Assembly: GCA_902598425.1 (NCBI GenBank)
Contig: CACKBK010000007.1
Location: 1-50,384 of the forward strand
DNA length: 50,384 bases
Direction of reading: 5' to 3'
Source of the DNA: an uncultured Pelagibacteraceae bacterium
Lineage (GTDB): Bacteria > Pseudomonadota > Alphaproteobacteria > Pelagibacterales > Pelagibacteraceae
Below the pieces are notes generated by a model, which saw only the letters and a program-made list of their open reading frames with translations, was not told the origin of the DNA and searched no databases. The position numbers and the translations under genes were made by a program. This document shows, piece by piece, positions 1-50,384 of this stretch (position 1 is its first letter; each line of letters begins with the position of its first letter).

Positions 1-650
1 ATAATTTTGATCTAAAAAAAGACGCTATTTTAAAAAATTTCAAAGTAGATAGTGGTGAAAATAACAATGTTCAATATTCTTACAATAATATTGAACAAGA
101 TGCTAACAGTATTTCTGAGACATTTATTTTATCTAGAGGATCAAAATTTATTAAAAATGAAATTAATTGTAATTTAAAAGAAAAATTTTCATCAGCATTT
201 GTTAATGGTGTATTTTCTTTAAGTGGAGAAAATCATCATGAAATAAGATCTCAGATTAATCATCTTAGTGAAAACACAAAAAGTTATCAATTAATAAAAA
301 GTGTAATGAGTGATAAGTCAAAATCAGTATATCAAGGAAAAATTTATGTAGACAAAATTGCTCAAAAAACAGACGGCTACCAATTAAGTAAAGCGATTTT
401 ACTTAATGATGAAACAGAATTTAACGCTAAACCAGAATTAGAAATTTATGCTGATGATGTTAAATGTTCTCATGGTTCTGCCTCTGGAAACTTAAATGAA
501 AACTCAATTTTTTACTTAAGATCAAGAGGCCTTACATATGATGAGGCCAAAAAACTTTTGATTAAAGGATTCCTGCTAGATGTAATTGAAAAAATAACTG
601 ATAACGAAATTAAGGAATTTATAAAAGAAATCATGGGATTTAAAGAATGA
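1..650 (+). CDS. sufD: SufD, Fe-S cluster assembly scaffold subunit (5' truncated by window)
   Basis: The C-terminal ~215 residues of SufD. The reading frame is open from base 3 with no stop, so the ATG at 306 is internal and the gene begins left of the window. SufD joins SufB and SufC in the cytoplasmic SufBCD scaffold on which Fe-S clusters are built. The visible part has the right-handed beta-helix pattern of the SufB/SufD core (FILSRGSKFIKNE, NGVFSLSGENHHE). It ends in the family's helical tail, with SRGLTYDEAKKLLIKGFL as the hallmark. Its stop overlaps the sufS start by 4 bases (ATGA), which implies translational coupling. Identity is supported by motif and by sufS-sufU-sufA downstream. 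Confidence 0.93.
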   Translation, partial: NFDLKKDAILKNFKVDSGENNNVQYSYNNIEQDANSISETFILSRGSKFIKNEINCNLKEKFSSAFVNGVFSLSGENHHEIRSQINHLSENTKSYQLIKSVMSDKSKSVYQGKIYVDKIAQKTDGYQLSKAILLNDETEFNAKPELEIYADDVKCSHGSASGNLNENSIFYLRSRGLTYDEAKKLLIKGFLLDVIEKITDNEIKEFIKEIMGFKE

Positions 651-1864
651 ATATAAATAACATCAAAAAACAATTTCCAATTTTTAATAATAAGGTTCAA
701 AACAATGATCTTGTTTACTTAGATAGTGCAAATTCATCTCAAAAACCACAAGTGGTAGTTGATAGAATTTATGATTTTTATACAAAAGAATTTTCAAATG
801 TTGGTCGAAGCGTCCATTATTTAGCAGTAGCAGCAACTAATTTATATGAAAATACAAGAGTTTTAGTTCAAAAATATATTAATGCAAAAGATCCTAATGA
901 AATTGTTTTTACCAAGGGAGCCACAGAGGCTATTAATTTAGTTGCTAACACTTTTGGGCAGAAGTTTCTTGGGGAAGGCGACGAAATTTTATTAACTGAG
1001 CTTGAGCATCATTCAAATTATGTTCCCTGGCATTATTTGAGAAAGTCTAAAGGAGTAAAAATAAAGTTTGCAGAATTCAATTCTGATGGAGAAGTTACTC
1101 TTGAGAGCATAGAGAAAAATATAACTCCAAAAACAAAAATTATAGCAATTACGCATTTGTCAAATGTTACAGGTGCAATATTACCTATTAAAGAAATTAC
1201 AAGGTTGGCACACTCAAAAAATATTCCAGTGCTTGTAGATGGTTGCCAGGGTGCACCACATTTAAAATTAGACATGCAAGAGATTGGATGTGATTTTTAC
1301 GCTATCTCTTGTCATAAGATGTATGGACCAACTGGACTTGGAATTCTTTATGCAAAAAAAAAATGGCTTGAAGTATTACCTCCTTATCAAGGTGGCGGTG
1401 GAATGATTAGAGAAGTAAAAAAAGAAGGCATTACTTTTGGAGAGCTTCCAAATAAATATGAGGCAGGTACTATGGCTACCGCTCAAGTAATAGCTTTTGG
1501 AGAGTCGATTAAATTTTTAAATAAAATTGGTATTGAAAACATAGAAAAGCACGAGAATGAACTAACAAAATATGGAGAGGAAATTTTAAGAAAAAATAAT
1601 TCTGTAAAATTAATAGGTAGCCCAAAAGATAAAGGATCAGTTTTATCTTTTACATTAGACGGGGTACATGCGCATGATATTGCAACAATACTTGATGAGG
1701 ACGGAGTAGCAATAAGAGCAGGTCATCATTGCTGTCAAATTTTACACGACAAATTAGGTTTATCTGCAACGGCAAGAGCTTCATTAGGTGTTTATAACAC
1801 TAAAGATGATTTAGATAAATTAAATGAGTCTTTAAATAAATGTAAAAAAATATTTGAGGGATAA
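647..1864 (+). CDS. sufS: SufS, PLP-dependent cysteine desulfurase
   Basis: A 405-residue group II cysteine desulfurase, normal family length. It removes sulfur from cysteine as an enzyme-bound persulfide and passes it on for Fe-S cluster assembly. Visible motifs: the PLP lysine in SCHKMYGPTG (Lys224), the cofactor-binding ELEHHSNYVPW segment near 118-128, and the persulfide-forming Cys in RAGHHCCQ (Cys362). Cys363 follows it directly, where many homologues have Ala. The gene overlaps sufD by 4 bases and sufU by 1 base (TAATG), so the block is one transcription and translation unit. The neighbouring sufU suggests sulfur goes to SufU rather than SufE. Confidence 0.96.
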   Translation: MNINNIKKQFPIFNNKVQNNDLVYLDSANSSQKPQVVVDRIYDFYTKEFSNVGRSVHYLAVAATNLYENTRVLVQKYINAKDPNEIVFTKGATEAINLVANTFGQKFLGEGDEILLTELEHHSNYVPWHYLRKSKGVKIKFAEFNSDGEVTLESIEKNITPKTKIIAITHLSNVTGAILPIKEITRLAHSKNIPVLVDGCQGAPHLKLDMQEIGCDFYAISCHKMYGPTGLGILYAKKKWLEVLPPYQGGGGMIREVKKEGITFGELPNKYEAGTMATAQVIAFGESIKFLNKIGIENIEKHENELTKYGEEILRKNNSVKLIGSPKDKGSVLSFTLDGVHAHDIATILDEDGVAIRAGHHCCQILHDKLGLSATARASLGVYNTKDDLDKLNESLNKCKKIFEG

Positions 1865-2334
1865 TGGATTTAAAAGATTTATATCAAGAGATTATTTTAG
1901 ATCACGGAAAAAATCCAAGAAATTTAAAAAAGTCGGATAACTTTAATAAAGATGCTAAGGGGCACAATCCTTTATGTGGCGACAAGGTTCATATATATTT
2001 GAAGGTTGATGAAAATAACAAAATATCTGATATTGCTTTTGAGGGTAGTGGTTGTGCAATATCAATGGCATCAGCTTCAATAATGACAGATTTAATGAAA
2101 GAAAGGAAAGAGGTAGAGGTCAAAGAATTAGTAGATGATTTTTTAGAAATGATAAAGCAGAACCCAGAACTTAAATCTAAGATTTTAGGTGAAAATGAAA
2201 AAACTAAGTTAATGTCTTTGTCAGGTGTAAAAAAATATCCAATGAGAGTTAAATGTGCAACAATGGCTTGGCATACACTAACTGCAGCAATGAAAAACGC
2301 TAACGAAGAGACAAATACAGATAAATTTGAATAA
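1864..2334 (+). CDS. sufU: SufU-type sulfur-relay / Fe-S assembly protein
   Basis: A 156-residue protein of the SufU/IscU fold. Conserved residues are Cys38 and Asp40 in NPLCGD, Cys64 in GSGCAIS and Cys131 in RVKCATMAW, the zinc and sulfur ligands of SufU. The GVKKYPMRVKC insertion before the last Cys is typical of SufU and absent from IscU. In SufU systems the protein accepts persulfide sulfur from SufS. The gene overlaps the sufS stop by one base and lies one base before the DUF59 gene. Its acidic, Asn-rich C-terminal tail looks disordered. Scaffold versus sulfur-acceptor role cannot be settled from sequence alone. Confidence 0.9.
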   Translation: MDLKDLYQEIILDHGKNPRNLKKSDNFNKDAKGHNPLCGDKVHIYLKVDENNKISDIAFEGSGCAISMASASIMTDLMKERKEVEVKELVDDFLEMIKQNPELKSKILGENEKTKLMSLSGVKKYPMRVKCATMAWHTLTAAMKNANEETNTDKFE

Positions 2335-2335
2335 T

Positions 2336-2635
2336 ATGAATTTAAAAGAAAAAATAATTACTGAAATAAAAAAAATATATGATCCAGAAATACCGGTTAA
2401 TATTTATGAGCTGGGTTTAATTTATGATATAAAAGTAGAAAGTGAAAATCTAGTCAAAGTAAAAATGACTTTAACAACACCAAACTGCCCAGTAGCTGAA
2501 AGTTTGCCAAAAGAGGTTAAAGATAGTATTATGGAGTTGTCAGAAGTAAAGGATGTAGATCTACAGCTAGTTTGGGATCCTCCGTGGGATAAGACAATGA
2601 TGTCTGAGGCTGCAAAATTAGAATTAAATTTATGA
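2336..2635 (+). CDS. DUF59 / MIP18-family Fe-S assembly protein (SufT-like)
   Basis: A small single-domain DUF59 protein of 99 residues from the ATG at 2336. A TTG three codons upstream (2327) is in frame but lies inside sufU; the ATG just after the sufU stop is the more natural start. Family marks are the YDPEIPVNIYELGLIYDI segment and the conserved Cys in TPNCPVAESL. The C-terminal WDPPWDKTMMSEAAKLELN is the form found in SUF operons. Members assist Fe-S cluster maturation or delivery. The gene overlaps sufA by 4 bases. Function within SUF is inferred from family and position. Confidence 0.9.
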   Translation: MNLKEKIITEIKKIYDPEIPVNIYELGLIYDIKVESENLVKVKMTLTTPNCPVAESLPKEVKDSIMELSEVKDVDLQLVWDPPWDKTMMSEAAKLELNL

Positions 2636-2961
2636 AACAAATAATTACATTAAGCGATAAAGCAGCAACAAGAATTAAAGAAGTTTTATCGAAAGATGAA
2701 AAATCTTTGGGTGTTAGAATTGGAGTAAAAAGTGGTGGATGCGCTGGGATGGAATATGTAATGGAATATGCCAAAGAATCGAAACCCGAGGATGAGTTAA
2801 TTGAACAAAAAGGCGTAAAAGTTTTTGTCGATCCTGGAGCAGTTATGTATCTTTTAGGAACAGAGATGGATTATAAAGAAGAGGAATTTTCCTCGTCTTT
2901 TGTTTTTAAAAACCCTAATGAAACGGAGCGTTGTGGGTGTGGAGAGTCCTTTAAAATCTAA
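2632..2961 (+). CDS. sufA: A-type Fe-S carrier (SufA/IscA/ErpA family)
   Basis: A 109-residue HesB-like A-type carrier. Three conserved cysteines are present: Cys37 in SGGCAGMEY, and Cys101 and Cys103 in the C-terminal CGCGESF. These bind the transferred cluster. A-type proteins take clusters from SufBCD and deliver them to apo-enzymes. It overlaps the DUF59 gene by ATGA and is the last recognisable SUF gene of the block. Which A-type subfamily it belongs to (SufA, IscA or ErpA) is uncertain; the symbol rests on operon context. Confidence 0.9.
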   Translation: MKQIITLSDKAATRIKEVLSKDEKSLGVRIGVKSGGCAGMEYVMEYAKESKPEDELIEQKGVKVFVDPGAVMYLLGTEMDYKEEEFSSSFVFKNPNETERCGCGESFKI

Positions 2962-3019
2962 TATCTATTTTGAGCATATCAGAGTTGCAAAAAATGCATA
3001 TATAAGATAATTCATATGC

Positions 3020-3190
3020 ATGAACGTTTTTGAATTTAGAAATTTGCAAAAATCAGAGGATAGAAAAGAAAAGAGAAAAAATTTTTTAAGATCTCTTATC
3101 AGATCTGTTGATACTGGTGCAAATGGAACCCAAGATTACGTTGTTAAAAAAGGTCCAGGCAAAAACAAAATTGCCTCTACTAGACAATAA
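3020..3190 (+). CDS. small basic protein of unknown function (56 aa)
   Basis: An uninterrupted 56-codon frame fills most of the gap between sufA and the convergent glnA gene. It starts ATG (MNVFEFRNLQKSE) and ends TAA four bases before the glnA stop. The N-terminal half is strongly charged (KSEDRKEKRK) and likely helical; the C-terminal half is polar and Gly/Lys-rich (KKGPGKNKIAS). I see no signal peptide, membrane segment or metal motif, and I do not recognise the family. There is no clear Shine-Dalgarno. It could be read through from the SUF transcript, 58 bases after sufA. Length and placement in an otherwise packed genome favour a real gene. Confidence 0.5.
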   Translation: MNVFEFRNLQKSEDRKEKRKNFLRSLIRSVDTGANGTQDYVVKKGPGKNKIASTRQ

Positions 3191-3193
3191 TAT

Positions 3194-4600
3194 TTAACAA
3201 CTGTAATACATATCGAACTCAATTGGGTGTGGTGTGTGTTCGAAGTTATGTATCTCTTCAAATTTTAGAGCAATATAAGCATCAATTTGATCATCAGTGA
3301 ATACGTTTCCTTGTTTTAAGAAATCTCTATCTTTATCCAAACTTTCCATTGCCTCACGTAAAGATCCACAAACAGTTGGAATTTTTTTAACTTCATCTTC
3401 TGATAGAGCGTATAAATCTTTATCAAAAGATTTACCCGGATCAATTTTATTTTTAATTCCATCAAGCCCAGCCATTAACATAGCTGCAAAAGTTAAATAT
3501 GGATTACCTGCGGCATCACCAAATCTTATCTCACATCTCGCCGCTTTTTTACTTAGCGTAATTGGAATTCTGCAAGACGCAGATCTATTTCTTGCTGAGT
3601 ATGCAAGAAGAACAGGCGCTTCAAATCCTGGAATTAGTCTTTTATAACTGTTTGTTGTTGCATTAGAAAATGCATTAATTGCCTTTGCGTGTTTTAAGAT
3701 GCCACCAATATAATGCAAAGCTGTTTCAGATAAACCTGCATATTTATCCCCAGAAAATAATGCAGTGTCACCTTTCCAAATCGATTGGTGTACGTGCATA
3801 CCTGATCCATTGTCACCTTTTACAGGCTTTGGCATAAAGGTTGCAGTCTTACCAAATGAATGTGACACCATATGAACAGCATATTTATAAAGTTGTAAAT
3901 TATCTGCCTGATCAACAAGAGTTCCAAAGTACATTCCAAGTTCATGTTGACTAGGAGCAACTTCGTGGTGATGCTTTTCTACTTTTATACCCATGTCCTT
4001 CATTGCCTTTAAATATTCACTTCTCATATCTTGAGCGCTATCTACTGGTGGAACTGGAAAATAACCTCCCTTAATTCCAGGTCTATGTCCCATGTTACCA
4101 TTTTCATATTTTTTTCCAGTATTATAAGGACCCTCAGTACTGTCGATTTTAAATCCGGTCTCATTCATATCATTTTTAAATCTTACATCATCAAATACAA
4201 AAAATTCAGCCTCAGGTCCAAAATACGCTTTATCTCCAATTCCAGAACTTTTTAAATATGCTTCTGCTTTTTTGGCTGTGCCTCTTGGGTCTCTTTCGTA
4301 TGGATCTTTTTTAATCGCATCCAAAACATCACAAAATATATTTAAAGTATTATGAGATGTAAAAGGATCGACAACTGTTCTAGATAAATCTGGTTTTAAA
4401 ATCATATCTGACTCGTTGATTGCTTTCCATCCAGCAATTGACGAACCATCAAAAAAAATTCCTTCATTGAGCATTCCCCCATCAACCATTTTACCATCCA
4501 TAGTAACATGTTGAAGTTTTCCTCTCGGGTCTGTAAATCTTAAGTCTACGTATTCTATATCTTTATCTTTAATTATTTTTAATACATCGTTTGCGCTCAT
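3194..4600 (-). CDS. glnA: Glutamine synthetase type I
   Basis: A 468-residue cytoplasmic enzyme that makes glutamine from glutamate, ammonium and ATP, the main ammonium assimilation step. Type I motifs are present: [16 protein letters not shown] near the N-terminus, [35 protein letters not shown], and the NRSASCRIP segment. The adenylylation tyrosine is retained exactly at Tyr397 ([10 protein letters not shown]). A GAGAGG Shine-Dalgarno-like stretch lies just before the ATG. It is monocistronic, with the small ORF converging on its 3' end at three bases. Known SAR11 genomes lack PII and NtrBC, so conservation of Tyr397 leaves open how activity is tuned. Confidence 0.98.
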
Positions 4601-4672
4601 AAACCTCTCTTGTTAGCCGTGGTAATACCAAAAAATTATGTAATAATAACGCTTATATAATTAATATCACCT

Positions 4673-4687
4673 ATGCAATTAGTGCAT
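4673..4687. promoter_or_regulatory. 15-bp dyad upstream of glnA (possible operator)
   Basis: ATGCA-ATTAG-TGCAT is a perfect 5-bp inverted repeat around a 5-base centre, in the divergent gap between glnA and the YbaK gene. Read towards glnA its distal arm supplies TTGCAT, a possible -35 element, with TATAAG 15 bases on. A protein bound here could block or aid the glnA promoter. It does not fit the NtrC consensus, where TGCA half-sites are 9 bases apart. Short dyads are common in AT-rich DNA, so this is weak. Confidence 0.28.
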
Positions 4688-4733
4688 ATATTGAATATTA
4701 GTTATATAAATAAAGCAATCAATTTTTAGTTGT

Positions 4734-5216
4734 ATGGAAAACTTATTAGATAAAGAAACTGTAAAAAGAGTAAAGCAAGAATTGGAAAAATTTAATAAAT
4801 CTTACAAAGTCCAAATTTTGGATCAATCAGCTAGAACCGCCTTAGATGCATCAAGGGCCTTGTCATGCAAAGTAGGGGCTATAGTTAAAAGTCTCTTAAT
4901 CAAAACAGACGATACATTCGTATTATGCCTTATTTCTGGGGATAAACGGTGCTCTTTGAACAAAATAAAAAAAATTACCGGTAAAAAAGATGTTTGCATG
5001 GCAAATGCTGAGTCTGTAAAAACTCTCACTGGTTTCACTATTGGAGGAGTTTCTCCAATTGGTCTTAATAATAAAATTGAAATTATGATTGATAATCAAC
5101 TAAGTAGATTTAAGGAAATTTATGCAGCAGCCGGACATCCTAACGCAATTTTCAAAATTGATTTAGAAAATTTAGTGAGAATAACTAGTGGAAAAATTAT
5201 GGAAATTTCTGAATGA
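4734..5216 (+). CDS. YbaK/EbsC-family aminoacyl-tRNA deacylase
   Basis: A 160-residue single-domain YbaK (prolyl-tRNA-editing-like) protein. The family hydrolyses mischarged tRNAs, for example Cys-tRNAPro, in the cytoplasm. Visible family features are the early Ala/Ser-rich ASRALSCKVGAIVKSLLIK segment with the conserved Lys, the CLISGDKR strand, the TGFTIGGVSPIG loop and the C-terminal AAAGHPNAIFKID. The protein spans the whole domain with no synthetase attached, so it acts in trans. The stop overlaps the next gene by 4 bases (ATGA), indicating co-expression with an EamA exporter. The precise tRNA specificity is not evident. Confidence 0.88.
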   Translation: MENLLDKETVKRVKQELEKFNKSYKVQILDQSARTALDASRALSCKVGAIVKSLLIKTDDTFVLCLISGDKRCSLNKIKKITGKKDVCMANAESVKTLTGFTIGGVSPIGLNNKIEIMIDNQLSRFKEIYAAAGHPNAIFKIDLENLVRITSGKIMEISE

Positions 5217-6100
5217 AAACTCCAACATTAACAGATTATACTTTATTAGTTATTTTAGCATTAATTTGGGCCTCAGCTTTTTTTAACATTAAAATATCAA
5301 CATATTCTTTCGGCCCTGTTACAATTGCATTTTTAAGAGTCTTGCTTGGATCAATACCTGTACTTTTACTTTGCTATTATAAAAAAATTAAAATTGAAGC
5401 CTTTTCAAAAGATTGGCCATGGTTTGCTTCAATAGGTTTTATTAATCTGGTTGTGCCTTTTTTTCTAATTGCTTATGGAGTTAAATCTGTTCAAAGTAAT
5501 CTGGCTGCAATTTTGATGTCAACAACTCCATTAAGCTCAACAATACTAGGTCATTTTTATACTAAAAATGAGAAATTTAATTTAATAAAAACAATTGGAG
5601 TTCTTATTGGTTTTTTTGGAATAGTTTATTTATTTTCAGACAATATTGTTATTAATGAAAATAATTTTATTTCAGCATTACTAATATTATTTGGTTCAAC
5701 TTGTTATGTAATTGGTGGAGTTCTAACATTAAAAATCAGTAAAAAAAGGAACGAAAACGTTACAGGGTCAATTCTTATTTGGGCAACAATTATTCTTTTA
5801 CCTATAGTAAGTTTTTTAGAACAGCCTTGGAATTTGAGTCCTAGATTAGACTCAACAATATCAGTTATTTATCTAGGCATAATATCAACAGGTGTTGCTT
5901 GGTTATTACGATTTAGAATATTAAAACAAAATGGGTTAATATTTCAGTCACAAGTAGCTTATTTAATACCAATTTTTGGTGTTATTTTAAGTTATATTTT
6001 TTTGAAAGAGGTTATTACCACAAAAGTACTTATTTCTTTATTAGCGATAATTATTGGAATTTATTTTGTAAAAAAAGGCGATCAAAAAAAGCTTATTTAA
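5213..6100 (+). CDS. EamA/DMT-superfamily transporter
   Basis: A 295-residue inner-membrane protein with about ten hydrophobic segments in two EamA repeats, the standard drug/metabolite transporter layout. The first repeat starts LVILALIWASAFFNIKIST and includes FLRVLLG; the second ends in the typical LIPIFGVILSYIFLKEVITT followed by a Lys-rich cytoplasmic tail. Members export amino acids, purines or other small metabolites; the substrate here cannot be read from sequence. Translation is probably coupled to the YbaK gene. Its 3' end overlaps the convergent methyltransferase gene by 8 bases. A second EamA gene lies 1 kb away. Confidence 0.88.
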   Translation: MKTPTLTDYTLLVILALIWASAFFNIKISTYSFGPVTIAFLRVLLGSIPVLLLCYYKKIKIEAFSKDWPWFASIGFINLVVPFFLIAYGVKSVQSNLAAILMSTTPLSSTILGHFYTKNEKFNLIKTIGVLIGFFGIVYLFSDNIVINENNFISALLILFGSTCYVIGGVLTLKISKKRNENVTGSILIWATIILLPIVSFLEQPWNLSPRLDSTISVIYLGIISTGVAWLLRFRILKQNGLIFQSQVAYLIPIFGVILSYIFLKEVITTKVLISLLAIIIGIYFVKKGDQKKLI

Positions 6101-7028
6101 GCTTTGATAATGCAGCTATATGTGAGGAATTTGTTTCGCAACAACCACCAAAAATTGTTGCTCCCTTGTCTTTAAGTCTCTTTGAAAAATCGTAAAAAAT
6201 TTCGCCAGTCACTTCCTTCCTAGAACCCATGATTTCATTTGGATTTTTTCCAATTTCACCGGGTTTAGAATGATTAAATTTATGCACTGGCAAAGGCTCT
6301 TGTTCTTTCCATAGGTTGGCTTTTAAACCAAACGGTAAATCAAAAGATTTAAGTTTATCGATATGTTCTTCAATAATTTCTAATGAGACACATGCAGCAA
6401 TTATCCCAAGCCAATTATGTTTTCTAAATTTTTTTATAACCTCAGATATATTTTCACCTGTCGGAAGCTTTCCATTTTTTTTAAAATGTAATCCTACTAA
6501 AACTGGCTTATTGAATTTTTCAATTATATCCAGAGCAATTTCCACCTCCCAGCTACTAGAAAAAACATCTAAATAGAAAAAATCTATGTATGGATTTATT
6601 AACTCAGATTGCTCTTTAAAATTTTTTTCAATTATAGTTTTATCTCTATCATCTGGAACATAAGTACCATTTTGCGGAGGTAGGCCACCTGCAATCAAAA
6701 CATTTTTTTTTGAAATATCTCTAGCTTTTACCGCTAACTCACCAGCTTTTTTGTTAATATATTCAAAAGTATTTTCCACTTTGTTTTGTTCAAGCCTAAT
6801 CTTTCTTGCGCTAAAGTTATTAGTTACAATTACATCAGCTCCAGCATCAATAAATGATCGATGCGTATCTACAATTAAACCGTGGTTTTCCTCATTTATT
6901 AGAGCACTTGCAGACCAAAGCGTTCCTTTTGAAATAAGACCCCTTGCAAGCAACTCTTGCCCCATACCTCCATCAAGAATTTTTATAGTTTTAAAAAAGT
7001 CAGTTTTCATTACACCAACAGCATACAT
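6093..7028 (-). CDS. Homocysteine S-methyltransferase family protein
   Basis: A 311-residue TIM-barrel methyltransferase of the MmuM/BHMT type that moves a methyl group to homocysteine to give methionine. The N-terminus shows LDGGMGQELLARG. The three zinc-binding Cys of the family are present: Cys213 in AACVS, and Cys296-Cys297 in FGGCCETNSSHI. The usual donor is S-methylmethionine or a betaine-type compound; which one is used here is unclear. An in-frame ATG seven codons in (7010, MKTDFF) is an equally plausible start. It is transcribed away from the parS-like palindrome and converges with an EamA gene. Confidence 0.88.
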   Translation of the reverse strand: MYAVGVMKTDFFKTIKILDGGMGQELLARGLISKGTLWSASALINEENHGLIVDTHRSFIDAGADVIVTNNFSARKIRLEQNKVENTFEYINKKAGELAVKARDISKKNVLIAGGLPPQNGTYVPDDRDKTIIEKNFKEQSELINPYIDFFYLDVFSSSWEVEIALDIIEKFNKPVLVGLHFKKNGKLPTGENISEVIKKFRKHNWLGIIAACVSLEIIEEHIDKLKSFDLPFGLKANLWKEQEPLPVHKFNHSKPGEIGKNPNEIMGSRKEVTGEIFYDFSKRLKDKGATIFGGCCETNSSHIAALSKLK

Positions 7029-7128
7029 TGAAACTTCAATTATAGGTAGAATAAATATTAAATCACATACATCATATAGTAGATTTAAAAAATAATATTA
7101 ATATTTTCAATCGCAGGTTTTTCTGTGG

Positions 7129-7140
7129 TTTCACGTGAAA
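7129..7140. other. perfect palindrome resembling a ParB parS site
   Basis: TTTCACGTGAAA, a perfect 12-bp palindrome in the 130-base divergent gap between the homocysteine methyltransferase and an EamA gene. Compared with the 16-bp bacterial parS consensus TGTTTCACGTGAAACA, the site at 7127-7142 matches 13 of 16 positions, including the whole inner core. Known biology: ParB loads at parS near the replication origin. Whether this is a true parS or an unrelated operator cannot be told from one copy. Confidence 0.45.
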
Positions 7141-7158
7141 TTAATATAGTTATAATTA

Positions 7159-8016
7159 ATGATAAAGCTGTTTCCAATAATATTTATATTACTTTGGTCT
7201 TCTGCATTTATAACTACAAAACCTATTATAGATTACAGTGATCCTTTTGCTGCTTTAGCATTCAGATTTTTTTTTGTCTCAATAGGCTTTTTCATATTTT
7301 CTATTTTTGCAAACAACACTTTAAAATCCTCAAATAAAAACATTATTCAATCAATTTTAAGCGGAGTTCTTTTTCATGGATTTTATTTGGGAGGGGTTTT
7401 TTATTCAATTTCAATTGGAATGCCCACAGGTATCACAGCACTAATTGTAACTTTACAACCAGTTTTAACAAATATTCTAGCAGGACCATTGCTTAATGAA
7501 AAAATAACAAAACCTCAATGGATCGGTATGATATTAGGATTTACCGGGGCAAGTCTTGTCCTTGGTTTTGATATTGGTAAAAACTTACCTTTAAATGGTG
7601 TTTTGGCGGCTTTTATAAGTCTTTTTGCAATTACATTTTCAACACTTTGGCAAAAAAAATTAAGTAATAATTTACCACTTTCTTCAAGTAATATGTATCA
7701 AGCAATAGGAGGGTGTTTATTTCATATTTTAGTTATTATGTTTTTTGCAAAACCTGAAATCTCTTTTACCCCAACTTTTATATTAGCAATGTCGCATCAA
7801 ATTTTATTAGTGTCTTTTGGTGCTTTCACTATCCTAATGTATTTAATAAAAAATAATTCAGCTAGCAAAACTGTTTCAGTTTTTTTCCTAATACCACCAA
7901 CTTCAGCGATTATTGCATGGATATTTCTTAATGAAACGCTTGATTTAATAGATATATTTGGTTTTTTTGTTGCAACTATAGGAGTTTACATAGCAACAAG
8001 AAAAGAACAAATTTAA
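7159..8016 (+). CDS. EamA/DMT-superfamily transporter (second copy)
   Basis: A 285-residue integral membrane protein with two EamA repeats and about ten hydrophobic helices. The first repeat begins LFPIIFILLWSSAFITTKP, with an FRFFFVS helix. The second repeat ends FFLIPPTSAIIAWIFLNETL, the family's signature helix and loop, and a short basic tail. It is divergent from the EamA protein at 5213-6100 and looks like a separate family member rather than a recent duplicate. Likely a metabolite exporter; the substrate is not identifiable. Its upstream region holds the parS-like palindrome 19 bases before the ATG. It converges with the thioesterase gene at a 2-base gap. Confidence 0.88.
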   Translation: MIKLFPIIFILLWSSAFITTKPIIDYSDPFAALAFRFFFVSIGFFIFSIFANNTLKSSNKNIIQSILSGVLFHGFYLGGVFYSISIGMPTGITALIVTLQPVLTNILAGPLLNEKITKPQWIGMILGFTGASLVLGFDIGKNLPLNGVLAAFISLFAITFSTLWQKKLSNNLPLSSSNMYQAIGGCLFHILVIMFFAKPEISFTPTFILAMSHQILLVSFGAFTILMYLIKNNSASKTVSVFFLIPPTSAIIAWIFLNETLDLIDIFGFFVATIGVYIATRKEQI

Positions 8017-8018
8017 AT

Positions 8019-8489
8019 TTATTTTTTAAGTTTAGATGAGAAAATCAAATTTTCAGCATTAAAATTATTTTTATTTTTGCTAATAAAATCTTTCATTAGT
8101 TTAATTTTATCTTCCTCAAATTCAGATACTTTTCTTTGGCCTAAATCTACATATAAAGATAAAATCTCAATAGTGGATGCCAAATATTTTTGTTCACTGT
8201 GAACCATCTCTAGCTTGTATTGTAATCTTTTTTTATCGTGATCAAAATAAAGTAGATTTACATCAACTTTGTCACCTTCTTTCACTTCCTGGTTATAAGT
8301 GATATGAGACTCAACAACCATTGTGCTTTTTTTTGTACTCTTTGCTGATGCTTCACCCATGTTAAATGATGTCATTAATTTTTCTGCGCCATAAATATCA
8401 AAAATTAAGACATAGTAAGCCACATTCATGTGATTGTTATAATCTGTCCAATCTTTTAAAATTTTTTGCGAAGTTAAATGGATTGCCAT
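8019..8489 (-). CDS. hotdog-fold acyl-CoA thioesterase
   Basis: A 156-residue hotdog-fold protein. The start at 8489 (MAIHLTSQ) is preferred over an in-frame ATG at 8546, because the family begins just before the WTDYNNHMNVAYY motif and the upstream 19 residues match nothing. That motif carries the catalytic-type Asp and the HMN signature of the 4-hydroxybenzoyl-CoA / YbgC thioesterase group. Members cleave acyl-CoA thioesters in the cytoplasm. Some close relatives act on betainyl-CoA in carnitine breakdown, which would fit the butyrobetaine-hydroxylase-like gene at 16564, but this link is only inference. Divergent from the aldehyde dehydrogenase locus. Confidence 0.78.
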   Translation of the reverse strand: MAIHLTSQKILKDWTDYNNHMNVAYYVLIFDIYGAEKLMTSFNMGEASAKSTKKSTMVVESHITYNQEVKEGDKVDVNLLYFDHDKKRLQYKLEMVHSEQKYLASTIEILSLYVDLGQRKVSEFEEDKIKLMKDFISKNKNNFNAENLIFSSKLKK

Positions 8490-8572
8490 ATTTAAAAGAA
8501 TTATTTTAGCATAAAACTTAGACTTTTTGATATTATAATTTTTCAACTCAAGATTGTAATTATTTTAACTCA

Positions 8573-8601
8573 TTTACAATATATTCAAAAAGCGTTTTAA
8601 T
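8573..8601 (+). promoter_or_regulatory. candidate sigma-70 promoter for the aldehyde dehydrogenase locus
   Basis: TTTACA and TTTAAT hexamers are spaced by 17 bases. Transcription would start near 8608, only a few bases before the ATG of the Lys-rich reading frame at 8615, giving an almost leaderless message for that start but a ~160-base leader for the ATG at 8768. The -10 is weak and the region is AT-rich. Confidence 0.35.
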
Positions 8602-8614
8602 TTGAATTATAGAA

Positions 8615-10312
8615 ATGGTTAAGAAGGCTAAAAAGAGAAAGAAATCTAAAAAGTCGGTTAAATATAAATTAAAAAAAAAAGCGACAAAAAAAATTTCTAA
8701 ATCTTTAAAGAAAAAAAGTCTTAAGACCAAATCAAAAAATGTGCGAAACATAAACAACGGAGGAAAAATGAGTGCAGAAGCAATGAAAGTGTCTTCAGTT
8801 CTAGATACCTCTCATTTAAAGGTTAAATTTCCATTTAAAGCAAAATATGGAAACTACATAAATGGTAAATTTGTAGAGCCTAAATCTGGTAAGTATTTTG
8901 ATAATACTTCTCCTATTTCAAATGAGAAAATCTGTTCTGTAGCACGATCAAATGAAAAAGACGTAGATGCAGCACTAGATGCAGCTCACGCAGCTTTCCC
9001 TGAATGGGGAAAGACGGACATCACAACAAGATCAAACATCTTGTATAAGATTGCTGATGTTTTAGAAAAAAATCTAAACTTATTAGCTGTAGCTGAATGT
9101 TTAGATAATGGTAAACCAATCAGAGAATGTATGGCTGCTGATTTACCTTTGGTGATTGATCACTGGAGATATTTTGCAGGAGTAATTAGAGCTGAAGAAG
9201 GCTCTATTGCTGAAATAGCTAATAACCAATACTCATACAATTTTCATGAACCACTTGGAGTAGTTGGTCAGATAGTTCCATGGAATTTCCCATTACTAAT
9301 GGCAACATGGAAATTAGCTCCAGCTCTTGCTGCAGGTAACTGCTCAGTTTTAAAACCAGCTGAACAAACACCAGCATCAATTATGGTAATGATGGAACTT
9401 ATTGGAGATTTATTACCTCCAGGAGTTGTTAACATTGTTAGTGGTTTTGGATTAGAAGCTGGTAAACCTTTAGCATCCTCTAAAAGAGTTGCAAAGGTTG
9501 CATTTACTGGTGAAACAACTACTGGAAGATTGATTATGCAGTATGCTGCACAAAACATCATTCCAATCACATTAGAATTAGGTGGAAAATCTCCTAATAT
9601 CTTCTTTGAAGACGTCATGGATAAAGATGATGATTTCTTCGATAAATGTATTGAAGGGTTTGTAATGTTCAATCTAAACCAAGGTGAAGTTTGTACTTGC
9701 CCAAGTAGAGCTTTAATTCAAGAGTCGATCTATGATAAATTCATGGAAAGAGCTATTGCCAGAACAAAAGCAGTTGTGCAAGATAATCCTTTAAAAATGG
9801 AAACAATGATTGGAGCCCAAGCGTCAGTAGAGCAAATGGAGAAAATTAAATCTTATCTAGAGCTAGGTAAAAAAGAAGGCGCTAAAGTTCTAACAGGTGG
9901 AAGTGTTGCTAAGCTAAATAGTGGTTTGGAAAAAGGGAATTATATCCAACCAACTGTTTTTGAGGCTAAAAACAACATGAGAATATCTCAAGAAGAGATC
10001 TTCGGACCAGTTGTATCTGTGATTAAATTTAAAGATGAAGCAGAAGCATTAAAAATTGCTAATGATACTCTTTATGGTTTAGGAGCAGCTGTATGGACAA
10101 GGAATGGAAATATAGCTCACAGAATGGGTAGAGCAATACAAGCAGGAATAGTGTGGACTAATTGTTATCATGCTTATCCAGCTCACTCACCATTCGGTGG
10201 TTACAAACAATCAGGAGTTGGAAGAGAAACTCACAAAATGATGCTTAATCATTATAGACAGAATAAGAACCTACATGTTTCTTATGCTGAAAAAAAATTA
10301 GGCTTCTTTTAA
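8615..10312 (+). CDS. Acetaldehyde dehydrogenase-type ALDH with Lys-rich N-terminal extension
   Basis: An NAD-dependent aldehyde dehydrogenase of the AldB/ExaC (acetaldehyde to acetate) group. The catalytic core has ELGGKSPN with the general-base Glu, the nucleophile Cys in [11 protein letters not shown], and the [12 protein letters not shown] cofactor loop. The open frame is 565 codons, but the family normally begins near YGNYINGKF. An internal ATG at 8768, preceded by GGAGGA at 8759-8764, would give a normal 514-residue enzyme. The upstream 51 codons are in frame without a stop and contain 23 Lys and 2 Arg, a histone-H1-like composition. Either the enzyme carries a basic tail, or 8768 is the true start and the upstream part is a leader. 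A DUF779 gene follows, as in many AldB loci. Confidence 0.88.
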
Positions 10313-10327
10313 TCAATAATATATACT

Positions 10328-10352
10328 GGCCCATGATTCTATATCATGGGCC
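10328..10352 (+). other. perfect 10-bp stem-loop between ALDH and DUF779 genes
   Basis: GGCCCATGAT, a 5-base loop TCTAT, then ATCATGGGCC form a perfect stem that is GC-rich for this genome. It starts 15 bases after the ALDH stop and ends 11 bases before the preferred DUF779 ATG. No U-run follows, so it is not a classical terminator. It could stabilise the ALDH message or limit translation of the downstream gene. It contains an in-frame ATG (10346) that would be buried in the stem. Confidence 0.7.
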
Positions 10353-10363
10353 GTACTTTAAAA

Positions 10364-10714
10364 ATGAAAGTATCAGCAACAAATTCAGCACTCAATCTGC
10401 TATCTGAACTCCAACAAAAATATGGAGATAAACTTATGTTTCATCAATCAGGCGGTTGTTGTGATGGAAGTGCCCCTATGTGTTTTCAAGAAGGAGAATT
10501 TCCTCTTGGGGATAATGATATTAAGTTAGGTGAAATAGGAGGGGTTCCTTTTTATATGAATGGTGATCAATATGAAAAATGGAAACATACCGACCTAACA
10601 ATCGATGCTGTTAAAGGAATTGGTGGAATGTTCTCATTGGATAATGGGACAGGTCGCAGATTTCTGACCAAATCAGAAATCTGCTTAGTCGTTGATAACG
10701 ACGAAAAAAAATAA
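10364..10714 (+). CDS. DUF779-family protein, aldehyde dehydrogenase partner
   Basis: A 116-residue protein from the ATG at 10364 (MKVSATNSALNLL). An in-frame ATG at 10346 lies inside the hairpin stem and adds six residues that the family lacks. DUF779 marks are the Cys-rich HQSGGCCDGSAPMC, GGVPFYMNG, and the C-terminal GRRFLTKSEICL. The family is typically found beside AldB-type acetaldehyde dehydrogenases, as here, but its biochemical role is not established. The clustered cysteines suggest metal binding or redox chemistry; this is inference. It converges with the GYD gene. Confidence 0.85.
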   Translation: MKVSATNSALNLLSELQQKYGDKLMFHQSGGCCDGSAPMCFQEGEFPLGDNDIKLGEIGGVPFYMNGDQYEKWKHTDLTIDAVKGIGGMFSLDNGTGRRFLTKSEICLVVDNDEKK

Positions 10715-10721
10715 ATTTTCT

Positions 10722-11039
10722 TTATTGTCCTGGTGCTTTGTAGCCAATCTTACTTGCTTTAGTTGTAGCTTTTGTAAAATCTATTGCCTCTAATATTGAC
10801 AAGTTTTTTACAGCTCCTGATGCTTCAACAACTAATTTAATTGCTGCGAAATCATCAAAACTTGGTACTTCAACAACAACTATAAAATCGTATGAACCTC
10901 TTACTATGTCCATCATATGACAAGTTCCACTCATCGCTTTTACAAGCTGTTCCACAACTGCTTTTCTATCACTAGTAGGATCTTTTAAAAAACCTTGAAA
11001 AGCTTTTTCAGTGTAGTTTCCCATTATATATGCTTTCAT
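10722..11039 (-). CDS. GYD-domain protein
   Basis: A 105-residue alpha/beta ferredoxin-like-fold protein of the GYD domain family, named for a motif seen here as GSYDFIVVVEVPS. The rest (DFAAIKLVVEASGAVKNLSILEAI) fits the domain's second half. The function of the family is unknown; it resembles small dimeric sensor or monooxygenase-type barrels. A strong AAGGAG Shine-Dalgarno lies 6-7 bases before the ATG (within 11047-11052), suggesting efficient translation. It is divergent from the aldehyde dehydrogenase at 11140 and convergent with DUF779, so it sits between two aldehyde-oxidising loci. Confidence 0.83.
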   Translation of the reverse strand: MKAYIMGNYTEKAFQGFLKDPTSDRKAVVEQLVKAMSGTCHMMDIVRGSYDFIVVVEVPSFDDFAAIKLVVEASGAVKNLSILEAIDFTKATTKASKIGYKAPGQ

Positions 11040-11139
11040 ATAACACTCCTTTTTTTTGATAGTATAATATCCCCGAATGCCTTGTAGATATGATTTATTT
11101 GCACACTAGACACTTTAAAAGGTCATGCTAGATTAAAAT

Positions 11140-12582
11140 ATGTACGAAAAATATGGACAATTTACAGATGGTAAATGGCATAAGTCCTCAATTGGCGAAA
11201 CGTACGAAGTAATTAATCCGGCAAATGAAGAAGTGCTTGGTCAAGCATCTAAAGCTTCTCCGGAAGATGTAAATAAAGCATTATTGTCAGCACAAAAAGG
11301 TTTAGAGGTTTGGAAAAAAACACCTCCTTGGCAACGTGCATATGTTTTAAGAAGAATTGCAGATAAGATGAGAGAAAAGCAAGATATACTTGCTAAATGG
11401 ATGACGCTTGAAGTTGGAAAACCTTTTGCAGAGGCAAAAGGTGAAGTTAACGGGGCTGCGGATATATATGAATGGAATGCTGAAGAGACAAAAAGAATTT
11501 ACGGCCAAACAGTTGAGAGTAGATTTGAAGATACTAGAGTTCACGTTTATTATCAGCCAGTCGGAGTAGTTGCAGCGTTGGTTCCATGGAACTTTCCCTT
11601 AGTTCTATCTGCAAGAAAAATTTCTACAGCGTTAGCTGCAGGATGTTCAGTAATCGTTAAACCAGATGTAATAACGCCAGGTGTTGTAATGGAACAAGTT
11701 GAAATTTGTAGAGAATGTGGTGTCCCTCCTGGAGTTGTTAATTTATTATCCGGGGATCCCCCAAGTATTGCCCAACAGCTAATTGCATCCGATATAGTTA
11801 AAAAAATATCAATAACTGGATCTTCAAGAGTAGGAAAATTAATTCTCAAACAAGCAGCCGATAAAGTTCAAAGAGTAACAATGGAACTAAGCGGTCATTC
11901 ACCTTTTATAGTCTTTGACGATGCCGATATTAAAAAAGCGACCGATATGGCAATTGCTGCGAAATTTAGAAACAATGGACAAGTTTGTATTTCACCGAAC
12001 AGATTTTATATACAAGAAAGTAAGAAAGATGAATTTGTAAATCTTTTTATTGAAAAAACAAAAAAATTAAAAATTGGAGATGGAATGGATCCTGATGTTC
12101 AACTAGGTCCACTAACTACTAAAAAAAGATTAAATGAAATTGAGGAATTGGTTGAGACCACAAAGAAAGAGGGTGCAAAAGTACTTTTAGGGGGAAAGAG
12201 ACCTCAAGGTTTTAACAAAGGTTATTTTTACGAACCAACAGTGTTTGATAATGTTAAAGATGATTTTACAATAATGAAGGTAGAACCTTTTGGACCATTA
12301 GTTCCAATGTTATCTTTCAAATCTTTTGATGAAGTAATTGAGAGGGCAAATAATCATGACCTTGGATTATCAAGTTATATTTGCACAAACTCCATGGAAA
12401 AAGCGCACAGAGCCTCTGAATTAATGGAGACAGGAACTGTTGCTGTTAACACTCCTTTAGTTGCAATTGCTGAAGCACCCTTTGGAGGTATTAAGCAAGC
12501 TGGATATGGAAGAGAAGGTGGTTCAATGGCAATAAAAGATTATTTAAATGTTAAATATACTCACCTTGGATTAAAAGGTTAG
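11140..12582 (+). CDS. Aldehyde dehydrogenase family protein (BADH/SSADH-like)
   Basis: A 480-residue NAD(P)-dependent aldehyde dehydrogenase of typical length. It has the PWNFPLVLSARK cofactor segment, the catalytic Cys in NNGQVCISPNR, the TGSSRVGK loop, and EPFGPLVPML near the C-terminus. The general-base motif reads MELSGHSP where most relatives have MELGGxxP, a Gly-to-Ser change beside the Glu. The likely substrate is a semialdehyde or amino-aldehyde, but the sequence does not decide it. It differs clearly from the AldB-type enzyme 900 bases upstream. ppc begins 6 bases after its stop and may be co-transcribed. Confidence 0.9.
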   Translation: MYEKYGQFTDGKWHKSSIGETYEVINPANEEVLGQASKASPEDVNKALLSAQKGLEVWKKTPPWQRAYVLRRIADKMREKQDILAKWMTLEVGKPFAEAKGEVNGAADIYEWNAEETKRIYGQTVESRFEDTRVHVYYQPVGVVAALVPWNFPLVLSARKISTALAAGCSVIVKPDVITPGVVMEQVEICRECGVPPGVVNLLSGDPPSIAQQLIASDIVKKISITGSSRVGKLILKQAADKVQRVTMELSGHSPFIVFDDADIKKATDMAIAAKFRNNGQVCISPNRFYIQESKKDEFVNLFIEKTKKLKIGDGMDPDVQLGPLTTKKRLNEIEELVETTKKEGAKVLLGGKRPQGFNKGYFYEPTVFDNVKDDFTIMKVEPFGPLVPMLSFKSFDEVIERANNHDLGLSSYICTNSMEKAHRASELMETGTVAVNTPLVAIAEAPFGGIKQAGYGREGGSMAIKDYLNVKYTHLGLKG

Positions 12583-12588
12583 TAATAA

Positions 12589-15279
12589 ATGTTAAAAAGA
12601 GATCTCTACTACGAAAGAATCCCTACAAAATCACTTAGAGACGATGTTCGATATCTTGGAAATATACTTGGAAGAGTAATTAAAAAACAAGAGGGAGAAA
12701 ACTTTTTTAATTTGGTTGAAAAAATTAGATTACTTTCTAAAGCAAATAAAAAGAATAAAAACGATAAGCTTAGATTTAAAAAAATAATTTACGAAATCCA
12801 AAAATTAAGTCCAAAAAATATATTTAAACTCTCAAGAGCATTTAATCATTTCATGAACTTTATAAATTTGAGTGAAACAATTGATGCATCAAGAAAACTT
12901 GATGAATTTGAAAATTCAGAATCCAAGAAAAAATATGACAATATTTTTATAGAGGAAATTTTTGAGGGCCTATTTAGAAATAAAAAAATACCACCAAACA
13001 AAATCTACAATATTGCAAAAAATCTTAATATAGGAATAGTACTAACCGCACATCCAACAGAAGTTAAAAGACGAACTTTAATTCAAAAATACCATAAAAT
13101 TATTGAAATAATGGAACAAAGAGAATTAATTAAAAAATTTCCTTCAAAAACTAAAATTTTAGAAAAAAAACTCTATGATGAATTTACAATAATTTGGAAT
13201 ACTGACGATTTAAAAAGATTTAAACCAACACCATCTGAGGAAGCTAGATGGGGATTAGCAGTAATTGAAGATAGTCTTTGGGAAACAATTCCAAAAGTTT
13301 ATAGAAGATTAAATGCAATTTTCTTGAAACATATGGGAAAAAATCTTCCAAAAAATTTTAATCCAATTGAATTTGGCTCATGGATGGGAGGTGATAGGGA
13401 TGGAAATCCAAATGTTACATCTATTGTTACCAAAGAGGTAATTCTATTATCAAGATGGGAAGCAGCTAAATTATATGAAAAGGAGCTAACTAAACTTATT
13501 CGAGGACTATCAATGGATAAATGTTCAAATAAAATTAAAAAACAGACAGGAAAAACATTTGAACCTTACAGAGTATTTTTAAGACCCTTAAGAGATAAGA
13601 TGAGAGTTACACATAGATCCATAGAGCAATATTTAGTTAATAAAAAACCATTAAATAATAAAAATTTACTATCCTCTAAAGAGGAAATACTTAAACCTTT
13701 AAGAGTAGTAAGGGAGTCACTAGAGCAAAACCAAAGTGAAAACATTGCAAGTGGAGAACTTTTAGATTTAATGAGGAGAGCAAAATGCTTTGGTATAAAT
13801 TTAGCAAAATTAGATATTAGACAAGAGTCTTCAAGACATTCACAATTAATAGCAGAGTATGTTAAAAAAAAATTCAATCAAAATTACAGTCATTGGGATG
13901 AAAATAAGAAAATCAATTTTTTATCTAAAAACATTAAAAGTAAAAAAAACAATATTAATAATTTCATATTTAAAAACAGAGAAAATAAAGAGGTATGGTC
14001 AACTTTTAAAGCCATAGCTTCAGAACCTTCAGAATGTTTAGGTGCTTATGTAATTTCAATGACTTCATCTGCATCAGATATTTTAACAGTGTCATTTCTT
14101 CAAAAAGAAGCAAAAATAAAAAATAAATTAAGAGTTGTTCCATTATTTGAGACTTTAGATGATTTAATTAATGCTAAACCAATAATGGAAAAATTGTTTT
14201 CATTAGGATGGTATAGAAAGTTAATTAATTACAAACAAGAGATTATGATAGGCTATTCAGATTCTAGTAAAGATGCTGGCAAGCTATCAGCAAGTTGGCA
14301 TCAATATAAGCTTCAAGAAGAAATTTTAAAACTTACCAAAAAATATAAAATTGACGTTACTTTCTTTCATGGACGAGGTGGATCTGCTGGTAGAGGAGGG
14401 GGACCAATAAGATCAACATTAAGATCTCAACCTCCTGGATCTGTAAATGGAAAAATTAGAATTACAGATCAAGGTGAAATGATACAACAAAAATATGGTT
14501 ATGAACCATTAGCAAAATATAATCTATGTAGTTATATTGGGACTGTGATGCAAGCTACATTAAAACCACCCCCGGCACCAAAAGAGAAATGGAGGAGTTT
14601 AATAGAGGCTATGACAAAAATTTCAACCAAATCATATAGAAAAAATATAAATTATAGCTCAGACTTTATAAGATATTTTAGAACTGTTACACCCCATGTT
14701 GCTCTTGGAAAATTATCAATAGGATCAAGACCTTCAAAAAGAAAAAATGTCGATAACATACAAAGTTTAAGAGCGATACCCTGGGTGTTTGCATGGACTC
14801 AGATAAGATTATTTTTACCTGCCTGGCTTGGAACAGGCGAAGCTTTAAAATTTTCCTCAATTAAAAAAAATTTAAAAACGCTAATCGATATGGAAAAAAA
14901 TTGGCCTTTTTTCAATTCAACAATGGATATTTTAGATATGGTTATCTCAAAAGTAGACCCAGATATTTCAGAAGTATATGAAAATAATATGGCAGATCAC
15001 AGTTTAAGAAAAGTTGGCGATAAACTTAGAAATGAATTTAATACAATAAAAAGATTGAACAAAAACATCACACCTAAAGTAATTATTGGACAAAGGAAAA
15101 AATTTAGGGGAAATATAATTGTTAGAGATATTTATTCAGAAGTACTTAATATTTTACAAGCAACAGTTATGAAAAAACTTTCAAAAAGAAAAATTAACAA
15201 AAATCATAAAAAATATCTAAATGATGCAATGATGACTTCAATTGCAGGTATATCAGCAGCAATGAAAAATACTGGATAA
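12589..15279 (+). CDS. ppc: Phosphoenolpyruvate carboxylase
   Basis: An 896-residue enzyme that carboxylates PEP to oxaloacetate with bicarbonate, feeding the TCA cycle. Hallmarks: catalytic His155 in LTAHPTEVKRRT, GGDRDGNPNVT, the Gly-rich loop FHGRGGSAGRGGGP followed by the ITDQGEM segment, AIPWVFAWTQ, and the C-terminal AAMKNTG that binds the allosteric effector in the family. It is unusually Lys/Asn-rich, in keeping with genome composition. The ccdA start follows the stop directly with no gap. Anaplerotic carbon fixation by this enzyme is known in marine heterotrophs, including SAR11. Confidence 0.97.
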   Translation: MLKRDLYYERIPTKSLRDDVRYLGNILGRVIKKQEGENFFNLVEKIRLLSKANKKNKNDKLRFKKIIYEIQKLSPKNIFKLSRAFNHFMNFINLSETIDASRKLDEFENSESKKKYDNIFIEEIFEGLFRNKKIPPNKIYNIAKNLNIGIVLTAHPTEVKRRTLIQKYHKIIEIMEQRELIKKFPSKTKILEKKLYDEFTIIWNTDDLKRFKPTPSEEARWGLAVIEDSLWETIPKVYRRLNAIFLKHMGKNLPKNFNPIEFGSWMGGDRDGNPNVTSIVTKEVILLSRWEAAKLYEKELTKLIRGLSMDKCSNKIKKQTGKTFEPYRVFLRPLRDKMRVTHRSIEQYLVNKKPLNNKNLLSSKEEILKPLRVVRESLEQNQSENIASGELLDLMRRAKCFGINLAKLDIRQESSRHSQLIAEYVKKKFNQNYSHWDENKKINFLSKNIKSKKNNINNFIFKNRENKEVWSTFKAIASEPSECLGAYVISMTSSASDILTVSFLQKEAKIKNKLRVVPLFETLDDLINAKPIMEKLFSLGWYRKLINYKQEIMIGYSDSSKDAGKLSASWHQYKLQEEILKLTKKYKIDVTFFHGRGGSAGRGGGPIRSTLRSQPPGSVNGKIRITDQGEMIQQKYGYEPLAKYNLCSYIGTVMQATLKPPPAPKEKWRSLIEAMTKISTKSYRKNINYSSDFIRYFRTVTPHVALGKLSIGSRPSKRKNVDNIQSLRAIPWVFAWTQIRLFLPAWLGTGEALKFSSIKKNLKTLIDMEKNWPFFNSTMDILDMVISKVDPDISEVYENNMADHSLRKVGDKLRNEFNTIKRLNKNITPKVIIGQRKKFRGNIIVRDIYSEVLNILQATVMKKLSKRKINKNHKKYLNDAMMTSIAGISAAMKNTG

Positions 15280-15987
15280 ATGATTGAATTATTCATTGCA
15301 TTTGGTGCTGGCCTTTTAAGTTTTTTATCACCTTGTGTATTACCATTGATACCTGGATATATATCCTACATCTCTGGTAGCTCATTGAATGAGTTAGTCG
15401 AAAAAAAAAATATTAACCTAATTCCAATAATTTTATTCACCATCGGTTTTTCTGTTGTTTTCATTATTTTTGGTGCTGCAGCAACTTATCTTGGAAAGTT
15501 GTTACTTAGTAATTCTAACGAACTAAGAATTTTTGCAGGAGTAATAATAATAATTTTTTCACTTCAAATATTAGGTGTAATAAACATAAGTTTTTTAAAT
15601 TACGAAAAAAGAATACATTCAGAAAAAAATATTGGAATTTTTGGTCCAGTGTTGGTTGGCTTTGCTTTTGGTTTTGGATGGACACCATGCATAGGCCCTA
15701 TTTTGGGCTCAATACTTGCTTTAGCATCAACAGAGGAAAATATTAATAGAGGGATAATATTATTATTTTCTTATTCAATGGGTCTTGCAATACCCTTCAT
15801 ATTATCGGGCTACTTATTACAAAAGTTTTTGGTGGTTTCAAAAAATATTAAAACAAAAATGAATATAATAGTAAAAACAGGTGGTATCTTATTATTATTA
15901 ACAGGGTTACTTATTTTAACAAATCAGTTACAAGCTTTAGGTTTTTACTTATTAAGATATATGCCTTTTTTACAAAATTTAGGATAG
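15280..15987 (+). CDS. ccdA: CcdA-type thiol-disulfide transmembrane reductase
   Basis: A 235-residue protein of six predicted membrane helices. The two reactive cysteines of CcdA are present: one in SPCVLPLIPGYISYISG in the first helix and one in GWTPCIGPILGSIL in the fourth. CcdA moves reducing electrons from cytoplasmic thioredoxin to the periplasm, for cytochrome c maturation and related thiol chemistry. It lacks the periplasmic domains of full DsbD. The ATG abuts the ppc stop and azoR follows 3 bases later, so the three genes are likely one transcript, though no functional link is obvious. Confidence 0.93.
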   Translation: MIELFIAFGAGLLSFLSPCVLPLIPGYISYISGSSLNELVEKKNINLIPIILFTIGFSVVFIIFGAAATYLGKLLLSNSNELRIFAGVIIIIFSLQILGVINISFLNYEKRIHSEKNIGIFGPVLVGFAFGFGWTPCIGPILGSILALASTEENINRGIILLFSYSMGLAIPFILSGYLLQKFLVVSKNIKTKMNIIVKTGGILLLLTGLLILTNQLQALGFYLLRYMPFLQNLG

Positions 15988-15990
15988 TTT

Positions 15991-16569
15991 ATGAAAATTT
16001 ATCAAATCGACTCTAGCGCTAGAAAAGAAGGCTCTACATCAAGACAACTATCAAAAAAACTTCTTAATAAAATTAAAAAACCTGGTGATGAAATAATTTA
16101 TAGAGACTTAGATGATGAAATGCTTTTTATTTCTAAATTAACCGAGTCAGGTATGAAGATACCTTTAGAAAAACAAACTGAAGATCATAAAAAAATGTTT
16201 GAATTATCTGATAAATTGGTTTTAGAACTCAAAGAAAGCGACATAATTATAATCTCAGCACCAATTTATAATTTTGGTCCACCAGCAACTTTAAAAGCAT
16301 GGTCTGATCTTGCAGCACGTGTTGATACTACATTTAAGTATACGCCAGATGGAAAAAGAATTGGATTACTAAAAAATAAAAAAGCTTATTTAGTAATTAC
16401 TTCAGGAGGAACCAAAATTGGAAGTAAGGAAGATTTTTTAACACCTTGGTTAACTTTAATGTTAAATTTTTTTGGAATTACGGATATTAAAATTATCTCT
16501 GCTGATCAAATGTCAATAGATTATGAAAAATCTATTGCAAAAGCAGAAAAGGAAATTGAAAATTTATAA
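15991..16569 (+). CDS. FMN-dependent NADH-azoreductase-like flavoprotein
   Basis: A 192-residue flavodoxin-like protein of the AzoR/NQO group. It has the FMN phosphate-binding start IDSSARKEGSTSRQLS, the SAPIYNFGPPATLKAWSD isoalloxazine segment, and the VITSGGTK loop. Members use NAD(P)H to reduce quinones and azo compounds by two electrons and probably protect against quinone stress. The length is typical. It is the last gene of the ppc-ccdA run, and its 3' end overlaps the convergent dioxygenase by 6 bases. Confidence 0.9.
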   Translation: MKIYQIDSSARKEGSTSRQLSKKLLNKIKKPGDEIIYRDLDDEMLFISKLTESGMKIPLEKQTEDHKKMFELSDKLVLELKESDIIIISAPIYNFGPPATLKAWSDLAARVDTTFKYTPDGKRIGLLKNKKAYLVITSGGTKIGSKEDFLTPWLTLMLNFFGITDIKIISADQMSIDYEKSIAKAEKEIENL

Positions 16570-17667
16570 ATTATATTTTCTTTTAAGATGACGAAGTTTT
16601 CCTTCAGTGCTATCAAATTCAATATAACAACCTTGTAAAAATCTATTACCCTCATTTACATCAAATTCTGTTCTTCCGTGCAGTAATCTGTGGTTATCCA
16701 TCATTAATAAATCACCAGGCTGTAACTTAAATTCAATTCTATACTTTTTAGAGTTATATAAATCTGAAATTTTTTTCCTAGCTTTATAATAAAGATCTAG
16801 ATCTTTTTTTTCTAAAATTGGTACATAATCAAGTCTTGGACTAAATCTAACTTGCTTAAATTGATTGTCCTCATCTAATTTTATAAGTTCAGACCAATCT
16901 TCTAAAACAACATCTTTATCAATAAATTTAAAACGAACTTTTACTTTAGTTAAAATATCATAAAATTCAGGATTATCTTTTTTAAGAGTCTCGGTAACAG
17001 TAAAACCATCAACTAAAGTTGAAAAACCACCTTTAACTTCATTTGTAATGCAATGTAAGATTTGAATACATGGAACAGGATTTCTATAAGGGTTATCAGT
17101 ATGAGGCGCTAATGGCAAAGATGTATATGCGAGATCATTAGGATTTGGTTTTGATTTTACATTAAAGTGTTCACCAAAATTAGTTCTTCTTACACTTCCA
17201 ATTGAATTTGCAAATTTAACTAAATAGTTATCTTCGGTTGGGACTTTTTTAATTATTACAAATCCATATTTATAAAAAGAAACTAAAATATTATACATTT
17301 CTTGAGACTCAAATAAGTCATCTTTGAATTCAAAATTTTTAATTGATTTGAGACTAGAGTCCCATTTTATCTTTTCAATAGAATGAACATCAATATCTTT
17401 TTTTGAAAATTCTTGAGCAATTAAATTAATATCAAGTTTTGAATTTACTCCATCATTAAAGTTAATTTCTAAAATTTGATCTTTAATTTGTGCTTCTTTA
17501 ATTTGAACCTCTACATCTAAAGAAGTTGGATCAAAAAGCCTTTGTTGAGTTCCCTTATCTAAATGCTTTTCCCCATTTGCTCTTTCTCGAAGCCAAAATG
17601 GATGAATTTCCTCACTTGAAGTTCCGTTTTTATAAAAAACTTTATTATTACTTAATTCAATTTTCAT
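16564..17667 (-). CDS. Gamma-butyrobetaine hydroxylase-like 2OG-Fe(II) dioxygenase
   Basis: A 367-residue two-domain protein. Residues ~1-85 form the small N-terminal DUF971-like domain with IHPFWLRERA and FDPTSL, as in gamma-butyrobetaine and trimethyllysine hydroxylases. The rest is a TauD-type double-stranded beta-helix with iron ligands His189 and Asp191 (APHTDNPYRNP) and His330 (DNHRLLHGRTEF), followed by the 2-oxoglutarate-binding Arg. In the family it hydroxylates gamma-butyrobetaine to carnitine or degrades related quaternary amines. No other carnitine gene is adjacent, so the substrate is inferred from domain layout only. Monocistronic. Confidence 0.88.
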   Translation of the reverse strand: MKIELSNNKVFYKNGTSSEEIHPFWLRERANGEKHLDKGTQQRLFDPTSLDVEVQIKEAQIKDQILEINFNDGVNSKLDINLIAQEFSKKDIDVHSIEKIKWDSSLKSIKNFEFKDDLFESQEMYNILVSFYKYGFVIIKKVPTEDNYLVKFANSIGSVRRTNFGEHFNVKSKPNPNDLAYTSLPLAPHTDNPYRNPVPCIQILHCITNEVKGGFSTLVDGFTVTETLKKDNPEFYDILTKVKVRFKFIDKDVVLEDWSELIKLDEDNQFKQVRFSPRLDYVPILEKKDLDLYYKARKKISDLYNSKKYRIEFKLQPGDLLMMDNHRLLHGRTEFDVNEGNRFLQGCYIEFDSTEGKLRHLKRKYNL

Positions 17668-17728
17668 AAGGTTTCTTAAGAATTATTTATAAATTTACAT
17701 TAATCAAGATAAATAGTATGTCGTCTGC

Positions 17729-18535
17729 ATGGAAAAACTGAATGCAAAAAAATTAAGATATTTCGCTAATTTTCTTAACAGTCTTGCTAGAGATCTTACT
17801 AATTTTTATTACAAAAAATTAGATAAACCTTTCAAGGTTATTAACAAACTAAAAGGCAAGGGTTATGATCCAGTCACAAGTTCAGATAAAGCATTTGAAA
17901 AATTTATTCGATCAAAAATTAAAAAAAAATTTCCAAGTCATGAAATTATTGGCGAGGAATATGGTTATAAAAAAACAAAGAGTGATTTTACATGGATTAT
18001 AGATCCAATTGATGGTACAAGATCATATGTCATTGGAAACCCAACTTGGAGTAATTTAATTTCACTAAACTATAAAGGAAGTCCAATTTTAGGACTTGCA
18101 AACTTTCCAAAATTAAAAAAGTATTACTACAATATATCGGATAAAGTAGCTTACGTTGTTGATAATAAAAAAAAAACAAGATTAAAAGTAAATAAAAATG
18201 CAAAAGTAAAAGATATGAAAGTATCGGGCGCCTTTCATGGATGGTTGTCAATTAATCGACAAAAAAAAATACCAAAAGTTTTAAAACTGATGCAGTTTCC
18301 GTGTGCTGATGCTTTAAGTTACGCTCATTTTTGCGAAGGCAGAATTGATGTTGTGATTCAATGCATGAATAAAATTTGGGATATTCATCCACTTATTCCA
18401 ATAATAAAAGCATCAGGTGGAATTGCCTCAACATGGCGCAACGAAAATGCAACAAAAGCTGGCAATGTTTTAATTTCAGCCAATAAAAACATACATATTA
18501 AAATGTTGAGCCTTCTAAAACCTGCTTTAAAATAG
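17729..18535 (+). CDS. Inositol monophosphatase-family phosphatase (HisN-like)
   Basis: A 268-residue Mg-dependent phosphatase of the IMPase family. Metal-binding motifs are clear: GEEYG, WIIDPIDGTRSYVIGNPTW, and the C-terminal WDIHPLIPIIKASGG, where the first Asp is the third metal ligand. The short TSSDKAFEKFIR segment is also conserved. Members hydrolyse inositol phosphate, histidinol phosphate or PAP; the GTRSYV motif and length most resemble histidinol-phosphatase HisN, but this is not certain. It is divergent from the dioxygenase and 13 bases before the first autotransporter gene. Confidence 0.85.
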   Translation: MEKLNAKKLRYFANFLNSLARDLTNFYYKKLDKPFKVINKLKGKGYDPVTSSDKAFEKFIRSKIKKKFPSHEIIGEEYGYKKTKSDFTWIIDPIDGTRSYVIGNPTWSNLISLNYKGSPILGLANFPKLKKYYYNISDKVAYVVDNKKKTRLKVNKNAKVKDMKVSGAFHGWLSINRQKKIPKVLKLMQFPCADALSYAHFCEGRIDVVIQCMNKIWDIHPLIPIIKASGGIASTWRNENATKAGNVLISANKNIHIKMLSLLKPALK

Positions 18536-18548
18536 AATTTATTTAATT

Positions 18549-20861
18549 ATGAAAAAAGCTGCCGTAATAATAGTTTGTTATTTAATCTCGATTTTTATTT
18601 CAAACTTCGTAGCAGCTCGAGAACTAAATGTTAGATGGTTTGATGGTATAATTCCTGGTGGTAACAAGGCACATAACACTTTAACTTGTTTATCAAGCCA
18701 AACCGAGAGAGCCCTTGAATTCGATAGAACTGAAGACCCGACTGATGTTGTATGGAGTGATGATGGCTTAACAGTTTTTACAACTAATTCATCTCGTGGT
18801 TTCTTAGAAGACCATTCTGTTCAGATGAATAAAGTAGCTGTACCCTTTAAAGTAACATCAGATCTAATGGTTAGTCAAGGTGCAGATGTAACGTGTGATG
18901 CTATTGATGCAATGGATGTTAACGAAGGGTCAGGCGAGGTGTTAGCTGATATTACAGAAAACATAGTAATAAAAGATGATGGAAAAGTATTTTATATTTT
19001 AGATTTTATTGGCGGATTAGGAAAATTTAATGCTACAACAGCTTTTAATCTTGATGGACTGACATTTGAAGCCCTACTTGATTTTGATAATGATATAGAC
19101 AGTATAGCATTTAATAAGGAAGCAACAAAAGTTTTTACACTGAGTTCAACCACTGACACTCCAACTTTAACTACTTTTGAATTACCCGCGGCTCATGATA
19201 TAAGTTCAGCAACTCAAATTCACCAAGTGGATCTAAGCACTTTAGGTATAGATGTAGACAGCCCAACTGGTAATACTGCAGAAGACATAGAATTTAGTGA
19301 TGATGGTTTTTCAATGTTTGTATTAATTTTTAATAATGGATCAAGAGCTCATAGTTATATTTATCAGTTTCGATTAGAAGAAAGTTTTGATGTTTCCACC
19401 GCAAAAAAAGTTGGAAGATGGAATGTAAAAGGTTTTGGTAATTTACATCCTTCGAATGTTAGAGGTATAGGTATGCCTCAAGGTTTTAGTTTTTCTTCTG
19501 ACGGCATGCATCTATTTATCGTACAAATTCAGACTGGTCAGGGGGTAGATCAAATAAATCGTTTTGATTTAGAATGTCCTTATGGAGTAGTAGAGTGTAC
19601 ATCTGCAACAACCTCTGTTGTAAGTACAACAGTAGAGATGGCAAAACAAAATATTAGTGTAAACATATCAACTATTTTCAGACGGTTTGAATGGATTAAA
19701 AGAAACAGAGATGAAGAAAATTTAAGTGCACATAATATAAACATTGACTATCAAAACCCACTGGTAGATGCTTTAGCAAATAAATTTGAGCCTACTACAA
19801 GAAAAAATATTGCTTCACTTATAAGTAATATCAATAATGAAGAGAAACAATCTAAATGGTCCTCTTGGAGTATTGGAGACATATACGTCGGTAAATTTGG
19901 TCAAGATGAAAATGCAAGACCAAAGCACATAAGCGCAAGAGGACTAACAGTCGGGGCAGATCGAAAATATGGTGATAATAAATTTTTTGGTTTAGCTTTA
20001 AGATACGGGGATAGTAGTAGTGATATCAAAAAAATAAAACAAGATGTGAGCATGGAATCACTTACTTTAAATTTATATGGAATTGCACCCACTGACGAAG
20101 ATACATATGCAAATATAGTGTTTGGAATCAGTTTTTTAAATATTGACCATATTTATCAATCTAAATTGTCCGGTGAAAGAAATGGAAAACAAGCTTTTAC
20201 GTCAATAAATTTTAGAACAAAAAATAGATTTGGTAAATTTAATACAACACCTTCTTTAAAGTTTGATCTTGGAGTGACTCAATTGTCAGAAATGACAGAT
20301 TTAATTAGGAACACAAATGATCCTTTAATAAAAAATATTACTTATAAAAAAGATACTTTTCAAAGTGGAGAGCTTGCAGCTGGTTTTTTATTTGAAATGG
20401 ATAAATATATAACTGAGGCGGGCTCTTTACAAACAATGGGTGGATTAGAACTGCTTTACGATTTATCGCCTGATAATAGTTACAAATATATCTATGAAGG
20501 TCAAACACATGTAAGTGAAGAAGTAATTAGAAAACATACAAATAAAAATTTGAAATATAATATTGGTTTTGAAATGATATATTTAAATGGCTTCACTTTT
20601 TCATCAAATTTTGAAAAAATTATGAGTATTAAAAAAAATGGTAAATCGAAAAGTGATCGAGATACATTTATTTTTAAAATAAGTAGATCCAAAGAGGAAG
20701 ATGATGAATTTGCATTTAATTACAACCCTTTAAATAATCATCAATCAACTTTAAGTTACCAGAAAAATATAAATGGTTTTAATTATTCAATTAATCATAA
20801 TCAAATTTTTGATAATTCGTTAGAGCACGATACAAATTTAGAAGTTTCAAGTAAGTTTTAA
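18549..20861 (+). CDS. Autotransporter-like protein with propeller-type passenger (paralogue 1)
   Basis: A 770-residue secreted and outer-membrane protein. Residues 1-23 are a signal peptide. Residues ~60-340 hold five repeats of the form x-F-S-x-DG-x-x-x-F, each followed by a segment like AHDISSA or SFDVSTA, the pattern of a beta-propeller. The passenger closes with LECPYGVVEC, two Cys likely to pair (343 and 350). A conserved linker, RRFEWIKRNRDEENL (378-392), leads into a C-terminal barrel (~436-770) that starts WSSWSIGDIYVGKF, contains SMESLTLNLYGIAP, and ends in Phe, as type V barrels do. The passenger is not the usual beta-helix. A tandem paralogue follows after 84 bases. Function is unknown. 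Confidence 0.82.
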   Translation: MKKAAVIIVCYLISIFISNFVAARELNVRWFDGIIPGGNKAHNTLTCLSSQTERALEFDRTEDPTDVVWSDDGLTVFTTNSSRGFLEDHSVQMNKVAVPFKVTSDLMVSQGADVTCDAIDAMDVNEGSGEVLADITENIVIKDDGKVFYILDFIGGLGKFNATTAFNLDGLTFEALLDFDNDIDSIAFNKEATKVFTLSSTTDTPTLTTFELPAAHDISSATQIHQVDLSTLGIDVDSPTGNTAEDIEFSDDGFSMFVLIFNNGSRAHSYIYQFRLEESFDVSTAKKVGRWNVKGFGNLHPSNVRGIGMPQGFSFSSDGMHLFIVQIQTGQGVDQINRFDLECPYGVVECTSATTSVVSTTVEMAKQNISVNISTIFRRFEWIKRNRDEENLSAHNINIDYQNPLVDALANKFEPTTRKNIASLISNINNEEKQSKWSSWSIGDIYVGKFGQDENARPKHISARGLTVGADRKYGDNKFFGLALRYGDSSSDIKKIKQDVSMESLTLNLYGIAPTDEDTYANIVFGISFLNIDHIYQSKLSGERNGKQAFTSINFRTKNRFGKFNTTPSLKFDLGVTQLSEMTDLIRNTNDPLIKNITYKKDTFQSGELAAGFLFEMDKYITEAGSLQTMGGLELLYDLSPDNSYKYIYEGQTHVSEEVIRKHTNKNLKYNIGFEMIYLNGFTFSSNFEKIMSIKKNGKSKSDRDTFIFKISRSKEEDDEFAFNYNPLNNHQSTLSYQKNINGFNYSINHNQIFDNSLEHDTNLEVSSKF

Positions 20862-20945
20862 TTTATTTTTTGCGGCCTTTTTTCATAAAAAAATAGTTTT
20901 CTAGCTTTTAAGATTGGATTATATATTCAATTTTAAAGTAACCTT

Positions 20946-23300
20946 ATGAAAAAAATTTTTTTGTTATTTATTTTTTTTATTTTTAGCTCTAACTCGGTAT
21001 TTGCTGAGGCATTAACCGTAACACACGCTGGTTCCATAAATCCAGGTGGTAATGGTGATTTTAAAAGTGGAGTAGACCCCAGTTGTACAGCAACAATTAG
21101 TGGTGTCGAGTTAGACCAAGATAGTACTCATGAGCCTAATAAGGTATTGTTTAGTTCTGATGGTAAACAATTATTTATAGCAAATAGAGCCACAGGTACT
21201 CACTCAGCTACTGGTGTGAGTGATAGTCCATTAAGAATGAACAGACTTAATACACCCTTTGATATAACAACAGATAGAGTTAAGACGGATTTAACCTCGG
21301 GCTGCGGTGATCTTGATGGAGCTAATCCTAATGATATTTCAGGTGGAGATTTTGGAAGTGATCAGCTTGACAATATGCACATAGCAAATGATGGTAGAAC
21401 ATTTTTCTTTGTGAGCACTGTAGGAGTAATTGGTAAATTTAATTTAAGCACTCCATATGATATTGGCACAATGACATATGAAAAATCATTTAGTAGTGGA
21501 ATTACTAATATTGATAGTATGCATTTAAGTAAAGATGGAACAAAACTTTTTTTATTGCAGAACAGTGGAAATGTTCCAATTATCTATACCCATACCTTAC
21601 CAGCACCATTTGATATTTCTTCAACAACCATAACTCATCAAGTGGATTTAGTTGATAAGGGAATAATTTTAACTTCTGGGTCTGCAGACATGGGAGTAGA
21701 TGTTGAATTTACTCCAGAGGGGAACGCAATGTTTATTGTGATTAACAACAATCATTCAAAACAAAGTGCAGCAAGACATGGTATTCAAGGTAACCAAAAC
21801 TATATTTATCAGTTTAGATTAGATACAAATTTTGATGTATCTACTGCAGAAAAAGTTGGACGATTTAGCATAGATTTTGATGAAGTTAGAACTGACGGTG
21901 AAAGCGAGTGGGGTATAGAAGGATCTCCAAGAGGAATAAGTTTTTCTGCTGATGGAATGAGATTATTCGTAACAGATATTGCTGACCAAACCCCCGGTGA
22001 AATGCGAATACACCAATTCGATTTAGAATGTCCATATGGAATAATTGAATGTGTAACGGACCCAGCTTCTTTAGTTGGTTCAACAGTACAGCTTTCAAAA
22101 CAAAATATAAATTTAAATGTATCAACAATTTTTAAAAGATTTGAGTGGGTTAAACGAAACCGAGATAGTGAAAATTTAAATAGTTTTAACATCAATGTAA
22201 AAACTTTTAATCCTGTCTTAACATCTCTAAAAAGCAAATTAAAAGAATCTAAATATATCCGTCAGGTTTCAATTACAAATAAGAAGAAAAGTAATAAAAA
22301 ATCTACTTGGTCTTATTGGAGCCATGGGGATATTTCGATTGGAAGGTATGAAGACACTCCAATCGAAAAACCAAAAAAAATAACAACATCAGGTATAACC
22401 TTTGGAGCAGATAAAAAATTTGCAGAAGATAAATTTTTTGGTTTAGCTATTAGGTATGCAGAAAATCACTCGAGTACAAATTCAATTGATGAAATAGATA
22501 TGGAGTCTTTAACATTAAATTTATATGGAATTGCACCAGGCGATGAGCAACGATATATAAATGCAGTAGTTGGGTTAAGTCTTTTAAGATTTGATCATAA
22601 ACACTCAGGTCAAATAACAGGCGAAAGAAATGGAAAACAATTATTTACGGCAATAAACTTTAGAAGCAGAGATACTTTTGGAGACTTTAATATTACTCCA
22701 TCCGGTAGATTAACTTATGGTCTAACGCATTTAAGTGATTTTACTAATTATATATCTACTGTTAGACGTTCAACCGATGTTTTATATGAGGAGGATGTTT
22801 TTGAAAATGCAGAAATTGCTGCAGGTTTTTTATTTGATTTGAAAGAATATAATTTTGATAGAGGTAAAGTTAATATCAATGGTGGTTTAGAAGCAGTATA
22901 TGATCTTACACCGGATGTTAAATTAGAGCACTCGAGCCAAGGAAGTTCTAATGTAACTACTTTAGAAATTGATAATTATTCTGAAAAAAATATTAGATCA
23001 AATCTAGGATTTGAAACTGTATATTTAAATGGATTTACTTTCTCTTTAAACTATGAACGATTTCAACATCTTGATAGTCATAGATTTTCTCATATCGATA
23101 GTCTTTTAATAAAATTAGGTCATAGGAAGGAAGAAGACTCTGAGTTTGCTTTTAACTTTGATCCATTAATAAATAATTTAGTGAAATTAAGTTATGTTAA
23201 AGATTTACATGGTTTTGATATCAAATTAAATTCATCATATAACTTTGATAGTCCAATTCCTGAGTATGGAACAGACATAGAAGTTTCAACTAGTTTTTAA
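20946..23300 (+). CDS. Autotransporter-like protein with propeller-type passenger (paralogue 2)
   Basis: A 784-residue paralogue of the preceding gene, in tandem. The signal peptide is clear (MKKIFLLFIFFIFSSNSVFA, cut after residue 20). Five propeller-like repeats are visible: VLFSSDGKQLFIAN, MHIANDGRTFFFVS, MHLSKDGTKLFLLQ, VEFTPEGNAMFIVI and ISFSADGMRLFVTD. The passenger closes with LECPYGIIEC (361-369). The linker is KRFEWVKRNRDSENL (397-411). The barrel shares DMESLTLNLYGIAP, GERNGKQLFTAINF, EEDSEFAFNF and a terminal Phe with paralogue 1. Similarity extends over both passenger and barrel, so this is an ancient tandem duplication. Likely displayed on or shed from the outer membrane; the ligand is unknown. 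Confidence 0.82.
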   Translation: MKKIFLLFIFFIFSSNSVFAEALTVTHAGSINPGGNGDFKSGVDPSCTATISGVELDQDSTHEPNKVLFSSDGKQLFIANRATGTHSATGVSDSPLRMNRLNTPFDITTDRVKTDLTSGCGDLDGANPNDISGGDFGSDQLDNMHIANDGRTFFFVSTVGVIGKFNLSTPYDIGTMTYEKSFSSGITNIDSMHLSKDGTKLFLLQNSGNVPIIYTHTLPAPFDISSTTITHQVDLVDKGIILTSGSADMGVDVEFTPEGNAMFIVINNNHSKQSAARHGIQGNQNYIYQFRLDTNFDVSTAEKVGRFSIDFDEVRTDGESEWGIEGSPRGISFSADGMRLFVTDIADQTPGEMRIHQFDLECPYGIIECVTDPASLVGSTVQLSKQNINLNVSTIFKRFEWVKRNRDSENLNSFNINVKTFNPVLTSLKSKLKESKYIRQVSITNKKKSNKKSTWSYWSHGDISIGRYEDTPIEKPKKITTSGITFGADKKFAEDKFFGLAIRYAENHSSTNSIDEIDMESLTLNLYGIAPGDEQRYINAVVGLSLLRFDHKHSGQITGERNGKQLFTAINFRSRDTFGDFNITPSGRLTYGLTHLSDFTNYISTVRRSTDVLYEEDVFENAEIAAGFLFDLKEYNFDRGKVNINGGLEAVYDLTPDVKLEHSSQGSSNVTTLEIDNYSEKNIRSNLGFETVYLNGFTFSLNYERFQHLDSHRFSHIDSLLIKLGHRKEEDSEFAFNFDPLINNLVKLSYVKDLHGFDIKLNSSYNFDSPIPEYGTDIEVSTSF

Positions 23301-23407
23301 TAAAAACTGGACTAAATCAAAAATAATTGATCTTTAAAAACAGACTATATTAATATTTTGTATTCAAAATTTAAGAGTGATATTCTTAAAATTTAATAGG
23401 AGGGATT

Positions 23408-23800
23408 ATGTCAGTATTCAAATTAATTAATGAGAGAAACGCTAAGGGAAAAATCAAAAAAGTTTTTGATGATATAAAACGAACAAGAAATATAAAAAAA
23501 ATTCCAAATTTTTGGAGAGCAATAGCTAATAATCCTGATACTTTAGAGAGAACTTGGAATAATTTAAAACAAATAATGAAAAAAGGGGCTCTTGATCCTG
23601 TAACAAAAGAGCTAATATATGTTGCAGTTTCAATAACAAACAGTTGTGAATATTGTATAAGATCTCATACTGCGGCAGCTAAAAAAAAAGGAGCATCAGA
23701 TCAAATGATTAAAGAAATGATCGATGTTGTTGGTATTGCTAATCAAAACAACAAACTAGTTGAGTCTTATCAAGTTGAAGTAGATAAAATTTATAAATAA
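23408..23800 (+). CDS. AhpD/carboxymuconolactone decarboxylase-family protein
   Basis: A 130-residue all-helical protein of the AhpD-like fold. The redox motif is Cys80-x-x-Cys83 with His87 (NSCEYCIRSHTAA), the pattern of peroxidase-linked members rather than of true carboxymuconolactone decarboxylase. It probably acts as a small thiol peroxidase or disulfide reductase in the cytoplasm. A strong AGGAGG Shine-Dalgarno precedes the ATG within 23399-23405. The SMR gene begins 9 bases after the stop. The partner system is not evident in the window. Confidence 0.88.
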   Translation: MSVFKLINERNAKGKIKKVFDDIKRTRNIKKIPNFWRAIANNPDTLERTWNNLKQIMKKGALDPVTKELIYVAVSITNSCEYCIRSHTAAAKKKGASDQMIKEMIDVVGIANQNNKLVESYQVEVDKIYK

Positions 23801-23809
23801 AATAGTTTT

Positions 23810-24139
23810 ATGAGTGGATATATATATTTAGCTTTCGCAATTATATTTGGTATTGCAGCAAACGGTTTTTTAAAAACTACTGATGGATTTTCAAACTTAT
23901 ATCCAACAATATTTTGTGTCTCTTCAATAGTAATTTGCTTGTTTTTATTATCTAAAGCTATGACAACGATTCCGGTTGGTTTTACGTATGCTACTTATGG
24001 AGGATTAACCATTACAGCTGTCACTTTATTTGGGGTTGTTAAATATAATCAATTACCAAATATTTATGGAACAATTGGAATAATATTAATAATTATTGGT
24101 GTTATTTTAGTTAATTATCTAGGTAGGACGAATTCTTAA
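23810..24139 (+). CDS. SMR-family membrane protein lacking the essential Glu14 (copy 1)
   Basis: A 109-residue, four-helix protein that aligns without gaps to EmrE at its N-terminus (SGYIYLAFAII against NPYIYLGGAIL). EmrE's proton- and substrate-binding Glu14 is Gly here (IIFGIAANGFLK). The EmrE region around Tyr60-Trp63 is kept in outline (FTYATYGGL), with Tyr in place of Trp63. Without Glu14 the classical proton-coupled drug export mechanism cannot operate, so the substrate or mode must differ. A second SMR protein with the same change lies 220 bases downstream on the other strand. It follows the AhpD gene closely and may share its transcript. Confidence 0.85.
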   Translation: MSGYIYLAFAIIFGIAANGFLKTTDGFSNLYPTIFCVSSIVICLFLLSKAMTTIPVGFTYATYGGLTITAVTLFGVVKYNQLPNIYGTIGIILIIIGVILVNYLGRTNS

Positions 24140-24209
24140 ATTTTAAGTACGACAAAAATGTACAATATTCATTATTGAAATAAATTTTCTTAATATTATT
24201 AAAGTAGTT

Positions 24210-24353
24210 ATGAATATTTGTTATAGTACATTAGCTTTACTTGGAGTTATGTTAGCTTTGTTTTTTATTTTTAAAAAACCTTCTAAAAGTGAACTAAAAA
24301 AGTTTAAAAGTAAAAATCAAGATAAAGTTAATTGGTCAAGAATGGGCTTTTAA
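24210..24353 (+). CDS. 47-residue predicted membrane microprotein
   Basis: A short open frame between two SMR genes. It starts ATG (MNICYSTLALL) and has one hydrophobic helix over residues ~4-21. A strongly basic tail follows (KKPSKSELKKFKSKNQDK), then a short NWSRMGF end. The stop is 4 bases from the convergent SMR stop. The one-helix-plus-basic-tail design is typical of small inner-membrane proteins that attach to larger transporters. I do not recognise a family. No clear Shine-Dalgarno; the frame fills most of the 218-base gap, which supports coding in this compact genome. Confidence 0.45.
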   Translation: MNICYSTLALLGVMLALFFIFKKPSKSELKKFKSKNQDKVNWSRMGF

Positions 24354-24357
24354 AAGT

Positions 24358-24693
24358 TTAAGAAGTTTTTCCAATTAAGTTTACAATCAAAACACCCGAT
24401 ATAATTAAAACCATTCCAAGAATTGTATAAAGATCAGGCATCTGGTTAAATTTAACCACTCCAACGATAATAGTTGCTATTATACAAAGACCAGCAAAAG
24501 AAGCATAAGTCACGCCAACTGGAATAGATTTCATTACTAAAGACAAAGTATACATACATGCAACAATTGTTACTGCAGTTAATAATGTTGGAATTAACAA
24601 TGTAAATCCTTGAGCACTTTTTGCAAAACCATTAGCAGCAGTACCAAGTGCAACGGCAATTAAAAGAATTAAATACGCAGTTAAATTACTCAT
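24358..24693 (-). CDS. SMR-family membrane protein lacking the essential Glu14 (copy 2)
   Basis: A 111-residue, four-helix SMR protein. Aligned on the helix-1 Lys (Lys22 in EmrE, Lys25 here), the EmrE Glu14 position is Gly17 (VALGTAANGFAK). EmrE Trp63 corresponds to Phe in VTYASFAGL. Both SMR proteins in the window carry the G-x-A-A-N-G-F motif in place of the family's charged site, so they form a shared subfamily and could pair as a heterodimer, as some SMR proteins do. The gene starts 7 bases after the stop of a 72-codon membrane ORF on the same strand. Confidence 0.85.
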   Translation of the reverse strand: MSNLTAYLILLIAVALGTAANGFAKSAQGFTLLIPTLLTAVTIVACMYTLSLVMKSIPVGVTYASFAGLCIIATIIVGVVKFNQMPDLYTILGMVLIISGVLIVNLIGKTS

Positions 24694-24700
24694 ATTAAAA

Positions 24701-24919
24701 CTATAGTTGAAATAATTTAAAATAGAAATAGATAACCCAAAGAATACAACACAATAAAGTCGTAAAAATTATAACAATTCCAGTAGCTGTATCATTATTA
24801 TATTTTTTGTTTACTTTTTTTCGCCATGCACTTGGATATAGCGGAAGAGTAAAAGCATAAATAATAAGAAAAATATCAAATGCAGTTATGATAATCGCAG
24901 AAAAAAACAAATGATCCAT
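24701..24919 (-). CDS. small two-helix membrane protein of unknown function
   Basis: A 72-residue protein with two hydrophobic helices (residues ~5-28 and ~46-68) separated by a basic loop (SAWRKKVNKKYNND). I do not recognise it. It sits directly upstream of the second SMR gene with a 7-base gap on the same strand, so both are likely made together. Asp15 falls inside the first helix, a charged membrane residue that could matter if the protein works with the Glu14-lacking SMR partner; that is speculative. Confidence 0.55.
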   Translation of the reverse strand: MDHLFFSAIIITAFDIFLIIYAFTLPLYPSAWRKKVNKKYNNDTATGIVIIFTTLLCCILWVIYFYFKLFQL

Positions 24920-24982
24920 TTACTCCATAATTGTTTTTCCAATGATGCCAGTTTGGAAGTGACTGGAATATTATAAGTTAAC

Positions 24983-25537
24983 TCAAATACTCTCTTTTTG
25001 TATTAATATATTTAATTGCTCAATCATCCGCAATGTAGATTGTGATGATGGATAAATTTTATGAGCTTCAATGTAACTATCAATTGCTTTTTGATAATTT
25101 TGTAATGCGGTTTGTACAAGGCCTTGGCCTGAAAGGGCACCAAAGTGTCTTTTCTCAAGACTTAGGACCATATCAATATCATTTTGTGATAATTCAAAAT
25201 TTCCCATCATGTAAAGAACTGTTGCCCTTTTATTCCAACCCTCTGCCCAATTAGGATCTAATTCGATTACTTTTGAAAAAACATTATGAGCACTGGTAAG
25301 TTGATTTTGCATCATATAATCAGAACCTTTTGCTAAAAGATCAGTCAAAGTTTTCTCAGATGGATGTGTGGTCCACAATTTCCAAATCTTATCTTCAACC
25401 TCTCTTGCATCAGCAGGATCCTCAATACTTTTTAATTGGGTAAACAATTTATTTAGTTCTAATACGTGGTCCTCATTAGCATTGGCAGGACTTAAAAAAG
25501 TACAAAACAGAAAAACGACAAATAACTTTCTTATCAT
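24983..25537 (-). CDS. Secreted TPR-repeat protein
   Basis: A 184-residue protein from the ATG at 25537. The frame is open further upstream to 25636, but that part overlaps the next gene and would bury the signal peptide MIRKLFVVFLFCTFLSPANA. After the signal come at least two TPR-like helix pairs, recognisable in AHNVFSKVIELDPNWAEGWN and the QNYQKAIDSYIEAHKIYPSS region. TPRs mediate protein contact; the product is likely periplasmic. It is the last gene of a minus-strand series of small proteins, 7 bases after the NTF2-like gene. The partner is unknown. Confidence 0.8.
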   Translation of the reverse strand: MIRKLFVVFLFCTFLSPANANEDHVLELNKLFTQLKSIEDPADAREVEDKIWKLWTTHPSEKTLTDLLAKGSDYMMQNQLTSAHNVFSKVIELDPNWAEGWNKRATVLYMMGNFELSQNDIDMVLSLEKRHFGALSGQGLVQTALQNYQKAIDSYIEAHKIYPSSQSTLRMIEQLNILIQKESI

Positions 25538-25544
25538 TTTATAT

Positions 25545-25865
25545 TTACTTTGGTAACTTAGTTGCCCCAGTTTCTTGGTATACAACTTTACCATCCTTAA
25601 ATTTATAATAAGACATAACCGCTTCTTTATTACCATCTTTGAAAGTTACATATGCGTGTTCAAATCCAACTTCATCATTTTCAAAAAGAACTCTCACTTT
25701 TTCTTTTTGAATATCTTTCATACCAAGCCATTTAATAACATCTGATTTTCCCAGTTTTTTACCAGATGCATGCATTAAAAATTGATAATCATCATGTATT
25801 AATTGATCAGCTGCAGAAGTATCTCCATCATTTATTATTTTTGACATTTTTTCTATTATAGACAT
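25545..25865 (-). CDS. NTF2-like small protein
   Basis: A 106-residue alpha+beta protein with the cone-shaped NTF2-like pattern: two N-terminal helices, the DDYQFLMHASGKKLGKSDVIKWLG segment, then strands ending YYKFKDGKVVYQETG. The NTF2 superfamily contains enzymes and ligand-binding domains, so no reaction can be assigned. It carries an AAAGGA Shine-Dalgarno just before the ATG. It lies within a same-strand run with DUF1330, a SnoaL-like protein and a TPR protein, gaps of 7-35 bases. Confidence 0.72.
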   Translation of the reverse strand: MSIIEKMSKIINDGDTSAADQLIHDDYQFLMHASGKKLGKSDVIKWLGMKDIQKEKVRVLFENDEVGFEHAYVTFKDGNKEAVMSYYKFKDGKVVYQETGATKLPK

Positions 25866-25875
25866 ATTTTTTCCT

Positions 25876-26163
25876 TTATATTCCTTTTACTATTATTAAA
25901 TTTCCCTCAGCATTATCTAAACGCATTTGTTTGATAGGTTTATATTCATCCGAGGTGTACCATTTCAAAGCTATTTCATAGCTTGGAAATTCTATTATTA
26001 CGTTTCTTGAAAAATCCCATTTACCCTCTTTAATTTGAAAATCTCCAGCTCTCACTAAATATTTACCACCAAAGTTCTTTATTGTTTGTGGGACCTTCTC
26101 AGCATATGCTCTGAAACCTTCTTTATGTTTCACATTAATCTGGGCAATAACATATGCAGGCAT
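25876..26163 (-). CDS. DUF1330-family protein
   Basis: A 95-residue protein of the DUF1330 ferredoxin-like fold. The family is recognised by the start PAYVIAQINVKHKEGFRAYAEKVP, the GGKYLVRAGD strand, and the FSRNVIIEFPSYEIALKWYTSDEY block. The function of DUF1330 is unknown; its fold is shared with dimeric alpha/beta barrel enzymes such as antibiotic biosynthesis monooxygenases. No obvious Shine-Dalgarno. It is the middle gene of the small-protein series at 24983-27288. Confidence 0.85.
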   Translation of the reverse strand: MPAYVIAQINVKHKEGFRAYAEKVPQTIKNFGGKYLVRAGDFQIKEGKWDFSRNVIIEFPSYEIALKWYTSDEYKPIKQMRLDNAEGNLIIVKGI

Positions 26164-26198
26164 TGCTTTCTATTTTAACCTTTACCTTCTATTATGAT

Positions 26199-26492
26199 TT
26201 ATGATCTCATTTTATTGAAATCCATGATTTGATCAATCACCTGATGTTTATGTGGCTCATAAAAATCATTCATTGGTCCTAGTTGCTCATTAATTGCTTC
26301 TTCACTCTCAGCTTTCCAGTGACAAAACATAATTAAATCGTCCCCAGGAGAAACAAATGATGATTGACAAACCGCTTTTGGACCAGTTGTAGATTTAACA
26401 ATATCTTCAGGCTTCATTGATGCCATAGTTTCTTGCATTTTTTTTTTCATCTCTACTGATTTAAACTTATGCGTTGTTAAGTAATCTTTCAT
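26199..26492 (-). CDS. small protein of unknown function, probable alpha/beta barrel
   Basis: A 97-residue protein. I do not recognise a named family. The pattern, an N-terminal helix rich in Lys/Met, then strands (KAVCQSSFVSP, DLIMFCHWKA) and a helix (SEEAINEQLGPMNDFYEPH), fits the ferredoxin-like fold used by dimeric alpha/beta barrels, like its neighbour DUF1330. Two cysteines are present. A GAGAGGA Shine-Dalgarno precedes the start. It lies 35 bases upstream of the DUF1330 gene and 21 bases after the SnoaL-like gene on the same strand. Confidence 0.65.
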   Translation of the reverse strand: MKDYLTTHKFKSVEMKKKMQETMASMKPEDIVKSTTGPKAVCQSSFVSPGDDLIMFCHWKAESEEAINEQLGPMNDFYEPHKHQVIDQIMDFNKMRS

Positions 26493-26513
26493 ATTTTTCC
26501 TCTCGTTTCATTT

Positions 26514-26897
26514 TTATTTTTTCATAGCATTAAACATGCTTAAAGTATCATCAAAAGTCATCATAACTTTAGTTTTTCCTTCATCAGTTGATTCAAAATA
26601 ATGACCAAACATAGTATCCATGTTGTCAGCAGTTGCATGTACTCTCACAAATACTTTATTTCCTTCACTGATCATATCTAAAATTTTTAAATGAAAATTT
26701 GGCCATATCGCTGGAATTTTTGACATTGCAGCCATCATTGCTTGTTTACCTTTATGCACCCCCGATAATGGATGAACACCTTCTTTGCCTGGAAATGTCC
26801 AAACAATATTGTCATCAATCATTTCATTAAAAAAAGTTTCCATATCTCCTTTACCAAAAAGCTCGTAAGCTTTTCTCGTTCGTTCTTTTACGTCCAT
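26514..26897 (-). CDS. SnoaL-like/NTF2-fold protein
   Basis: A 127-residue NTF2-superfamily protein of the SnoaL-like branch. Typical parts are the start RTRKAYELFGKGDMETFFNEMIDDNIVWTFPG, the GVHKGKQAMMAAMSKIP segment and strands FHLKILDMISEGNKVFVRVHATAD. Members are small-molecule isomerases, hydrolases or binding proteins; the ligand is unknown. An AAAGGAGA Shine-Dalgarno lies just upstream. It is the second gene of the small-protein series, 13 bases after the secreted protein gene. Confidence 0.8.
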   Translation of the reverse strand: MDVKERTRKAYELFGKGDMETFFNEMIDDNIVWTFPGKEGVHPLSGVHKGKQAMMAAMSKIPAIWPNFHLKILDMISEGNKVFVRVHATADNMDTMFGHYFESTDEGKTKVMMTFDDTLSMFNAMKK

Positions 26898-26910
26898 TTT
26901 TTCTCCTTTG

Positions 26911-27288
26911 TTAATATAATGTTTGAGCTACTTTCTTTACTCTATCTTCACCATTTGGAATGGTACTTTCTAAAAACTTATGACAACCTTCAGTTAATTG
27001 CTCATCATATTTAGATCCATAATATTTATCTACAGCTTTGTTAACACCGTCATCCCACGTCTTTTCTTTTATTCCAATTTCTAGCGCATATTCTTTCCAA
27101 ACCTTAACTGATGCCATTGATTTTTCTTTCATCCCATATTCAAAACTCTCACCTGAGGGTAAAAAATAATTTGCCATATAAATTCCAACACAATCCCAAG
27201 CTTTGTCTTTATTTTCTTTACTCAAAGTTTCAGCATTCGCTGAACTCGTAAAAATAAAGAATGTTAAAAATATAAATACTTTTTTCAT
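26911..27288 (-). CDS. secreted protein of unknown function with two Cys
   Basis: A 125-residue protein with a clear signal peptide (KKVFIFLTFFIFTSSANA, cut near residue 19). The mature part is mostly helical and charged with two cysteines, in WDCVGIYMANYF and LTEGCHKFLES, which may form a disulfide in the periplasm. No known domain is recognised. It is the first gene of the small-protein series, with a TAGGAGAG Shine-Dalgarno before the ATG and a TATAAT-like -10 at 27330-27335 upstream, so it may head the operon. Confidence 0.7.
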   Translation of the reverse strand: MKKVFIFLTFFIFTSSANAETLSKENKDKAWDCVGIYMANYFLPSGESFEYGMKEKSMASVKVWKEYALEIGIKEKTWDDGVNKAVDKYYGSKYDEQLTEGCHKFLESTIPNGEDRVKKVAQTLY

Positions 27289-27329
27289 GTTTATCTCTCC
27301 TAATGATAAGATTAAAATGTAAATTATTT

Positions 27330-27335
27330 ATTATA
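27330..27335 (-). promoter_or_regulatory. candidate -10 element for the small-protein operon
   Basis: The minus strand reads TATAAT here, 42 bases before the ATG of the secreted protein at 27288. No good -35 hexamer is found at 16-18 bases; TCACAG is the nearest. The position suits a promoter for the run of small genes down to 24983. Confidence 0.35.
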
Positions 27336-27394
27336 AAGTGTGAAAACTGACGCTGTGATATGTTAAAATTGCAAAGCTTTAATTGATAGAATTA

Positions 27395-28549
27395 TTATAA
27401 GTTTCGGAATCTTAAATTATTTCTATTTAATTCACTAATTTTCGTACAACCCATAAGCTTCATATCTCTCTCTAATTCAGTTTTATATTGACCCAAAGCT
27501 CTTTCAACTCCTGCTTGACCCGCAGCTGCTAGTGCATAAAGATATAATCTTCCACCTGCACATGCTTTTGCACCAATCGATAAAGCTTTAAGCATATGTG
27601 TTCCTCTTTGAAATCCGCCTTCACAAATAACATCAATCTTATCACCAACTGCATCTACTATTTCTGCTAACTGATCAAAAGGTGATCTTGATCCATCAAG
27701 TTGTCTTCCACCATGGTTTGAAACCATTATTCCTGTACATCCAATATCGACTGCTTTTTTTGCATCCTCGACACTCATAATTCCTTTAAGTGCGAAATGA
27801 CCGCCCCACTTAGAGCATAATTTTTCAGCATCATTCCAATTCATAGACTGATCTAACATTGTTGAAAAATAATTTCCAATCGAGGAATTTGTGCTTGTTC
27901 CTTCTTTCACAAAATCTTGAAGATGAGGTAATTCAAATTTTCCTTTTGTTAAATAATTTATTCCCCACATAGGTCTTGTCGCAAAACTATATAAACTCGA
28001 CAAAGTTAGTTTAGGCGGCGAAGTAAATCCTGTTCTTAAGTCTCTTTCACGATTTCCACCTGTTATCGTATCAACCGTTAAGGCCATAACATCAAAATTT
28101 GCTGCTTTTGCTCTTTCTAAACAAGAGTCATTCAGACCTCTATCTTTATGAAAATAAAATTGAAACATTTTTGGAGTATCAATCATTGATGATATTTCCT
28201 CGACACTTACTGTTGCTAAAGCTGAAACACCAAACATTGTATTAAATTTTTGAGCTGCTTTACCAACTGCTCTTTCACCATCATAATGAAACAATCTTTG
28301 TAAAGCTGTAGGAGAACAATAAAATGGTAAATCTAATTTTTTACCGAATATTGTTGTTGAAAGGTCTATGTTTTCTACACCTCTTAAAACATTTGGTACT
28401 AAATCTACATCATCAAATGCACTTGTATTTCTTTTATATGTAATTTCATCATCTGCAGCACCATCAATGTAATGAAATATTGGAGAAGGTAATTTCTTTT
28501 CAGCAAGTTTTCTAAAATCTGCAAAGTTATGACAATCTTTTAATCTCAT
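27395..28549 (-). CDS. FMN-dependent alpha-hydroxy-acid dehydrogenase (LldD/GOX family)
   Basis: A 384-residue TIM-barrel flavoenzyme that oxidises L-2-hydroxy acids such as lactate or glycolate. Family parts: FHYIDGAADDEITYKRN at the start, FYCSPTALQRLFHYDGE, the FQFYFHKDRG segment, the FMN-binding LKGIMSVEDAKKA, and the catalytic His-Gly-Gly-Arg in VSNHGGRQLDGSRSPFD. The LldD-like order and length are normal. It follows cysK by 18 bases on the same strand, so it is probably the last gene of the cysE-cysK transcript. Lactate versus glycolate specificity is not clear. Confidence 0.92.
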   Translation of the reverse strand: MRLKDCHNFADFRKLAEKKLPSPIFHYIDGAADDEITYKRNTSAFDDVDLVPNVLRGVENIDLSTTIFGKKLDLPFYCSPTALQRLFHYDGERAVGKAAQKFNTMFGVSALATVSVEEISSMIDTPKMFQFYFHKDRGLNDSCLERAKAANFDVMALTVDTITGGNRERDLRTGFTSPPKLTLSSLYSFATRPMWGINYLTKGKFELPHLQDFVKEGTSTNSSIGNYFSTMLDQSMNWNDAEKLCSKWGGHFALKGIMSVEDAKKAVDIGCTGIMVSNHGGRQLDGSRSPFDQLAEIVDAVGDKIDVICEGGFQRGTHMLKALSIGAKACAGGRLYLYALAAAGQAGVERALGQYKTELERDMKLMGCTKISELNRNNLRFRNL

Positions 28550-28567
28550 ATCACTTTAATATATCAA

Positions 28568-29569
28568 TTATATCCAATTTGGATACGGTAAACCTTTTTC
28601 TTGAAGGAATTTTTTATTGAATAATTTACTGTTATATTTATCACTCTTGTCGCAGAGTATCGTTACGATTGTTTTTCCTGGTCCTAATTCTTTTCCTAAT
28701 CTTATAGCACCTGCAATATTTACACCGCAACTAGTCCCTAAACTTAATCCTTCATTTTGAATAAGATCAAACAAAACTGGTAAAGATTCATTATCACTGA
28801 TAGAAAATGCACCATCGATCTTTGCTTCTGCGAAATTAGCAGTCACTCTACTTGAACCAATCCCCTCAGTAATAGAATTGCCCTCACTTTTTAACTCACC
28901 ATTATTTATGTAATTACAAAGCGATGAACCTGCTGGATCAGAAAGATAAATTTTAATATCTTTATTTTTTTCTTTTAAGTAACTACTAACACCAGCAATG
29001 GTTCCTCCAGTTCCGGAGGCACAAATGAATGCATCTACTTTACCATCTGTTTGATCATAAATTTCGGGACCTGTAGTTTCGTAATGTCCTTTTAAATTTG
29101 CAGTGTTATCGAATTGATTTGCCCAAACAACACCATGATTATTTGAACTTCTTAACTCATCAGCTAATCTTCCAGCAACTTTGACATAATTGCCGTCATC
29201 TTTATATGGTTTAGGAGGAACTAATCTTAAATCGGCACCAATATTTTTCAGCATATCTTTTTTTTCTTGTGTTTGGTTGTCATTCATTACTATTACAGTT
29301 TTGTAACCGATTGAGTTTCCAATCAAACAAAGTCCGATACCAGTGTTCCCTGCAGTTCCTTCAACAATTGTTCCACCCTTAGAAATTAATTTTTTTTCCT
29401 CTGCATCTCTTATTAATGCAAGTGCAGCTCTATCTTTTACTGAACCTCCAGGATTTAAATATTCTGCTTTACCATATATGTTACACCCTGTTATCTCGGA
29501 AGCAGCTTTAAGTTTAACCAATGGTGTATTTCCAATACCATCAATAAAATTATTTTGAGAATTCTTCAT
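28568..29569 (-). CDS. cysK: Cysteine synthase (PLP-dependent, CysK/CBS family)
   Basis: A 333-residue beta-family PLP enzyme that forms cysteine from O-acetylserine and sulfide. The PLP lysine is Lys45 in NPGGSVKDRAA. The phosphate-binding loop appears as GTAGNTGIGL and the C-terminal cofactor contact as GLSLGTSCGVN. The gene follows cysE directly with no gap, the classical pair for cysteine synthesis. The GTAGNTG loop and C-terminal LQEKGLPYPNW extension also occur in CBS-like paralogues, so a substrate other than O-acetylserine cannot be excluded. Confidence 0.92.
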   Translation of the reverse strand: MKNSQNNFIDGIGNTPLVKLKAASEITGCNIYGKAEYLNPGGSVKDRAALALIRDAEEKKLISKGGTIVEGTAGNTGIGLCLIGNSIGYKTVIVMNDNQTQEKKDMLKNIGADLRLVPPKPYKDDGNYVKVAGRLADELRSSNNHGVVWANQFDNTANLKGHYETTGPEIYDQTDGKVDAFICASGTGGTIAGVSSYLKEKNKDIKIYLSDPAGSSLCNYINNGELKSEGNSITEGIGSSRVTANFAEAKIDGAFSISDNESLPVLFDLIQNEGLSLGTSCGVNIAGAIRLGKELGPGKTIVTILCDKSDKYNSKLFNKKFLQEKGLPYPNWI

Positions 29570-30151
29570 TTAATTTTTATCACTTTGTTCAGTAATACCA
29601 TAAGGTTTAAATGTTTCATCATCAACTGAACTCTCACCAACATTCTTAGCTGGAATTCCAACCATGATTGCGTTTTCAGGAACATTTTTAGTAACAACAG
29701 CATTAGCACCAATCTTTGCATTTTTCCCAATAACTACTGGACCTAATATCTGTGCACCAGAACCAACAACAACATTATTCATTAAAGTAGGATGTCTTTT
29801 TGTATTTCTTTGATCTTCCGAATTAATGCTTGGAGAAATTCCACCAAGTGTAACCATATGATAGATTGTAACATTATCCCCAATATCAGAAGTTTCACCT
29901 ATTACAACACCCATACCATGATCAATGAAAAGATTTTTTCCTATTTTTGCTCTTGGATGAATTTCTATACCAGTTAAAAATCTTGAAAACTGAGAAATAA
30001 TTCTTGCTATCAAATCAAATTTTGCAATTGAAAAAAAATTTGCAATTTTATGAAAGAATACAGCCTTTACTCCTGGATACGTTAAAATAACATACAGCTT
30101 AGACTTCGCAGCAGGGTCTCTCTTAATAATAGATTCTAAAAAATCATTCAT
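29570..30151 (-). CDS. cysE: Serine O-acetyltransferase
   Basis: A 193-residue, short-form (EpsC-like) serine acetyltransferase. The N-terminal helical part contains [29 protein letters not shown], and the rest is left-handed beta-helix hexapeptide repeats ([55 protein letters not shown]). The active-site His is in [13 protein letters not shown]. It makes O-acetylserine from serine and acetyl-CoA. The short form lacks the long N-terminal domain of enteric CysE. It lies 27 bases downstream of the Cys-rich peptide gene on the same strand and abuts cysK. Confidence 0.95.
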
Positions 30152-30178
30152 AATTTATTTGTTTTTTGATTTAAAAAA

Positions 30179-30298
30179 CTACTTATTGCAACAACAAGAA
30201 GTTTCTTCAGGTTCACATCGACAAACTATTGTGCCATCACATCTGCATTTATCGTTCAGACAGTTTGAGCATTTGCATTTTAAATTTTCGCAAGGCAT
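30179..30298 (-). CDS. 39-residue Cys-rich metallothionein-like peptide
   Basis: A short open frame in the gap between the persulfide dioxygenase-like gene and cysE. It encodes 39 residues with 11 cysteines at positions 3, 8, 10, 13, 18, 20, 26, 28, 35, 36 and 37. The spacing includes Cys-x-Cys at 8/10, 18/20 and 26/28, Cys-x-x-Cys at 10/13, and a terminal Cys-Cys-Cys before the last two residues. Lys and Asp/Glu make up most of the rest and there is no signal peptide, so it is cytosolic. This is the profile of a metallothionein or metal-thiolate buffer. It is not a textbook match to SmtA/BmtA. A candidate promoter at 30305-30332 serves it, and cysE follows 27 bases later. Confidence 0.7.
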   Translation of the reverse strand: MPCENLKCKCSNCLNDKCRCDGTIVCRCEPEETSCCCNK

Positions 30299-30304
30299 GA
30301 AGGA

Positions 30305-30332
30305 TATATAATTATTCAATACAAGAATTCAA
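30305..30332 (-). promoter_or_regulatory. candidate sigma-70 promoter for the Cys-rich peptide and cysEK
   Basis: On the minus strand TTGAAT, a 16-base spacer, then TATATA, ending 7 bases before the ATG of the 39-residue peptide. Transcription starting 6-7 bases later would give a near-leaderless message for the peptide. The region is AT-rich so chance matches are possible. Confidence 0.4.
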
Positions 30333-30351
30333 TACTTAAATTGACGCTAAG

Positions 30352-31044
30352 CTAAATCTGATCTGAAGTTAAACCTTTAACATTTGCAGGAACCGCTATA
30401 TCCATCATTTTTGGATTAGCTAGATTTAAATTGTTCATGATTTCTATATATTGATCAACAGAATCAACTTGTAATCTTGGGTTATTTTTTAGCTCGCTAC
30501 CAATCGTAGATGAGGTCTTACCATTATAGTCATGAGCAGGTAATACAATTGTATTTTCAGGTAACTTTAGAAGTTTGTTAAAAAGAGAGTCGTACTGATC
30601 TTTTGCGCTTCCATTTTGAAAATCTGTTCTGCCAGTTCCATTAATTAATAATGTATCGCCAGTAAAAACTCTATCATTCATAAGATAACTGTAAGAGCAG
30701 TCAGTATGACCAGGAGTATAAATTACTTTAAGTTCAATATTATCAATTTTAATTTTATCATCCTCCTTGACATGTAAATCAACAACTTCTGATTTTGATT
30801 TTTCACCCATGATCTTTGTACAATTAGTTTTTTTACTTAGTTCATTTAAGCCAGTAACATGATCAGCATGAATATGTGTATCAATTACTTTTACTAACTT
30901 TAAATCTAACTCATTCAAAACATTTAGATATTTATTTGTATGTTCAATTACTGGATCTATTATTAATGCTTCACGTCCTTTATCACTTGCAAGGATGTAC
31001 GTGTAGGTTGAAGATTTATCATCAAATAATTGTTTAAATATCAT
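30352..31044 (-). CDS. ETHE1-like metallo-beta-lactamase-fold persulfide dioxygenase
   Basis: A 230-residue MBL-fold protein, started at 31044 (MIFKQLFDDKSS) because an in-frame ATG at 31071 adds only a hydrophobic stub and overlaps the promoter. Metal motif: THIHADHVTGL, then TPGHTDCSYSY, then the final His in VLPAHDYNG. The GRTDFQNGS segment and the SSTYTYILA start are specific to the ETHE1 persulfide dioxygenase subfamily, which oxidises glutathione persulfide to sulfite with one iron. No rhodanese domain is attached. Its place beside cysE-cysK and a Cys-rich peptide suits a role in sulfur handling. Divergent from a peroxiredoxin. Confidence 0.87.
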   Translation of the reverse strand: MIFKQLFDDKSSTYTYILASDKGREALIIDPVIEHTNKYLNVLNELDLKLVKVIDTHIHADHVTGLNELSKKTNCTKIMGEKSKSEVVDLHVKEDDKIKIDNIELKVIYTPGHTDCSYSYLMNDRVFTGDTLLINGTGRTDFQNGSAKDQYDSLFNKLLKLPENTIVLPAHDYNGKTSSTIGSELKNNPRLQVDSVDQYIEIMNNLNLANPKMMDIAVPANVKGLTSDQI

Positions 31045-31052
31045 ATCTAACA

Positions 31053-31081
31053 ATATTATTAAAAATTGCATGATTATTCAA
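31053..31081 (-). promoter_or_regulatory. promoter for the ETHE1-like gene
   Basis: On the minus strand TTGAAT, a 17-base spacer, then TAATAT, a good sigma-70 match, 8 bases before the ATG at 31044. It overlaps the -35 box of the divergent peroxiredoxin promoter (31066-31071), so polymerase may not use both at once. Confidence 0.5.
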
Positions 31082-31094
31082 TCTTTCATATAAT
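31066..31094 (+). promoter_or_regulatory. promoter for the peroxiredoxin gene
   Basis: TTGCAT, a 17-base spacer, then a perfect TATAAT, about 30 bases before the ATG. It is among the best sigma-70 promoters in the window. An AGGAGG Shine-Dalgarno follows at 31114-31119. Confidence 0.65.
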
Positions 31095-31123
31095 TAAAAA
31101 TAAAAATTCATTTAGGAGGGTAA

Positions 31124-31786
31124 ATGACTTTAAAAATAAATAGTTTGGCTCCAGATTTTACTGCTGAAACGTCTGAGGGTAAATTATCTTTTCATGAATG
31201 GTTAGGTGATAGCTGGGGTGTATTATTTTCTCACCCAAAAGATTTTACACCTGTCTGTACAACAGAATTAGGTGCTTTAGCTAAAATGAAACCAGAGTTT
31301 GAAAAAAGAAATGTTAAGGTAATGGGGCTAAGTGTAGATCCAGTATCTGATCATGTTAAATGGTTAGAAGATATTAAGGATGTGTGTGGTTTAAAACCAA
31401 ATTATCCAATTGTTGCTGATGAAAAATTAGAAGTAGCAAAACTTTACAATATGTTAGAAGGTGATGCGGGAACAACATCTATGGGAAGAACAGCTGTAGA
31501 CAATGAAACAGTAAGAACCGTCTACATTGTAAGACCAGATAAAAGAATTGGATTATTCTTAACCTATCCAATGACTACAGGAAGGAACTTTAAGGAAATT
31601 TTAAGAACAATCGACTCTATGCAGAGAACTGCAAAACACAAAATTGCTACACCTGCAGATTGGCAACCAGGAGATGATGTTATTATAGTTCCCAAAGTTA
31701 CAAACGAGGAAGCTAAAAAGATCTATCCAGATGGATGGGAAACCGTAAAACCATATTTACGAAAAGTTCCAGATCCAAATAAATAA
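31124..31786 (+). CDS. 1-Cys peroxiredoxin (Prx6 subfamily)
   Basis: A 220-residue thiol peroxidase. The peroxidatic residue is Cys45 in HPKDFTPVCTTELGAL, and the Prx6-type C-terminal arm includes IDSMQRTAKHKIATPADWQPGDDVIIVP. It reduces hydrogen peroxide and organic or lipid peroxides in the cytoplasm. The partner electron donor cannot be read; no resolving Cys of the 2-Cys type is evident. Expression looks strong: perfect -10, AGGAGG Shine-Dalgarno and an efficient terminator right after the stop. It is divergent from the persulfide dioxygenase-like gene, with interleaved promoters. Confidence 0.95.
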   Translation: MTLKINSLAPDFTAETSEGKLSFHEWLGDSWGVLFSHPKDFTPVCTTELGALAKMKPEFEKRNVKVMGLSVDPVSDHVKWLEDIKDVCGLKPNYPIVADEKLEVAKLYNMLEGDAGTTSMGRTAVDNETVRTVYIVRPDKRIGLFLTYPMTTGRNFKEILRTIDSMQRTAKHKIATPADWQPGDDVIIVPKVTNEEAKKIYPDGWETVKPYLRKVPDPNK

Positions 31787-31803
31787 TATTTAAATTATAA
31801 ATT

Positions 31804-31838
31804 AAACCAACAACTTAATTGAAGTTGTTGGTTTTTTT
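31804..31838 (+). terminator. Rho-independent terminator after the peroxiredoxin gene
   Basis: A perfect 13-bp stem (31804-31816 with 31822-31834, arms AAACCAACAACTT and its complement), loop AATTG, followed by a T run to 31838. It lies 17 bases after the peroxiredoxin stop and reaches the last bases of the convergent methyltransferase gene. The minus strand also has a T-rich tail, so it may stop transcription from both sides. Confidence 0.9.
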
Positions 31839-32532
31839 AACCTATAGTCTCCAAAACCTTATTTTCATCAATAAGTCTCATAAACTTTTCATGATGGTTA
31901 TAGTAGTCTTTAAACTTTAGATTTTTAAAATTGTTTATCGGGTGAACTAATTTATCTCTATTTGTTCTTTTTAGAATAAGCCCTAGGCCTTGATCGGCTT
32001 TGATGGTATATGTGTCAATATCCTCCCTAGTTCGAGACTGAACGATTGATTTCCAAACATCACCATTCCAACTCGAATGAGTTTGTGGAATCGTTTGATG
32101 CCAAATTTTAGCAGGAAGACAATCATGTAGTAAAATGACTCCATTTTCGTTTAAAACATTTAAAGAATTATCTATATCTTTTAATACTTGCTCGTGGATA
32201 TGTAGACCGTCTATAAAAATTAAATCAAAAGTATCTTTATTTTGTGAAAAAAATTCATCACTGGTCATACGCAATGTGCCACCTGATTGAGGATCAACAC
32301 CAACTTTATTTTCAATTTTGATTTTTGAAAAATTAATATCACTTTGGCAACCAATTTCCAAGTAACTTTTAAATTTTTTTGAATTAATTAATTTATTAAT
32401 TATATCAAATCGTGTTTGTGTTTTATTCCAATCATAGTTGAATTTTTTGCTAAATCTTTCATTTTTAATATAGTAGTAAATTCTTCTTAAATAGAGAGTT
32501 AGTTTACTTGGCAATGCATCATTTCTTATCAT
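31837..32532 (-). CDS. Class I SAM-dependent methyltransferase
   Basis: A 231-residue Rossmann-fold methyltransferase. The SAM-binding loop is YLEIGCQSDINFSKI, and the later DLIFIDGLHIHEQVLKDIDNSL and GVILLHDCLPA segments match the CmcI/glycan-type methyltransferase pattern. The acceptor is not identifiable. The start overlaps the stop of the racemase gene by 4 bases on the same strand. A Lys/Arg-rich N-terminus suggests contact with membrane or nucleic acid, but nothing specific is seen. Confidence 0.8.
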   Translation of the reverse strand: MIRNDALPSKLTLYLRRIYYYIKNERFSKKFNYDWNKTQTRFDIINKLINSKKFKSYLEIGCQSDINFSKIKIENKVGVDPQSGGTLRMTSDEFFSQNKDTFDLIFIDGLHIHEQVLKDIDNSLNVLNENGVILLHDCLPAKIWHQTIPQTHSSWNGDVWKSIVQSRTREDIDTYTIKADQGLGLILKRTNRDKLVHPINNFKNLKFKDYYNHHEKFMRLIDENKVLETIG

Positions 32533-33227
32533 TTTTTCAAATATTTTTTCATTGATACTTGTGCGAGTAATAAATTTGGATCAATAAATATTTTAGACTC
32601 TCTTATTTTTTTAAATGATTTATAAGCAAAGATTGCAATTGGTAGCTCTGTACATCCCAAAATAATTTTTTTACATTTAATTTTAATTAAATAATTAACA
32701 GCAGGCTTTAAAACTTTTTCAGCCTCTCTTACCTTGCCCATTTTTACAAATTTAATTGCTTTATTAACACTATTTTTTTGTAATTTTTTTCCTGGAGAAA
32801 CTAATTCAAATTCTCTATCAAAATACTTACTATAGACTTTTGTCTTAATAGTAGCCTCTGTACATAAAATACCAATTTTAGAATTTTTTTTACAAGATTG
32901 TTTTGCGTGAAGATAGACTTCTTTTGGCATACTAATTAAAGGTATTTTTATTTTTTTTTGAATATCTTCTTGCCAGTAGTGAGCTGTATTACATGGCATT
33001 ACTATAAATTTACATTTATTTTTTTGTAACAATAAACATCCTTTAACCAATTCTTTTAAAACATTGTTATATTTTTTTAAATTTTCAGGTCTTCTTGGTG
33101 TGTCTGATTTATTATAAAGTATAAATTTTGGGTATTGTTGATCTGACTTTCCTCTATTAAGTACAGCTATCTTATTGCAGAAATCTAGACCCGCTTGAGT
33201 TCCCATTCCACCTAGTATTCCAATCAT
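32529..33227 (-). CDS. Aspartate/glutamate racemase-family protein
   Basis: A 232-residue PLP-independent racemase of the Asp/Glu/hydantoin group. The N-terminus has the typical GILGGMGTQAGLDF, and the two catalytic cysteines are Cys79 (MPCNTAH) and Cys192 (LGCTELPI). The enzyme interconverts L- and D-amino acids; aspartate or a broad range is likely. The cytoplasmic product could supply cell-wall D-amino acids or act in scavenging. It overlaps the methyltransferase gene by ATGA and follows the cupin gene after 15 bases on the same strand. Confidence 0.9.
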   Translation of the reverse strand: MIGILGGMGTQAGLDFCNKIAVLNRGKSDQQYPKFILYNKSDTPRRPENLKKYNNVLKELVKGCLLLQKNKCKFIVMPCNTAHYWQEDIQKKIKIPLISMPKEVYLHAKQSCKKNSKIGILCTEATIKTKVYSKYFDREFELVSPGKKLQKNSVNKAIKFVKMGKVREAEKVLKPAVNYLIKIKCKKIILGCTELPIAIFAYKSFKKIRESKIFIDPNLLLAQVSMKKYLKK

Positions 33228-33242
33228 ACAAGAAAGTTTTAT

Positions 33243-33587
33243 TTAAATTGTTTTATTTCTTGATCTCATAAAAACTAAAATTAAACAACCATTATTTGTA
33301 TGAGATGAGTGTGTAGTCCCAGGTTCAAAGCTTACAAAGTCTCCTTTTTTAAAAACTTTTCCATCGGCATCAATCAATTCTCCTTCTAACATGTAAAACT
33401 CCTCATAGTTTACATGCTCATGTGGAACACTTTTAGATCCAGGATCCATTTTTAAAATGTAACTTCCTTGGCCTTTTTCTTTATCATAACTAATTTTATA
33501 CCAACTCATTCCCTTAATTGGTTCACCATAATTATCAAAAGGTTCAAAAGATAATTTTTTTGGATCAATGATAGTCCGTTTGTTCAT
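33243..33587 (-). CDS. Cupin-domain protein (ChrR-like)
   Basis: A 114-residue single cupin barrel. The two cupin motifs show: the first as VPHEHVNYEEFYMLEGEL with His and Glu metal ligands, the second as KGDFVSFEPGTTHSSHTNNGC. The metal site looks intact. Small cupins of this type are sensors or simple dioxygenases; no substrate is evident. It heads the minus-strand run cupin-racemase-methyltransferase and is divergent from the LysE exporter. Confidence 0.85.
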   Translation of the reverse strand: MNKRTIIDPKKLSFEPFDNYGEPIKGMSWYKISYDKEKGQGSYILKMDPGSKSVPHEHVNYEEFYMLEGELIDADGKVFKKGDFVSFEPGTTHSSHTNNGCLILVFMRSRNKTI

Positions 33588-33635
33588 TCGAATTAAATTA
33601 TATCTTTTTTAAAAAATAAGAAATAATAAATACAT

Positions 33636-34250
33636 ATGGAATTTTTATTTTTAGGTTTTTTTACAGGTTTAAGCCTTATTCTTGCTCTAGGTGCCCAAAA
33701 TATATTTGTAATTGAGCAGGGTTTAAAAAAACAGTATGTTTTTATTGTTTGTTTAATTTGTTCAATATCTGATTTAATTTTAATTTTTTTGGGTATTTTT
33801 TTATTTGAATATTTTAATGATTTTTTTACTAAACAAATTGAACTTTTATTTAATATTTTATTATTTATTTTTCTTATATATTTTATCTTTACTAAAATTA
33901 GATCTAATTACAGCAAAATTAATTTTGAGATTAAATCTGAGACATATAAATTAAAAAATATTTTTTTAAAAACATTAGGATTTACTTATTTAAATCCTCA
34001 TGTTTACTCGGATACAGTTTTTTTCTTAGGAAATTTATCTAAAAATTTTGAATTAGCAGATAAATATTCTTTTGGAGTAGGGGCTTCAATTTCTTCATTT
34101 ATATTTTTTTTTACACTCGGCTACCTATCAAAATTTACATCTAATTATTTGAAGAGTCCAAGAATTTGGAAAATTATAAATAATATTATAATTCTATTTA
34201 TGGGTGGAATAGCTTTATTCGTGGTGAGAGAGATAATTTATTATTATTGA
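33636..34250 (+). CDS. LysE-family amino-acid exporter
   Basis: A 204-residue, six-helix membrane protein. The family motif GLSLILALGAQNIFVIEQGL is close to that of LysE/ArgO, and TYLNPHVYSDTVFFLG is the second conserved block. It exports basic amino acids such as lysine or arginine in characterised members. Hydrophobic helices fill most of the length with few basic residues. It is upstream of alternative oxidase with a 67-base gap, probably transcribed separately. Confidence 0.88.
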   Translation: MEFLFLGFFTGLSLILALGAQNIFVIEQGLKKQYVFIVCLICSISDLILIFLGIFLFEYFNDFFTKQIELLFNILLFIFLIYFIFTKIRSNYSKINFEIKSETYKLKNIFLKTLGFTYLNPHVYSDTVFFLGNLSKNFELADKYSFGVGASISSFIFFFTLGYLSKFTSNYLKSPRIWKIINNIIILFMGGIALFVVREIIYYY

Positions 34251-34317
34251 AAAATCTAGCTTTTAGCATACCATAATAACTCATTGGAAATTTAAAATTT
34301 GTCACTAAATATAAAGT

Positions 34318-34998
34318 ATGAGTCTAGACAAACATTATATGCCAAAAAATTTTAGTGACAAGGTTGCACTTGGTTTCACTAAATTTTTAAGATTTCTTGC
34401 TGATACTTTTTTCAAAAAAAGATACGGCCATAGAGCTGTAGTTCTTGAAACGGTTGCAGCAGTGCCAGGTATGGTTGCTGGAATGTTACTTCACCTTAAA
34501 TCTTTAAGAAAAATGCAAGATGATAGAGGATGGATTAAAATTTTATTAGACGAAGCTGAAAATGAACGAATGCATCTAATGACTTTTATACATATTGCAA
34601 AACCAACTTTGATTGAAAGAATTATTATAATGATAGCTCAATTCATTTTTATTATCACTTATGCGATAATTTTTATTGCATCACAAAGAACTGCTCATAG
34701 AATAGTAGGATACTTTGAAGAAGAAGCTGTTAGAAGTTACACAGAATATTTAAATGAGTTAGAGACGGGTAAAATTAAAAATATCCCCGCACCTGAAATT
34801 GCTATAAATTATTGGAACCTACCACTCAATGCAACTCTGAAAGATGTTGTAAAAGTTATAAGAGACGATGAAGCAGGACACAGAGATGTAAATCATAGTT
34901 TCGCAGATATAATCAATAGTAAAATTAAACCAAAATCAGAAGAAAATAAAAATAAAGAGCAAATTAAAGATGCTCAATCATTGAAAGAAAATAATTAA
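34318..34998 (+). CDS. aox: Alternative oxidase (diiron ubiquinol oxidase)
   Basis: A 226-residue membrane-bound quinol oxidase that reduces oxygen to water without pumping protons. All iron ligands appear: Glu44 in VLETVAAVPGMV, Glu83 and His86 in ENERMHLMTF, the GYFEEEAVRSYTEYL helix, and Glu185/His188 in DDEAGHRDVNHSFAD. A hydrophobic stretch near 100-121 anchors it. The last ~25 residues are a Lys/Glu-rich tail beyond the usual end. A Shine-Dalgarno-equipped cupredoxin gene follows 9 bases later, likely in the same transcript. Such oxidases are known in marine bacteria; here the role may be relief of an over-reduced quinone pool. Confidence 0.96.
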   Translation: MSLDKHYMPKNFSDKVALGFTKFLRFLADTFFKKRYGHRAVVLETVAAVPGMVAGMLLHLKSLRKMQDDRGWIKILLDEAENERMHLMTFIHIAKPTLIERIIIMIAQFIFIITYAIIFIASQRTAHRIVGYFEEEAVRSYTEYLNELETGKIKNIPAPEIAINYWNLPLNATLKDVVKVIRDDEAGHRDVNHSFADIINSKIKPKSEENKNKEQIKDAQSLKENN

Positions 34999-35007
34999 AG
35001 GAGATTT

Positions 35008-35511
35008 ATGAAATTTTTAAAATTAGTAATAATTTTTATACTTTTTAATACAACATCTTTTGCTGATAAAAATATGAAAATTGGATCAAAGGGAAAGTTA
35101 AGCGAAGTTGACAGAGTAATTAAAGTTAAAATGTATGATAACTATTATGAGCCTAAATCTTTTAGCATTAAAAAAGGTGAAACAATAAAATTCGAAGTGG
35201 TTAATGCAGGAGAACTTGTTCATGAATTCAATATTGCAAATGCAATGATGCATAAAAAACATCGTCCAGAAATGGAAAGGATGGTTGAAAATGAAATATT
35301 ACTTGCAGACTCAATTGATAGAGAAAAAATGAAGAAGATGGCAAAAATGGATAAAGCTATGGGCCACTCACACAGCAACAGTGTTCTATTAGCTCCTAAA
35401 GAAAAAGGTGATTTGGTTTGGAAATTTGATAATGCAATGAATATTGAAATTGCATGCAATGTGCCTGGTCATTATGAAATAGGAATGATTGCTAAAGTGC
35501 AATTAGACTAA
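35008..35511 (+). CDS. Secreted cupredoxin-domain copper-binding protein
   Basis: A 167-residue periplasmic protein. A signal peptide ends at FNTTSFA (residue ~19). The cupredoxin copper ligands are His72 (ELVHEFNI), Cys150 and His155 (ACNVPGHYEIGM) and Met160. A Met- and His-rich insert (residues ~80-122, with MMHKKHRPEMERM and GHSHS) sits between the first and second ligand strands, common in copper-carrying forms. Preceded by AAAGGAG Shine-Dalgarno at 34997-35003. Its location after alternative oxidase suggests electron transfer or copper supply, although AOX itself uses iron. Confidence 0.9.
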   Translation: MKFLKLVIIFILFNTTSFADKNMKIGSKGKLSEVDRVIKVKMYDNYYEPKSFSIKKGETIKFEVVNAGELVHEFNIANAMMHKKHRPEMERMVENEILLADSIDREKMKKMAKMDKAMGHSHSNSVLLAPKEKGDLVWKFDNAMNIEIACNVPGHYEIGMIAKVQLD

Positions 35512-35537
35512 CTATTTCAATTATTAATCTCAAATAA

Positions 35538-35981
35538 ATGAGCTCTGAAACTATAAACTTTAATTGGTCGTGTAAGCATACTTGGAAAAGAAGTGCTAAA
35601 AACACAGCTTGGTGTTTGCTTGGTTGTGCAATTGGTGACTTTGGAACTATATTATTTTTTCAAATTACAAAAATACCATTTCCTGTTTTAGGAATAATGA
35701 CCCTTGCAATCATTAATGGTTTGATAACCAGTATTATTTTAGAAACTATAATTTTATTAAAACAAAATTTTAAATTTTCTAATGCTTTAAAAACAGCATT
35801 AGGAATGAGCTTTATCTCTATGATTAGTATGGAAGTTGCAATGAATTTAACTGATTATCTACTTACTGGTGGTGCCATACTTACATGGTGGGTGGTACCA
35901 ATTATGCTTATCGTGGGATTTTTAACACCTTGGCCTTACAATTATTGGAGATTAAAGAAGTTTAATATTAGTTGTCATTAA
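35538..35981 (+). CDS. DUF4396-like membrane protein
   Basis: A 147-residue protein with about four hydrophobic helices. It begins with a soluble stretch, then WKRSAKNTAWCLLGCAIGDFGTILFF, where a Cys-x-x-x-Cys in the first helix fits DUF4396. TLAIINGLITSIILET and GMSFISMISMEVAMN follow, the latter with Met residues inside a helix. The function of the family is not established. The in-helix Cys and Met residues could bind copper, which would match the cupredoxin 27 bases upstream; this is inference. Confidence 0.7.
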   Translation: MSSETINFNWSCKHTWKRSAKNTAWCLLGCAIGDFGTILFFQITKIPFPVLGIMTLAIINGLITSIILETIILLKQNFKFSNALKTALGMSFISMISMEVAMNLTDYLLTGGAILTWWVVPIMLIVGFLTPWPYNYWRLKKFNISCH

Positions 35982-36033
35982 AACTTTACTTTTAAAAGAA
36001 TTTAACCATAAATTGGAAAATAATTTTTGTGTA

Positions 36034-38187
36034 ATGTCGTCAAAAAATTTTTTTTTATTAGTTGTATTTTTCTTATTTATATTTAGTTCTAAATCATTTG
36101 CAGTTTTACCGTTTAAACAATCAAAAGTAATATCCACAGGTTATTCTCCTAATATCAAAGCAGTAAGAGGTATAAATTTTAAACCAGACGGAACTAGGAT
36201 GTATATTACTAATCGTATATCTGATACAGACCAAAATGCGCGAGTAACTCAATATACACTTACAACACCGTTTGATATAAGCACAGCAACAGATCCTGTT
36301 TCAACAAACTTAGTAGGTGATGGTGGTTCTATTCCACAAATGAAATTGCCACATGCAATTGAATTTAAACCTGATGGAACAAGAATTTTTGTTACAACCA
36401 ATAAAGATCCAACTTCGGTATATCAGTTTAAACTATCTACTCCTTGGGACACTACTACATTAGAATTTGAATTAAGATTGACAGTAGATTTAACAGGCGC
36501 AGATAACGAAGATCAAGTAAGAGCATTAACGTTTAAACCAGATGGAACACGTATGTTCGTAGGTGGCATGAGGATAGATGTAATAAGAGAGTATATTTTA
36601 ACAACTCCTTTTGATCTATCTGATGTCTCAGTAGGAGCTATATCAACAGTCGACCTAGAGGATGCTGATGACAGCATGAGAAATATTCAATTTAACTCTG
36701 ATGGAACTAAGCTTTATATCGCTGGTGATGATAACAATGACATGAAGATGTATTCTTTAAGCACACCTTATGATGTTACTACTTTATCATCTACTTTTAC
36801 CACATTTGATTTAGGTAGTAGATTTTCTAATATGAGAGGTTTTATATTTGCATTTAACTTTACAAGACTTTTTGTTACCGATGATACCGAAGCAACAAAT
36901 ACAATTTTTGAATATAGCCTAGAATGTGCTGGTACAATTACTTGTAATGATCCATCAAAAGACGATGATATAAAAGCTATAATCGAAGCCAACGCAGAAT
37001 TATCAAAACGTGCTATCAAGAATAGTACTCTTCCAATATTTCATAGAATAGAATGGTTAAGAAGACATAAGAACAAGGATAATTTAAATAATTTAAATGC
37101 TGAAATAGATTTTACAAATGAGAAAATTACTAGATTAGTTAGTGCTCTAAAAAATTTAAAGAAAGAAAAAGACAGAAGTTATAATAGTGATGATTGGTTT
37201 CAATGGAGCGAAGGTAGGATTAGTTTAGGAAAAAAAAATGAAAGTAACGACTCCTCCAGAGACATAGAAAGTTACGGTCTTTCAATTGGTGCAGATAAAA
37301 TTAAAAAAGAAGACAGAGATACAATGTATGGTTATGTTTTTCAGTATGGAAAAGAAAATATTGATATAGGTGGGCAAGGAACAGGATTAAATACTAATTC
37401 TTATGGCTTGGCTATTTATGGTACGAAAATTGATAACGATGATTTTTTTGCAGATGGTATTATTGGACTAAGTTTATTAGATATTGATCACAATAGAGTC
37501 ACTTTTGGCAATACTTTAACAGGAGACAGAGAAGGAAGACAAATATTTGGCTCAGTTAATGTTGGAAAAAGATTACATGACGAAAAAATGAACTTAAACC
37601 CTGGAATTAAATTAGATTTTGGATATACAAAACTAAAAGCTTTTAGGGAAAAAACAATTACAGGTGATAGCATAACCGATGTATTAATTTATAGAGACCA
37701 AAATATTAAATCTGCTTTGGCTTCAATTGGTTTTCTTTTCGATACTACTGATAAAAAAGAGGATAAAATAATTAATCATCATGGAAGATTAGAATATGTT
37801 GGTGATATAAGCCCATCCTCAAGTGCAGAATTTTATTATGTTAATAATCAAAATAGTATTTATAATTATAGAGTAAATAATTATTCAAAACATAATTATA
37901 GAATTGGTTATGGTTTTGATATTACTTCAATTAAAGGCTGGTCTATTGTCACAAACTTTGAAAGATTTGGTGCTAGAGGAAAAGGTTATAGCAACGAAAT
38001 TTATTTGTCAGTAGGATATGTTCCAATAGATGATACAGAATATGCTATGAATTTAGATAATGACAAGGCATCTCTAATTTATATAAGAAATTTAAACGGA
38101 TTTGATATCAAAATGAGCTCAAATTATAATTTGCTGAGTGAAATCCCAGATTATGGTGCAATTTTAGAAATATCCAATAAATTTTAA
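36034..38187 (+). CDS. Autotransporter-like protein with propeller-type passenger (paralogue 3)
   Basis: A 717-residue protein from the ATG at 36034; the longer frame to a TTG at 36013 places residues before the signal peptide FLLVVFFLFIFSSKSFA. The passenger has five regular repeats such as INFKPDGTRMYITN, IEFKPDGTRIFVTT, LTFKPDGTRMFVGG and IQFNSDGTKLYIAG, the fifth degenerate, each followed by segments like TTPFDIST. The passenger closes with LECAGTITC. The linker HRIEWLRRHKNKDNL leads into a barrel starting WFQWSEGRISLGKK and ending in Phe. Its repeats are the most regular of the three paralogues. The 3' end overlaps the phosphorylase gene by 4 bases. Confidence 0.82.
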   Translation: MSSKNFFLLVVFFLFIFSSKSFAVLPFKQSKVISTGYSPNIKAVRGINFKPDGTRMYITNRISDTDQNARVTQYTLTTPFDISTATDPVSTNLVGDGGSIPQMKLPHAIEFKPDGTRIFVTTNKDPTSVYQFKLSTPWDTTTLEFELRLTVDLTGADNEDQVRALTFKPDGTRMFVGGMRIDVIREYILTTPFDLSDVSVGAISTVDLEDADDSMRNIQFNSDGTKLYIAGDDNNDMKMYSLSTPYDVTTLSSTFTTFDLGSRFSNMRGFIFAFNFTRLFVTDDTEATNTIFEYSLECAGTITCNDPSKDDDIKAIIEANAELSKRAIKNSTLPIFHRIEWLRRHKNKDNLNNLNAEIDFTNEKITRLVSALKNLKKEKDRSYNSDDWFQWSEGRISLGKKNESNDSSRDIESYGLSIGADKIKKEDRDTMYGYVFQYGKENIDIGGQGTGLNTNSYGLAIYGTKIDNDDFFADGIIGLSLLDIDHNRVTFGNTLTGDREGRQIFGSVNVGKRLHDEKMNLNPGIKLDFGYTKLKAFREKTITGDSITDVLIYRDQNIKSALASIGFLFDTTDKKEDKIINHHGRLEYVGDISPSSSAEFYYVNNQNSIYNYRVNNYSKHNYRIGYGFDITSIKGWSIVTNFERFGARGKGYSNEIYLSVGYVPIDDTEYAMNLDNDKASLIYIRNLNGFDIKMSSNYNLLSEIPDYGAILEISNKF

Positions 38188-39905
38188 TTTGATAGCCAAA
38201 TAGTTTGAAAAGGATCTAAGGCAATATTATTTTTACTAACTGTAGTTCCAATTATTAATTCTTTGCACTTTTTATTTTTTAGTTGAATTTTAATATTTTG
38301 AGTTTTTGAACTCAAATTAGAAATACATATTACAGTTTGTTTTTTATCTAAGCTTATTCTTTTAAATGCAAATATCTTTGGTCCAAGATTCATAGTTTTT
38401 CTCGTAGCATTAGGATGAAAAGCTTTATTTTTCCGCTTGATATTTAAAAAATTGGTTATTTCCTCATAAATTAAATATTGTTTTGAGTTTTTGTTCTTAA
38501 GTAATTTATTTAAACGTTCTGAACTCCATTTATATCTGTTAAGGTCTCTTTTGTTATTTGAAATAATGTATTTATTAATGTCATTCGAAGTTCCAAACAT
38601 TGAATTAAAATAAACTGCTGGAATACCTTCAAAAGAGATCATTATTGCATGAGCACATAGATATCTTGCATAATGAAACTTTCCTTTAGGATCATAATCT
38701 GTTTTTTGAAAGGCATTAAATAAAGTAATATTAGCTTCATATACTTTTTTTGATTTTCCTTGAACTTTTCTAAATGAGAATTCTCCACCGTTTTTTTTAA
38801 GTCTTTTAAACATTTTATTGATGGCATCTTTATTTAAAAGGCCTTCAACCGGCCTCATACCAATACCATCATGTGATGCAATAAAGTTTAGATAACTGTT
38901 GCCTAATTTGTTTTGTGGTAGTTTTTTACTCCAAGAAGTTATTTTTCTACTATCTTCAAATAATAAAGAATGAACCAAAAGGGGAGGTAATGAAAAATTA
39001 TATATCCAGTTTGCCTCATCATTATTACCAAAGTAACTAATATTTTCTTTTTCAGGTAAGTTTGTTTCGGTTACAATTATTGCTGGTTTGTTTAAGCTAT
39101 TACAAACAATTCTTAATATTTTAATGATTTCGTGAGTTTGTTTTAAATTTATACATTTAGTTCCGCTTTCTTTCCATAGATAAGCTATAGCATCCAATCT
39201 AAATATATTTACTCCATGATTAATCAAATTAATTATAATTTTGATAAATCTAATTAAAACTTTTGGATTTTTAAAATTTAAATCGATCTGATCATTACTA
39301 AATGTTCGCCAAAGATATCTATTTTCACCAAAAATATTTACTTTCTTTAATAAACGATGTTCTCTTGGTCTGACTACATTTTTAGAATTAAATTTCTTAT
39401 TAACAGTAAAAAAATAATTTTTTCCTGGTGAATTGTTTCTTAAGTAGTTTTTAAACCAAAGGCCCCTGGATGATGAATGATTAATTACAACATCAGCCAT
39501 AATAAAACTATTTTTTGAAAAACCTTTAATATCATTCCATTTACCTAATCTTGGATCAATTTTATAATGATCCTTTACTGCAAAACCACTGTCGCTACTT
39601 GATGGATAAAAGGGTAGAAAGTGAACAGAGTTGAAGAATTTACTTAAGTATTTTTTATGAAACTTTTTAAACTCAGCAATAGATTTATTCGTTTTTGTGC
39701 CTAAAACACTATCCCCATAACAAATTAAGAGTGATGTTTTTTCTGATAAATTAAAATTTTTCTTTGATTTTTTTATTTTATTGGACTTACCAATGGTTTT
39801 AACTATCTCATCAGTAAAGCTTAGCAATTCTTGATTAGTAAAGTTTGGTTTGTAAATTTTTTTTAGTTTAATAGTAATTTGATTTCGAATTTCTGAGGAA
39901 TTCAT
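38184..39905 (-). CDS. GH13 sucrose-phosphorylase-family enzyme, probable glucosylglycerate phosphorylase
   Basis: A 573-residue (beta/alpha)8-barrel of the GH13_18 phosphorylase group. Catalytic residues: nucleophile Asp238 (NIFRLDAIAYLWKE), acid/base Glu280 (IIVTETNLP), stabiliser Asp346 (IASHDGIGM). Family segments VHFLPFYPSSSDSGFAV and MADVVINHSS are clear. Members cleave sucrose, glucosylglycerol or glucosylglycerate with phosphate to give glucose 1-phosphate. Genes for glucosyl-3-phosphoglycerate synthase and a matching phosphatase lie directly upstream, so glucosylglycerate is the likely substrate. The start overlaps the GpgS stop by 1 base (TAATG). Confidence 0.85.
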   Translation of the reverse strand: MNSSEIRNQITIKLKKIYKPNFTNQELLSFTDEIVKTIGKSNKIKKSKKNFNLSEKTSLLICYGDSVLGTKTNKSIAEFKKFHKKYLSKFFNSVHFLPFYPSSSDSGFAVKDHYKIDPRLGKWNDIKGFSKNSFIMADVVINHSSSRGLWFKNYLRNNSPGKNYFFTVNKKFNSKNVVRPREHRLLKKVNIFGENRYLWRTFSNDQIDLNFKNPKVLIRFIKIIINLINHGVNIFRLDAIAYLWKESGTKCINLKQTHEIIKILRIVCNSLNKPAIIVTETNLPEKENISYFGNNDEANWIYNFSLPPLLVHSLLFEDSRKITSWSKKLPQNKLGNSYLNFIASHDGIGMRPVEGLLNKDAINKMFKRLKKNGGEFSFRKVQGKSKKVYEANITLFNAFQKTDYDPKGKFHYARYLCAHAIMISFEGIPAVYFNSMFGTSNDINKYIISNNKRDLNRYKWSSERLNKLLKNKNSKQYLIYEEITNFLNIKRKNKAFHPNATRKTMNLGPKIFAFKRISLDKKQTVICISNLSSKTQNIKIQLKNKKCKELIIGTTVSKNNIALDPFQTIWLSN

Positions 39906-41125
39906 TATTTATGTTTTTTATTATCCTCATCAACAGCATATTTTAATCTTTCTAGAAAATCTGGTATTGCACTTTTAACTCTACTCCATGTTGGTATAAA
40001 CGGTGTATCCATAGGATTTTTAAAAAACGACTCACCAGCTTTCATTATGTTCAAAGCAAACAATTCAACCGCTTTTTCCTCATTATGAGAATCAAATTTC
40101 AAACCATTCATTTCGGCATCACTTCTATAAGTATCAATTAAATCTAAAGCAGATCTATAATAAGTTGCTTTTAAAGATCTAAACGTTTCAAGACTAAATG
40201 AGTTACCCTGAGTAGCGAGTTTCCTTATTAAAGTTTTAATAATGTCAGTGGACATTCTTGATAGACCTTTTTTGTCATTATTTGCTGAAAGATCTTGATG
40301 TTTATGATCATAGGTGTCAGCTAAATCAACTTGGCAAATATTATTCGGAGAAAAATTTCTTTGCATCTCAGATAAAACTCCAACCTCAATTCCCCAGTCT
40401 GATGATATCCTTAACTCTGGTAAAACGTTTCTTCTAAAAGAGAATTCTCCAGCTAAAGGATATTTAAAAGATTTCATGAATTCTAAATAATCACTCTTGC
40501 CAATTGTTTTTTCTAAAGCTGTAATTAATGGAAATACTAAAAGCCTTGCTACACGCCCATTCATTTTGCCTTTTGCAATTCTTGGATAATATCCTTTACA
40601 AAATTCGAAGTTAAACAGTGGATTCACAACTGGATAAAAAAGCTTTGCAAGTAATCGTCTATCGTAAGTTTTAATATCACAGTCATGCAATGCTACAGAC
40701 CGAGCACTATCTCTTGCGATACACATACCAAGACAGTACCAAACATTTCTTCCTTTACCATGTTCATTAGGTGCGAGGTTTTTTTTCCTTAATTCGTTAT
40801 GTAATTTTTTTAATCTTGGTCCATCGTTCCATAAAATTGAAAATGGTGTTTTTAACTTTTTAAAAAACCTATATGCCTTATCAGCTTGTTTTCTGTTTGC
40901 TTTATCAAGACCAATAATTATGTGGCTTAGATAATTTACTTTACTGATTTCGTTAACAATTTTTGGGAGCGCGTCTCCTTCAAGCTCAGAGTATAGACTT
41001 GGTAAGATTAATTCCATTTTTCTTTCTTTAGAAAATTTTAGTAAATCCTTTTCTATATCTTTGGTCGATTTTGTACCAAAGTCATGTAAACTCGAAATAA
41101 TTCCATTTTGTGAAAAATCACCCAT
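39905..41125 (-). CDS. gpgS: Glucosyl-3-phosphoglycerate synthase (GT81)
   Basis: A 406-residue GT-A glycosyltransferase. Nucleotide-sugar motif LILPSLYSELEGDALPKIV (residues 39-57) and the metal-binding Asp-x-Asp (ALHDCDIKTYD, Asp148 and Asp150) match GpgS. The C-terminal half has GIEVGVLSEM and DTYDHKHQDL, also conserved. It joins glucose from NDP-glucose to 3-phosphoglycerate, the first step to the osmolyte glucosylglycerate. The phosphatase gene is 8 bases upstream and the phosphorylase gene overlaps downstream. The osmolyte holds no nitrogen, an advantage in poor waters. Confidence 0.9.
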   Translation of the reverse strand: MGDFSQNGIISSLHDFGTKSTKDIEKDLLKFSKERKMELILPSLYSELEGDALPKIVNEISKVNYLSHIIIGLDKANRKQADKAYRFFKKLKTPFSILWNDGPRLKKLHNELRKKNLAPNEHGKGRNVWYCLGMCIARDSARSVALHDCDIKTYDRRLLAKLFYPVVNPLFNFEFCKGYYPRIAKGKMNGRVARLLVFPLITALEKTIGKSDYLEFMKSFKYPLAGEFSFRRNVLPELRISSDWGIEVGVLSEMQRNFSPNNICQVDLADTYDHKHQDLSANNDKKGLSRMSTDIIKTLIRKLATQGNSFSLETFRSLKATYYRSALDLIDTYRSDAEMNGLKFDSHNEEKAVELFALNIMKAGESFFKNPMDTPFIPTWSRVKSAIPDFLERLKYAVDEDNKKHK

Positions 41126-41133
41126 AATAATTT

Positions 41134-41949
41134 TTAATCACTTTGTTTAATTTTATCTAGCGCCATTTTGACAACTTCTAGCCACCCATTTGGAGCCAAA
41201 TTTTTTGATACTATACAGTTATTAATATTAATTGTATCTAAAAGAAACTTATCATTGAAAACAAGACATGGAAAATCACTATTTTTTAACATTTCTAAAT
41301 CATTATAATTATCTCCCACACCAATAGTTTTAACGTTACCTTCAGTTTTTTTCAAAATTTTTATAACTTTATTCATGGCTTTTAATTTGCTTACTTTATC
41401 GCATAAATTTATTACACGCCCACCTTCATGAAGAGACAGTCCAATATCTTTTATAACATTAAAAAAGTTTTTTTTTTGTTCGTTATTTCCTTTAAATAAG
41501 ATTGGAATTGAATATTTTCTTGTAAAAGCATTTTTAAGTTTATTATGTTTTAAACCTAAAATTTTACTTTGCATATTTTTTTCCATTTTTGATATAAATT
41601 TACATTTAGTTCTTAAATTTTCTGGAGTTTCTTTCTTGAAAATTTTTAAAATAAGCTCTTTTTCTCTGCCGAGAATTATTTCATCAGGTAAATTTTTATT
41701 TATTAAATTTAGACCATGAATCGCCGATCCATTCTCTGTAATAAAAGGAATATTAATACCTAATTCTTTAATAAAGTTAAATAACTCAGCATTAGTTTTG
41801 CTAGTGTTAGGAATTATTGTTATTCCATTATTTATAAGGCTCTTAATGTAGTCTTTAATCTCATCAAATTTGAAAGTGTCTCTATTTAAAAGTGTACCAT
41901 CCAAATCAGTAAAAATAACTACTGAAGTCTTTTTAATTGGTCTTATCAC
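41134..41949 (-). CDS. HAD-IIB phosphatase, probable glucosyl-3-phosphoglycerate phosphatase (MpgP-like)
   Basis: A 271-residue HAD-IIB hydrolase. Motif I is VIFTDLDGTLLNRDT (Asp15 nucleophile, Asp17), motif II lies in IIPNTSKTNAEL, and the metal-binding motif IV is GVGDNYNDLEML. The cap with NIPFITENGSAIHG matches mannosyl-3-phosphoglycerate phosphatase of the MpgP/YedP group. With GpgS 8 bases downstream it most likely removes the phosphate from glucosyl-3-phosphoglycerate to release the osmolyte. The first base of the gene overlaps the HpsN-like stop, so the four genes are one transcription unit. Confidence 0.87.
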   Translation of the reverse strand: MIRPIKKTSVVIFTDLDGTLLNRDTFKFDEIKDYIKSLINNGITIIPNTSKTNAELFNFIKELGINIPFITENGSAIHGLNLINKNLPDEIILGREKELILKIFKKETPENLRTKCKFISKMEKNMQSKILGLKHNKLKNAFTRKYSIPILFKGNNEQKKNFFNVIKDIGLSLHEGGRVINLCDKVSKLKAMNKVIKILKKTEGNVKTIGVGDNYNDLEMLKNSDFPCLVFNDKFLLDTININNCIVSKNLAPNGWLEVVKMALDKIKQSD

Positions 41950-43235
41950 TAATTTGAGTAACCGTATTTTCTTAGTCTTACATCACCAGTTCTTGCGTGA
42001 GCTTCCATTCCTTCATATCTGGAAATTCTGGCCGCTGCTGCACCAACTTCTTTCGTAGACTCTTTAGTCATTCTTTGAAAACTCAAAGTTTTGATAAACT
42101 TTCCAACAAATAATCCACCTGTGTACCGACCTGCACCTTTTGTTGGTAAAATATGATTTGTGCCAGAACACTTGTCTCCATATGCAACAGTTGTTTCCTC
42201 GCCAATAAAGAGAGATCCATAATTTTTAAGTCTATCGTGGAACCATTTAAGATTTTTAGTTTGAACTTCTAAATGTTCAGGAGCATATTCGTCACTAATA
42301 GAGGCCATCTCCTCGTCGGTATCACATAAAATAACCTCGCCGTAATCTCTCCATGCTGCCTCTGCACTAGCTCTTGGCATTTCAGGTAACTCTGAAATTA
42401 ATTCTGGAACTCTTTTCATTACATCTTCTGCAAGCTTTTTACTCGTTGTATAAAGCCATGCTGGAGAATTATATCCATGCTCAGCTTGTCCTACTAAATC
42501 TACAGCAACAATTTCAGGATCAGCAGTTTCATCTGCAATAACCGCAATCTCAGTTGGTCCTGCAAACAAATCAATTCCAACTTTTCCAAATAAAATTCTC
42601 TTTGCCTCAGCAACAAATTGATTACCAGGTCCTACCAATATATCTGCTGGTGTATTTCCAAACATTCCATAAGTCATTGCAGCGATAGCTGGAACACCAC
42701 CTAAATTTAAAATCTTATCTGCACCACACAAATTAGCTGTATAAATGATTGCAGGATGAGCACCCACTTTTTCTTTTGGTGGAGAGCAAGCAATAATATT
42801 TTTAACACCAGCCACTTTAGCTGTTGTAACACTCATTACAGCAGAGGCTATATGCGCAAATCTTCCTCCAGGTATATAGCAACCTGCAGTATTTACCGGT
42901 ATAAGTTTCTGACCAGCATACAAACCTTTTGACAGCTCAACCTCAAAATCTTGACCATAATTTTTTAATTGTGCTTCTGCAAACTTTCTAACTCTTTCAT
43001 AAGAGAATTGAACGTCATCTTTTGTTTTTTGATCTAGAGATTTTTTAATTTCATCTATTCTTTCTTTGGAAACTATTATTTCTCCGTCATACTTATCAAA
43101 TTTTTTAGTTAGCTCTTTACAGCCATCTTCCCTTGATTTTTCTAAATCATTAAGAAGTTTTTGTACTATATCTTTTGTTTTGTTGTCGTCCGTTGAAGAT
43201 GTTTTTGGTGACTTTTTAAGATATTTAATTGGCAT
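41949..43235 (-). CDS. HisD-family dehydrogenase, HpsN-like (sulfopropanediol 3-dehydrogenase)
   Basis: A 428-residue NAD-dependent zinc enzyme of the histidinol dehydrogenase fold. Conserved residues are in GPTEIAVIADE, VGQAEHGYNSPAWL (Gln and His zinc ligands), YAPEHLEVQ (catalytic Glu and His), YGDKCSGTNHILPT (Asp ligand) and GMEAHARTGD. The IPVNTAGCYIPGGRFAHIAS segment and the YLKK start resemble HpsN, which oxidises dihydroxypropanesulfonate to sulfolactate, more than true HisD. No other his gene is near. It heads the operon with the glucosylglycerate genes. Which substrate it uses is inferred from motif similarity. Confidence 0.8.
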   Translation of the reverse strand: MPIKYLKKSPKTSSTDDNKTKDIVQKLLNDLEKSREDGCKELTKKFDKYDGEIIVSKERIDEIKKSLDQKTKDDVQFSYERVRKFAEAQLKNYGQDFEVELSKGLYAGQKLIPVNTAGCYIPGGRFAHIASAVMSVTTAKVAGVKNIIACSPPKEKVGAHPAIIYTANLCGADKILNLGGVPAIAAMTYGMFGNTPADILVGPGNQFVAEAKRILFGKVGIDLFAGPTEIAVIADETADPEIVAVDLVGQAEHGYNSPAWLYTTSKKLAEDVMKRVPELISELPEMPRASAEAAWRDYGEVILCDTDEEMASISDEYAPEHLEVQTKNLKWFHDRLKNYGSLFIGEETTVAYGDKCSGTNHILPTKGAGRYTGGLFVGKFIKTLSFQRMTKESTKEVGAAAARISRYEGMEAHARTGDVRLRKYGYSN

Positions 43236-43261
43236 AATTTTATAAACTTTTAAATCAAAAG

Positions 43262-44173
43262 CTAATCTAATGCAACAACTGCAGCCGCAATCGAAGCTAA
43301 TCTTGCTGGAGCATCATCTGACCTACTTGTTATTACCACTGGAACTTTTCCACCAACCACAACACCTGCTGCACAGGCTCCCATAAAATAAATCATCATC
43401 TTTACTAAACCATTCCCAGTTTCAAAACTTGGGACTAATAAAACATCAGCAGAACCTGCAACAATATTTTTAATACCTTTGATAGTAGCAGATTTTTTTG
43501 AAATGCTATTATCAAATGCTAAAGGACCAAAAACATCTGCATTTAATTTTTCTTTTTTTGCAAGTTTAGTTATTTCTTTTGCATCAAGAGAACTTTGAAC
43601 GCTATCCAGCACTTCTTCTGTTGCAGATAAAACAGATACTTTAGGTCTGGATATTCCTATTCTATTACAAAAATCAATCACATTTCTTAAAATATGCATT
43701 TTGGTTTTAACATTTGGTAATACATTCAAAGCCCCATCGGTAATTATCAATGGATGGTCATCTTTATTTAAAGTCATATGCCAAATATGGCTCATTCTAT
43801 TTTTCCCAAGTAAATTATATTCTCTCTTTAAAACTTCTTTCATTAATACATCTGTGTGGATATGACCTTTTACAATAATTTTAATCTCACCCTTAGCAGC
43901 AAGTTTTGCTGCAACTTTTGCAGTATTGTTTTCTACTGGTTCATGAATGATTTTAAACTTTGAGATATCAAACTTTAATTCTTCAGCACATTTTTCAATT
44001 TCTGATTTATCACCAATTAAGATAGGAACTATCAAATTTTCATTAACCGCATCCATAGCTGACTGCATTGGCAATAATTTTCCCGCATTTACAATTGCTA
44101 CTGGCACACCTTTTTTATTGTGTGCAACATCTAATAAATTGTTCGGGCAAATTATTTCTTTATCTGATAGCAT
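43262..44173 (-). CDS. Phosphate acetyl/butyryltransferase-family enzyme
   Basis: A 303-residue Pta/Ptb-like protein that swaps an acyl group between CoA and phosphate. Family segments are VPILIGDKSEI, IIVKGHIHTDVLMKEVL, RMSHIWHMTL and the C-terminal SFETGNGLVKMMIYFMGACAAGVVVGGKVPVVITSRSDD. It lacks the regulatory N-terminal domains of long Pta. In sulfonate catabolism the short Pta turns acetyl phosphate from Xsc into acetyl-CoA, which would suit the HpsN-like gene next door (26-base gap, same strand); xsc is not in the window. Start at 44173, divergent from the BASS transporter. Confidence 0.85.
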   Translation of the reverse strand: MLSDKEIICPNNLLDVAHNKKGVPVAIVNAGKLLPMQSAMDAVNENLIVPILIGDKSEIEKCAEELKFDISKFKIIHEPVENNTAKVAAKLAAKGEIKIIVKGHIHTDVLMKEVLKREYNLLGKNRMSHIWHMTLNKDDHPLIITDGALNVLPNVKTKMHILRNVIDFCNRIGISRPKVSVLSATEEVLDSVQSSLDAKEITKLAKKEKLNADVFGPLAFDNSISKKSATIKGIKNIVAGSADVLLVPSFETGNGLVKMMIYFMGACAAGVVVGGKVPVVITSRSDDAPARLASIAAAVVALD

Positions 44174-44230
44174 TTGTTATTAAATTTCATATTTATATGA
44201 TGTGTATATATTAAGTTATTATGGCATAAA

Positions 44231-45079
44231 ATGGAAATTGTAACTAAAATTTTACCTATTGCTTTAGCATTCATAATGCTCACTCTTGGTCTCAGTTTAA
44301 CCACACAAGATTTTATAAGAGTAATAAAACAACCCAAAGATTTTTTATTGGGAATGTTTAGTCAGATTCTTATTTTACCTTTTGTTGCAATTTTATTAAT
44401 CAAAGTTTGGCCAATATCTCCAGAACTTGCAGTAGGATTATTGATTATTGCTGCAGCTCCAGGTGGTGTTACATCAAATGTACTTACCTCATATGCAAAA
44501 GGCGATGTAGCTTTATCAATATCTCTAACAGCAGTTATCAGTTTGTTAAGCATTATAACTGTTCCATTTATAATTTTTAATTCTATGGATTTTCTTGGAT
44601 TTAATATTGTTAATAAAAATATTTCATTATTATCAGTAGCAATGCAAATGTTTTTAATCGTAGCAGTGCCGACTTTAATAGGAATGATAATAAGAAAAAT
44701 GTTAAATCAATTTACACAAAAATTTGAACCAATTGCAAATAAAATATCTTTAGTTTTATTTTTAATCGTTCTGGTAGGGGCTATTTATTCTGAAAAAGAT
44801 AATATAGTTAATTATTTCGTTGAGTCTGGTCTTATTACTTTATCATTAAATTTATTAATGATTACAATTGCATTTTTTTTAGCTCATTTTTTTGGTTCAG
44901 GAATTAAACAAAAAAAAACTATAGCTATAGAGTGTGGACTTCAAAATGGAACTTTAGCTATATTTGTTGGAACAATAATGTTTGGAGGTGGTATTTATAT
45001 TATTCCAGCTGCAACATATAGCCTTATCATGTTTGCAACCTCAATTTTGTTTGTCTTATTTTTAAGAAATTCGAATTAA
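44231..45079 (+). CDS. BASS-family (bile acid:Na+ symporter-like) transporter
   Basis: A 282-residue, about ten-helix inner-membrane protein. Diagnostic segments: AFIMLTLGLSLTTQDF, AAAPGGVTSNVLTSYAKGDVALSISLT and IECGLQNGTLAIFVGT, the sodium-binding and crossover regions of the BASS fold. Members take up organic anions (bile acids, pyruvate, pantothenate, glucosinolate-type acids) with sodium; the natural substrate here is unknown. It is the only plus-strand gene from here to the window end, lying between two minus-strand runs. Probably monocistronic. Confidence 0.9.
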   Translation: MEIVTKILPIALAFIMLTLGLSLTTQDFIRVIKQPKDFLLGMFSQILILPFVAILLIKVWPISPELAVGLLIIAAAPGGVTSNVLTSYAKGDVALSISLTAVISLLSIITVPFIIFNSMDFLGFNIVNKNISLLSVAMQMFLIVAVPTLIGMIIRKMLNQFTQKFEPIANKISLVLFLIVLVGAIYSEKDNIVNYFVESGLITLSLNLLMITIAFFLAHFFGSGIKQKKTIAIECGLQNGTLAIFVGTIMFGGGIYIIPAATYSLIMFATSILFVLFLRNSN

Positions 45080-45093
45080 TTTCAGATCTTATT

Positions 45094-45477
45094 TTATCGT
45101 CTACCTTTTTTACTCTTTAGACCTAGTTTATCGCTATGTCTTAATCTTAAAATTACAATTGCTGCTGCAATTAAAACTATTGCAACTGCTTCATACACAA
45201 GAGCAGAAGGATCCATTTCCTTACCTTGTAGAATTATAAATCGAGCTAAGGCAGTAATAGCTATGAGCAAAGGTAAAGTTATACTTATAGATTGCTGATC
45301 CCAAAATACTCTTACCATTGCAAGTACTTCTAAATATAGAAACATTAATAATAAATCTGCTAGAGTAACGCTTTTATTTACAAACATTGTATAAATTTCA
45401 ATTCCTACAGCAATAATTGTGCTTATGAGAATTATTATAAGTAAAACTAATTGAACGTTTTTTGTAATTTTTTCCAT
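45094..45477 (-). CDS. PsiE-like membrane protein
   Basis: A 127-residue protein from the ATG at 45477 (MEKITKNVQLVLL), chosen because it overlaps the upstream stop in a TAATG junction; an ATG at 45504 would overlap 28 bases. It has about four hydrophobic helices. ADLLLMFLYLEVLAMVRVFWD and LARFIILQ match the phosphate-starvation-inducible PsiE family, whose function is unknown. A basic tail (KLGLKSKKGRR) ends it. It is co-transcribed with an unrecognised membrane protein. Regulation by phosphate is not evident from sequence. Confidence 0.75.
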   Translation of the reverse strand: MEKITKNVQLVLLIIILISTIIAVGIEIYTMFVNKSVTLADLLLMFLYLEVLAMVRVFWDQQSISITLPLLIAITALARFIILQGKEMDPSALVYEAVAIVLIAAAIVILRLRHSDKLGLKSKKGRR

Positions 45478-45929
45478 TATTTTCCTTTTGTAAACGGTAG
45501 CCATTTTTCAAAAGCAGACTTATCTGGACCGTCATAAGGTATCTTATAAGAGTTTGTGTTTGTCAATACTTCAATACCTTTTGAAAAAACAAACATGAAC
45601 ACAATAATAAAAACTAAAGCCATAATCTTAAATGGACTATAATTTTTTACTTTAAATACACTGGATGATTGCGCTTCTGCTTTATGGAATTGTTTAAAAG
45701 TCCAGTATGTTGCAAATATTAAGCCAATATGTGCAATAAAAACTCCTGCCCATCCAAATGCAAATGTAGCATATGAAAACACATACAAGCTAAATACTGT
45801 TGACCAAATAAAACTTAAAACCAATAATATTTGTAATCTTACAGTTCTTGGTAATGCTCGAAGATCATTTTTGGTATCATCAAACAGTATATTCGCTGCA
45901 TCTATAAACCAGTTTTTTATTGATTCCAT
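45477..45929 (-). CDS. membrane protein of unknown function, 150 aa
   Basis: A 150-residue protein with a short cytosolic start (SIKNWFIDAANILFDDTKND) and about three hydrophobic helices (residues ~30-55, ~59-78, ~98-116). The C-terminal 30 residues are polar (NTNSYKIPYDGPDKSAFEKW). I do not recognise a family. It overlaps the PsiE-like gene by one base and follows the Ldh2-family gene by 45 bases, so it could be the tail of the tauBC run or the start of a two-gene unit. Confidence 0.65.
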   Translation of the reverse strand: MESIKNWFIDAANILFDDTKNDLRALPRTVRLQILLVLSFIWSTVFSLYVFSYATFAFGWAGVFIAHIGLIFATYWTFKQFHKAEAQSSSVFKVKNYSPFKIMALVFIIVFMFVFSKGIEVLTNTNSYKIPYDGPDKSAFEKWLPFTKGK

Positions 45930-45974
45930 AATTTTAAGCTTATGAAAAAAACTATAATTAGAGATAATTAATTG

Positions 45975-46985
45975 TCAAGAAGCAATTAAACTCTCTAAAT
46001 CATTTTTAATATTTTCTGAAATATATATTTTTTTATTTACGTTTTTTTTGAATCTTTTCTGCTTGTTTTGTCCTGGGTACAAAATTTCTTTCACACCCTT
46101 GATTTTAGGTAAACTCTTAACCCTTTTAATATTTTGTTTTATCTTTTCATTGAAATTTCCCACAAATAAATTTGGTTTAATTGTTAAAAACATATGCCCA
46201 ACATTTTGTGGTCCTGAAAAGTCATCAAAAGGATCTTTGACTTTTCCACCATGGTTAGCACCAGTCATAACTCCACTTAATATATCAACCATCCAAGCTA
46301 AACCTGATCCTCTAAATCCACCCAACGGCAACTGAACACCTAGTAAAGCCTTTTTCGCATTGGTTGTTGGTTTACCAAATTTATCTAAAGCAACACCGGC
46401 AGGAATTTTTTTTCCTGTTTTGTCAGCAACTCTTATTTTACCTCTATTAATTTCAGAAACTGAAGTATCTAAAATAAATGGTATTTTTGATGAGGTAGGG
46501 GATCCAAAACATATTGGATTTGTACCAAATAATTTTTTTCTTGAACCATGAGGTGCTATTGCTGGAGGTGCATTTGTAAAACATAAGACTATAAGATTTT
46601 TTTTTACCGCTTGTTCAGCGTAATACCCTGACAAACCATAGTGGCCACTATTTTTTATACCAACTAATCCAATTCCTGTTTTCTTAGCATTTATTATTGC
46701 TTGTTTTATACCAATGTCTGCAGCTACAAATCCAATACTGTTATTTGCATCAACATGAGAAATTGATTGTGAAATTTTTTTAATTTTTATTTTTGGCTTT
46801 GGATTTATTACTTTTTTATTTATTCGGTCACAATACATTTTTAATCTTGAGAGACCATGAGTATGTGCACCTACTATTTCTGCATTAATTATTGCACTTG
46901 ATGCAATATTTGCATGCTTTTCATTTAAACCATGTTTTTTAAAAATTTGGATTATTTGTTTTTTTAATTTTTTTCCATCAACCAT
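45975..46985 (-). CDS. Ldh2-family malate/L-lactate/L-sulfolactate dehydrogenase
   Basis: A 336-residue NAD(P)-dependent dehydrogenase of the Ldh2 fold. The marks are EIVGAHTHGLSRLKMYCDRI, GFVAADIGIKQAI, VGIKNSGHYGLSGYYAEQA, FCFTNAPPAIAPHGSRKKLFGTNP-type segments, and GGFRGSGLAWMVDILSG. The family includes malate, lactate, ureidoglycolate and sulfolactate dehydrogenases (ComC). It overlaps the PQQ-type dehydrogenase gene by 22 bases, within the tauBC run, so oxidation of an imported hydroxy acid or sulfonate is plausible. It carries a Lys-rich C-terminal stretch (residues ~305-320). Confidence 0.85.
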   Translation of the reverse strand: MVDGKKLKKQIIQIFKKHGLNEKHANIASSAIINAEIVGAHTHGLSRLKMYCDRINKKVINPKPKIKIKKISQSISHVDANNSIGFVAADIGIKQAIINAKKTGIGLVGIKNSGHYGLSGYYAEQAVKKNLIVLCFTNAPPAIAPHGSRKKLFGTNPICFGSPTSSKIPFILDTSVSEINRGKIRVADKTGKKIPAGVALDKFGKPTTNAKKALLGVQLPLGGFRGSGLAWMVDILSGVMTGANHGGKVKDPFDDFSGPQNVGHMFLTIKPNLFVGNFNEKIKQNIKRVKSLPKIKGVKEILYPGQNKQKRFKKNVNKKIYISENIKNDLESLIAS

Positions 46986-48025
46986 AGTGCATCTTTAGTT
47001 AAAAAATATATCTTACCAGTGGTTGGATGCACTTGTATATCTCTTATTCGTCCAATTTGATTTTTAAAAATAACCTTTTCTTTGACATCTTGAAGGTTTG
47101 AAAAATCAAGTGACCTTAACGACATATCTTTTAAAGATGTGATTAATGCTAAACCATTCCATTCCTCAAATTCTTTTCCTTTGTAAATTGTTATTGCACT
47201 TACTGCAATTGATGGAACCCAATACTTTATCGCTTTAGTAAAACCTGGTTTCCATTTAGGACCAATCTTTGTTCCACTATAATTTTTTCCACCCCATCCT
47301 AATATTTTCCAGCCATAGTTTTCTCCCTTTTTGACTTCACCAAACCAATCTCCACCTTTTGCACCGTGATTTGACATATAAACTTTTTGGTCAAAAGGGG
47401 ACAAGAAAAGTCCTTGAGGATTCCTAACACCTATTTGGAAAATTTCAGGTAACCAATTATCCTTACCGGTAAATTTTGGATTATCTTTTGGAATACTACC
47501 ATCTAAATGAATTCGAATAATACTTCCAGGATGAGAAGTTGGATCCTGAGCAATCATTCCTCCACCTCTTTCACCAGCAGATGCGTACAAGTAATCATCT
47601 TTAATTACCAACCTTGATCCAAAATGATATCCAGAGTCTATTGGAGGTTCAGCTTGAAATATGTTAGAAAAAGATAATTTTTTTTTATTTAATTTAGCTC
47701 TTGCTATAGATGTGCTTGTTTTCCAATCCCCTCTATTTTCTGTGTATGAAATCCAAATATTGTTATCCTTATGTAAAATATCTAATAACCCACCTTGGCC
47801 GTCGACCAAAAAATTAAGATTATGTTCAACATTAAAAATATTTTTTGTATTAATATTTACTATTTTAATTTCACCTTCTTTTTCTGTGAGAATAATTTCA
47901 TTTTTATTTATAAAAGAAGATCCCCAAGGGTCATATAAATCGACAATTTTTTTGAGACTTATTTCATCTGCTTGAACTATAGATGAAATAAAAAATATAA
48001 AAAATATTATCCCTTTCCACGCCAT
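46964..48025 (-). CDS. PQQ-dependent sugar dehydrogenase-like secreted protein (YliI family)
   Basis: A 353-residue secreted six-bladed propeller of the soluble aldose sugar dehydrogenase/sorbosone dehydrogenase group. Signal peptide residues 1-19 end at SIVQA. Conserved parts are VDGQGGLLDI, GYHFGSRLVIKDDYLYASAGERG, the PGSIIRIHLDGSIPKDNP turn and FQIGVRNPQGLFLSP, which includes the catalytic loop. It would oxidise an aldose or similar alcohol in the periplasm with PQQ as cofactor; whether this cell has PQQ is not known from the window. It overlaps tauC by 19 bases and the Ldh2 gene by 22, so it sits firmly within this operon. Confidence 0.85.
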   Translation of the reverse strand: MAWKGIIFFIFFISSIVQADEISLKKIVDLYDPWGSSFINKNEIILTEKEGEIKIVNINTKNIFNVEHNLNFLVDGQGGLLDILHKDNNIWISYTENRGDWKTSTSIARAKLNKKKLSFSNIFQAEPPIDSGYHFGSRLVIKDDYLYASAGERGGGMIAQDPTSHPGSIIRIHLDGSIPKDNPKFTGKDNWLPEIFQIGVRNPQGLFLSPFDQKVYMSNHGAKGGDWFGEVKKGENYGWKILGWGGKNYSGTKIGPKWKPGFTKAIKYWVPSIAVSAITIYKGKEFEEWNGLALITSLKDMSLRSLDFSNLQDVKEKVIFKNQIGRIRDIQVHPTTGKIYFLTKDALWLMEKN

Positions 48026-49932
48026 GGAATGGTTTTATCGATTATTTTTCTTAATGTAACGTCGAATAAAAGTCCCAGCATACCCATTATAAATATCGTT
48101 ATCCAAATAACCTCATACTGAAAGTATTTTTTTGCGACATTTTCAACAAAACCAATTCCAGTTGTTCCAGCTAAAAACTCTGCAGCAACTAAAGTTCCCC
48201 AGCACATTCCAACCGCAACTCTTATACCAGTTAAAATTTCTGGAAGAGAATTTGGAAATATTACGTGTCTTAATATTTGTTTTTTTGATGCCCCAAGAGA
48301 ATGTGCAGCATGAATTTTAGATAGCTGTGTTCCTGATGCACCCGCTCTTGCTGAAATTATCATAATTGATAGCGAGACCATAAATAACAGGAACACTTTT
48401 CCAGTATTGTCGATACCAAGTACAGATATAATTAAAGGAGCCCAAGCCAAAGGTGGCACAGGTCTATATAATTCAATTAGAGGATCAAAAAATCCTTTAG
48501 CAAATCGATTTAATCCCATAAATAATCCTAAAGGGACACCAATTATAATTCCAAAAATTAATCCTAAAAATACTCTTAAGAAAGAGTCCCAAATATGTCC
48601 GTAAGGAACAGGAATTTTAAATAATTTAAAATCACCAGTCACTAATTTAAGAACCTGTCCTTTAAAGTTTTGTTTTACAATCCCATCTTTGGTATGAACT
48701 GGATAATCACCTGGTAAAATGTCTGCTATCCAGTCAGGTAAAATAAAGCCAATTATTTTACTTACATCCATCATATCAATCCAAAGTAAAGGAATATTTT
48801 TATAACCAACACTTGGCTTCGACATTAATATAAATTTATTCAATGTATCAGATGGTTTTGGTAACCATCTTCCTGAACCTTGTTCAGAACAACTAGTTCC
48901 ACTTGAAACAATAGTTCCAGCAGGAAATAAAAGTATATCTATTAATCTTAAACCGCCTTGCTCGGATTTTTGAAGATTATCAAACTCAATGATTGCATTT
49001 TGCATATCATTAAGAGCATTTGGTGGATAGATACTTGCAAATTCAATTCTTCTTGCAATTTTAACAATATCTTTTGCAAAACTCGATGCTATTTCCTCAG
49101 TATCATTTAAACTTTTTCTGTATTCTTTAATGTCTTCTTTTAGTTTTTTTATAGAATTTTTAAATTGAGGATTATGGTTTCTTAATTTGAAAAACTTGTC
49201 ATTAATAAGTGTTAATTCTTCTGCCGCAGCATGAAATTTTAAACCTCTATCGGTTGCAGGAACTAATGGAACTTCAATTGTATTTTCAATTGAACCAGTT
49301 CCAGCACTGACTTTTATGATACCCCAATCGCCTTGCTCTGATATAGCAATCTGTCTTTCATTTTTTTCTTCTTCGGTTTCAAATGGATAATCTTTTTTCT
49401 TAAAGTTTGAGCTTAATAATCGTAACTCATCAGTCATTTCTTTAATTTTAATTCTTGTATCTGTTTCCATTAAACTATCGTTTGTAAGCAGAGGAATTAA
49501 TTGGCCAGTTTTATTAATATACTCAAGCAAAATTGTTTTTTGCTGATTATTTAAATCTGGAGAATTTTGTATTTCTGCAGTTATTTTTTTTAGATTTTTG
49601 TTTTCTATTTTTATTATTGACGTGCTTTTAAATTCTCTTTCCTCAATTGGAAATTGGTACTTCAACCCTAATAATGACTCATTAACCTTTGCAACTTGAC
49701 ATAATTCATTAGCTGATTTTGGATAAAATCCTTTTGCTATATCCCAAGAATAATAAAGCCAAATCAATAAAATCGCACTACTACCAACAATTATCCAATG
49801 TGTTCCACCTTTTGCTCTTTCTGGATTACCAAAAACTGCATCAACTTTTTCAGTTTTAATTAGTCTACGTCCATAAAGGATACATCCAACAATCGATACA
49901 AGGATTAATATTGTGATAATTTGGGTTAGCAT
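48007..49932 (-). CDS. tauC: TauC/SsuC-type ABC permease with long N-terminal extension
   Basis: A 641-residue protein, against 250-280 for ordinary TauC. Residues ~445-641 are the normal permease: HIWDSFLRVFLG, PLIELYRPVPPLAWAPL, and the ATPase-docking EAA loop HAAHSLGASKKQILRHVIFP (541-560). The first ~440 residues hold two membrane helices (1-21 and 44-70) and a mostly charged region (about 75-360) likely to lie in the periplasm, with helical coiled-coil-like stretches, for example LKKITAEIQNSPDLNNQQKT and the IKKLKEDIKEYRKSLND segment. It overlaps the next gene by 19 bases. Substrate (taurine, sulfonate or other) is inferred from family. Confidence 0.85.
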   Translation of the reverse strand: MLTQIITILILVSIVGCILYGRRLIKTEKVDAVFGNPERAKGGTHWIIVGSSAILLIWLYYSWDIAKGFYPKSANELCQVAKVNESLLGLKYQFPIEEREFKSTSIIKIENKNLKKITAEIQNSPDLNNQQKTILLEYINKTGQLIPLLTNDSLMETDTRIKIKEMTDELRLLSSNFKKKDYPFETEEEKNERQIAISEQGDWGIIKVSAGTGSIENTIEVPLVPATDRGLKFHAAAEELTLINDKFFKLRNHNPQFKNSIKKLKEDIKEYRKSLNDTEEIASSFAKDIVKIARRIEFASIYPPNALNDMQNAIIEFDNLQKSEQGGLRLIDILLFPAGTIVSSGTSCSEQGSGRWLPKPSDTLNKFILMSKPSVGYKNIPLLWIDMMDVSKIIGFILPDWIADILPGDYPVHTKDGIVKQNFKGQVLKLVTGDFKLFKIPVPYGHIWDSFLRVFLGLIFGIIIGVPLGLFMGLNRFAKGFFDPLIELYRPVPPLAWAPLIISVLGIDNTGKVFLLFMVSLSIMIISARAGASGTQLSKIHAAHSLGASKKQILRHVIFPNSLPEILTGIRVAVGMCWGTLVAAEFLAGTTGIGFVENVAKKYFQYEVIWITIFIMGMLGLLFDVTLRKIIDKTIPWRGKG

Positions 49933-50384
49933 TTAATTTTCTTTCCCCATAATTTCTTCTTCCATATCCCAAATCATGGAAAGTATTTCCTCTCTTTTTG
50001 ATGAAAATTCCTTATTCTTTTTAATTTCTCTTAAATCTTCTTTAAGACCCATCTCTGCAAAGGGTAGATTATATTCTTTATGAATTCTTCCTGGCCTTGG
50101 TGCCATGACATATAGTCTTTCTCCTAATAATAAAGCTTCTTCAACCGAGTGAGTAATTAAAATAATTGTTTTACCTGTTTCTTTCCAGATTTTTAAAACA
50201 AGTGATTGCATTTTTTCTCTTGTTAATGCATCAAGTGCTCCTAATGGTTCATCCATTAAAATTAAATCTGGATCATTAATTAGACATCTTGCAAGAGCTA
50301 CCCTTTGTTGCATACCGCCTGATAATTGATAAGTGGGAGTATTTCCAAAACCTTTAAGACCAACTATTTCTAACCACTCCTCAA
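49933..50384 (-). CDS. tauB: TauB/SsuB-type ABC ATPase (N-terminus beyond the window)
   Basis: The C-terminal ~150 residues of an ABC importer ATPase. The frame is open to the window edge, so the ATG at 50313 is internal: it falls inside the signature LSGGMQQRVALAR. Walker B follows as DLILMDEPLGALDALTR, then the switch His in IILITHSVEEALLLGERLYVM. The PRPGRIHKEYNLPF segment is typical of nitrate/sulfonate/taurine ATPases. Walker A lies outside. The stop is next to the tauC start with no gap, giving an ATPase-permease pair. The binding protein is not in the window. Confidence 0.93.
   Translation of the reverse strand, partial: EEWLEIVGLKGFGNTPTYQLSGGMQQRVALARCLINDPDLILMDEPLGALDALTREKMQSLVLKIWKETGKTIILITHSVEEALLLGERLYVMAPRPGRIHKEYNLPFAEMGLKEDLREIKKNKEFSSKREEILSMIWDMEEEIMGKEN

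Follow-up and report, generated by a model that had tools for sequence, protein, structure and literature searches.

Small cysteine-rich peptides with CxC motifs are represented in bacteria by the metallothioneins SmtA and BmtA (Pfam PF02069, Metallothio_Pro). Metallothioneins in the broad sense are small, contain about 25-33% cysteine with many CxC or CC motifs and few or no aromatic residues, and bind d10 metals through thiolates. Cysteine-rich short ORFs are also found in a regulatory setting. Polycysteine leader ORFs have been predicted upstream of cys operons in Mycobacterium and P. acnes and upstream of cbs in B. longum (PMC1262725; PMC9031893), without a conserved hairpin that could serve as a terminator (PMC1262725), and those of mycobacteria are reported to be cysteine-responsive leaderless attenuators (Canestrari et al. 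2020; PMC9031893; PMC13236596). In the classical trp and his attenuators, a leader ORF likewise carries a run of codons for the regulated amino acid, with RNA hairpins near its stop codon. Here, we describe a short gene of SAR11 bacteria that can be compared with each of these systems. Like SmtA and BmtA, its product is small, rich in cysteine and CxC motifs and, by eye, free of a signal-like hydrophobic stretch; however, no Pfam profile matches it, the peptide studied has no His and a CCC end, and the family spans 36-44 aa against a 51-position model. Like the mycobacterial ORFs, it is a short ORF, predicted to be leaderless, with consecutive Cys codons directly upstream of cysteine genes; the differences are that 11 or more cysteines are spread in conserved CxC spacing under protein-level selection, and that the CCC codons sit in a hairpin under RNA-level selection. 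In contrast to the trp and his attenuators, there is no GC-rich terminator with a uniform U tract, competing structures have not been demonstrated, the direction of control is not known and the leader ORF looks functional as a protein. ETHE1 and the bacterial persulfide dioxygenases (4chl, 4ysb) are relevant only through the upstream neighbour, which belongs to this family, and its adjacency is not universal.

The gene lies in a 50,384-nt stretch of DNA from an uncultured Pelagibacteraceae bacterium (contig CACKBK010000007.1, positions 1 to 50,384), hereafter the window. An earlier note, made from the sequence alone, had described at 30179-30298 a 39-residue frame with 11 cysteines, three CxC pairs and a terminal Cys triplet, lying between an ETHE1-like persulfide dioxygenase and cysE-cysK, and had proposed a metal-thiolate or persulfide buffer tied to cysteine supply. 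The features of the locus are as follows.

30179..30298, minus strand: 39-aa metallothionein-like ORF with its stop codon (ATG at 30298, TAG at 30181-30179)
30305..30310, minus strand: -10 box TATATA, at -12..-7 relative to the A of the ATG
30327..30332, minus strand: -35 box TTGAAT, at -34..-29 relative to the A of the ATG
30181..30202, minus strand: RNA hairpin H1, in which the Cys-triplet codons pair with the last codons and the stop codon; in the window's own copy an interrupted 8-pair helix
30161..30179, minus strand: second hairpin H2 (GUUUUUU-AAAUC-AAAAAAC) between the stop codon and cysE, with weaker support
29570..30151, minus strand: cysE, serine O-acetyltransferase (NCBIfam EpsC/cysE), starting 27 nt after the peptide's stop
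28568..29569, minus strand: cysK, cysteine synthase A
30352..31071, minus strand: MBL-fold, ETHE1-like persulfide dioxygenase (SDO), the upstream neighbour
31124..31786, plus strand: 1-Cys peroxiredoxin, divergent from SDO

The observation made in the earlier note is confirmed. Translation of the minus strand, which the note did not name, gives MPCENLKCKCSNCLNDKCRCDGTIVCRCEPEETSCCCNK, whereas the plus strand gives nothing of the kind. The 11 Cys in 39 residues (28%), the three CxC pairs (8/10, 18/20, 26/28) and the CCC triplet (35-37) are as described, although the triplet is followed by Asn-Lys and is therefore near-terminal. A TTG codon would extend the frame to 46 aa, but homologues and the promoter both point to the ATG. 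The neighbours had also been identified correctly; SDO matches the solved structures 4chl (ETHE1, E 7.2e-54) and, best of all, 4ysb (E 1.9e-69), which is named only a metallo-beta-lactamase family protein. Among 604 ATG-started ORFs of 30-80 aa in 350 kb of this genome (the window plus 15 stretches of 20 kb), the next richest has 17% Cys, and about 1e-6 such ORFs are expected from the mean Cys content.

We next examined the distribution of the gene; a search of SAR11 genomes had been proposed in the earlier note. The counts include the window's own genome and are profile matches; they are lower bounds, as the 44-aa form in one genome (G025) was missed by the first profile. The single peptide matches in 10 of 101 genomes (2 of 22 high-quality ones). 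A 10-row profile matches in 80 of 399 genomes of the genus at E 0.01 (8 of 57 that are at least 90% complete), of which one (G307) proved to be a partial chance hit where no such ORF was found. In the class it matches in 2 of 385 genomes, namely the window's own and one chance hit (G650), which by eye is another reading frame of a long gene. A 30-row profile matches in 9 of 197 genomes in the family, including one genome each of three other genera, and in 27 of 247 in the order (16 of 149 high-quality genomes, all of the window's genus). In a collection of named genomes, 268 stretches matched the pattern and 72 were confirmed, all in records titled Pelagibacteraceae, Pelagibacterales or Ca. 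Pelagibacter. The single-contig genomes listed in the class and family searches (G012, G122, G338, G425, G734, G843, G859, and G536 and G812 of another genus) have no match, and none of them can serve as a ready model.

After removal of identical CDS-plus-flank copies, 102 distinct loci remain, with 99 distinct CDSs and 83 distinct peptides. These come from overlapping collections and are not 102 independent species, and the ORF finder required at least 8 Cys, which would hide members that had lost many. By length, the 99 CDSs are 36 aa (17), 37 (11), 38 (17), 39 (50), 40 (2), 43 (1, locus L172) and 44 (1, locus L077). The main form reads MACxNxKCxCxNCxxDxCxCxxxxxCxCxPExxxCCCN, and the 36-aa form MACNNSHCKCKNCSCDRCVCKNCDCKPSSENCCCNK. 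Odd ends occur in two loci: YCCYCC in L049, and in L172 a Lys/Asn-rich tail with no hairpin (energy 0.0). Two outcomes had been named in advance as counting against the gene, a Ka/Ks near 1 and loss of the cysteines in related genomes, and neither was seen where the frame was found. In the 80 CDSs of 37-40 aa, 876 of 880 Cys cells are kept while both TGT and TGC occur at every site, and median dN/dS is 0.21 over 1,097 usable pairs, pairs with near-zero or saturated pS having been dropped. Among non-Cys residues, N5 is kept in 80/80, K7 in 77/80, N12 in 76/80 and P30 in 75/80. For codons 2-33 alone, outside the RNA hairpin, median dN/dS is 0.245 (1,103 of 3,160 pairs used), and 637 of 640 Cys cells are kept at the eight sites upstream of the hairpin. 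The 36-aa class keeps 203 of 204, the exception being L070, which has lost C3. Selection is therefore on the protein.

In composition the window peptide falls within the broad metallothionein class, with no F, W or Y, although some members have Tyr; there are no expression or metal data, and metal binding was not assayed. The comparison with Pfam metallothionein models, which the earlier note had suggested, gave no match: none of 30 members matches any Pfam model at E 1, and none of the 30 matches any NCBIfam model at E 1. PF02069 is over cut-off in 0 of 101 relatives, while the same search gave signals in 3 of 14 control genomes, Synechococcus elongatus among them, and was over cut-off in one of the 14. 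One PF02069 hit, in genome G046, is below cut-off (16.5 bits), has two stops inside and by eye overlaps a long gene. Comparison with solved structures gave only chance-level matches, the best being mucin-5B at E 0.19 and the rest LDL-receptor-type modules. An AlphaFold model built with the 30-row alignment was uninformative (pLDDT 57.6, pTM 0.25), so no fold search was run.

Synteny with cysE, also raised beforehand as a test, holds in 101 of 102 loci. The order is SDO > peptide > cysE in 99 of 102, with SDO the immediate upstream gene in 100. Two loci (L131, and L194 of another genus) have peptide > cysE without SDO adjacent. One locus (L050; genome G243, contig C5, 12800-20800) has SDO > peptide, but cysE and cysK are missing from its 8-kb stretch, and the following small genes resemble, by eye, those at window 25545-26492; only weak (29-43% identical) cysE matches were found elsewhere in that 66%-complete genome, in which cysK was not sought genome-wide. 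The peptide is intact in all three. We re-examined 24 genomes that had had no profile match, six of them at least 90% complete. Of the 14 with a clear cysE, one carries the diverged 44-aa form (L077), five have SDO abutting cysE with no peptide (L076, L078-L081), and eight have neither SDO within the flank examined (1.5 kb; 0.65 kb in L083) nor the peptide. Absence of the frame under the same synteny had likewise been named as a possible refutation, and the five loci indicate that the gene is dispensable in some lineages. In the genomes of L082-L089, cysE is preceded not by prx-SDO-peptide but mostly by a VOC-like gene (by eye) and, in 6 of 8, a lysE-type exporter, their SDO lying elsewhere at 61-67% identity. 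An SDO of 61% identity or more exists in 18 of 18 genomes of the genus tested (5 with the peptide, 13 without), whereas the two genomes of another genus have only a 35%-identical match. No such peptide lies beside SDO in the eight loci L100-L107, three of which show unrelated Cys-containing frames. A cysE tree of 103 rows, whose bootstrap had not fully settled, places peptide-bearing loci on both sides of its midpoint split, and the peptide-less group (11 rows) needs three changes, of which well-supported branches force only one. The simplest reading is an old gene lost several times.

Two further features had not been seen in the earlier note. The first is a promoter. Aligned on the ATG, the 83 non-redundant peptides show TTG at -34..-32 and TATAT at -12..-8, with a variable spacer and no Shine-Dalgarno signal by eye; these are the canonical positions of a sigma70 promoter whose start is the A of the ATG. 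Both elements are in place in 72 of 83 (TATA alone in 81), against 0 of 313 other genes of this genome taken at their first ATG and 7 of 11,018 ATG triplets, this gene's own among the 7. The 11 peptides without the full motif (10 of the 47 39-aa peptides and the 44-aa one) were kept in the denominator; the sequences are related, and gene starts in the control were called naively. The spacing predicts a leaderless mRNA that begins with this ORF, but no RNA data were examined and the point is left undecided. A semi-conserved GCGRCAAATTT-like stretch lies just upstream of the -35 box in many relatives (window 30338-30348, minus strand, -50..-40 of the ATG), as noted by eye and in base counts, and could be an UP element or regulator site. 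In L078-L081, which lack the peptide, a TATATA box sits 8 nt before the cysE ATG.

The second feature is the hairpin H1. In the 39-aa class, the last codons ([S/T]-C-C-C-N-[N/K/S]-stop) fold on themselves, for example UAGUUGUUG-UUG-UAACAACUA in locus L021. On 39 distinct 27-nt ends, the nine-pair helix pairs in 91.2% of cells, with 18 double-change cells (shuffled mean 4.8, 0 of 500). Its covariation score is 0.295 against 0.210 in shuffles (0 of 500 as high), and all slid versions are lower; the best pair has G-C 18, C-G 9, A-U 1 and U-A 1. Nevertheless, two stricter counts do not stand out (pairs with a double change 3 vs 2.1, 133 of 500; further pair types 12 vs 10.2, 43 of 500), and related sequences can exceed shuffles without structure. 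Codon choice is a separate line of evidence. Asn39 is AAC in 16 of 17 and Asn38 in 28 of 37, against 18% AAC in the genome, 14 of 84 in the last two codons of control genes and 68 of 208 at other Asn of the same CDSs, and Lys39 is AAG in 12 of 22 against 13%. TAG stops are used in 52 of 102 peptide loci against 41 of 279 control genes, perhaps because the stop is part of the hairpin. Against a null that keeps the protein, the 3' end is more stable (mean z -2.6 on 37 distinct 24-nt ends; -2.3 on 39 distinct 27-nt ends, with a mean of about -6 kcal/mol and 26 at or below -5 kcal/mol), whereas for 316 control genes the mean z is -0.10 and 3.5% reach -5; other segments of the same CDSs give z between -0.09 and -0.77. 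The 36-aa class is intermediate (z -1.8) and the 37- and 38-aa classes are weak (-0.9, -0.6), so H1 in this form is not universal. A search of Rfam returned no match in the window.

The second hairpin, H2, is seen after the stop in many folds, with a modest mean z of -1.5 on 69 gaps, and is absent in the 38-aa class (+0.3). A tract of at least 5 T in 8 nt follows the stop in 20 of 35 distinct stretches of the 39-aa class against 64 of 316 control genes. In several folds, the arm of H2 overlaps H1 by eye, which would be attenuator-like; since exclusivity was not tested and shared arms appear in some folds only, these observations do not settle whether the element is a transcription attenuator with a terminator and a competing antiterminator. 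The gap between the peptide's stop and cysE is 25-38 nt in the 75 distinct stretches measured.

We consider the best explanation to be that a short gene for a metal-thiolate peptide, metallothionein-like and most likely buffering Zn or Cu, is the first cistron, and perhaps the regulatory leader, of the cysE-cysK transcript in many Pelagibacteraceae, with a probability of roughly 0.55. The sequences themselves establish that the ORF is conserved under purifying selection at the protein level with nearly invariant cysteines, that it has a sigma70-type promoter placed so that transcription would start at the A of its ATG, that in the 39-aa class its 3' end forms a hairpin kept by compensatory and synonymous change, and that it sits 25-38 nt before cysE. 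We infer, rather than demonstrate, that the mRNA is leaderless; that the peptide binds metal; that its synthesis draws on cysteine, co-transcription with cysE-cysK coupling thiol demand to supply; and that the hairpin made of the CCC codons lets translation of the peptide, slowed when cysteinyl-tRNA is short, set how much transcription or translation reaches cysE. Conservation along the whole peptide, its CxC/CCC composition and its survival without cysE in L050 favour a working metal-thiolate peptide, while the predicted leaderless head position, the CCC codons beside the stop and the RNA-selected hairpin before cysE favour a cis-regulatory role as well; the two are compatible. That the gene is real is near certain, that it heads the cysE transcript is likely and that the peptide binds metal is probable, whereas control of cysE through H1 is somewhat less likely than not. 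The interpretation in the earlier note is thus partly supported: a conserved metallothionein-like peptide tied to cysE and missed by the family libraries holds, but the persulfide link is weak, and the promoter and hairpin raise a cysteine-responsive leader as a serious alternative or second role.

SAR11 bacteria are among the most abundant cells in the sea, and a metagenomic survey of detoxification genes found most such systems scarce or absent in Ca. Pelagibacter ubique (PMC4161860). A metallothionein-like peptide invisible to Pfam and NCBIfam would change that picture for the lineages that carry it, and as the head of the cysteine operon it offers a direct molecular link between metal buffering and reduced-sulfur supply in cells reported to lack assimilatory sulfate reduction (PMC5069961). 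In Ca. P. ubique, cysK and cysE were not upregulated under sulfur stress (PMC5069961); whether that strain carries the gene was not tested. Literature searches on metallothionein in SAR11 or Pelagibacter, and on metallothionein, leader peptides and cysteine biosynthesis, returned nothing whose title or opening of the abstract describes this gene. More tentatively, it may be a dual-function leader gene, in which one short leaderless ORF encodes a metallothionein and its own translation, through a hairpin built from its terminal cysteine codons, reads cysteinyl-tRNA and sets expression of the cysteine-making genes behind it. Metal buffering and cysteine supply would then be wired together in a single 120-nt element, and the leader peptide would be kept both for its codons and for its protein.

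Among the alternatives, the one that survives best, and remains possible, is that H1 is simply a 3'-end element, a weak terminator or stabiliser of the peptide's own mRNA that gives much peptide mRNA and little cysE read-through without any cysteine sensing; this does not exclude a metal-binding peptide. The hairpin overlaps the stop codon, T tracts after the stop are enriched, and H1 is kept in L050, with an A-U pair not seen elsewhere at that position, although no cysE lies downstream. However, H1 is AU-rich and weak, the T tract is not universal, and the hairpin is built on the Cys codons next to a cysteine gene, which fits sensing. It is unlikely, although not excluded, that the ORF is purely a cysteine-responsive leader whose translation speed at Cys codons controls cysE-cysK and whose peptide is waste, as proposed for the mycobacterial ORFs. 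The predicted leaderless position, the consecutive Cys codons next to the stop with cysE close downstream, and H1 favour this view; the response of downstream expression to cysteine was not measured. Against it, the CxC spacing and N5, K7, N12 and P30 are conserved across the whole peptide with free wobble, which a codon sensor does not need, and the peptide persists in L050, though that deletion could be recent. A persulfide or sulfane-sulfur carrier or buffer that hands its sulfur to SDO is very unlikely: the ETHE1-like SDO is almost always adjacent, but the peptide has its own promoter downstream of SDO, L131 and L194 lack the adjacency, 13 of the 18 genus genomes with SDO have no peptide, and the CxC/CCC pattern is typical of metal-thiolate peptides. 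A chance ORF or assembly artefact, conceivable for a short frame in an AT-rich genome, is refuted by its conservation in many genomes, its dN/dS and the expected number of such ORFs.

A phage or mobile origin was also considered and rejected. No relative was confirmed in viral contigs by pattern or by profile, and none was found in phage records by tblastn. At the DNA level, the locus matches ten phage-labelled records (OR844998.1 and nine others) at 72-81% identity over short stretches, and whether these are host DNA or phage-borne cysE was not decided. All of the matches lie inside cysE, none covers the peptide, and eight of the ten are unannotated.
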